Below are positions 1-34,683 of a DNA stretch of 34,683 nt, in pieces. Position numbers and translations under genes: made by a program. Every line of letters starts with the position of its first letter. The stretch's first letter is position 1. The notes under the pieces are model-generated. The model worked only from the letters and a program-made list of their open reading frames with translations. It was not told the DNA's origin and ran no database searches. Source of the stretch: Planctomycetia bacterium (GTDB taxonomy: Bacteria > Planctomycetota > PLA2 > JAEUHO01); the NCBI GenBank assembly GCA_016795345.1, contig JAEUHO010000586.1, positions 1 to 34,683 of the forward strand, given 5' to 3'.

Positions 1-870
1 GTCCGGCGCGGCCTCGTCGTGCTGGGGGCGGTCGTCGCGGCGACGGGCGTCGCCGCGGGCCTCCTGCTGGCGCGCTCGCGCCCGCGCGACGTCGTCGAGG
101 TGACCGCGCACCGGCTGGGGGCCATCGCCGCGCCCGAGAACACGCTCGCGGCGCTCGCGCGCGCGATCGCCGACGGCGCCGAGTGGGCCGAGCTCGACGT
201 GCAGCTGACCGCCGACGGGCACCTCGTCGTGCTGCACGACTTCGACCTCGTGCGGATCGGCGGGCCCCGCCGGCGCGTGGCGGCCTCCACGCTCGCGGAG
301 GTCCGCGCGATCGACGTGGGCCGGGGCCTGCGGCACGCCGGCTTCGAGGGCGAGCGCGTCCCGACGCTCGACGAGGTCGTCGCGGCGGCCGGCGACCGCA
401 TCCGCCTGAACATCGAGCTGAAGCCGCCGGACGCCGCGGCGGTCGGACCGCTCACGGACGCGGTCGTCGCCGTGGTGCGGCGCGCCGGGCTCGTGGGCCG
501 GTGCCGCCTCTGCTCGCAGTCCTACGCCGCGCTCCGCCGCGCGAAGACGGCGGAGCCGGGGCTCGAGGTCGGCTTCATCGCGGGGGCCGCCGTCGGCGAC
601 CTCGCGGCGCTCGACGTCGACTTCCTCATGGTGAACGCGGGGCTCGTGACGCCCGCATTCGTGCGGCGCGCGCACGCCGCCGGCCTCGAGGTCCATCCGT
701 GGACGGTCAACGACCCCGAGGCGGTGCCGCGGCTCGTCGACGCGGGGGTCGACAACGTGATCACCGACGCGCCGCGCGAGGTCCGCGCCCGCGTGGACGA
801 GGTGCTCGGCCTTTCGCTCGCGGAGCGCCTGCTGCTGCGCGTGCGCGGCCGCCTGACCGACGGGCGCTGA
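1..870 (+). CDS. Glycerophosphodiester phosphodiesterase family protein (5'-truncated by window edge)
   Basis: The frame is open from the first base, so the true start probably lies upstream; GTG at 19 is the first start codon inside. The visible part opens with a hydrophobic helix (VLGAVVAATGVAAGLLLA), followed by a complete GDPD TIM-barrel domain. Visible family marks are the catalytic histidine in TAHRLGAIAAPENT, the ELD metal-ligand pair, LVVLHD, LNIELK, VHPWTVND and the C-terminal NVITDAP. This family hydrolyses glycerophosphodiesters to glycerol-3-phosphate and an alcohol. The helix just before the domain suggests membrane anchoring, as in GDPD proteins that carry an N-terminal membrane domain. 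The usual HRG is HRL here, a glycine-to-leucine change beside the catalytic residues. Family assignment is firm; substrate is unknown. Confidence 0.85.
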   Translation, partial: VRRGLVVLGAVVAATGVAAGLLLARSRPRDVVEVTAHRLGAIAAPENTLAALARAIADGAEWAELDVQLTADGHLVVLHDFDLVRIGGPRRRVAASTLAEVRAIDVGRGLRHAGFEGERVPTLDEVVAAAGDRIRLNIELKPPDAAAVGPLTDAVVAVVRRAGLVGRCRLCSQSYAALRRAKTAEPGLEVGFIAGAAVGDLAALDVDFLMVNAGLVTPAFVRRAHAAGLEVHPWTVNDPEAVPRLVDAGVDNVITDAPREVRARVDEVLGLSLAERLLLRVRGRLTDGR

Positions 871-892
871 CCCGCGCCGCCGCCGGCCCGGG

Positions 893-898
893 TAGGCT
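893..898 (+). promoter_or_regulatory. -10 box TAGGCT for the VOC gene
   Basis: TAGGCT preceded by GG, the same extended box seen before other genes here. It lies 34 nt before the ATG at 933, and a GGAGG Shine-Dalgarno stands at 923-927. This is a leadered member of the promoter family. No matching -35 box is evident. Confidence 0.45.
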
Positions 899-932
899 CG
901 TGCGCGCCCGCGTCGCGGGCGCGGAGGTCGCC

Positions 933-1301
933 ATGCTCTCGACGATCGGCACCGTGGTCGTGTTCGTGACCGACATGGCGCGCGCGAAGCGCTTCTACGC
1001 CGGCACGCTCGGCCTGCCCGTGCGGCGCGACTTCGGCGGCTGGGTCGAGCTGGGCACTCATGGCGCCACGCTCGCGCTCCACGACGGGGCGGTGGCGGAC
1101 GGCGGCGCGGGGCACGCGAGGCCCGGCGGCCCGCGCGTCCAGGTGTCGTTCGAGGTCGCGAGCGTGGGGCGCGTCGTCGCGTCGCTGCGCGGCGAGGGCG
1201 TCCGGTGCTCGCGTGACCCCGTCGAGATCGCGCCCGGCCGGCACGTCGCGAACTTCACGGACCCCGACGGCAACGAGCTCTCCGTCGCCGGCGGGGCGTA
1301 G
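933..1301 (+). CDS. VOC (glyoxalase/bleomycin-resistance/dioxygenase) superfamily protein
   Basis: A 122-residue single-domain protein with the beta-alpha-beta-beta-beta pattern of VOC modules. The first module reads TIGTVVVFVTDMARAKRFYAG then LGLPV, and the second half has VQVSFEVASV followed by ANFTDPDGNEL, the usual VOC ending. The ATG at 933 has GGAGG five bases upstream. VOC proteins of this size act as dimers on small molecules or bind them; the reaction cannot be told from sequence. The stretch GHARPGGPR around residue 62 is encoded by a copy of the dispersed GCGAGGCCCGG element at 1108-1126, so the connecting loop may be an insertion. It ends 18 nt from the convergent gene downstream. 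Confidence 0.85.
   Translation: MLSTIGTVVVFVTDMARAKRFYAGTLGLPVRRDFGGWVELGTHGATLALHDGAVADGGAGHARPGGPRVQVSFEVASVGRVVASLRGEGVRCSRDPVEIAPGRHVANFTDPDGNELSVAGGA
1108..1126 (+). repeat. Dispersed GCGAGGCCCGG hairpin element, copy inside the VOC gene
   Basis: CGGG and CCCG arms flank a loop ending CGCGAGG. The copy is read through as coding sequence in the gene at 933-1301. Confidence 0.6.
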
Positions 1302-1319
1302 GCCCCGTCCCGCGGCGCG

Positions 1320-1634
1320 TCAGCGCCAGCGCCGCGTCCGCACGAGCCGCGCGACGAACAGCGTCGCGAGCGCGCCCACGAACGTCCAGGTCGCGTGGAG
1401 GCTCGCGCCGCCGATCGCGACCGTGAACGGCCAGTCGAGCCCGCCGACCGTCCCGCCGACCCACGTGCCGAGCGCGCTGCCGAGCAGGCCCGCGCCGATC
1501 AGCGACAGCACCGGCGGGCGCATGCGGAGCAACAGCCCCGCGAGGCACGCGAGCAGGGCCGCGAGCGCGGCGTGCACGAGGGCGGCGACGAGCGGCGCGA
1601 CGTCCAACGTGGCGAGCTGGCTGGGGATGGGCAT
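1320..1634 (-). CDS. Small three-helix membrane protein, GlsB/transglycosylase-associated-like
   Basis: A 104-residue very hydrophobic protein with about three membrane helices: LVAALVHAALAALLACLAGLLL, then a glycine-rich helix SLIGAGLLGSALGTWVGGTVG, then LHATWTFVGALATLFVARL, ending in basic RTRRWR. Size, the glycine-rich middle helix and the last helix followed by arginines resemble the GlsB/YeaQ stress membrane protein family, but similarity is weak and judged by eye. The ATG at 1634 has AAGGG just upstream. An alternative is an unrelated small membrane protein. The gene is convergent with the VOC gene and divergent from the phosphatase at 1749. Confidence 0.55.
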   Translation of the reverse strand: MPIPSQLATLDVAPLVAALVHAALAALLACLAGLLLRMRPPVLSLIGAGLLGSALGTWVGGTVGGLDWPFTVAIGGASLHATWTFVGALATLFVARLVRTRRWR

Positions 1635-1734
1635 GTTCCCTTCGATGCCGGCCGGCGGCGCGGGGATCGACCGGGCGCGCGCGCGGCCGTCGCGGCGGCG
1701 CCCGCGATCTCCGGCGGAGCCGTCCGGGATCCCG

Positions 1735-1740
1735 TAGCAT
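1735..1740 (+). promoter_or_regulatory. -10 box TAGCAT, near-leaderless start
   Basis: TAGCAT preceded by CG ends 8 nt before the ATG at 1749, with no Shine-Dalgarno between. This implies a leaderless or nearly leaderless mRNA. Confidence 0.5.
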
Positions 1741-1748
1741 CGCCCTCC

Positions 1749-3041
1749 ATGCCCTCCGAGCCGGTCCGCGTCCCCCTGCGCACTCGGACCGCCGCGACGG
1801 CGCCCCCGTCGGGCCCGTCCGCCCCCGTGCGGCTCGCCGACCCGAAGCGGCTGCGCCGGTTCCTCGATCACGTGTTGTCCGCGCCGCCGGACGCGGCCGG
1901 GGCGCCGAACGTCGGCGCGTCGCTCGGGTCGGTCCTCGAGGAGCTGGGGCCCGAGTTCGGCGTCACGTCGCTCGCGTGGTTCACCGAGGAAGGCCAGGTG
2001 TTCGTCCGACGGCGCGTGTTCGGGGCGGACCTGCCGTTCGCCGAGCTGGTCCCGTCCGACGTCGCCGGCCGGCTCGCCCCGCGGCCGCGGCGCGCGCGCG
2101 TCTTCGCCGACGCCGCGGAGGCCGACGGCCCCGCCGCGCTCGGCCTCGTCGCGCGGGGCCCGAGCGCCGCGCTGCGGTTCGACGCGTCCCCGCACCAGTC
2201 GCTCGTCCTCGTGACCCTCGGCCCGCGCGCGGACGCGCACGCGGTCGAGTTCGTGCTCGGCACCGTGGCGTCGGCCCTCTCGGCGCGGGCGCTCCAGGAG
2301 CGCTGGCGGCGGTCCCTCGAGCACGCCGCCGAGATCCAGCGCGGCCTGCTGCCCACGTCGTTGCCCGCCCATCCCGGCATCGCGATGGCGGCGCGCTCCG
2401 TGGCGGCGGAGGAGGTCGGCGGCGACCTGTTCGACGTGTTCCCGTTCGGGAAGGCGGGGCTCGGCATCGCGGTGGGCGACGCCGCGGGCCACGGCCTGCC
2501 GGCGGCGCTGGTCGCCCGCGACGTCGTCGTGGGCCTGCGCGTCGGCCTCGACCGCGGCATGCGGATCGGCGGCGTCCTCACGCGCCTCAATCGCGTGCTG
2601 CGCGCCGGGCTCCCGGAGAGCGCGTTCGCGTCGCTGTTCTACGCCGAGGTCCACGGCGACGGCCGCCTCGAGTACGTGAGCGCGGGCCACCCGCCGGCGC
2701 TGCGCGTCCGCCGCGGCGGGTGCACGGCGCTCCGCCAGGGCGGGCCGGTGCTCGGGCCGGTCGAGCACGTCACCTACCGGCGCACCGCGTCGCGGCTCGA
2801 GCACGGCGAGACGCTCGTCCTGTACACCGACGGGATCACCGAGCGCCGCTCGCCGAAGGGCGAGCTCTACGGCGAGGATCGCCTCGTCGCGGACGTCCGG
2901 GCCTTCGCCGACGCGCCGGTCGACGCCGTCGTGGACGGGGTGTTCGCGCGCGTCCGCGCGTTCGGCGGCGACGCGCCCTGGGCCGACGACCTCACCATGG
3001 TGGTCGTCCGGCGGATGCGCGCGGGCCGCGCGTCGCGGTGA
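1749..3041 (+). CDS. SpoIIE/RsbU-type PP2C protein serine phosphatase with N-terminal GAF-like sensor
   Basis: A 430-residue soluble protein. Residues about 30-160 look like a divergent GAF-type sensor. A helix with HAAEIQRGLLP, typical just before RsbU/SpoIIE phosphatase domains, leads into the catalytic domain at about 195-430. Metal-binding motifs are intact: VGGDLFD (Asp at about 226), GDAAGHG (about 244), YTDGITE (about 361) and ADDLTMVVVR (about 413). The family dephosphorylates phosphoserine on anti-sigma antagonists in partner-switching pathways, so this is probably the input phosphatase of such a switch. No antagonist or anti-sigma kinase gene is adjacent, so its partner must be elsewhere. 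The chosen ATG is the first in frame and lies 8 nt after a -10 box. Confidence 0.9.
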   Translation: MPSEPVRVPLRTRTAATAPPSGPSAPVRLADPKRLRRFLDHVLSAPPDAAGAPNVGASLGSVLEELGPEFGVTSLAWFTEEGQVFVRRRVFGADLPFAELVPSDVAGRLAPRPRRARVFADAAEADGPAALGLVARGPSAALRFDASPHQSLVLVTLGPRADAHAVEFVLGTVASALSARALQERWRRSLEHAAEIQRGLLPTSLPAHPGIAMAARSVAAEEVGGDLFDVFPFGKAGLGIAVGDAAGHGLPAALVARDVVVGLRVGLDRGMRIGGVLTRLNRVLRAGLPESAFASLFYAEVHGDGRLEYVSAGHPPALRVRRGGCTALRQGGPVLGPVEHVTYRRTASRLEHGETLVLYTDGITERRSPKGELYGEDRLVADVRAFADAPVDAVVDGVFARVRAFGGDAPWADDLTMVVVRRMRAGRASR

Positions 3042-3093
3042 GCCGGACGCGGCGGGGCGCGCCGCGTCCGGTCCGCGGGCCGCGCGGGGGCCG

Positions 3094-3112
3094 CCGGGCC
3101 TCGCGTACCCGG
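3094..3112 (-). repeat. Dispersed 3'-end hairpin element (CCGGG/CCCGG stem)
   Basis: On the plus strand this reads CCGGGCCTCGCGTACCCGG. In minus sense the loop is TACGCGAGG. It begins 17 nt after the stop of the minus-strand gene 3130-3414, in that gene's sense. Confidence 0.7.
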
Positions 3113-3129
3113 GGCTCGCCGGCCGCTCG

Positions 3130-3414
3130 TCAGGCGGCCCATCCGCGCGCCCGCATCTCGTCGAGGAGGCGGTTCGCGACGCGGAGCAGGCAGACGTCGT
3201 CGGTGCTCGCGAGGGTCGCATACACCGCCGCGGCGTCCTCGCGGGGCACGTGGAACCCATCGTCCACGAGGCGGAGGCGCGGCGCCTCCGCGTCGCCGGC
3301 GGCGGGCGGCACCGTCCGCGGCACGACGTAGGCGACGATGCCCTCGAGGCGCGCGCGGCCGCGATCGCTCAAGGTCGCCAGCGAGATCAGGATCTCGTCC
3401 TCTGTCGGGTCCAC
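3130..3414 (-). CDS. Hypothetical 94-residue protein
   Basis: Not recognised. The GTG at 3414 has a strong GGAGG six bases upstream, which supports a real start (MDPTEDEILISLATLSDRG). The protein is mixed acidic/basic with no membrane helix, signal peptide or cysteine motif (one Cys). It looks like a small alpha/beta protein: the N-terminal helix of SLATLSDRGRARLEG, then strands with VAYVVPR and LRLVDDGFHVPRED, then a C-terminal helix LLRVANRLLDEMRARGW. It lies downstream of, and in the same direction as, the VPVY-repeat gene, separated by 168 nt with a hairpin. Confidence 0.6.
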   Translation of the reverse strand: MDPTEDEILISLATLSDRGRARLEGIVAYVVPRTVPPAAGDAEAPRLRLVDDGFHVPREDAAAVYATLASTDDVCLLRVANRLLDEMRARGWAA

Positions 3415-3547
3415 GATGCTCCTCCGAGGTTCCGTCGGGCGCGCCGCGCGAGGCGGCGACGTCCCGCGCGGCGCACCGGCCCGGCCGCTTTCGGCGGCTC
3501 GGGGCCGGGCGCCGCGTGGGCACCACCCTCCCAGGATGGCGAGGAGG

Positions 3548-3569
3548 GTCGCGGCCGGCGGGCCGCGAC
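3548..3569 (-). terminator. Hairpin downstream of the VPVY-repeat gene
   Basis: A perfect 9-bp inverted repeat GTCGCGGCC / GGCCGCGAC with loop GGCG begins 13 nt past the stop codon at 3583 on the minus strand. No U-run follows, so it may be a stabilising hairpin rather than a classical intrinsic terminator. Confidence 0.55.
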
Positions 3570-3582
3570 GGTCCGGCTCGCG

Positions 3583-4521
3583 TCAGCGCCCCTCGTTCGC
3601 GAGGGCGCGCGAGAAGACGGACTCGTGGACGACGGCGGTCGTGCCGGGCAGGGGCTCGGTCTTCGCCGGGTCGCCGGTGGTGACCGTCACCAGGCGCGAC
3701 GGGACGTCCACGCAGTCGTGGACGACGCGCCGGCGCTCGGGCTCGACGATCACGGTCTCGGTGCGCCAGCCGACGCACCGCTGCTCCTCGCGCGAGCCGA
3801 CCTCGACGACCTCGGTGCGCCAGCCGGCCACGACCTGCTTCGGCTCGGTGCCGGTCTGGTAGGTCTCGGTGCGCTTGCCGACGACGACGCGCTCGGTGCG
3901 CCAGCCGACGATGCCGCGCTCGTAGCGCGTGCCGCAGGCGACGCGCTCGCAGCGGTCCCAGAGCTTCAGCTCGAGGTCCTCGCAGTCGCACGAGAACGGG
4001 TTCGGCAGCGCGAGCTTGACCGGGACGGCGCGCGTCTCGTACGTGGTCACCGGGACCTCGCCGTACTCCGGCACCGACCGGTCCTCGTACGCGTCGACCT
4101 CGCGGGTCCCGTACACGGGGACCTGTTCCTCGCGATAGACGGGGACGCGACGCTCCTCGTGGATCGGCACGCGGACGGTCTCGTACACCGGCACGGAGCG
4201 TTCGCACGTGGTCGGCGGCGTCACTTCCTCGCGCGGCACCCAGGTGCGCTGCGGGGGGAGGCAGCCGATCCAGCGGTCCGACGCGCGCGGCGCGGGGACG
4301 GGCATGGGCGCGGCCGGCGCCGCGGGAGCGGCGGGCACGGCGGGGGCCGGCGGCGGCGTCGTGTGCTCGACGGTCGGAGCCGGCGGCTCCGACGGCACCG
4401 GCGGCGGCTCGGGGGAGACGGGCGTCGCCGGGGTCGGCGGCGTCGGGTCGTCCGCGCGCGCGACGGCGGTCGCGCCGATCGCGGTGGCGAGGACGAGCAG
4501 GAAGGTGCGTCGAACGTGCAT
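3583..4521 (-). CDS. Secreted VPVY-octad / GWRTE repeat protein
   Basis: 312 residues; the ATG at 4521 has GGAGG six bases upstream. Residues 1-23 are a signal peptide ending VARA-DD. Residues about 24-85 are Pro/Ala-rich and look disordered. Residues about 110-172 are eight repeats with 8-residue period and core VPVY (VPVYE, VPIHE, VPVYR, VPVYG, VDAYE, VPEYG, VTTYE, VPVKL), which predicts an amphipathic beta structure. A Cys-containing linker (CDCEDLELKLWDRCERVACG) follows, then three GWRTE units (about 206-271) with alternating valine-rich strands. No enzymatic domain is seen. VPV-type octads are known from alveolin and articulin cytoskeletal proteins; the likeness is in repeat style, and homology is not shown. 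A structural envelope role is inferred from the signal peptide and repeats. Confidence 0.8.
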   Translation of the reverse strand: MHVRRTFLLVLATAIGATAVARADDPTPPTPATPVSPEPPPVPSEPPAPTVEHTTPPPAPAVPAAPAAPAAPMPVPAPRASDRWIGCLPPQRTWVPREEVTPPTTCERSVPVYETVRVPIHEERRVPVYREEQVPVYGTREVDAYEDRSVPEYGEVPVTTYETRAVPVKLALPNPFSCDCEDLELKLWDRCERVACGTRYERGIVGWRTERVVVGKRTETYQTGTEPKQVVAGWRTEVVEVGSREEQRCVGWRTETVIVEPERRRVVHDCVDVPSRLVTVTTGDPAKTEPLPGTTAVVHESVFSRALANEGR

Positions 4522-4679
4522 GGGAGTCCTCCGGGAGTGGTCACGGACGGGCACCGCGCACGGCGCGGCGTACGGGGATTCGATGCCGCGGTGCCGGCCG
4601 CGGATCGTCCGGGGTGCCCGGGGCCCGGGCCGGCCCGGGTGGCGCGTCGGACCCGATGGACGACCCCTCCCCGCCCGCG

Positions 4680-4686
4680 TAGTGCT
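4680..4686 (+). promoter_or_regulatory. Possible -10 box (TAGTGCT) for the sigma gene
   Basis: TAGTGCT ends 6 nt before the ATG at 4693, with no Shine-Dalgarno. It is one base longer than the TANNNT pattern seen elsewhere, so it is a weaker member. Confidence 0.3.
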
Positions 4687-4692
4687 GGACGC

Positions 4693-5355
4693 ATGAGCAC
4701 GCCGGACGAGTCCCGGGTCGCGCCCCCGTCGGGCCCCGCGCACGGCGTCCCGACGTCACCGCCCGCGGGCGACCCGCGCGACGCGGACGGGCTCGTCGCG
4801 CGGCTGCAGCGCGGCGACGACGCCGCGTTCGAGACGTTGGTGCGGATGCACGGGCCGCGGATGCTCGCCGTCGCCCGGCGCTACCTCCCGCAGGACGCGG
4901 ACGCGCAGGACGCGCTCCAGGACGCGTTCGTCAACGTGGCGCGCGCGATCGGCGGCTTCGAGGGCGCGAGCCGGCTCGAGACCTGGCTGCACCGGATCGT
5001 CGTCAACGCCGCGCTGATGAAGCTGCGCGCGCGGTCGCGTCGCCCCGAGGTGTCGGTGGACGAGGAGGCGCTGGCGCGCATCGAGCGCTCGCGCGGCCCG
5101 AGCGGCTGGTCGTCCACCGCGGACGAGGCGCTCTCGCGCCGCGAGCTCGAGGAGATCGTGCGCGACGAGGTCGCGCGCCTCCCGGACGACTACCGCGCGG
5201 TCCTGGTCCTCCGCGACGTCGAGGGGCTCGGCGTGGACGAGATCGCGGCGCTCCTCGACGTCGGCGCCGCGGCGGCGAAGATGCGGCTGCAGCACGCGCG
5301 GCGCATGCTCCGCGCGGCGCTCGGCGCGCGGCTCACCCCTTCCGAGGCCCCCTGA
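4693..5355 (+). CDS. RNA polymerase ECF-type sigma-70 family sigma factor
   Basis: 220 residues. After a Pro-rich tail (1-35), region 2 spans about 40-115: AFETLVRMHGPRMLAVARRYL, then DAQDALQDAFVNVARAIGGF (core-binding and -10 recognition helices) and LETWLHRIVVNAALMKLRAR. A charged linker follows, then region 4 at about 163-212 with LPDDYRAVLVLRDVEGLGVDE and a helix-turn-helix ending KMRLQHARRMLRAAL. Region 3 is absent, as in ECF factors. It directs RNA polymerase to a dedicated promoter set and is presumably held by the zinc-finger protein that begins 2 nt after its stop. Start: first in-frame ATG, directly after a putative -10 box. Confidence 0.95.
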   Translation: MSTPDESRVAPPSGPAHGVPTSPPAGDPRDADGLVARLQRGDDAAFETLVRMHGPRMLAVARRYLPQDADAQDALQDAFVNVARAIGGFEGASRLETWLHRIVVNAALMKLRARSRRPEVSVDEEALARIERSRGPSGWSSTADEALSRRELEEIVRDEVARLPDDYRAVLVLRDVEGLGVDEIAALLDVGAAAAKMRLQHARRMLRAALGARLTPSEAP

Positions 5356-5357
5356 CG

Positions 5358-5630
5358 ATGCACTGCCGCGACGCCCTCCCCCTCGTCCTCGCGGGGCTCG
5401 ACGCCCCGCTCGACGCCGCGCGGCAGCGCGACCTCGACGCGCACCTGCTCGTCTGCGCGGACTGCGTCGAGGCGCTCCGCGAGCACGTCCTCGCGCGGGA
5501 GGCCTTCCGCGATGCCTCGCTCGCGACGGCGCCCGAGCCGCCGCTCCCGGAGGCGGTCGTGCGCGACCTCGTCGCTCGGATGCGCGCGGCGCGCGCCGCG
5601 CCGCCGGCCGGCGGCGCGCGGTCCGCGTAG
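5358..5630 (+). CDS. Zinc-finger anti-sigma factor (zf-HC2 / ZAS type)
   Basis: 90 residues, starting 2 nt after the sigma stop, so translation is probably coupled. It carries the ZAS signature HLLVCADC (H-x3-C-x2-C) preceded by MHCRDALPLV and the LDAARQRDLDAH helix. In this family the motif binds zinc and holds the cognate ECF sigma factor. There is no membrane helix, so it is a cytoplasmic, soluble anti-sigma. The C-terminal part (PEPPLPEAVVRDLVARMRAARA) is a short helix. A similar 88-residue protein is encoded at 8664-8930. Confidence 0.88.
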   Translation: MHCRDALPLVLAGLDAPLDAARQRDLDAHLLVCADCVEALREHVLAREAFRDASLATAPEPPLPEAVVRDLVARMRAARAAPPAGGARSA

Positions 5631-5779
5631 GCGCGGTCGATCCGGCCCGGGCGCCGCGGGCCGTCGCCGCGATCGATCGACCGCGCGCCCTCGGCGGGGA
5701 TCCAGGTCGGTTTCCGCGCGAACCCGCGCCGCGGGTCGCGGAGGTCGGGGGGGCGGTTGCACGGCCAAGATCGGCCCGG

Positions 5780-5785
5780 TACGAT
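5780..5785 (+). promoter_or_regulatory. -10 box TACGAT for the hybrid-kinase-like gene
   Basis: GG-TACGAT, matching the extended box seen before other genes. It lies 20 nt before the GTG at 5806. A run of G at 5797-5804 may serve as a weak Shine-Dalgarno. Confidence 0.45.
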
Positions 5786-5805
5786 TCAGGTGCCCCGGGG
5801 GGGGT

Positions 5806-8661
5806 GTGGCCGTGCGCGGCCCCGTGAGACGTCCGTTGCCGAACCCCATTCGTCGGCTGATCGGCTCCCTGCGTCCGCGCCGCGGCCTCTCGACGTGGCT
5901 GGCGACGGAGCGCGAGGTCGCCGGCATCCTCGCCGGCGCGCGGGGCCTCGCGGAGTCCGCGCCGCGCGTCCTCGCGGCGGTGGCGGCGTGGCTCGACGTG
6001 GACGTCGGCGCCCTCTGGCTGATCGAGCATCACACCGAGCGCCTGCGCGCGGCGTACGTCTGGCGGCGCGCGGGTGCCGCCTGCCCGCGGTTCGAGGCGA
6101 CCGTGCGCGACGCGGCGGTGGCGAAGGGGCAGGGGCTCGCGGGCGTCGCGTGGGCGGCGCTCGTGCCCGTCCACGCCGCGCCCGCCCGCGGCGCGGGCAC
6201 GGCGTCCGACCCGCTGCGGGTCGCCGCGCTGGCGGACGGGCTCCGGGGCGGCGTCGCGTTCCCGGTGCGCGCGGGGGACCGGTTCCACGGGGTGCTGGAG
6301 TTCGCGTCGGCCCGTCCGCTCCTCGGCGCGCCGGAGCGCGTGCTCGCCCTCGAGGTCCTCGGCGAGACGCTCGGGCAGTTCGTCGCGCGGCAGAGCGCGC
6401 TCCAGCGGTTGCGGGCCAGCGACCAGCAGCTCACCGACCTCTTCGAGAACGCCCCGCTCGCGCTGCGCCTCTTCGACGGGCACGGCCGCATCCTGCGGGC
6501 GAACCAGGCCGAGCTCGAGATGCTCGGGTACGCGCGCGAGGCGTACGTCGGTCGGTCGCTGGCCGACCTCCACGTCGACCGCGCCGCGCTCGACGACCTG
6601 CTGGCGCGGCTCCGGCGCGGCGAGGAGGTCCGCGGGGTCGAGGCCGAGGTCCGGCGGGCCGACGGCGCGCGCGCGTGGCTCCGCCTGCACGCGAACGGGT
6701 ACTTCGAGGACGGCCGCCTCGTCCACGTGCGCTGCTTCAGCCGCGACGTCACCGACGAGCGCGAGGCCGACCTGGCCCTCCGGGGACGCGAGGCCCGGCT
6801 CCGGCAGCTCGTCGACGGCGCCCGGGGCTACGCGCTGCACACGTGCGACCCGCGCGGGCGCGTCGTCGCGTGGAGCGACGGCGCCGTCGCGCTCTTCGGG
6901 TACCCGGACGCCGCGGCGCGCGACCTCGACGTCGGCGTCCTGTTCGCGCCCGAGGCGCGGGCCGCGGGGATCCCGGCGCGCGTGCTGAGGCTCGCCGCCG
7001 ACGAGGGCCGGCATCGGTACGAGGGGTGGCTCGTCCGGCGCGACGGCTCGCGGTTCTGGGGCGACGCGACGTTCGAGGCCGTGCACGACGCGCGCGGCCG
7101 GCTCGCGCACGTCTGCCAGCTGACGCGCGACGCCACCGAGGACCGGCGGGTCGCCGGGATCCGGCGCCGCACCGCGGAGCTCGTGGCGGCCAACGCCGCG
7201 GTCCTCGCGGCGCAGCAGCGCGACGACGACCTCGTGGCCGCCCTGCGGCGCGCGCTCGAGGTCCCGGTCGCGGCCGTGGAGCGGATCGCCACCGCGCTCG
7301 CCGAGGACCAGGCCTCGACCGCGCGCGACGCCGCCGTCGCCGCCGGCGAGCTCCGGCGCGCGCTCGCCCGCGCCGGCGACCCCGCCGCGCTCGCCTCGGC
7401 CGCGCCGGCCGACCTCGGCCCGGTGGACCTCGGCCAGCTGCTGGCGGAGGTCCGCGACCTCGTCGCCGACGCCGCGGCGGAGCGGCGCATCCGCGTGGAG
7501 GGCGACGTCGACCGCGAGCTCGGGCCGGTGGCGACGTCCGCGGACCGGCTGCGCCTGGTGCTCTACAACCTGACGGCGCACGCGGTGCGCGCCTGCCGCG
7601 ACCACGGCCGCGTCACCGTCCGCGCCCTGCCCGAGGGCGACGCGGACTTCCGCGTCGAGGTCGAGGACACCGGCGTCGGCGCCGACGAAGGCGCGGCGCG
7701 GGCGTTCGTCGACGCGCCGGCGACGGACGGCGGCGCGGGCCCGGCCGGCGCGCTCCGCGCCACGCGGCGCGTCGTCGCGGAGCTGCGCGGCCGCCTCGCG
7801 GTGCGCTCGACGCCCGGTCGCGGGACCGTCGTGTCGGTCGTCCTGCCGCGTCGCGGCGCGGACGACGCCGTCCCGGCGCCGCACGGCGACGAGGCGCGCG
7901 CCCCGGCGCGCCGGCTGCTCGTCGTCGCGGCCGACGCCGCCGCCCGCGCGAAGCTCGCCTGGACGTTCGGCGCGGCGGGGTGCGACGTCACCAGCGTCGG
8001 TTCGTCGGTCGAGGGCGTGGCCCTGGCGCGCGAGACGCGGTTCGACGTCGTCGCGGCGCCGGGCGTCGGCGGCGACCAGCCCCTCGCCGAGGTCGTCGCG
8101 TCGTTGCGCGCGGCGGGGCGCACGCGGGGCGTGCCCCGCATCGTCGCGCTCGTCCCCGGCGCCGACGGCGCGCCCGGCGCGTTGCTCGCCGCCGACGTGC
8201 TGCGTCGCCCCCTCACGCCGGACCGGGCGTTCGCGACGCTGGAGCGGCTGCGCGTCGCGCGCGGCCGCGGACGGCCCGTCCTCGTCGTCGACGGCGACCT
8301 CGCCGTCGCCGACGGCGCGGCCCGGCTCCTCGAGGCCCTCGGCTACCGCGCGGTCGCCGAGCCGGACGCCGACGCCGCGCTCCGGCAGGCGGCCCACGAG
8401 GCGCCGTCGGCCGTGTTCCTCGCGCCGACGCCGCAGACGATGGGGGCGTTCGAGTTCGCGCACCACCTGCGGCGCCAGCGCGGGTGCGCGGAGGTCCCGC
8501 TCGTGCTCCTGTGGCCGCTCGTGCTCACCGACGAGGAGGACGCGGCGCTGCGGGCCGCGGCGGGGGGCGCGGCGGCGCGCCTCGAGGACGTCGTCGAGCT
8601 CCTCGACGCGGTCGGCGCGACGGCCGCGTCGGGCGAGGAGCGCCGCGACGGCGCGCGCTGA
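5806..8661 (+). CDS. GAF-PAS-PAS-kinase-REC-REC protein, degenerate hybrid histidine kinase (pseudokinase)
   Basis: 951 residues if GTG 5806 is used; GTG 5812 fits equally well. Order: GAF (about 31-198), PAS/PAC 1 (205-321), PAS/PAC 2 (331-445), a helical dimerisation-like segment (448-528), HATPase_c-like (559-682), REC-like 1 (703-819), REC-like 2 (824-940). There is no membrane segment. Phosphotransfer residues are missing. Where HELRNPL is expected the protein has RALEVPV, placing Arg at the phosphoacceptor His (about 482). The N-box Asn that chelates Mg is His (NLTAHA, about 592). REC1 has FDVVAAP with Pro (about 752) for the Asp, and REC2 has AVFLAP with Ala (about 873). The ATP-lid residues DTGVG remain. 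Domain architecture is that of a cytoplasmic sensor hybrid kinase, but signalling by phosphorelay seems impossible; it may act by ligand-driven protein contacts. Confidence 0.85.
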   Translation: MAVRGPVRRPLPNPIRRLIGSLRPRRGLSTWLATEREVAGILAGARGLAESAPRVLAAVAAWLDVDVGALWLIEHHTERLRAAYVWRRAGAACPRFEATVRDAAVAKGQGLAGVAWAALVPVHAAPARGAGTASDPLRVAALADGLRGGVAFPVRAGDRFHGVLEFASARPLLGAPERVLALEVLGETLGQFVARQSALQRLRASDQQLTDLFENAPLALRLFDGHGRILRANQAELEMLGYAREAYVGRSLADLHVDRAALDDLLARLRRGEEVRGVEAEVRRADGARAWLRLHANGYFEDGRLVHVRCFSRDVTDEREADLALRGREARLRQLVDGARGYALHTCDPRGRVVAWSDGAVALFGYPDAAARDLDVGVLFAPEARAAGIPARVLRLAADEGRHRYEGWLVRRDGSRFWGDATFEAVHDARGRLAHVCQLTRDATEDRRVAGIRRRTAELVAANAAVLAAQQRDDDLVAALRRALEVPVAAVERIATALAEDQASTARDAAVAAGELRRALARAGDPAALASAAPADLGPVDLGQLLAEVRDLVADAAAERRIRVEGDVDRELGPVATSADRLRLVLYNLTAHAVRACRDHGRVTVRALPEGDADFRVEVEDTGVGADEGAARAFVDAPATDGGAGPAGALRATRRVVAELRGRLAVRSTPGRGTVVSVVLPRRGADDAVPAPHGDEARAPARRLLVVAADAAARAKLAWTFGAAGCDVTSVGSSVEGVALARETRFDVVAAPGVGGDQPLAEVVASLRAAGRTRGVPRIVALVPGADGAPGALLAADVLRRPLTPDRAFATLERLRVARGRGRPVLVVDGDLAVADGAARLLEALGYRAVAEPDADAALRQAAHEAPSAVFLAPTPQTMGAFEFAHHLRRQRGCAEVPLVLLWPLVLTDEEDAALRAAAGGAAARLEDVVELLDAVGATAASGEERRDGAR
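6780..6798 (+). repeat. Dispersed GCGAGGCCCGG hairpin element, copy inside the pseudokinase gene
   Basis: Full arms CCGGG / CCCGG with loop GACGCGAGG. It is read in frame as RGREAR in the linker between the two PAS domains. Confidence 0.6.
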
Positions 8662-8663
8662 CG

Positions 8664-8930
8664 TCAGCCGGCGGACGCGCGGCGTCGCGCGGCGCGCGTC
8701 CGCCACCCGTCGAGCAGCGCCGCGACGAGCGGCTCCGGGAGCGGTGCGAGGGTGTCGTCGTCGCCCAGTCGGCGCAGCGCGGTCGCCACGCGCACCTCGA
8801 AGCGCAGCCGCGCGGCGCAGGCCGCGCAGACGAGCAGATGGGCGGTCCCGAGCGAGGAGAGGGACGCCACGGGGTCGTCGAGGACGGCCGTCGTGAGCGC
8901 GTGGGCGAATCGGGCGCAGGCGTCGTTCAT
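8664..8930 (-). CDS. Orphan zinc-finger anti-sigma-like protein
   Basis: 88 residues with HLLVCAAC, the same H-x3-C-x2-C zinc motif as the anti-sigma at 5358-5630, and a similar layout: N-terminal helix, zinc motif, then a PLPEPLVAALLDGWRTRAARR tail. It is therefore probably a paralogous soluble ZAS domain, but no sigma factor is adjacent. Its stop lies 2 nt from the convergent stop of the pseudokinase. The ATG at 8930 has neither a clear Shine-Dalgarno nor a -10 box at leaderless spacing, so the start is less certain. It might bind the sigma factor of 4693, a distant sigma factor, or another partner. Confidence 0.7.
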   Translation of the reverse strand: MNDACARFAHALTTAVLDDPVASLSSLGTAHLLVCAACAARLRFEVRVATALRRLGDDDTLAPLPEPLVAALLDGWRTRAARRRASAG

Positions 8931-9530
8931 GCGGGGGTCCGAGGCGGGCCGCGACGCCGACTTCGGCGGGGCGGGTTCCTTGGATGCCGCCCGCGGCCGC
9001 GTGGCTCGGGAATCGGCCGCCGACTTCGCCGGATCCGCGGCCCGGCGGGCGGCATCTCAGTCGCGCGGGGTGCCCCCTGGCCGCACCGTCGGCAACCCAC
9101 CCCCCCCTCCGCCCCGAAGCGGTTCAGGTGGGCCCCCGCACTCCGCCCTCGCGCGGGCGCCCGGGGGTGGCGCGACCGCGGCCCCGGGCGATCCGCGGCG
9201 GGCCCGCCGGCATCGAAGGGACGGCGCGGGGCTCCCCGACGCCACCCTGAACCAGCCACGCCGTGCTCCGTGAGCGATGCGTTCGGGTGAGCCCCGGCGC
9301 CGCTCCCCGGCCGCGCGCGCGATCCCGGGGCCCGTCACGTGACTCGAGCGTCACGCATCGGCGGTGGGGCAGGTCGGTGCGACGCGCCGATCGCGTCGCG
9401 GGCGCGCGAACTCCACGCGCACTCCTCGCGAACTCAGCGCGGACTCGCCACGGCCCCGCCGCGTGCTCGTCGCCGCCGAACCCGTGCCCGTGCGCCGGTT
9501 CCGCGCCCAGCCCGCGCGCAGCAACGCCAC

Positions 9531-9660
9531 GCGCCGTCGCCGGTGGTGCCGTCGCGCGTGCCGTCGAGTGCACCGCCGCGCGCACGACGCGCACCCATCG
9601 ACGCCGGCGCGCCGTCGCCGGTCGTGCCGTCGGGTGCATCGTCGCGCGCACGTCGCGCAC
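9531..9660. repeat. Imperfect tandem direct repeat (64 and 52 bp)
   Basis: Copy 1 at 9531-9594 and copy 2 at 9609-9660 both begin GCGCCGTCGCCGG, then TGCCGTCG, and both end CGCGCGCACG-CGCGCAC. Copy 1 has an extra 12 nt, itself a near-duplicate of GTGCCGTCG. Confidence 0.7.
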
Positions 9661-10030
9661 GCGGCCCGTGCGCGCGAGCTCGGCCGCGGCGCTCGATCGC
9701 GACGCGGGGCGCCTCGATCGGCGTCGGTGCCGGGCCCGGTGTCGCGGCCCGGCGACGTCCGCCAGGTCCCTCGCGCGACGGTTCGGGGATCCCCGCCGAG
9801 CAGCGCGGCATCCAACACCCGTCGGTCGCGGGCGTCGGCGGAGGCGTCGATGCGGCGGCCGAGCGCACGCGGGCGCGCCCACGCGCCGGCCCCGACGCAG
9901 GTCGGGCGGCGCGCGCGTCGCGGCCCGTGGCCCGCGTCATCGCGCTCCGCGCGATCGGCGTGGACGCGCGCCCACCCCAGCGTCGGCGGGTCCGGCTGCG
10001 TGGCCGCTCCCGTCCCCGCAACCACGAAGG

Positions 10031-10036
10031 AGGAGG
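10031..10036 (+). promoter_or_regulatory. Perfect Shine-Dalgarno AGGAGG
   Basis: AGGAGG five bases before the ATG at 10042, which fixes the start of the NTF2-like gene although the frame is open far upstream. Confidence 0.8.
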
Positions 10037-10041
10037 TTCCC

Positions 10042-10557
10042 ATGCGTTCGACCCATCGAATCCTGCTGATCGCCTGTGGGCTCGTGCTCGGCGCGGGCCT
10101 CGTGCTCTCGCGTCGCGCGCCGGCCGGTCCGGAGGACGACGCCGCGCTCGTCCGCGAGCGCTGCAAGGCGTTCGTCGCCGCCTGGAACGCGCACGACCCG
10201 AAGGCCATGTCGGCCGCGTTCTCCTCGGACGGCGACCTGCTCGACGCCGGCGGCCAGCGCGTCGCCGGCCGCGAGGCCGTCGAGGCGAAGTTCGCGGCCG
10301 ACCACACCGGCACCGGCGCCCTCCGCGCGAGCGTCCTCGAGGTGAAGGACGAGCCGATCCGGTTCGTGACGCCCGAGGTCGCCATCTCCGACGCCACGGT
10401 CGAGGTGAGCGGTGCCCTCGGTGCCGACGGCAAGCCGGAGCCGGCGATCGCGATGCACGTCACCAACGTCTGGCGCAAGTCGAACGGCGAGTGGTGGGTC
10501 ATCGCCTCCCGTCCGTACGTCCGCGCGCCGGACGCGAAGCAGGGTGCGAAGCGCTGA
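10042..10557 (+). CDS. Exported NTF2-like (SnoaL/DUF4440-type) protein
   Basis: 171 residues. Residues 1-24 are a signal peptide or anchor (STHRILLIACGLVLGAGLVL). The rest is an NTF2-like cone fold: the N-terminal helix ERCKAFVAAWNAHDPKAMSAA, FSSDGDLLDAGGQRVAGREAV, EAKFAADHTG, and final strands VTNVWRKSNGEWWVIASRPYV. This matches the SgcJ/EcaC-type group, whose members often bind small ligands and rarely have a known reaction. The start is set by a perfect Shine-Dalgarno. The gene is followed by a strong hairpin at 10577-10604, so it is probably monocistronic. Confidence 0.85.
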   Translation: MRSTHRILLIACGLVLGAGLVLSRRAPAGPEDDAALVRERCKAFVAAWNAHDPKAMSAAFSSDGDLLDAGGQRVAGREAVEAKFAADHTGTGALRASVLEVKDEPIRFVTPEVAISDATVEVSGALGADGKPEPAIAMHVTNVWRKSNGEWWVIASRPYVRAPDAKQGAKR

Positions 10558-10576
10558 CGCGACGTGCCCGTGCGGC

Positions 10577-10604
10577 CCGGACGGGATCCTGGGATCCCGT
10601 CCGG
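10577..10604 (+). terminator. Strong inverted repeat after the NTF2-like gene
   Basis: A perfect 13-bp inverted repeat (CCGGACGGGATCC / GGATCCCGTCCGG with 2 nt between) 20 nt after the stop codon at 10557. As a hairpin it would pair 11 bp with a six-base loop. Downstream has only a short T stretch (ATTTCC), so termination would be hairpin-driven or Rho-assisted. Confidence 0.65.
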
Positions 10605-10652
10605 TGCCCGCATTTCCCCGCGAACGCCCCACGAGCCCACCGGAGCCCCGTC

Positions 10653-12143
10653 ATGATGCAGGTCACGCCGAAGCCTCGCGCCTCCTCGTTCTCGCGCCGC
10701 GTCGCGGGCGCGCTCGCCGGGCTGGCGCTCGGGCTGGCCGCGGGGGTCGCCGGCTGCGGCGGCGGCGGCTCGTCCGGCGCCACGGGCGACGCCGGGGCGC
10801 CGCCGCCGACCGCGGCGACGCTGCGCGTCCACGTCACGGACGCGCCCTTCCCGTTCCCCTACGTCGCGCGCGCCACCGTCGTCGTCCACGAGGTCGCCGT
10901 CCACGAGCGCACGACCGACGCCTGGGAGGTCGTCTTCGCCGGCGCGGCGGAGATCGACCTCGTGCCGCTCACCGGCGGCGTGCAGCAACTCCTCGCGGAG
11001 GCCGCGATCCCGCCCGGCACGTACGATCGCGTGCGCCTCGTCGTGGGCGCGGGCGAGGTCGAGCTGACCGAGGACGCGTTCGTCGCGGGCGAGCGCACCT
11101 TCACCGTCGCCGACGGGACGCTCGCGTTCCCGAGCGGCGCGACGTCGGGCCTCAAGGTCCGGATCGACGGCGACCTGGTCGTCGCGACGTCGTTGTCCGC
11201 CGACCTGCTCCTCGACTTCGACCTCGCGCGCAACTTCGTCTTCAACGGCCCCGTCGACCACGCACCCGGCGTGCGGCGCGTCCTGTTCACGCCGGTCGTG
11301 CGCGCCACCAACGTGTCGTCGGCGGGGACCCTCGTGCTCGCGGTCGCGACGGACGCCGGCACGCCGGACGCGCCGGCCGACGACCTGCCGCTCGTCGGGG
11401 CGACCGTGCGCGCGTTCGCCGAGGGGCTCGACCCGTCGTCCGACCCGCCGACCGCCTCCGTCGCGACCGACGCGGCGGGCGAGGTCGCGACGTCGCTGCC
11501 GCCCGGCCGGTACGTCGTCGTCGTCGAGGCGGAGGGTCACGCCACCGCGACGCTCCCGGACGTGGCGATCGTCGTCGCCAACGCGACGGACCTCGGCACG
11601 GTGACCCTCCGCGCGACCGCCGCCGTGCGCGGGATCGTCTCGAGTGACGCGGCGACCGAGGACCCGGCCGACGACGTGCCGGTCGCCGGCGCGGACGTCG
11701 TGGTCCGCGCCGCCGGCGGCGCCGAGGTCGTCGGCACGGCGGTCACGGACGCGAACGGGGGCTTCCAGGTGGCCGGGCTGGCCGCCGGTGCGTACGACGT
11801 CCAGGTGACCGCGGACGGCTTCGAGGTCCTCACGGTGGTCGGCGTCGTCGCGTCGCCCGACGCGGTCGCCGCGTCGTACCGGCTGCGGGCCTACGTCGCC
11901 ACGCTCCGCGGGACCGTCACCGATGCGGAGGGGCTCCCGGTCGTCGCGTCCGTCGTCGTGGCGGACGCGGGCGGCACCGTGATCGCGGCGGTGGCCACCG
12001 CGGACGACGGCACGTTCGCCGTCCCGCTGCCGACCGGGACCTACCTCGTCACCGTCGCGGCCGGCACGGCGATGGTCGTCCGCGAGGTCGAGGTGGTCGG
12101 GGCGGTGCCGTCGCCGGTGATCGACCTGACGTTGCAGCTCTGA
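10653..12143 (+). CDS. DUF4382-type lipoprotein with carboxypeptidase-regulatory-like repeats
   Basis: 496 residues. A lipoprotein signal ends at GVAGC (lipidated Cys35), followed by a GGGGSSG linker. Residues about 52-220 match DUF4382: TLRVHVTDAPFPF, VVVHEVAVHE, EIDLVPLTGG, PGTYDRVRLVV, SGLKVRIDGD and LLDFDLARNFVF. Three carboxypeptidase-regulatory-like beta sandwiches follow (about 240-325, 330-405, 410-495), each with TDA.G...LP.G.Y.V. The protein is probably an outer-surface or periplasmic adhesive or structural lipoprotein; no catalytic residues are seen. The start is one of two adjacent ATGs (10653, 10656), with CGGAG upstream. Open frame upstream of the start has no domain content. 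Confidence 0.85.
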   Translation: MMQVTPKPRASSFSRRVAGALAGLALGLAAGVAGCGGGGSSGATGDAGAPPPTAATLRVHVTDAPFPFPYVARATVVVHEVAVHERTTDAWEVVFAGAAEIDLVPLTGGVQQLLAEAAIPPGTYDRVRLVVGAGEVELTEDAFVAGERTFTVADGTLAFPSGATSGLKVRIDGDLVVATSLSADLLLDFDLARNFVFNGPVDHAPGVRRVLFTPVVRATNVSSAGTLVLAVATDAGTPDAPADDLPLVGATVRAFAEGLDPSSDPPTASVATDAAGEVATSLPPGRYVVVVEAEGHATATLPDVAIVVANATDLGTVTLRATAAVRGIVSSDAATEDPADDVPVAGADVVVRAAGGAEVVGTAVTDANGGFQVAGLAAGAYDVQVTADGFEVLTVVGVVASPDAVAASYRLRAYVATLRGTVTDAEGLPVVASVVVADAGGTVIAAVATADDGTFAVPLPTGTYLVTVAAGTAMVVREVEVVGAVPSPVIDLTLQL

Positions 12144-12200
12144 CCGGCGCCGTCGGCCGGGCGCCGCCGCGACCCCGTTGCGGCGGCGCGCCGGCCTTGC

Positions 12201-12206
12201 CAGCAT
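12201..12206 (+). promoter_or_regulatory. -10-like box CAGCAT, leaderless start
   Basis: CAGCAT ends exactly 6 nt before the ATG at 12213 and there is no Shine-Dalgarno. It keeps the conserved second A and sixth T of the box. Confidence 0.4.
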
Positions 12207-12212
12207 GGCGGC

Positions 12213-13646
12213 ATGCGACTCGCGCTCGTCGGTGCCGCCGCCGCCCTCCTCGCCGCCGCGGTCGCGCTCGGCGGCGCACCGGGCCTCGCGTACCCGAGGG
12301 TCGCCTCCGCCGCCGAGGAACGGAGCGCGGAGGGGCCGACGTGCCGCGTCGTCGGGCACGACGTGTCCGAGCCGGGCGTGGCCGCGTGCCGCGACGCGCT
12401 CGAGGCGGCGGCGCCGCTGCTCGCGGACCTGCTCCCGTGGCGCGTCCCCGCGGGCACGCGGCTCGTCGTCCACGTGTACGGCGACCTCGACGCGTACGCC
12501 GCGGCGATGCGCGCGGCCGGCGCGCCCGAGCTCGCCGACAACTGGGCCGCGACGCTGTACGCGAGCCGCGAGAGCCACGTTGTCCTCCAGCCGCGCGGCG
12601 GGCCGGCGATCCGCGCCCTCACCGGCGGGCTGCCGGAGTACACCCGCTGGCAGCTGGTCCACGAGGCCGTGCACCAGGTGCTCGCGCGCTCCGGCGTGCC
12701 CACGTACGACCTCTGGCCCGGCTGGCTCGAGGAGGGGCTCTGCGAGGAGGTCGCGGCGCGGGCCGTGGCCGCGCGCCAGCCCGCGGGCCGGGTCGCCGTC
12801 GCCGACGCCGACCGGCGGCACCTCGTGAAGGACGCACTCGCGCGCGGCCGCCTCGTCGGCCTCGAGCGCTTGCTGCATACCCGCGTGCAGGCGTTCGACC
12901 CGGAGCGCCTCGCGTACGCCCACATGGCCTCGTTCGTGCGGTTCCTCGCGACCGACGCGGCACGGTTCCGCGCGCTGCTCGCGAAGGCGACCGCGATGCC
13001 CGCGCCGCCGCCCGGGGTGCGCGCGCGCCGGCAGGTCGTGTTCGAGCGCGACTTCGCCCGCCTGCTCGTCGACGTCTTCGGCCCGCTCGACGCCCTCGAG
13101 GCGCGCTGGCGCGCCGCGATCGAGCGCGAGGCGCCCCGATGGTTCGAGCCGTCGCGCTCCTCGCAGTGGCTGCCGGACGGGCGCCTCCTCGTCGCCTCGT
13201 TCCCCGGCGGCAGCGCGCAGTGCATCGCGACGGCGCCGCCGCCGGCCGGCGGGTACGTGCTCGAGGGGACCTTCCGGCTGCTCGCCGCGGGCGACGGCGC
13301 GCAGGCCGACCTGATCGTCGCGTACGCGCAACGCGACGACGCGCGGTTCGTGAAGCTCGCGCTCGGCGCCAAGGGGTACGTCACGATGCTGGCGTACGCG
13401 GCGGGCCACTGGCAGGAGCGGTACCGCGTCTCCGTCGAGGTGCCGCCGGCGACGTTCGCCGTCGGGACCGACGTCGCGTTCGCGCTGACGGTGGCGGACG
13501 GCCGGCTCCGGCTCGCGGTCGGCGGGCGCACGTTGTTCGACGCCGAGGCGCCGCCCGGCTTCGACCTGGCGACGGGCGGGTACGGCGTCGGCGCGTGGGA
13601 CGGGGCCGCGGTCTTCGACGAGCCGAGGGCGACGCCGCGCCGCTGA
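12213..13646 (+). CDS. Exported HExxH zinc metallopeptidase-like protein with C-terminal LamG-like domain
   Basis: 477 residues. Residues 1-33 are a signal peptide. The peptidase part (about 45-330) contains LVHEAVHQVL, an HExxH site (His150, Glu151, His154), and LWPGWLEEGLCEE about 20 residues later, whose Glu is the likely third zinc ligand. This pattern fits the gluzincin-type peptidase MA/DUF1570-like group. Residues about 345-470 form a beta-sandwich like LamG/DUF1080 domains (YVLEGTFRLLAAGDG, VAYAQRDDARFVKLALG, FDLATGGYGVGAWDGAAVFD), often carbohydrate-binding. It probably acts in the periplasm or outside the cell; substrate unknown. Start: ATG directly after a -10-like box. A copy of the dispersed element lies antisense at 12279-12296, within the signal-peptide cleavage region. 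Confidence 0.82.
   Translation: MRLALVGAAAALLAAAVALGGAPGLAYPRVASAAEERSAEGPTCRVVGHDVSEPGVAACRDALEAAAPLLADLLPWRVPAGTRLVVHVYGDLDAYAAAMRAAGAPELADNWAATLYASRESHVVLQPRGGPAIRALTGGLPEYTRWQLVHEAVHQVLARSGVPTYDLWPGWLEEGLCEEVAARAVAARQPAGRVAVADADRRHLVKDALARGRLVGLERLLHTRVQAFDPERLAYAHMASFVRFLATDAARFRALLAKATAMPAPPPGVRARRQVVFERDFARLLVDVFGPLDALEARWRAAIEREAPRWFEPSRSSQWLPDGRLLVASFPGGSAQCIATAPPPAGGYVLEGTFRLLAAGDGAQADLIVAYAQRDDARFVKLALGAKGYVTMLAYAAGHWQERYRVSVEVPPATFAVGTDVAFALTVADGRLRLAVGGRTLFDAEAPPGFDLATGGYGVGAWDGAAVFDEPRATPRR
12279..12296 (-). repeat. Dispersed hairpin element, antisense copy within the peptidase gene
   Basis: Minus-strand CGGGTACGCGAGGCCCGG, four-base arms plus the invariant loop. On the plus strand it encodes APGLAYP. 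Confidence 0.6.
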
Positions 13647-13691
13647 CGGGGGGGCGTGCCCCGTCCGCGCGGGGGGCGATCCGGCGATCCT

Positions 13692-13709
13692 CGGGCACGC
13701 GAGGCCCGG
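13692..13709 (+). repeat. Dispersed 3'-end hairpin element
   Basis: CGGG-CACGCGAGG-CCCGG, 45 nt downstream of the peptidase stop at 13646, in the same sense. Confidence 0.7.
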
Positions 13710-13771
13710 CGGCCCGCGGAAGCCGCGGACCCCCGGCGTCGTCGGAGGGGGAACCCGGTCGTCGGGTCCGG

Positions 13772-13777
13772 TAGGCT
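13772..13777 (+). promoter_or_regulatory. -10 box TAGGCT, leaderless start
   Basis: CCGG-TAGGCT ends 7 nt before the ATG at 13785. The intervening GTCTCCC has no Shine-Dalgarno. Confidence 0.55.
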
Positions 13778-13784
13778 GTCTCCC

Positions 13785-14771
13785 ATGCGCGTGCTCGTCA
13801 CCGGTGGCGCGGGCTTCGTCGGGAGCCGGCTCGTCGAACGCCTCGCCGAGGGCGGGGCCCTCGTGGACGTCGTCGACGACCTCTCGACGGGCAGCGCCCG
13901 CAACCTCGAGGCGGTGCAGCGGTACGGCCGCGTCTCGCTGGTGCGCGGCGACGTGCGCGACCGCGACCTCGTCGGCGACCTCGTCCGCGAGGCCGACGCG
14001 GTCTTCCACCTCGCCGGGGCCGTCGGTGTGCGGCGCGTCGCCGAGGACCCCGTCGACACGTGGTCGCGCAACGTCGAGGGCACGGCCTCCGTCCTCGCGG
14101 CCTGCGCGCGGCTCGGCACGCGATGCCTCGTCGCCTCGACGAGCGAAGTCTACGGCACGCGCGCCACCGGCGTGCTCGCCGAGGACGCCGCCGTCGCGGT
14201 CGAGCCCACGGCGCGCCGCGACGTCTACGCCGTGAGCAAGATGGCGGGGGAGAGCCTCGCCCTCGCGATGCACCGCGCGTCGCTCCTCCCCGTCACGGTC
14301 GTGCGCCTGTTCAACGTCGTGGGGCCGCGCCAGTCCGAGCGGTACGGCATGGTCCTGCCGCGCTTCGCGCGCGCGGCGGTCCGCGGCGAGCCGCTGCCGG
14401 TCCACGGCGACGGCCGCCAGAGCCGCTGTTTCCTCCACGTGGACGACGCGACGCGGGCCCTCGCCCTCCTCGCCGCGACGCCCGCCGCCGAGGGCCTCGT
14501 CGTCAACGTCGGCAGCGACGAGGAGGTCGAGGTGGGCGAGCTCGCCCGCCGCGTGGTCGCGGCCGCCGGCACCGACGCGCCGATCCGCTGCGTGCCGTTC
14601 GCCGACGTCTACGGCGAGGGGTTCGTGGACCCGCCGCGCCGCCGGCCCGACCTCTCGCGCCTCGTCGCGCTGACCGGGTTCGCCCGCGCGCGGTCGCTCG
14701 CCGACGCGATCGCGGGCGCGGTCGCGCACGCGCGGGCCGGCCTCGACCCGGTCGCACGGGCTCCGCGGTAG
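13785..14771 (+). CDS. NAD(P)-dependent sugar-nucleotide epimerase/dehydratase (extended SDR)
   Basis: 328 residues. An N-terminal Rossmann fold starts TGGAGFVGS (Gly7, 10, 13). DDLSTG, GDVRD and FHLAGAVGV are typical. The active site has STSEVYG (about 118-124) and the YAVSK pair Tyr148/Lys152. RLFNVVGPRQ, GDGRQSRCFLHVDDA and VNVGSDEEV are the substrate-domain marks shared by UDP-glucose 4-epimerase and UDP-glucuronate decarboxylase relatives. The reaction is presumably C4 oxidation of a nucleotide sugar followed by epimerisation, dehydration or decarboxylation; which one cannot be settled. Likely cytoplasmic, feeding polysaccharide or glycan synthesis. The start is fixed by the -10 box. Confidence 0.92.
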   Translation: MRVLVTGGAGFVGSRLVERLAEGGALVDVVDDLSTGSARNLEAVQRYGRVSLVRGDVRDRDLVGDLVREADAVFHLAGAVGVRRVAEDPVDTWSRNVEGTASVLAACARLGTRCLVASTSEVYGTRATGVLAEDAAVAVEPTARRDVYAVSKMAGESLALAMHRASLLPVTVVRLFNVVGPRQSERYGMVLPRFARAAVRGEPLPVHGDGRQSRCFLHVDDATRALALLAATPAAEGLVVNVGSDEEVEVGELARRVVAAAGTDAPIRCVPFADVYGEGFVDPPRRRPDLSRLVALTGFARARSLADAIAGAVAHARAGLDPVARAPR

Positions 14772-14854
14772 TTGGCCCCGCGGTAGCCGGCCCCGCGGCC
14801 CCGTCCCCGGGCGATCCGCCTCGACCCCCGCTTCCGCCGGGCCCGACCCTCGCG

Positions 14855-14860
14855 CACACT
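14855..14860 (+). promoter_or_regulatory. -10-like box CACACT, leaderless start
   Basis: CACACT ends 6 nt before the ATG at 14867. Only the key second A and sixth T match the box, so this is a weak call supported mainly by the identical spacing. Confidence 0.3.
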
Positions 14861-14866
14861 CCGGCC

Positions 14867-15571
14867 ATGGCGCGGATCTACACCGGGCTGGCGGTCTGGA
14901 ACCTGGTCTTCCTCGCGAACGCGTTCGCGATGGGGTACCTGCGGCGCGGCGTCGTCGAGCCGCGCGTCCACGTCCTCTCCGGCCTCTTCGCGGCGATGTT
15001 CTGCTGCCTCGTCCACGCGATCGTCTTCTCGCACTTCATCGGCTCCGGCAAGTGGATCAAGAAGGGCGTCGACGCCGCCGGGATGGACGAGGCCATCGTC
15101 AAGCGCACCAAGCGCTTCAAGGGCAAGGTCTTCCCGTTCGCGCTCTTCTCGATGATCTTCGTCGTCGTCACCGCGTTCCTCGGCGGCGGCGCCGACGTCG
15201 GCAGCGTCTCGCCGACCGTCCACCTCGTGATGGGGGTGCTGACGCTCGCGCTGAACGTCGTCGCCACCTTCTTCGAGCGCGCCGCGATCCGCGAGAACTC
15301 GACGCTGATCACCCGCGTCTCCGAGGCGAACCGCGAGCGGATCGCGGCGGGCATCCCCGCCGAGGCGCTCCCGGCCGCGACCGACGAGGCCACGCGCGCC
15401 GGCAGCAAGGTCTTCCTCTTCCTCGCGGCCAACGTCTGGCTGCTCTACGCCTACCGCCTCTTCGTGATGCGCCACCGCGACGAACCGCTCCTGCCGTACC
15501 TGATCGGCTGCGGGGTGCTCGTCTTCGTCGGCCTGCGCCTGCGCGCGGCGGAGCAGGCCCCGCGCGTCTGA
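14867..15571 (+). CDS. Multi-helix integral membrane protein of unknown function
   Basis: 234 residues with about five membrane helices: 6-24 (YTGLAVWNLVFLANAFAMGYL), 36-58 (LSGLFAAMFCCLVHAIVFSHF), 88-106 (FPFALFSMIFVVVTAFLGG), 117-140 (HLVMGVLTLALNVVATFFE), and a C-terminal pair from about 183 to 228 (VFLFLAANVWLLYAYRLFV, LPYLIGCGVLVFVGLRL). Histidines in CCLVHAIVFSHF lie within a helix and could bind a metal or haem, but this is speculation. A basic loop KWIKKGVDAAG...KRTKRFKGK lies between helices 2 and 3. Not recognised beyond that. Confidence 0.8.
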   Translation: MARIYTGLAVWNLVFLANAFAMGYLRRGVVEPRVHVLSGLFAAMFCCLVHAIVFSHFIGSGKWIKKGVDAAGMDEAIVKRTKRFKGKVFPFALFSMIFVVVTAFLGGGADVGSVSPTVHLVMGVLTLALNVVATFFERAAIRENSTLITRVSEANRERIAAGIPAEALPAATDEATRAGSKVFLFLAANVWLLYAYRLFVMRHRDEPLLPYLIGCGVLVFVGLRLRAAEQAPRV

Positions 15572-15618
15572 TCCAGGGGCCCGGCTTCGATACGCCGCGG
15601 TGACACGACCCCGCGTGG

Positions 15619-15635
15619 GGGACCGCGAGGCCCGG
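15619..15635 (+). repeat. Dispersed 3'-end hairpin element
   Basis: GGG-ACCGCGAGG-CCCGG, 47 nt downstream of the stop at 15571, in the same sense, and upstream of the next promoter. The left arm is only 3 bp. Confidence 0.6.
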
Positions 15636-15646
15636 TCGCTCGCGGG

Positions 15647-15652
15647 TACGAT
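15647..15652 (+). promoter_or_regulatory. -10 box TACGAT, leaderless start
   Basis: CGGG-TACGAT ends exactly 6 nt before the ATG at 15659. There is no Shine-Dalgarno. Confidence 0.55.
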
Positions 15653-15658
15653 GGCGGG

Positions 15659-17401
15659 ATGGACGGACGGGCCCTCCTCTCGCGCGTGCTCGGAGGCGTC
15701 TTCGTCCTCCTGCTGCTCGCGTGGGGCCTCTCGATGCTCGTGGGTCCGCGTGCGGGGCCCCCGACGTCCCCGGACGCGCCGGGCCTCGTCGGGATCGGCG
15801 GCCCCGCGCCGGCGCCGCTCGCGGCGTCGCCGCGCGACCCCTCCGCGCCCCCGCGCTCGGCCGCAGCCCCGCGACCCGGGCCGACGAGCGAGGCGTCGGC
15901 GGGCGACGCGGCGGACGTCGCCCGCACCGTCACGCTCCGCGGCACCGTGACCGACGCGAACGGCGCGGCCGTCGAGGGGGCCGACGTCGCGGCGCGGCCG
16001 GGCCTCGCGGTCCACGTGAGCACGACCAGCGACGCGACCGGTCGCTTCTCGTTGGAGGTCCCCGCGGGTTCGACGTGTCGGCTCCGGGCGCGCCACCGCC
16101 GCGTCGGACGCGTGGAGCGCGCCGGCCTCGCCGTCGGCGGCGCCGGGCTCGACGTCGGGCCGATCGTCTTGGTGCCGGCGGGGATCCTCGAGGGGACGGT
16201 GGAGTTGTCGGACGGGTCACGCGTGCCGTGGGGGCTCGTGTGGCTCGGCGTCGAGGATCTCACCGGGAACCAGGACGACGCCGACCCGCACCAGCCGACG
16301 TGGGCGTGGCCAGGTGACGCCCGCGTCGTGGGCGCGGACCGCGACGGCGTCTTCGTTGCGCGGGATCTCGAACCGGGCGCGTATGCCCTGTTCTGCGGAG
16401 TCGTGGGGCGACCGCACCTGCGAGCCCTGGACTCGCAGACCGCCGCGATCACCGATGCGACGGGGCTGCGCGTGCTCTGTCTCGCGAGGGTGCTCGTCGT
16501 GAGCGTTCGCGACGAGGCCGGTGCGCCGGTCGCCCGGGGAACGGTCCGCTACGTCGCGCGGGACGACGCCGGCGGTGTGACAGATGCGGGCACGTCGGAG
16601 TTCCGCGATGGAATCGGAGCGATCGAGGTGGACGGCGTGAGTCGTCTGACCGTGCGCGCGGAGACGGACGTCTCGGAGAGCGGCGAGGTCGAGGTGCGGA
16701 TCGACGCCGCGGGGCCCGTACGCATCGAACGGGCCCTGACGGTGCGGCCGCTCGGCGCGCCCGGCCACGTGCGGATCGAGGCGAAGCCGTCGCCCACGCC
16801 GATCCGCCAGTACTTCGTCCGCGCCACGGAACTCCGAGTCGACGGGACGCCGGGCATCGGAGGCGCCTCGTTCGTCGTCGAAGCCGGCACGCCGTCTCCG
16901 CCCTTACGCACCGGTCGATGGAGACTCCAGGTCTTCCCGGGCGGCCTGCTCCGGCGCGTCAGCGCCACGGACGTCCACGGGGGTCCCCCTCCGGGGACCA
17001 TCTACCCGCCGCCGGCCGCGGAGATCCACGAGGTGCTCGTGCCCGCGGGCGGCGAGGTGACCGTGCAGGCGGCGGATCGCGAGGCCGGGTTCCTGCGGGC
17101 GACGCTACGCAACGCCGCCGCGTTCGACGGCGTGACGCGCGACGTCGTCGTGCGCGGCCGCGATCCCGCGTCGGAAGCGACGTGGATCGGGCTCTGGTCG
17201 GTGCCGGGTCACCCCTTCCGCTGGCGGGGCCTCGGAGCCGACGGGCCGCAGGAGTTCAGCGTGCCGCTCGCGCCGGGCGCGTACGTGCTCGACGTGACGA
17301 TGCGCGGGCGCGGTGCGGCGTCGGTCCCGTTCGAGATCCGCGCGGGGGCCACGACGGACGTCGAGGTCGCGATCGAGCCGACCCCGGCGCAGGGCAGGTG
17401 A
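15659..17401 (+). CDS. Membrane-anchored protein with carboxypeptidase-regulatory-like domains
   Basis: 580 residues. A single N-terminal anchor helix at about 9-27 (VLGGVFVLLLLAWGLSMLV) is followed by a Pro/Ala-rich spacer to about 85. The first clear carboxypeptidase-regulatory-like domain runs about 92-155 (LRGTVTDANGAAVEGADVAA, TTSDATGRFSLEVPAGS). Further beta-sandwich segments follow, with DRDGVFVARDLEPGAYAL at about 225 and PLAPGAYVLDVTMRGRG near the end. No enzymatic motif. It is probably an envelope structural or binding protein, similar in style to the lipoprotein at 10653. From about 16300 to 16950 the codon choice is somewhat less GC-extreme than in neighbours. Confidence 0.78.
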   Translation: MDGRALLSRVLGGVFVLLLLAWGLSMLVGPRAGPPTSPDAPGLVGIGGPAPAPLAASPRDPSAPPRSAAAPRPGPTSEASAGDAADVARTVTLRGTVTDANGAAVEGADVAARPGLAVHVSTTSDATGRFSLEVPAGSTCRLRARHRRVGRVERAGLAVGGAGLDVGPIVLVPAGILEGTVELSDGSRVPWGLVWLGVEDLTGNQDDADPHQPTWAWPGDARVVGADRDGVFVARDLEPGAYALFCGVVGRPHLRALDSQTAAITDATGLRVLCLARVLVVSVRDEAGAPVARGTVRYVARDDAGGVTDAGTSEFRDGIGAIEVDGVSRLTVRAETDVSESGEVEVRIDAAGPVRIERALTVRPLGAPGHVRIEAKPSPTPIRQYFVRATELRVDGTPGIGGASFVVEAGTPSPPLRTGRWRLQVFPGGLLRRVSATDVHGGPPPGTIYPPPAAEIHEVLVPAGGEVTVQAADREAGFLRATLRNAAAFDGVTRDVVVRGRDPASEATWIGLWSVPGHPFRWRGLGADGPQEFSVPLAPGAYVLDVTMRGRGAASVPFEIRAGATTDVEVAIEPTPAQGR

Positions 17402-17402
17402 C

Positions 17403-17421
17403 CCGGGACCGCGAGGCCCGG
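17403..17421 (+). repeat. Dispersed 3'-end hairpin element
   Basis: CCGGG-ACCGCGAGG-CCCGG begins one base after the TGA at 17399-17401, in the gene's sense. This is one of the best-preserved copies. Confidence 0.8.
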
Positions 17422-17454
17422 CGGCCGGCGGGGGCCCCGACCCGCGGGGCCCGG

Positions 17455-17460
17455 TAGGCT
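17455..17460 (+). promoter_or_regulatory. -10 box TAGGCT, leaderless start
   Basis: CCGG-TAGGCT ends exactly 6 nt before the ATG at 17467. The six bases CTTCGC carry no Shine-Dalgarno. Confidence 0.55.
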
Positions 17461-17466
17461 CTTCGC

Positions 17467-18741
17467 ATGTCGATCGGACGATGGTCGCGCGGAGTGGGCA
17501 CGCAGGCGGACACCTTCGCGGGACCCTGCGCGGGCCGCGTCGCGCGTCGGATCGCCCGCGGCCTCGCGTGCGCGATCGCGGGCGTCCTCGTCGTCGCGGG
17601 CGTGCCCGCGCGCGCGGAGCCGCCGCACGCTCCGGTGGGCGGCGCGCCGGCCGCCGCGGCACCGGAGGTCCCGGAGCTGCCGGGCCCGTTCGCGCCGCTC
17701 GAGGTGCAACTCGCCGTGTCGGACCTCGTCGTCGAGGGGACGGTCGGCGACGCGACGACGTCGCCCGTCCACGGCGTCGGCTTCGACGTGCGGCGGACCG
17801 TCGCCGGGACGCCGGTCGGCGCGCGGCTCGTGGTCGCGGTCCCCGACGAGGAGGCGTCGCTGCGCCACGCCGACCTCGCCGGCCCGCGCGGGACCGCGCT
17901 GCTGCTGCTCCTGCAGCGGGCGCGGCCCACGGACGCGGCGTTCACGCTGGTGACGAGCTTCGACCTCGCGCGCGTCGAGGCCGCCGGCGTCGCGCTCGAC
18001 GGCCGGCCCGGCGCCGCGGCGGACCACGTCGAGGGCGTCGCGTTCTTCGCGCGGCTCGCGGGCGACCGCGACGCGCCCGCGCGCGACGCCGCGCGTTGGG
18101 CCGAGGGCCTGCGGGGCGGCAATGCGTTCGTCCAGCAGAACCTGCTGCTGCGCGTCGACGGCTACGCGGCGCTCGGCCTCTCGACGGGAGCCGTGGGCCC
18201 GCGGGCGCTCGCGGCGCGCGCGACGGCCGCGCCGGACCTCCTGCGCGCGGTCGTGGACGCCGCGCGCGGCGAGCCGGGGCCCCATCCGTGGGCGCTCGGG
18301 CCCGCGTACCGCTCGCTCCGGGCGCTCGCGCCCGACGCGGCGTCCGCCGCGGAGGCCGCGCTCGCGACGGGCCTCGCGTCGCGCGACGGGGCCGTGCTGG
18401 CGCCGGCGTTGCGCGCGGCGGCGCGGCTGGGGCTCGTGGGGGCCGTCGAGCGGGCGTGGGCCCTCGTCGGCGACCCGGCGATCGACGACGCGCTGCGCGC
18501 GACCGCGCTCTCGGCGCTCGGCGAGGCGGCGCTCGCGTCCGCGCCGCAGCGGGCCGCGCTGCGCGCGCGGGCCGACCTGACCGCGCTGCTGCGGAAGGCG
18601 TTGGGGCGGCCGGCGCTGCGCGCGGCCGCGCTCGAGGCGCTCGAGGCGATCCACCGCGACGGCCGCGTGACGATCACGGCGCGCAACGAGGCGCTGTGGA
18701 TCGGCGGGTGGGAGCCGGCGAGGCCCGCGTCGCCGCGGTGA
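17467..18741 (+). CDS. Exported HEAT-like alpha-helical protein
   Basis: 424 residues. A long basic N-region (about 1-34) is followed by the hydrophobic LACAIAGVLVVAGVPARA, a signal peptide cleaved near ARA-EP. Residues about 75-175 are a beta-rich domain (LAVSDLVVEGTVGDA, GARLVVAVPDEEA, LLLLLQRARPTDAAFTLVTS). It resembles the domain in proteins that report on a transport or stability cost of a module, but I cannot name it. Residues about 200-410 are Ala/Leu-rich paired helices of HEAT type (DDALRATALSALGEAALA, RPALRAAALEALEAIHRDG). Probably a periplasmic scaffold. Start fixed by the -10 box; a shorter start is not excluded given the long N-region. Confidence 0.72.
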   Translation: MSIGRWSRGVGTQADTFAGPCAGRVARRIARGLACAIAGVLVVAGVPARAEPPHAPVGGAPAAAAPEVPELPGPFAPLEVQLAVSDLVVEGTVGDATTSPVHGVGFDVRRTVAGTPVGARLVVAVPDEEASLRHADLAGPRGTALLLLLQRARPTDAAFTLVTSFDLARVEAAGVALDGRPGAAADHVEGVAFFARLAGDRDAPARDAARWAEGLRGGNAFVQQNLLLRVDGYAALGLSTGAVGPRALAARATAAPDLLRAVVDAARGEPGPHPWALGPAYRSLRALAPDAASAAEAALATGLASRDGAVLAPALRAAARLGLVGAVERAWALVGDPAIDDALRATALSALGEAALASAPQRAALRARADLTALLRKALGRPALRAAALEALEAIHRDGRVTITARNEALWIGGWEPARPASPR

Positions 18742-18753
18742 CGTCGTCGTCGG

Positions 18754-18771
18754 CCGGGCCTCGCGTCCCGG
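18754..18771 (-). repeat. Dispersed 3'-end hairpin element between convergent genes
   Basis: In minus sense CCGGG-ACGCGAGG-CCCGG. It lies 36 nt downstream of the minus-strand GAF gene (18808) in its sense, and 12 nt after the convergent stop at 18741. Confidence 0.7.
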
Positions 18772-18807
18772 GAGGGTGGCCGCGTCCCGTGGCGAGCCGG
18801 CGGACGG

Positions 18808-19287
18808 CTACTTCGCGGGCGGCGCCGGCGGCGGCGCGTCGAGCAGCGACCCGAGGGCGCCCGCGACCATCTTGAGGAAGGCGTGGTCGTCGGCGCTGAA
18901 CGCATCGACCTTGTCGCTGTCGATGTCGATCTGGCCGACGATCTTCCCGTGGGCGCGGATGAGCACGACGATCTCGCTGCGCGTCGTGGTCGAGCACGCG
19001 AGGTAGTTGGCGCGCTCGCGGACGTCCGGGACGACCTGGTCGCGGCCCTCGGCGACGGCGGTGCCGCAGACGCCCTGGCCGACCTTGATCCGGGTGTGTT
19101 CGGTGGGGGGGCCGACGAACGGTCCGAGGACCAACTCGTCGTCCTCGAGCCAGTAGATCCCCGTCCACCCGGCCTGCGGGAGCCGCTGGTGGATCGCCTC
19201 GACGACGACCTTGCCGAGGTCGTTCCGGTCGGTCTTGCAGGTCGCGCACTCGGCGATCGCGGCGAGGATGGGGGAGATGTCGGCCAA
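18808..19287 (-). CDS. GAF-domain protein related to free-methionine-(R)-sulfoxide reductase
   Basis: 159 residues from a TTG at 19287; the frame is open further upstream but without domain content, and no ATG/GTG fits, so the start is uncertain. The domain matches the fRMsr-type GAF family: GWTGIYWLEDDELVLGPFVG, IKVGQGVCGTAV, VVPDVRERANYLAC, SEIVVLI, GQIDIDSDKVDAFS. In that family three cysteines act together in reducing free Met-R-sulfoxide. The cysteines of GVCG and LAC are present, but the one expected a few residues before GVCG is Thr (EHTRI). A CATC pair near the N-terminus could compensate. It may be a reductase with altered recycling or a GAF sensor only. A CACAAT sequence upstream (19314-19319) could be its -10 box. 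Confidence 0.75.
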   Translation of the reverse strand: MADISPILAAIAECATCKTDRNDLGKVVVEAIHQRLPQAGWTGIYWLEDDELVLGPFVGPPTEHTRIKVGQGVCGTAVAEGRDQVVPDVRERANYLACSTTTRSEIVVLIRAHGKIVGQIDIDSDKVDAFSADDHAFLKMVAGALGSLLDAPPPAPPAK

Positions 19288-19480
19288 CGGGGTCCGTCCG
19301 GGGGGAGCCCCCCATTGTGCGGCAGGGACGGGCGCCGGGGGAGCGCCGGGGAGGGCGGAAGGGCCGGTCAATCGGCGCCGGAGGGCCCGGGGGGGCGTGG
19401 CGGGTCGGGCGCCGGACGCGTCGCGGGGCGGCGAGGGCGGCGCCACGGCGTCGGCCGTTCCGGTCCGGGAGGGGGCCCGG

Positions 19481-19486
19481 TACCCT
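19481..19486 (+). promoter_or_regulatory. -10 box TACCCT, leaderless start
   Basis: CCGG-TACCCT ends exactly 6 nt before the ATG at 19493. The intervening GCGGGG is not a convincing Shine-Dalgarno at zero spacing. Confidence 0.5.
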
Positions 19487-19492
19487 GCGGGG

Positions 19493-20347
19493 ATGAAGGT
19501 CTTCATCGCCGTCGACATGGAGGGCGCCACCGGGGTCGCCCATCGCGAGCACCTCCTGCCCGGGGGGAACGACTACGAGAAGGCGCGCCGCTGGCTGACG
19601 AGCGACGTGAACGCCGCGGTCGAGGGCGCGGTGGCCGCGGGCGCGACCGAGGTCTACGTCAACGACGGCCACGGGAACATGCGCAACCTGCTGCTCGACG
19701 AGCTGCACCCGGCGGCGCGGCTGGTGGTGGGGCCGGCGCAGGCGAAGAACAAGCCGCTGGTGCAGGTGACGGGCATCGAGGCCGGCGGGTTCGAGGCGGC
19801 GATGCTCGTCGGGTTCCACAGCCGCGCGGGCACGCCCGGCGGGCTGCTCTCGCACACGTGGGTCGGGATGCTCGTGCACGAGATCCGGCTGCAGGGGCAG
19901 GTGGCGGGCGAGACGTTGCTCGACGCGGCGATCGTGGGCCACTACGGCACGCCGGTGGTGCTCGTGACGGGCGCGGACGACGTGTGCCGCGAGGCGAAGG
20001 CCGACCTCGGGGCCGACCTCGCGACGGTCGAGGTGAAGCAGGTGCTCGGGCCGTCGGCCTGCGCGACGCTGACGCCGAAGCGCACGTTCCCGATGATCAA
20101 GGCGGCGGCGGAGCAGGCGGTGCGCGCGCGGCACCAGCGCAAGCCGTGGACGACGCGAGGCCCGGTGACGATGGACGTCGAGTTCCACCGGCGCGAGATG
20201 GCGCAGCGCGCGCTCGACACGGGGCTCGGCGCCGCGGTCGGCGACCGCTGCGTGCGGTACACGGGGCCCGACGTGCCGTCGGCGTCGCGGGACCTCTGGC
20301 GCGGCCTCGAGGAAGCGCTCCGCGAGGACGGCTCCTTCCTGAAGTAG
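19493..20347 (+). CDS. M55 family D-aminopeptidase (DppA-like)
   Basis: 284 residues, the usual length. Zinc-site residues of the M55 family are visible: Asp8 and Glu10 in IAVDMEG, His60 in VNDGHG, His109 in LVGFHSRAGTPGG, and Glu140 in GQVAGE, in the same order as Asp8, Glu10, His60, His104 and Glu133 of Bacillus subtilis DppA. The family forms a decameric self-compartmentalising peptidase that cleaves N-terminal D-residues such as D-Ala-D-Ala, so a role in recycling wall-derived D-peptides is likely. No transporter gene is adjacent. The ATG follows a -10 box by 6 nt. The core of the dispersed element (20155-20165) is present without its left arm. Confidence 0.92.
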   Translation: MKVFIAVDMEGATGVAHREHLLPGGNDYEKARRWLTSDVNAAVEGAVAAGATEVYVNDGHGNMRNLLLDELHPAARLVVGPAQAKNKPLVQVTGIEAGGFEAAMLVGFHSRAGTPGGLLSHTWVGMLVHEIRLQGQVAGETLLDAAIVGHYGTPVVLVTGADDVCREAKADLGADLATVEVKQVLGPSACATLTPKRTFPMIKAAAEQAVRARHQRKPWTTRGPVTMDVEFHRREMAQRALDTGLGAAVGDRCVRYTGPDVPSASRDLWRGLEEALREDGSFLK

Positions 20348-20365
20348 CCCGCCCGCCGCGCGCTC

Positions 20366-22237
20366 CTACGCCCCCAACCGTCGCAGGGCCTTCGCCGCGC
20401 GGTAGCGCACCCGGGCGTCGGCGTCCTTCGTGAGCGGCGCGAGGACTTCCTTCGCCTTCGCCTTGTCGCCGACGACGGCGCCCAGCGCATCGATCGCCGC
20501 GAGGCGGCGGAGGACGGGGGCTTCCACGCGGGAGCCCATGGCCCGCACCTCGAGGGCCTCTCGGACGAACGGCCACCCGGCGGCGTGTTCGGCACGTTCG
20601 GCCGCGTCCGGCTCCCACGCCGGTTCGGGGGGGTGAATCGCGTACGGCGTCGCGATGGCGATGATCGAGGCGGGGGCGTCGCCGACCGTCGCGATCGCCC
20701 GTAGCAGCAGGGTCGCCAGGACGGCGTCGTCGCGGGGGGCGGGCGATGCGAGGGCCGCTTCGAGTGTCGCGGGCGGGACCAGACCCGGGCGCTGGAGGTC
20801 GATGACGACCGCCGCGGCGACGCGTTGGTCGGCGGGCCGGGCACGTGGGGAGAGCGCTCGCCGCATCACCCGCTGGGCGAGGACGCGCTCGTCGTCGGCG
20901 AGGAGCGCCGTCGGCAGGTGATGCGCGAGCCACGCCAACGCGATGCACGGGCTGGCGGTCGCGCTGGCGTCGCCACGCTCCGCAGCCGCGTCGCCCGAAG
21001 GGCCGGATCCGGAGCCGGCCTCCGGCTCCGCCGGCAAGAGGAGTTCGCGCGATGCGGCGGAGTTCCGGGCCGCGGCGGCGAAGAGCCTCGGCAGCGCCGG
21101 GGCCGCGGCCGCCGCGAACGTCGCGTCCCGCCCGATCGCGAACACGACCGACGGGTCGATCGGGCGCTCCGACCGGGGCGAGGACCGCGCCGCCAGCTCG
21201 CGCGCCCAAGCGCTCGCGACCTCGTCGCGTGCACCGACGTCGAGCAGGTATCGGACCTGCACGCCGTCGAGGTGCTCCGGCATGGGATGGCTCGCGAGCA
21301 CCAGCGCACGGGCGGCCACCCCCAGGCTCCTCGCCGCGAAGAGGGCGTGGTTCCGTGTGACGCGGAACGGCGCGGCCTCGGGTTCGAGGGTCACTTGTTC
21401 GGCCTCGGACTCGGGCATCCGCGCGGCCGCGTCGAGGACGGCGGCGCGAGTGTCGGCGTCGTGCGGGGCGCCGACGCCGATCAGCATGAAACCCGCGAAC
21501 CGCACGACCGGGGACGGGGCCGCGAGGAGCGGGCGGAGGGTGCCGGCCGAGGCGGTGCCGTCGTCCGTCGCCTCCACGCCCGTGACGGCCGAGCGACCGA
21601 TGATGGTGACGACGGCGGCGGCGGTGCGCGCCGTCGCAGCGTCCCCCGAGGCCATCCAGGGCCGTGCGACCGCGAGGAGGCCGAGTCCATCGCCGAGCCC
21701 GGTGTCCATCGCGAACTCGCCGTACGGCGCGCGCAGGCGCAGGAGCGGGAGTCCGAGCAACGCCGCGCGCATCGTGTCCGCGGACGCGGTGCTGGCCGTG
21801 GCGAACGCGACCGCGAGGTCGGTGCGCGTGACGGCCGCGCCGAGCGAGCCCAGGAACCGGAACACCTCGTCGTGGAACGCGAGGCCCGCCGCGGACATCG
21901 TCGTCCACGCCTTCGCGGCGTCCTCCTGGCCGCGACGGCCGAGGAGGCGCAGCGCGCGGACGGCGGCCGCGCGCACCGTCGCGTCCTCGTCGCGCGTGGC
22001 GTCGAGCAGGACGGGCACCGCGACAGCCGCCTCCGGGTACCGCGTGCCGAGCGTCTCCGCGGCCTTCGCCCGCGTCGCGGGCTCGGGGGCCTCGAGGCCC
22101 GCGGCGATCGTCGCGACGTCGCTCGCGGCGGCAGGCGGGGCCGGCGCGTCGCCTGCGCGTGCGGGGCGGAGGACGGCGGTGGCGGCGAGTGCCACGAGCG
22201 CCGCGAAGAGGGTGGGTGTGATCGAGCGCCGGTTCAT
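20366..22237 (-). CDS. Secreted HEAT-repeat protein, paralogue 1
   Basis: 623 residues; ATG at 22237 with GGGAGG six bases upstream. Signal peptide about 1-29 (LFAALVALAATAVLRPARA). HEAT repeats follow at about 40-110 (DVATIAAGLEAPEPATRAKA, PVLLDATRDEDATVRAAAV). The middle (about 125-520) is diverged Ala/Leu-rich helical sequence. The last about 50 residues form a further HEAT unit (VLRRLAAIDALGAV ... DARVRYRAAKALRRLGA) almost identical in all three paralogues. Probably a periplasmic scaffold; no enzyme motif. It converges on the D-aminopeptidase gene with 18 nt between stops, and has its own promoter. Confidence 0.85.
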   Translation of the reverse strand: MNRRSITPTLFAALVALAATAVLRPARAGDAPAPPAAASDVATIAAGLEAPEPATRAKAAETLGTRYPEAAVAVPVLLDATRDEDATVRAAAVRALRLLGRRGQEDAAKAWTTMSAAGLAFHDEVFRFLGSLGAAVTRTDLAVAFATASTASADTMRAALLGLPLLRLRAPYGEFAMDTGLGDGLGLLAVARPWMASGDAATARTAAAVVTIIGRSAVTGVEATDDGTASAGTLRPLLAAPSPVVRFAGFMLIGVGAPHDADTRAAVLDAAARMPESEAEQVTLEPEAAPFRVTRNHALFAARSLGVAARALVLASHPMPEHLDGVQVRYLLDVGARDEVASAWARELAARSSPRSERPIDPSVVFAIGRDATFAAAAAPALPRLFAAAARNSAASRELLLPAEPEAGSGSGPSGDAAAERGDASATASPCIALAWLAHHLPTALLADDERVLAQRVMRRALSPRARPADQRVAAAVVIDLQRPGLVPPATLEAALASPAPRDDAVLATLLLRAIATVGDAPASIIAIATPYAIHPPEPAWEPDAAERAEHAAGWPFVREALEVRAMGSRVEAPVLRRLAAIDALGAVVGDKAKAKEVLAPLTKDADARVRYRAAKALRRLGA

Positions 22238-22258
22238 CTCGTTCCTCCCGAGACGCGG

Positions 22259-22264
22259 AGGATA
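22259..22264 (-). promoter_or_regulatory. -10 box TATCCT of HEAT paralogue 1
   Basis: GG-TATCCT, 21 nt before the ATG at 22237, with a Shine-Dalgarno in the leader. It matches the equivalent sites of the other two paralogues. Confidence 0.5.
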
Positions 22265-22304
22265 CCCATCCGGCGCGGATCGGGCCTCGCGTCGTCGTCG
22301 CCCG

Positions 22305-24173
22305 TCAGGCCCCCAACCGTCGCAGGGCCTTCGCCGCGCGGTAGCGCACCCGGGCGTCGGCGTCCTTCGTGAGCGGCACGAGGACCTCCTTCGCCTTCGC
22401 CTTGTCACCCGTGACCGCGCCCAGCGCGTCGATCGCCGCGAGGCGGCGGAGGACGGGGAACTCGAAGAAGGCGCCTCCGTTCTCCATGGCCATCGCGGGC
22501 TGGAAGAAGGGGGCGTCCGTCGCGATCGGCCCCCGACTGTTCGGCGGGATCGCCGGCGCGGGCTGGGTCACCGTGGCGATCGGGGCGAGGCGCGCGATCG
22601 CCTCGTCGGGGACCGGACCGACCGCGAGCGCCGCCAGCAGGTTGAGCTCGGTCGGCGCCGACTCCTTCGTGCGGCTGGCCTGCAGGGAGGCGAGCAGCGT
22701 CGCGGGCGGCACCAGCCCCGGCTTGCCGAGGTCCACGAGGATCGCCGCGGCCGTCATGCGGTCGGGGATCCGGTCCGCCGCGACCAACGCGCGGCGCAGC
22801 GCCCCCGCGGCCCGAGCCCGCATCCCCTTGTCCACCTCCGCCTCGGGGACGCGGTGCGCGAGCCACGCGAGCGCGAGGCATCGGTGCGGCTGGCGGCGCC
22901 ACGGCTCCTCCGGGGCCTCCTCGGCGGTGTCCTGCGGCACCGGGTCGGCAGGGGCGTTCGGGTCCACCGGCTGCAGCAGGGCGCGCGACGACTCGGACTC
23001 CGACCGCTCGGTGTCGACCAGCCGCGGCAGCGACTTGGCGGCCATGGAGGCGAGCTCCGTGTCCTCGCCGATCGCGAGGACGAGGCGGAGGCTGACCTGG
23101 CGCCGATGGCGCGGACCGACCCACTCGGCCATCGCCGCGCGCCAGACGTCCCGCACGAGGTTCTTCGCGCCGACCTCCAACCAGGTGCGGACCGTGCGGT
23201 CGTCCTCCTCGCCCGTCGCGGCCCGTCCCTCCGTCAGGAACGTGCTCGCCGGGGTGCCGAGGCTGCGCGCCGCGGCCTCGACGTCGTCGCGCTCGACCGC
23301 GAAGTCCGGCGGCTCGTCGCCGAGGCCGCGATTGTCCTTCGGGAGCGCGGCGGCGAGCTTCACGAGGGTCATGGCGGTGCGGAAGCTGTGCGGGGCGCCG
23401 TTGGCGACGAGCCGCCATCCGGCGAATCGAACGGCCGGGGCCTCCGCGGAGAGCATCGCCGCGAGCTGGGGCGCGGACGCCGTGTCGTCCTCGGGCGCCG
23501 CGCCGAACGGCGCCGCGACGGCCGACCGCCCGAGGATCGTCGCGGCGGCGGCGGCGGCGCGGGCGGTCGCGGGGTCCTTGGACGCGACGAACGGCAGGAC
23601 GACCTCGATCGGTCCCAGGGCATCGCGGAGCGCGATCCGGTACTCGAGCTCCCCGTCGCGCAACCGCACGGGGCAGAGCGTGAAGAGGTGGAGCGCCACG
23701 GGCGGGAGCGGCGACTTCGCGGCCGCGGCTTCGAGGATCAGGTGGGCGATGTCGGTCGGCGTGAGCGCCTGCCCGATCGTGAAGATGAAGCGAAACGCCT
23801 CGTGCATCGCGGCAAGGTCCGCCGCGGGTGCGGCCGCCCAGGCCTTCGCGGCGTCCTCTTGGCCGCGGCGGCCGAGGAGACGCACGGCGCGCAGGGCCGC
23901 CGCGCGCACCGTCGCGTCGTCGTCGCGCGTGGCCTCGAGGAGCACCGGGAGCGCGACGGCCGCCTCGGGGTACCGCGCGCCGAGCGTCTCGGCCGCCTTC
24001 GCTCGGGTCGCGGCGTCGGGTGCCTCGAGGCCCGCGGCGATCGTCGCGACGTCGTTCGCGGCGGCCGGCGCGGGCGCCGGCGGTGCGTCCGCCGCGTGTG
24101 CGGGGCGGAGGAGGGCGGCGGCGAGCACCGCGAGCGCCGCAATCGTGGTGGGGGTGATCGAGCGCCGGTTCAT
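22305..24173 (-). CDS. Secreted HEAT-repeat protein, paralogue 2
   Basis: 622 residues; ATG at 24173 with GGAGG five bases upstream. Same plan as its neighbours: signal peptide (AALAVLAAALLRPAHA), N-terminal HEAT units to about 110, long variable helical middle, and the near-identical C-terminal HEAT unit (KAKAKEVLVPLTKDADARVR). Its first about 110 residues are nearly identical to paralogue 3, but the following segment (AWAAAPAADLAAMHEAFRF) differs from both others. The middle includes conserved islands shared by the family (ILGRSAV, VRFAGWRL, GAPHS). It has a 67-nt spacer to paralogue 1. Confidence 0.85.
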   Translation of the reverse strand: MNRRSITPTTIAALAVLAAALLRPAHAADAPPAPAPAAANDVATIAAGLEAPDAATRAKAAETLGARYPEAAVALPVLLEATRDDDATVRAAALRAVRLLGRRGQEDAAKAWAAAPAADLAAMHEAFRFIFTIGQALTPTDIAHLILEAAAAKSPLPPVALHLFTLCPVRLRDGELEYRIALRDALGPIEVVLPFVASKDPATARAAAAAATILGRSAVAAPFGAAPEDDTASAPQLAAMLSAEAPAVRFAGWRLVANGAPHSFRTAMTLVKLAAALPKDNRGLGDEPPDFAVERDDVEAAARSLGTPASTFLTEGRAATGEEDDRTVRTWLEVGAKNLVRDVWRAAMAEWVGPRHRRQVSLRLVLAIGEDTELASMAAKSLPRLVDTERSESESSRALLQPVDPNAPADPVPQDTAEEAPEEPWRRQPHRCLALAWLAHRVPEAEVDKGMRARAAGALRRALVAADRIPDRMTAAAILVDLGKPGLVPPATLLASLQASRTKESAPTELNLLAALAVGPVPDEAIARLAPIATVTQPAPAIPPNSRGPIATDAPFFQPAMAMENGGAFFEFPVLRRLAAIDALGAVTGDKAKAKEVLVPLTKDADARVRYRAAKALRRLGA

Positions 24174-24193
24174 CGCGTCCTCCCGAGACGCGG

Positions 24194-24199
24194 ACGATA
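24194..24199 (-). promoter_or_regulatory. Extended -10 box TGG-TATCGT of HEAT paralogue 2
   Basis: TATCGT preceded by TGG, 20 nt before the ATG at 24173; identical in sequence and spacing to that of paralogue 3. Confidence 0.5.
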
Positions 24200-24238
24200 C
24201 CAAGTCGGCGCGGACCGCGCCCGGCGCAACGAGTTCGA

Positions 24239-26128
24239 TTACCCACCCAGTCGTCGGAGGGCCTTCGCGGCGCGGTACCGTACTCGGGCGTCGGGGTCCT
24301 TCGTGAGCGGCTCGAGGACCTTCTTCGCCTGCGCCTTGTCGCCGACGACCGCGCTCAGCGCGTCGATGGCTGCGAGGCGGCGGAGGGTGGGGTCCTCGGC
24401 GCTCTCGCCGGCGGACTTGACCTCGAGGGCTGCGAGCACGTACGGCCAGCCCGCGGCGAAGCGGAGCCGATCGGCGGCCGTCGGCACGTAACTCGGGGGC
24501 GTCGGGGCCGTCGCGAACGGCGCGGCGAGCGGCACGAACTCCGATGGCGCGTCCCCATTGGCGGTGATCGCGTGCAGCACGGCGATGGTCAGCGATGGGT
24601 CGGCAACGGTGCCGCGAGCCTGGAGCGCCGCCACGAGCGTCGAAGGTGGGACGAGCTCCCTACGGTTGAGGTCGGCGACGGCCGCCGCTGCCATCCTGCG
24701 GTCCTCGTACTGTCCCGGCTCGACGAGCGCTCGCCGGAGCGCGGCGGCGCTTCGGATACGGACGCCGTCGTCCAGGAGCGCCGCGGGTGTGCGCTGAGCC
24801 AGCCAGGCAAGCGCGAGGCAGGCGCTTGCCCGGGTCGTGGGCCACAATGACGGCGTCGGCGCCGCGGGGTCGTCCGGTACGGCGTCCGGTGGAGCGTTCG
24901 GATCGACGAGCGCCAGGAGTGCGCGGGCGCGATGTCCGAACCGCCGCTCCCGGTCGAGCAAAGCGCGAATCGATCCCGCCGCGTCCGCGACGAGGGTGGC
25001 GTCTCGGCCGGCGACGAATACGATCTCGACCTCCGGCGTTTCGTCGAGCTGCAACCGCTTCCAATCGTCGACGGCGAGCGCCCAGGCGCGGCGTGCTTCG
25101 TCCCAGGCCTCGACCGAGAGCAGCGCGGCGAGCCGCTCGCCGTCCGTCTTGGGTGCCGCGACCGAGCGCGGAGGCCCGGCTGTCCGCGCGATCGCCCCGA
25201 GCGACCGGGCTGCCGCCCAGCCGTCGGCATACTCAACCCGCAGGGGTGCGTCGAACTCGAGGCTCCGGCCTGCCGAGCCCTCGCGGGTCGGCAGCGCCTT
25301 GAGTGCGGACAGCGCGGCGGCGCCGGTCGCAGGCGAGTGCGGGGCGCCGGTGGCGAGCAGGCGCCAGGCAGCGAACCGAACGACCTCCCTCCGCGACGAG
25401 AGCAGCGGGACGATCGCGGGCGACGACGCCGTCGCGTCGTCAGGCGCGCGCTCGCGTTCGAACTCGCTCACGCCGGAGCGGCCGAGGATCGTGACGACCG
25501 CTGCGGCTGCGCGGGCGATCGTCGCGTCGCTGGACCGCAACCACGGCGCGGCGACGGCGAGGCAGTTCGCCGCATCGCGCCGCGCCACGGCGGACGCGAA
25601 TCGGAGTGTGGGCGGTCGTAGTTCCAGGGTCGCGAGACAGAAGAGGCCCGCGCGGATGAGCTCGGCGCCGCCGGCGCACGCCTCCGTGAAGCCCGCCGCC
25701 AGATCCACCGGCGTCGTCGCGGCGCCCAGGACGGCGACGATGCGGAAGACGTCGTGGTGGAACGCGAGGCCCGCCGCGGACATCGTCGTCCACGCCTTCG
25801 CGGCGTCCTCCTGCCCGCGACGGCCGAGAAGGCGCAGCGCGCGCACGGCGGCCGTGCGGACGGTCGCGTCCTCGTTGCGGGTTGCGTCGAGGAGCACCGG
25901 CACCGCGACGGCCGCCTCGGGGTACCGCGCGCCGAGCGTCTCGGCCGCCTTCGCGCGGGTCGCGGCGTCGGGCGCCTCGAGGCCCGCGGCGATCGTCGCG
26001 ACGTCGTTCGCGGCGGCCGGCGCGGGCGCCGGCGGTGCGTCCGCCGCGTGCGCGGGGCGGAGGAGGGCGGCGGCGGCGAGCACCGCGAGCGCCGCAATCG
26101 TGGTGGGGGTGATCGAGCGCCGGTTCAT
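24239..26128 (-). CDS. Secreted HEAT-repeat protein, paralogue 3
   Basis: 629 residues; ATG at 26128 with GGAGG five bases upstream. The signal peptide and first HEAT units match paralogue 2, but from about residue 75 (VPVLLDATRNEDATVRTAAVR, then AWTTMSAAGLAFH) it matches paralogue 1. The middle is diverged and less GC-extreme than the ends. It ends in the family's C-terminal HEAT unit with small changes (SAVVGDKAQAKKVLEPLTKD). Stop is TAA, unlike the TAG/TGA of its relatives. Likely a secreted scaffold made by tandem duplication with later exchange of end modules. Confidence 0.85.
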   Translation of the reverse strand: MNRRSITPTTIAALAVLAAAALLRPAHAADAPPAPAPAAANDVATIAAGLEAPDAATRAKAAETLGARYPEAAVAVPVLLDATRNEDATVRTAAVRALRLLGRRGQEDAAKAWTTMSAAGLAFHHDVFRIVAVLGAATTPVDLAAGFTEACAGGAELIRAGLFCLATLELRPPTLRFASAVARRDAANCLAVAAPWLRSSDATIARAAAAVVTILGRSGVSEFERERAPDDATASSPAIVPLLSSRREVVRFAAWRLLATGAPHSPATGAAALSALKALPTREGSAGRSLEFDAPLRVEYADGWAAARSLGAIARTAGPPRSVAAPKTDGERLAALLSVEAWDEARRAWALAVDDWKRLQLDETPEVEIVFVAGRDATLVADAAGSIRALLDRERRFGHRARALLALVDPNAPPDAVPDDPAAPTPSLWPTTRASACLALAWLAQRTPAALLDDGVRIRSAAALRRALVEPGQYEDRRMAAAAVADLNRRELVPPSTLVAALQARGTVADPSLTIAVLHAITANGDAPSEFVPLAAPFATAPTPPSYVPTAADRLRFAAGWPYVLAALEVKSAGESAEDPTLRRLAAIDALSAVVGDKAQAKKVLEPLTKDPDARVRYRAAKALRRLGG

Positions 26129-26148
26129 CGCGTCCTCCCGAGACGCGG

Positions 26149-26154
26149 ACGATA
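26149..26154 (-). promoter_or_regulatory. Extended -10 box TGG-TATCGT of HEAT paralogue 3
   Basis: TATCGT preceded by TGG, 20 nt before the ATG at 26128, within a leader that is the same as that of paralogue 2. Confidence 0.5.
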
Positions 26155-26169
26155 CCAAGTCGGCGCGGA

Positions 26170-26188
26170 CCGGGCCTCGCGTACCCGG
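26170..26188 (-). repeat. Dispersed 3'-end hairpin element
   Basis: In minus sense CCGGG-TACGCGAGG-CCCGG, beginning two bases after the TAG stop of the MscS-type gene (26191-26193), in its sense. Confidence 0.8.
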
Positions 26189-26190
26189 GG

Positions 26191-27876
26191 CTAGGACTTC
26201 GTCGACGGGGGGGTGGCCGGCGCCGGGACGTTCGCCGCGATCGAGACGGCGGGGGTCGGGCGGGGGATCACGAGGCCCTCGCGCTCGAACGCGGCGAGGA
26301 TCGCGTAGCGGAGGTCCGACGCGACGCCGCCGCGGTCGCGCACGCGCCAGGTCTGGGCGTAGAGCGCGAACACGAGGCCCGTCGGCGCCAACTCGACGAT
26401 CCGCACGACGGGCGAGGGCTCGCCGACGACCGAGGTGTGCTCGCGGGCCAGCGCCAGGAGGACGCGTTCGACCTTGGCCGGGTCGGTGCCGTGCTCGACG
26501 GTGACCTTCACCTCGACCAGCGCGTACGCGAGGCCGTGGGAGAGGTTGGTGAGGCGCTCGGCCATCATCTGCCGGTTGGGGACGAGCACGGTGGTGTTGT
26601 TGCCCGTGCGCAGGAGCGTGCCGCGCATGCGGATCGCCTCGACCGTGCCCGTGGTCTGGCCGACTTCGACCAGGTCGCCGACGCGGATGGGGCGCTCGAC
26701 GAGCATGACGTGGCCGCTGAAGAAGTTGCCCAGCACGTCCTGGAGGCCGTGGCCGAGGCCGATGCCCGCGGCGCCGAGGAACCACGCGAGGGAGCCGGTG
26801 TCCACGCCGAGCGCGTCGAGCGCGAGCACCGCGACGATCGCGATGACGACGTAGCGCAGGATCGCGAGGATCGCGTACCGGACGCCCACGTCCACCTCGG
26901 CCTTCGGGAAGACGAGGAACGTGAGGACCGTCTTCAGCACGCGGCCCACCACGATGACGACCGCCATCCGCGCGAACCCGCCGAGGACGCGGCCCCACGT
27001 GAGGACGCCGCCGCCGACGACGGGCGCGTCGAGCGCGTCGGCCACGCGGGCCGGGGTCAGGTCCCAGGCCCCGAGGACGGCCAGGGCGGTGCCGACGAGG
27101 ACGAGCGCCTGGATCGTGCCGACCCCGAGGCGCTCGAGCCCGACGGAGGCGGGGCTCGGCTCGGACTCGGTGCCGGGCGCGGCGCCCGCCCGGCCGATCG
27201 CGATCACCTCGCGCAGGCCGGCCCGCAGCCAGTGGGAGACGCCCGTCGCGACCAGGAGGATCCCGGCGGTGAGGAGGGCGTTGCGCAGGAGGAACGCCGC
27301 CAGCGGGAGGTAGCCGAGCCCGCGCGCGACCACGAGGACGAGCGCCGTGACGACCGCGAACGGGAAGATCACGCGCGTCGCCATCGTCGCAAGGGCGCCG
27401 AGCAGGCCGGCGCCGGCGCGACGGCGGAGGCCGGCGAGCACGCCGCCCGCGGCGAGCGCGGTGGCGCCGAACAACACGAGGGCGCCGTCGCGGGCGATGC
27501 GCAGCGCCGCCGCGACCGCCGGGCTGCCGCCCGCGGACCGCACCAGCCAGCGCCCGCCCTCCGTGAGGAGCAGCGCGAAGAGCAGCGCGCGGCCGGCCAT
27601 GCTCACCTGCGCGGCGCGGGCGTCGTCGAGCCGCACGAGCCGGAGCGCGGGGCGCACGGGCGAGAGGACCTCGACCAGGAGCCCGCGCAGCAGCGACCAG
27701 CCGAGGAGGAACAGCCCGGTGCCGAGCACCTGCCGGCGGAGCGTCGCGTCGGCCCCGAGCAGCGCGGTGGCCGCGAGGCCGAGCCCGACGAGGGCGAGGT
27801 GGGGCGCCATGCGCCACAGCAGGCGGAGCGCGCGCAGGCCCGGGACCCAGCGGCGGGGGGTGCCGGCGGGGCTCAT
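26191..27876 (-). CDS. MscS-family mechanosensitive channel, MscK-like membrane half
   Basis: 561 residues with about ten membrane helices between 20 and 390. The pore helix region (about 360-395) reads SLAWFLGAAGIGLGHGLQDV then NFFSGHVML, followed by ERPIRVGDLVEVGQTTGTVE and VLVPNRQMMAERLTN, the MscS beta domain (about 395-465), and a C-terminal alpha/beta domain to about 545. GLGxGLQ...NFxSG...E(K/R)PIRxGD is closer to E. coli MscK/MscM than to small MscS. Such channels open under membrane tension to release solutes in osmotic downshock. The start ATG overlaps the upstream stop as ATGA, so the pair is translationally coupled. The large N-terminal periplasmic domain of MscK is missing here and appears to be supplied by that upstream gene. 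Confidence 0.88.
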   Translation of the reverse strand: MSPAGTPRRWVPGLRALRLLWRMAPHLALVGLGLAATALLGADATLRRQVLGTGLFLLGWSLLRGLLVEVLSPVRPALRLVRLDDARAAQVSMAGRALLFALLLTEGGRWLVRSAGGSPAVAAALRIARDGALVLFGATALAAGGVLAGLRRRAGAGLLGALATMATRVIFPFAVVTALVLVVARGLGYLPLAAFLLRNALLTAGILLVATGVSHWLRAGLREVIAIGRAGAAPGTESEPSPASVGLERLGVGTIQALVLVGTALAVLGAWDLTPARVADALDAPVVGGGVLTWGRVLGGFARMAVVIVVGRVLKTVLTFLVFPKAEVDVGVRYAILAILRYVVIAIVAVLALDALGVDTGSLAWFLGAAGIGLGHGLQDVLGNFFSGHVMLVERPIRVGDLVEVGQTTGTVEAIRMRGTLLRTGNNTTVLVPNRQMMAERLTNLSHGLAYALVEVKVTVEHGTDPAKVERVLLALAREHTSVVGEPSPVVRIVELAPTGLVFALYAQTWRVRDRGGVASDLRYAILAAFEREGLVIPRPTPAVSIAANVPAPATPPSTKS

Positions 27877-30176
27877 GCGCCGCCTCCCGCGGCCGGCGGC
27901 GGCGGGTCCTCGGGGCCGGCGGGGGCGCCGGACACCTCGTGCAGCGCCGCGGCCTCCGCCGCCTTCATCGCCGCGGTCTCCTGCACCTTCTTCTCGGCGA
28001 CGGCCTCGCGCTCCTCCTCGACGCTGGCGCCCGCGACGGGCTCGGCCGGGTCGAGGACGACGCGATCGAGGCGGGCGGTGATCCACCGGCGCAGGCGTCG
28101 CACGCCGACGAAGCAGAGGAGCGCCGCCGACGCGAGGCCCGCGAGCGCCCACGCGTGCGCGCGCGCGAAGGTGCCGACGTGTTCGTCGCCGCGGAACGTG
28201 AGCCAGTGCCACGCGGCCTCCACGTGGGTGCCCGCGTGTTCCGCGTCCTCGGCGAAGACCTCCGGGTTCACCTCGGGGTCCACGCGGATGCCGAAGCTCC
28301 GCGGGCCCTGGTCGAGCAGGGCGTCGCGCAGGCGCGTGAGCGCCGCGAGCTGGGCGGTCAGCCGCGCCTTCTCGGCGTCGATGCCCGCGACGGCGTCGGC
28401 GTGGTCGGCGCGCGCCTGCTTCAGGGCGGCGCGGAAGCCCCGGATCCGCCAGAGCGCGCGCGCGGGGGCGGCGGCCTCCGCCGTCCCGATCCGCGCCTCG
28501 GCGTCGGCCGCCGCGGCCTCGAAGCGCGCGGTCACGGCGGCGCGGTCCTCGGTGGCGCGGAGCCGGACGCGCAGGGCCGCGATCCGGCGCACGGCCGCCG
28601 CGTGGTTGCGCGTGACGAGCTCCGTGTCGAAGCGAGGGAGCTGGCGGAGGGCGCCGTCCACGTACGCGAGGTCGAGGCCCGCGGCCTCGGGGTCGCGGTA
28701 GACGACGAGGTCGTCGCGGGCGGTGGTCGCGGTCGGCGCGACGCCGGGCGAGGGGCGGTCGCCCGTGCTCGCGTCCGACCGCGCGGTCAGGCGGCGCAGC
28801 TTCACCGCGTCGCGCACGACGCCGTTCACGGCCAGGAGCGCCTGGTACACGTCGGCGACGGCGAGGTTCCACGCGGCGTCCTCGGCGCGGACGGCGGCGC
28901 CGGGGCCGGGCGGGCGCCGCGCCTCCTCGAGCGACGCCGCGAGCTCGCCGGCCTCGTAGTCGAGGCGGTCGAGCTGCCGTTCGCGCCGCACGCGCTGGAG
29001 CTCGTCGGTGAAGCGGGAGGCCGCGAGCTCCGCGGCGAGGGCCTCCGTCCGGGCGAGCTGCGCCGCGCCTTCGTGGAGCCGGGCCCTCGCGTCGGCGCGC
29101 AGCGCGGCCCAGAGGAGGAGGCGCAGCTCGAGGGACGCGAGCGCCTCCTCCGCCTCGAGCTCTCGGACGCCGAGCTCCGGGACCGACAGGGCCGGTGACG
29201 CCTCGGGCGCCGTCGGCGTCGCCGGCGCCGGGGCGCCCGACCGGTCGGCGGCGCGTTTGCTCACGTCGATGCGGCCGGCGAGGTCGCCGAGCTGCTTGCG
29301 GACGGCCTTCCCTTCCGCGACCAGCGCGTCGAGCCGCGCGACCTGCGCGTCCCGGGCGCGCTCGAGGCCCTCGGCTTCCTCGCGGTGCTCGGCGGCGCGC
29401 CGCGTCTTCTCGCGGACCGTGGACTCGTCCACCAGGCCCGGCGTGGGCGACTCCTTGGCGTACGCCTCCGCGCGCTCCTTCGCCTGGACCGCGCGCAGCC
29501 GCAGCCACGGCTCGTTCACGTCGGGGTCGGCGCCGAGGCCCTCGTAGAGGAGCCGCCCCCGCGGGCTGCGGGCGGCGAGCGCGGCGAGCGGGCCCAGGTC
29601 GAGGCACGGCGTGGGCGAGGCCTCGACGACCTTCGTCAGCAGGGTGCCCTCGCTGTCGAGCACCGCGCGGACGAGCGACGCCCACGGGTCGGGGGGCTCG
29701 TCCGGCGACGACGGCTTCGTCGCGTCGGCGGGCGCGGCGGGCCGGAGCGGGTACGACCGCGGCGGCCTGCCGTCGCGTCCGCGCACCACGACCGGGCAGT
29801 CCTCGAGCCCGATCACCCAGCGATACAGCCGTCGCGACATCGCGAGCGCGCCGGGCGCGGCGGAGCCGGGCAGCAGCGCCGCGCGCCGATCGACGTGCTC
29901 GGCGAAGCGTCGCAGCGTCTCCGAGACGTCGGCCCGTCCCGCGCTGCCGGCGGCCTGCCAGGCGGCCAGGAGCTTCCGGTCGTTCTCGAGGGCGTCCACG
30001 AGCGGTTCGAGGTTCGTCTCCTCGCCGCTGGCGGGGACGACGGACTTCGCCTCGCTGACGAGGGCCTCGCGGGCGTACCGCCGTCGGTTCGCGTCGTCGT
30101 CGGCCTGGGCTGCCACGGGCAGCAGGGCGGCCGCCGCGAGCCACCCAGCAACGAGACGGGCCGTGGAACGTCGCAC
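27873..30176 (-). CDS. Periplasmic coiled-coil protein coupled to the MscS-type channel
   Basis: 767 residues from a GTG at 30176 placed 6 nt after a TAGGAT box. Signal peptide about 1-25 (LVAGWLAAAALLPVAAQA). Residues about 30-660 are mostly charged, Ala/Arg/Glu-rich helices predicted to form coiled coils (KTRRAAEHREEAEGLERARD, ELQRVRRERQLDRLDYEAGE, IDAEKARLTAQLAALTRLRD). One membrane helix lies at about 671-691 (AWALAGLASAALLCFVG), followed by a cytoplasmic tail with a short helix (VEEEREAVAEKKVQETAAMK) and a Pro-rich end. Layout matches the N-terminal periplasmic region of MscK/MscM, which here would be a separate subunit. Function is inferred from coupling and layout, not from sequence motifs. 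Confidence 0.75.
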   Translation of the reverse strand: MRRSTARLVAGWLAAAALLPVAAQADDDANRRRYAREALVSEAKSVVPASGEETNLEPLVDALENDRKLLAAWQAAGSAGRADVSETLRRFAEHVDRRAALLPGSAAPGALAMSRRLYRWVIGLEDCPVVVRGRDGRPPRSYPLRPAAPADATKPSSPDEPPDPWASLVRAVLDSEGTLLTKVVEASPTPCLDLGPLAALAARSPRGRLLYEGLGADPDVNEPWLRLRAVQAKERAEAYAKESPTPGLVDESTVREKTRRAAEHREEAEGLERARDAQVARLDALVAEGKAVRKQLGDLAGRIDVSKRAADRSGAPAPATPTAPEASPALSVPELGVRELEAEEALASLELRLLLWAALRADARARLHEGAAQLARTEALAAELAASRFTDELQRVRRERQLDRLDYEAGELAASLEEARRPPGPGAAVRAEDAAWNLAVADVYQALLAVNGVVRDAVKLRRLTARSDASTGDRPSPGVAPTATTARDDLVVYRDPEAAGLDLAYVDGALRQLPRFDTELVTRNHAAAVRRIAALRVRLRATEDRAAVTARFEAAAADAEARIGTAEAAAPARALWRIRGFRAALKQARADHADAVAGIDAEKARLTAQLAALTRLRDALLDQGPRSFGIRVDPEVNPEVFAEDAEHAGTHVEAAWHWLTFRGDEHVGTFARAHAWALAGLASAALLCFVGVRRLRRWITARLDRVVLDPAEPVAGASVEEEREAVAEKKVQETAAMKAAEAAALHEVSGAPAGPEDPPPPAAGGGA

Positions 30177-30182
30177 CCGCCC

Positions 30183-30188
30183 ATCCTA
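30183..30188 (-). promoter_or_regulatory. -10 box TAGGAT, leaderless GTG start
   Basis: On the minus strand TAGGAT ends exactly 6 nt (GGGCGG) before the GTG at 30176. There is no Shine-Dalgarno. Confidence 0.5.
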
Positions 30189-30237
30189 CGTTCCTCACCG
30201 CCCCCTTCCGCCCTCCGTCCCCGCCGCCCGCTCCCCC

Positions 30238-30258
30238 TTCTTCTTCTTCTTCTTCTTC
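30238..30258. repeat. (TTC)7 / (GAA)7 trinucleotide microsatellite
   Basis: Seven perfect TTC units on the plus strand, about 50 nt upstream of the -10 box of the minus-strand coiled-coil/MscS operon. Confidence 0.85.
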
Positions 30259-30551
30259 TCGTCCGTGGTGCAACTTCGACCGCGCGTCGCCTCTCGCGCC
30301 CCCGCCCTCTCACCGTCGATGGTGCAAGTGCGCCCGCGGCCTCCCTCGCGCGGGCTTCGCCGGCTCGCCCGCTCGTGGCCGGCGCTGCGCCGGCCACCGT
30401 TCGGCATGTGCGCGAGCCCGCCGGAACGTCCTTGTACGCCCCGCTCCGCTCCTTAGATCCCGTTCCGGATCCACAGGGCATTCAGAGCTCGCGCAGAACA
30501 GCGCGCGGAAGGAAACATCGGTCGCGGGACGCTCCAGCCCCACAAACGAAG

Positions 30552-30581
30552 ACGGGCGCCCCTGGTGAGAGGGGCGCCCGT
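30552..30581 (-). terminator. Intrinsic terminator of the histone gene
   Basis: A perfect 12-bp stem ACGGGCGCCCCT / AGGGGCGCCCGT with a six-base loop, 23 nt downstream of the histone stop. On the minus strand it is followed shortly by a T-rich CTTCGTTTG. Confidence 0.75.
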
Positions 30582-30604
30582 TCATCGATCACGTACCGAC
30601 GGGT

Positions 30605-30811
30605 CTACAGGTCCTGCGGCCGGACCGTCCCGCGGCCATTCGCCTTGCAGCGCTCGATGGCCTTCTTCAGCATCCCGCCGACCGCCGCGCTGACGGCGTC
30701 CGTCAGGTCGCCCGCCGCGCGGACGCCCGCGCCACGGACCACGTCCTTGACCTTCGACGCGACGACGAGGTTGCCGGCGCCGCCCTTCGCAGCCTTCTTG
30801 GCCTTCGCCAT
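30605..30811 (-). CDS. Bacterial histone-fold protein (Bdellovibrio-type / single histone fold)
   Basis: 68 residues. A Lys/Ala tail (MAKAKKAAKGGAG) is followed by a compact histone fold: LVVASKVKDVVRGAGVRAAG, the long central helix DLTDAVSAAVGGMLKKAIER, and CKANGRGTVRPQDL. Arg60, Thr62 and Asp67 correspond to the R-T/D clamp of archaeal histones (GRKTVKAED). The truncated end after DL matches the minimal bacterial type rather than the longer archaeal HMf type. It is expected to be a dimeric, DNA-binding chromatin protein. ATG at 30811 has AAGGAG about ten bases upstream. A strong terminator follows, so it is monocistronic. A pI-raising Lys tail fits DNA binding. Misassignment to another small helical DNA-binding family is possible but less likely. 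Confidence 0.85.
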   Translation of the reverse strand: MAKAKKAAKGGAGNLVVASKVKDVVRGAGVRAAGDLTDAVSAAVGGMLKKAIERCKANGRGTVRPQDL

Positions 30812-31164
30812 GGGAGTTTGTCTCCTTGGAATCGCTCGGAATCTCGGTCCCCGCGGTGTTCCAAGCCATCCGCGGGAGCCTGGCGGGGCGGACGAGAAAC
30901 GCTTCTCGCGCCGCGAACCACCTACTGCGTGAAGATTCGTAGCACGTGGGGGGGACACGACGAAAGAATCTGTTTTCGTCCCAATCGCCAGCCCGTCGCA
31001 CGCGACCGCCCGGAAGCCGCATCCGATCCCCACCCGACCCCCCGAAAAGCCCTGGGTTTTCCTTGGAATTCGAAGGGTTCCCTCTCCACGCGGCACCCCG
31101 CGCCCGGCCCGGCCTCGCCAATCCCCCCGTTGGACGCAGAATTCGGCGCTTTCGTCGCGCGAGG
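30812..31164. other. 353-nt spacer upstream of the histone gene, relatively AT-rich, with hairpins
   Basis: Less GC-rich than its surroundings. Contains inverted repeats CGAGAA/TTCTCG (30893-30908) and GACGAAA/TTTCGTC (30959-30980), and a stretch near 31049-31080 with GGTTTTCC and GGAATTCGAAGG. A TTGGAA (minus strand, about 30860) could be a -35 box for the histone gene, but I cannot place a good -10. No gene is seen. Confidence 0.5.
30959..30980. repeat. Inverted repeat in the histone upstream region
   Basis: GACGAAA and TTTCGTC, 7-bp stem with an 8-nt loop, about 150 bp upstream of the histone start. Confidence 0.55.
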
Positions 31165-31797
31165 TCAGGGCAGCCGCACGCTGACCGCGACGCCGTCCCG
31201 AAGCGGCAGGATCGTCGTGCGCAGGCGGGGGTGGGTCGTGACCGCTTCCACGTACCGCCGGATGGCGACGGTGGCCGGGTCCTGGGCCGTCCGATCCGCC
31301 ACCGCGCCGTCCCAGAGGACGTTGTCGGTCACCAGCAGCCCCCCGGGTCGAAGCCGCGCGACCGCCGGCTCGACGACGTCCGGATACCCCTCCTTGTCGA
31401 TGTCGCAGTACACGACGTCGAACGGGCCCGTCTCGCGCCGGAACGCCGACAGGGCGTCCTCGCGGACGTACCGGACCCGGTCCCGGTCCCCGAGCCGATC
31501 GAGGTACGCGAGGCCCCGTGCGACGTTGTCGGGGTCGAGGTCGGTGAGGGTGACCTGGCCGTCGGCGGGCATCCCCCGGAGCCACCACGCCGCTGAGTAC
31601 CCGAACCCGCTGCCCAGCTCGTACACGCGGCGGGCGCCGATGGACCGGGCCAGCACCTCCAGCAGCGACCCGACGGCGGGCCCGACGATCGGGAAGCCCC
31701 GGGTGCGGGCGTACGCCTCCATCTCGAGGAACACCGCGTCGCGGGCGGGGGCGTGGGCGTAGACGTAGGCGTCCACCGTCGGATCGGTGATGGGCAT
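31165..31797 (-). CDS. Class I SAM-dependent O-methyltransferase (CCoAMT/catechol OMT type)
   Basis: 210 residues, the usual length. SAM-binding motifs: YELGSGFGYSAAWW (motif I), LTDLDPDNV (acidic end of strand 2), FDVVYCDIDKEGYPDVV (motif IV with metal-ligand Asp), and LVTDNVLWDGAVAD (Asp-Asn ligands). The family transfers methyl groups to hydroxyls of catechol-like or other small substrates with a divalent metal; the substrate is not known. The N-terminal MPITDPTVDAYVYAHAPARD is typical. The ATG at 31797 follows a TAGCGT box by 7 nt. It is divergent from thyX across a pyrimidine-rich tract. Confidence 0.92.
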   Translation of the reverse strand: MPITDPTVDAYVYAHAPARDAVFLEMEAYARTRGFPIVGPAVGSLLEVLARSIGARRVYELGSGFGYSAAWWLRGMPADGQVTLTDLDPDNVARGLAYLDRLGDRDRVRYVREDALSAFRRETGPFDVVYCDIDKEGYPDVVEPAVARLRPGGLLVTDNVLWDGAVADRTAQDPATVAIRRYVEAVTTHPRLRTTILPLRDGVAVSVRLP

Positions 31798-31804
31798 GGG
31801 GGGT

Positions 31805-31810
31805 ACGCTA
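31805..31810 (-). promoter_or_regulatory. -10 box TAGCGT, leaderless start
   Basis: On the minus strand TAGCGT ends 7 nt (ACCCCCC) before the ATG at 31797; no Shine-Dalgarno. Confidence 0.45.
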
Positions 31811-31867
31811 GCCGGGCCCGGAGCCCCCGAGGGCGTGCTCGCGTCCGGAGCCGTCCGCCCCGGGGCG

Positions 31868-31980
31868 TCTCCCTCCCGCCACCCTTCTCCCTCCGCCCAC
31901 GCTGCTCCCTCCCTCCCCCCACCCTGCTCTCTCCCTCCCCCCGCGCCCCCCACCTTCCCCCGCGCCCGGCCTCCGTCCCC
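31868..31980. repeat. Pyrimidine-rich tract between divergent genes
   Basis: About 110 nt of almost pure C/T on the plus strand, with roughly fifteen runs of three or more C and a repeated word CTGCTC(C/T)CTCCCT. The minus strand is correspondingly G-run-rich and could form G-quadruplexes. Confidence 0.7.
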
Positions 31981-31994
31981 TAGGTCGGCTATAC

Positions 31995-32013
31995 GAGCCC
32001 TCCGCGGAGGCTC
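31995..32013 (+). promoter_or_regulatory. Hairpin that would sequester the thyX Shine-Dalgarno
   Basis: GAG-c-CCTC-CGCG-GAGG-CTC folds as a 7-bp stem with one bulge and a CGCG loop. The GGAGG at 32006-32010 lies in the stem. TATACG at 31990-31995 could be the -10 box, in which case the hairpin would be only partly transcribed. Confidence 0.4.
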
Positions 32014-32019
32014 TCCTTG

Positions 32020-33636
32020 GTGCTCATGTCCGCCGCCCCGGTCGGTCCCGTCCTGTCGCGCGAGCCGGAGGTCCGGCTCGTGAACGCGTTCCCGCGTCCC
32101 TACGAGAACGCGGTCGCGACGGCGCGGACGTGTTACTCGGGGCGCGGGATCGTGGAGACCGAGGAGGTCTCGGGCGGGCCCGGGCTCTCCGAGGAGAAGC
32201 GCCGGAAGAAGGTCGAGCAACGCGACCGCATCGCGAAGTCGATCTACCAGGCCGGCCACCACACGACGCTCCAGCACGCGCACTTCCAGTTCGCGCTCGA
32301 CGCGGTGTCGCGGCAGTTCCTCTGGTCGTTCCTCCACGCGCACCCGTTCTACAACTCCGAGCAGGTCAGCCAGCGCTACGTCGAGGTGCGGGCGGGCAAC
32401 TACACGGTGCCGCCGCTCTCGGGCGAGGCGCTGGCGGTGTACGAGGCGTGCGCCCAGCGGCAGATGGCCGAGTACCACCGCCTGATCGAGCTGCTGACGC
32501 CGGTGGTCGAGCGGGTGTACTTCGGCGTGTTCCCGGCGCGCAAGCCGCGGGCCGAGCAGTGGAAGGGCGCGGTCCAGAAGAAGGCGCAGGAGATCGCCCG
32601 TTACGTCCTGCCGCTGGCGACGCACGCGTACCTCTATCACACCGTCTCCGGGCTCACGCTGCTGCGGTACTGGCGGCTCTGCGAGACCTACGACGCCCCG
32701 CGCGAGCAGCGGCTCGTCGTGAAGAAGATGGTCGACGCGCTCCTGGCGCACGATCCCCTGGTCGCGACGATCCTCGAGGAGCCGCTGCCGCTCGAGGAGA
32801 CGCCGGAGCACGCGTTCTTCGTCTCGACGATCGGCGGCGCGGCGAACGGCGCCACCCGCGACCGCGCGGCGGCGGAGTTCGACCGGGCGCTCGGCGACCG
32901 CGTGAGCCTGCTGGTGGACTGGAAGGGGCGCAACGAGGAGGTCGTCGCGGCGTCGGTGCGCGAGGTGCTCGGCGTGCCGCGGGCGCTGCTCTCCGACGAC
33001 GAGGCGATCCTCCTCGCGCTCGACCCGGCGAGCAACAAGACCCTCGGCCAGAGCCTCAACGTCTCGACGATCTCGAAGCTGACGCGGGCGCTGTCGCACG
33101 CGTCGTACACGTTCCGCAAGCGGCTGTCCCACACCGCCGACAGCCAGGACCAGCGCCACCGCATGACGCCGGCCTCGCGGCCGTGCCTGCCGGCGTACCT
33201 CTCGGACCAGCCCGACTACGTCCGGCCGGCGATCGTCTACGAGGACGACGCCGTGCGGCAGGCGTACGACGAGAGCATGGCGCGGACGTGGGACGCGATC
33301 CGGCGCCTGCGCGCGCTGGGCGTGTCCGACGAGGACCGCGCGTACCTGCTGCCGAACGCCGTGAGCATCCGCTTCACGGAGAGCGCCGACCTCCTCCACC
33401 TGCACCACAAGCTGAAGATGCGCCTCTGCTACAACGCGCAGGAGGAGATCTGGCGCGCCAGCCGCGACGAGGCGATGCAGATCGGCGAGGTCAACCGCCG
33501 CATCGGCCGCTACCTGCTGCCGCCCTGCACGCTGCGGAAGATGGCGGGCGCGGCGCCCATCTGCCCCGAGGGCGACCGCTTCTGCGGCGTCCGCGTGTGG
33601 AAGATGGAGATCGCCGACTATCGGCGTCTGATCTGA
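32020..33636 (+). CDS. thyX: Flavin-dependent thymidylate synthase, long tandem-domain form
   Basis: About 538 residues, roughly twice the usual ThyX length, with two Thy1-like halves. Half 1 (about 15-240) has AGHHTTLQHAHFQFALDAVS and HPFYNSEQVSQRYVEV; half 2 (about 265-530) has RKRLSHTADSQDQRHRM and HLHHKLKMRLCYNAQEE. ThyX makes dTMP from dUMP using FAD, NADPH and methylene-tetrahydrofolate. The classical RHRx7S motif is altered in both halves: HAHPF precedes SEQVSQRY in half 1, and RKR replaces RHR in half 2. Such long forms are annotated as ThyX in several bacterial groups. Start choice: GTG 32020 lies nine bases after GGAGG; TTG 32017 (six) and ATG 32026 (fifteen) are alternatives. Confidence 0.85.
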   Translation: MLMSAAPVGPVLSREPEVRLVNAFPRPYENAVATARTCYSGRGIVETEEVSGGPGLSEEKRRKKVEQRDRIAKSIYQAGHHTTLQHAHFQFALDAVSRQFLWSFLHAHPFYNSEQVSQRYVEVRAGNYTVPPLSGEALAVYEACAQRQMAEYHRLIELLTPVVERVYFGVFPARKPRAEQWKGAVQKKAQEIARYVLPLATHAYLYHTVSGLTLLRYWRLCETYDAPREQRLVVKKMVDALLAHDPLVATILEEPLPLEETPEHAFFVSTIGGAANGATRDRAAAEFDRALGDRVSLLVDWKGRNEEVVAASVREVLGVPRALLSDDEAILLALDPASNKTLGQSLNVSTISKLTRALSHASYTFRKRLSHTADSQDQRHRMTPASRPCLPAYLSDQPDYVRPAIVYEDDAVRQAYDESMARTWDAIRRLRALGVSDEDRAYLLPNAVSIRFTESADLLHLHHKLKMRLCYNAQEEIWRASRDEAMQIGEVNRRIGRYLLPPCTLRKMAGAAPICPEGDRFCGVRVWKMEIADYRRLI

Positions 33637-33679
33637 GGCGGCCTCGCCCGCGGGCGTCGGGCGTGCGGCCGGGTGGCTT

Positions 33680-33696
33680 CGGGACGCGAGGCCCGG
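33680..33696 (+). repeat. Dispersed 3'-end hairpin element, thyX copy 1
   Basis: CGGG-ACGCGAGG-CCCGG, 43 nt after the thyX stop, in its sense. Confidence 0.7.
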
Positions 33697-33722
33697 GGGC
33701 ACCCGGGGCGCGGTCGGGCGCG

Positions 33723-33740
33723 CGGGACCGCGAGGCCCGG
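33723..33740 (+). repeat. Dispersed 3'-end hairpin element, thyX copy 2
   Basis: CGGG-ACCGCGAGG-CCCGG, 26 nt beyond copy 1 and in the same orientation; the only tandem pair in the window. Confidence 0.7.
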
Positions 33741-33800
33741 GGGCCGGCCCGGGTCGTCGCGCGGTTTCGTCGCGCCGCCGGGCCGGTGTCGTCGTGGAAA

Positions 33801-34043
33801 CCGACCGGCCGGTCGGCGGACGTCGAGGCCGTCGTCGTCGTAACCGTCGGAATGACGGCCATTTGCACGGGACGACCGGTTTCGCGTGGAATCGCGAAAC
33901 ATCCGGGGGCGTTTCTCCGTCTAACTGGGTGAGCAGAGCAACCCATCGCCAGCGAGCCAACCCTCCTGCCCAACCCTCCCACGTGCTCCTGACGATATCT
34001 GCCCCGGCGCCGCTCCTGTGAAGGACCGGCGCCGGTCTTTTTT
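33801..34043 (+). ncRNA. Candidate structured small RNA ending in an intrinsic terminator
   Basis: In order: perfect palindrome CCGACCGGCCGGTCGG (33801-33816), GGCCGTC/GACGGCC (33827-33860), GTTTCGCG/CGCGAAAC with a six-base loop (33879-33900), TGGGT/ACCCA (33926-33945), then the terminal hairpin with U-run (34004-34043). No protein frame is convincing. I do not recognise it as SRP RNA, 6S, tmRNA or RNase P RNA. No promoter of the window's usual type was found, so this is tentative; it could instead be the long 3' end of the thyX transcript. Confidence 0.3.
34004..34043 (+). terminator. Intrinsic terminator (plus strand)
   Basis: Stem CCGGCGCCG / CGGCGCCGG (9 bp) with a 14-nt loop, followed directly by TCTTTTTT. 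It is the only textbook U-tract terminator on the plus strand here. It lies 370 nt after thyX, so it ends either a long thyX transcript or a separate RNA. Confidence 0.85.
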
Positions 34044-34061
34044 GCGCCGGCTGATCCGATT

Positions 34062-34379
34062 CCGCTGACGGCTATCACCATAGTAGCGACGCGAGATCTG
34101 CGTCACTGGACTTCCCCCTAGCATCGACGCGGGGACCAGCCCTCGTTCGGGTGCTGCTCGCGGGCTCGCAGCCCCCGTCGTGCGGCTCCGCCGCACGACC
34201 CCTCGGGAATATCGGGCCGGCGCCGGAGGCAACCGCATCTGTCGGATCTAGTCCCGACGGTTTCGGTGCTGCGGGCGGGCCGCGCCGGAGGCCGACGCAT
34301 CGAACGCGGTCGAGCCCGTTCCGCAGGCTGCTCCGGCTCCGCTGACGGCGATTCCACGACGCCCGACGCGGGATCTCCG
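34062..34379. repeat. Imperfect direct repeat, two 41-bp copies 277 bp apart
   Basis: 34062-34102 and 34339-34379. Both start CCGCTGACGGC and, 26 bases on, carry GACGCG(A/G)GATCT(G/C)CG; the centres have diverged. Confidence 0.6.
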
Positions 34380-34683
34380 CGGGAGGTCTCCGATATCCGT
34401 CCCTGAACTCCGTCGAGGGTGCGACCGCTTCGAGGCGGCTCTCCGCATCGCAGGGTCGGTTCTCCGGGACCTCCCGTACGCGATCGGCGCGTCGGATGGG
34501 GTGCGGAGGGCCCATGAGGACGACGACGCGTGGCCCTCGCCACGCTAGCCCGGCCCATGCACGAGGGGACGAGGTTGGGGCCGCGGCTGCGACCCGGGCG
34601 TATCGCAGGGCCACCGGCGGGCACGAACGCGTGCGCCACGTCGCGGAGGCTCCTCGGCGTGGTGCAGGAACACGCTGTCGTCG

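Follow-up and report, generated by a model that had tools for sequence, protein, structure and literature searches.

A very small alpha3 histone, probably of the bacterial FtF subfamily, retained together with HU in a bacterial family of probable Planctomycetota

We find that a 68-residue protein encoded in the window (by which we mean the whole stretch of 34,683 nucleotides that was analysed) is, with high probability, an alpha3 histone with a single domain, belonging to the face-to-face (FtF) subfamily of bacteria and serving as a housekeeping chromatin protein. By analogy with HLp, an FtF histone of Leptospira perolatii, formation of a tetramer, wrapping of DNA and high abundance are to be expected of it. 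The protein fits well into a known family, and its gene is fixed in its bacterial family; the persistence of histones in Planctomycetota (PMC10627809) and the presence of FtF histones there (PMC11390915) have already been published. What is offered here is a clean, family-wide case of a putative wrapping-type histone in bacteria that also carry HU, beyond Leptospira, where such histones were studied.

A histone fold in 68 residues

A phmmer comparison with the PDB matched only bacterial and archaeal alpha3 histones, the best being HLp (9qt0, 3.9e-7), followed by HBb (1.3e-4) and by 9f2c (2.2e-4), which is the archaeal FtF histone HTkC (PMC11390915). With a profile made from 24 relatives the matches became far stronger: 1.1e-24 (89.8 bits) for HLp, 5e-12 for HTkC and 1e-10 (44.9 bits) for HBb. 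Such an HMM search, together with structure prediction, had been proposed in an earlier note on this DNA as the check on its claim of a single histone fold; the profile search bears the claim out, although the Pfam histone models match only below their cut-offs and neither Pfam nor NCBIfam names the protein above cut-off.

The structure prediction agrees. AlphaFold2, using the same 24-relative alignment, gave a model with pLDDT of at least 90 in 44 of the 68 residues, covering most of the fold, and with a one-turn terminal helix (Table 1). Foldseek placed this model closest to HLp with DNA (9qt1, TM 0.93 on the target) and to HLp (9qt0), over 55 residues at 0.7 A, and its nine best matches were all alpha3 histones, so that a histone fold, and no unrelated small-helical family, was recovered. 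The model and the translation show the features that mark alpha3 histones: a short alpha2, an alpha3 of 3-4 residues and the RxTxxxxD motif. In 68 residues there is one domain, without the extra domain of the ZZ, phage and Rab GTPase histones, and one fold, as against the two folds per chain of the DUF1931 pseudodimers, to which Pfam similarity is weak (E 0.035). As modelled, the protein is a very small true histone. The R-T/D clamp can be read in the translation as R60-G-T62-VRPQ-D67, exactly as the earlier note had numbered it (Arg60, Thr62, Asp67), and the Lys-rich N-terminal tail that it described carries lysines at 3, 5, 6 and 9 and is predicted to be disordered (pLDDT below 50 over most of residues 1-11).

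Table 1. Features of the histone gene, its product and its surroundings in the window (helices from the AlphaFold2 model; ranges in the second to fourth rows are residues)
Feature	Position	Strand	Remarks
Histone CDS, 68 aa	30811-30605	minus	ORF translation; 68 codons + TAG: MAKAKKAAKGGAGNLVVASKVKDVVRGAGVRAAGDLTDAVSAAVGGMLKKAIERCKANGRGTVRPQDL
Histone segments	tail 1-13; alpha1 18-27; alpha2 36-57; one-turn alpha3 65-67		
Histone key residues	R60-D67; R54, N58, R60		RD clamp; FtF tetramer residues
Histone DNA contacts	A18-S19-K20, K22, R26, G34, T62, R64		by homology with HLp
Ribosome-binding site AAGGAG	30822..30827	minus	10 nt before ATG; sequence reading
Intrinsic terminator hairpin	30581-30552	minus	perfect 12-bp stem, then CTTCGTTTGT
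Leader hairpin CGAGAAGCGTTTCTCG	30908-30893	minus	fold; stem in sister species CGGGAAGCGATTCTCG, a pairing-preserving substitution (alignment)
Extended -10-like promoter element TGCTACGAA	30944-30936	minus	133 nt upstream of ATG
Block CCCCCCACGTGCTACG, 16 nt	30938..30953	minus	identical in sister species amid diverged intergenic region (alignment)
O-methyltransferase (PF01596)	31165..31797	minus	upstream of histone, same strand; likewise in sister species
thyX (Thy1, 539 aa)	32017..33636	plus	DNA-precursor gene of the conserved neighbourhood
GAF-domain protein, free methionine-(R)-sulfoxide reductase family	18808..19530	minus	start codon uncertain

FtF histone or Bdellovibrio-type dimer

HLp assembles as an FtF tetramer and wraps ~60 bp, with R49, N53 and R55 in the network of its dimer-dimer interface (PMC12701072), whereas HBb is a dimer and bends DNA (PMC11317129); R48 and N52, conserved in FtF histones and corresponding to R49 and N53 of HLp, are missing from dimer histones (PMC11390915). 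Both of these residues are present in the window protein, the three interface residues of HLp mapping to R54, N58 and R60, where HBb has S, D and R. Together with D67 and K20 they are invariant across the 24 relatives, in which only eight columns are invariant, and the R-N-R triad was found in 44 of the 49 bacterial histones scored, the window protein included. Because R54, N58 and R60 are present, and because the profile lies 45 bits nearer to HLp than to HBb, we assign the protein to the FtF subfamily, the assignment being made from a single-chain model and from residues, while the formal definition is a predicted tetramer with two dimer-dimer interfaces.

The likeness to HLp (PDB 9QT0/9QT1/9QT2; 36% identity over the aligned 55 residues) extends to the short alpha2, the one-turn alpha3, the tetramer residues, the RD clamp, the SK.K...K contacts and the short disordered tail. 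Three tetramer-contact positions of HLp are replaced (S52 by A57, T61 by Q66 and F63 by L68), and so are three DNA contacts of its loops (T27 by A32, K54 by G59 and T56 by G61); the main DNA-contact residues, SK.K...K/R and T.R, are retained, so that these contacts are largely kept overall. HTkC of Thermococcus kodakarensis (9F2C) has the same fold (TM 0.89 on the target, 1.0 A), but is the weaker sequence match and has E where HLp has N53; tails are also generally lacking in archaeal FtF histones, whereas the window protein is tailed.

The earlier note had instead brought in the Bdellovibrio type (HBb/Bd0055; 8CMP, 8FVX, 9EZZ), in which the protein would act as a dimer, bending DNA or coating it end-on. 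Homology to HBb is detectable at the phmmer level given above; the alpha3 fold, the alpha1 lysines, the RD clamp, an equally short alpha2 and a one-turn alpha3 are shared, and HBb-like histones do exist in the phylum (family f43). We nevertheless regard this reading as very improbable, since R54 and N58, which S and D replace in HBb, are present here and in all 24 close relatives, since HBb stands so far below HLp with the profile, and since the f43 proteins (..KSDGRKTVM..) show how that type appears within this phylum.

A further feature of the family is a cysteine, C55, at the end of alpha2 beside R54, common to most members (L006-L014); a second cysteine, in loop 1, is found in most family members and is absent from the window protein.

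A proposed wrapping role alongside HU

As an FtF histone, the protein would pair into a histone-fold dimer, and two such dimers would meet face to face, held by R54, N58, R60 and the ends of alpha3, to close a tetrameric ring. The basic rim of this ring (A18-S19-K20, K22, R26, loop 1 and T62-R64) could then wrap about 60 bp with no strong preference for particular sequences, and the Lys-rich tail would add to the DNA contacts. We suggest that the histone acts alongside HU, and that its gene is transcribed from a promoter of its own, about 130 nt upstream, to its own hairpin.

Some histone folds act as regulators or as parts of protein complexes. That the window protein should likewise be something other than a general DNA packager, such as a regulator or a complex subunit, might be argued from the presence of HU in every genome of the group, which means that a second packager is not strictly needed, and from the replacement of several L1/L2 DNA-contact residues. 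We give this very little credence, however: the main DNA contacts are retained, the net charge is strongly positive, there is no additional domain, every sampled genome of the family keeps the gene, and in Bdellovibrio no nucleoid protein is more abundant than the histone, even with HU present (PMC10627809).

The gene and its transcription signals

The ORF had been placed exactly by the earlier note (30605-30811, 68 residues), its strand, which is the minus one, being left unstated. This 77% GC window has many ORFs that overlap and are spurious; to judge from its sequence and conservation, the histone ORF is a real gene and not a chance ORF, because a ribosome-binding site precedes it, the sister species has a copy at 87% identity, and all sampled genomes of the family contain a homologue. 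That there might be no gene here, or one for an unrelated protein, small and helical or rich in Ala and Lys, could be urged from the shortness of the ORF amid so many spurious ones and from the sub-threshold Pfam matches, but this was already refuted by conservation across the family, and the ribosome-binding site, promoter-like element, terminator and 0.7 A fold match leave it next to no probability.

Three features of the flanking DNA had also been proposed, namely a terminator of the gene's own, an AT-rich upstream region and a hairpin within that region, and our results speak for each of them. A generic terminator scan did not reach significance by itself (shuffles would give 0.8), but hairpins of differing sequence stand at the same position 3′ of the histone in nearly all of the relatives examined, the exception being L093, which has no clear hairpin downstream. 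GC content is 66.0% in the region upstream, the figure for the window being 76.7%; among stretches of equal length only 0.6% reach its AT content, and the 200 bp in which the window is richest in AT begin at 30801. Within this leader is a small stem that is kept in the sister species (Table 1). High expression of the gene, to which the earlier note had linked these features, is plausible.

The conserved block CCCCCCACGTGCTACG, of which this is the only exact copy in the window, overlaps the -10-like element TGCTACGAA. In 8 of 9 family members a TGnTA(C/G)-like element lies at a distance of 115-188 nt before the ATG, shuffles giving an expectation of 0.035, a contrast that overstates the case because the pattern was picked after inspection. 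The promoter-like element, leader and hairpin would fit a separately transcribed gene with a monocistronic-looking anatomy. Rfam, searched with the window and seven of the relatives, gave no known RNA family, and therefore no known riboswitch or leader.

Distribution in the phylum

Histone homologues were found in 12 of 12 sampled genomes of the family and in 5 of 5 of the sister family (17 of 17 together), and histones matching the profile in 136 of the 294 genomes sampled from the phylum, representing 98 of 202 genera. The earlier note had called histones rare in bacteria, which is true overall, where they occur in <2% of genomes (PMC12701072), but not of the host phylum, in which about half of the sampled genomes have them. 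The nearest match in named genomes is on a Nannocystaceae MAG contig (L004; 61%), with R-N-R kept.

The host phylum is probably Planctomycetota, to judge from the published distribution of FtF histones and from the PSD1 domain, which was present in 40 of 59 relatives' genomes, in up to 38 copies, and in none of 14 control genomes. DUF1559 (PF07596) was uninformative as a planctomycete marker, no control genome being positive; the EUB338-II 16S site was matched in only 2 genomes, most of the recovered 16S sites reading ACTCCTACGGGAGGCTGC.

Since HU-family proteins were found in 59 of 59 genomes tested, that of the window included, the histone supplements HU here instead of taking its place, unlike the situation in those Leptospira species that have been described as lacking HU.

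The HBb-like histones of family f43 (L107-L110; G223, G186, G126, G097) carry S/T-DGRKTVM and have R/K/N-D-R at the triad positions, as expected of the HBb type, and so both wrapping-type and bending-type histones appear, from their residues, to occur in this phylum. With the wrapping (R-N-R) and bending (D-G-R) types in a single phylum, one could ask how the one became the other and how a chromosome is shared between a histone and HU. Some divergent histones of the phylum (L111-L116, L125) have the alpha1 motif IISKSRTK with the R-N-R triad kept, and are possibly a separate subgroup.

Gene neighbourhood

Whereas the HLp gene lies beside smc/map, the window histone gene is beside thyX. Each of the 12 genomes sampled in the family (the window with L087-L094 and L127-L129) has at least one of the DNA-precursor genes nrdJ, dcd and thyX at a distance of about 5 kb or less from the histone: nine have the class II ribonucleotide reductase gene nrdJ, two of them with the dCTP deaminase gene dcd as well, and three, the window among them, have thyX. 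In 29 regions of 3 to 18 kb around histones of other families none of the three genes was found, and in the sister family (L095-L098) it is queC that lies beside the histone, in 4 of 4 genomes examined.

A literature search for a published link between histone and DNA-precursor genes found nothing relevant, and the neighbourhood is apparently unreported so far. It may reflect inherited gene order instead of function, as there are at most two independent arrangements. That histone supply is tied to DNA-precursor supply, with histone and dNTP production co-regulated with replication, we consider unlikely; if true, such coupling would be a bacterial parallel to S-phase histone expression, and a functional link of this kind would provide a new idea on how bacterial histone dosage is set.

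The ThyX of the window contains two Thy1 stretches and is about twice the usual length. The GAF gene, which in several relatives follows the histone directly on its downstream side, is 11 kb away in the window, where about 10 kb (20350-30600) lie between the histone and the M55 peptidase/GAF genes; the sister species (G001, L087) lacks this stretch. Within it are paralogues in tandem, at about 22.4 kb and 26 kb, of a protein whose sequence starts with MNRRSITPT, and a gene that by eye looks likely to encode a mechanosensitive channel.
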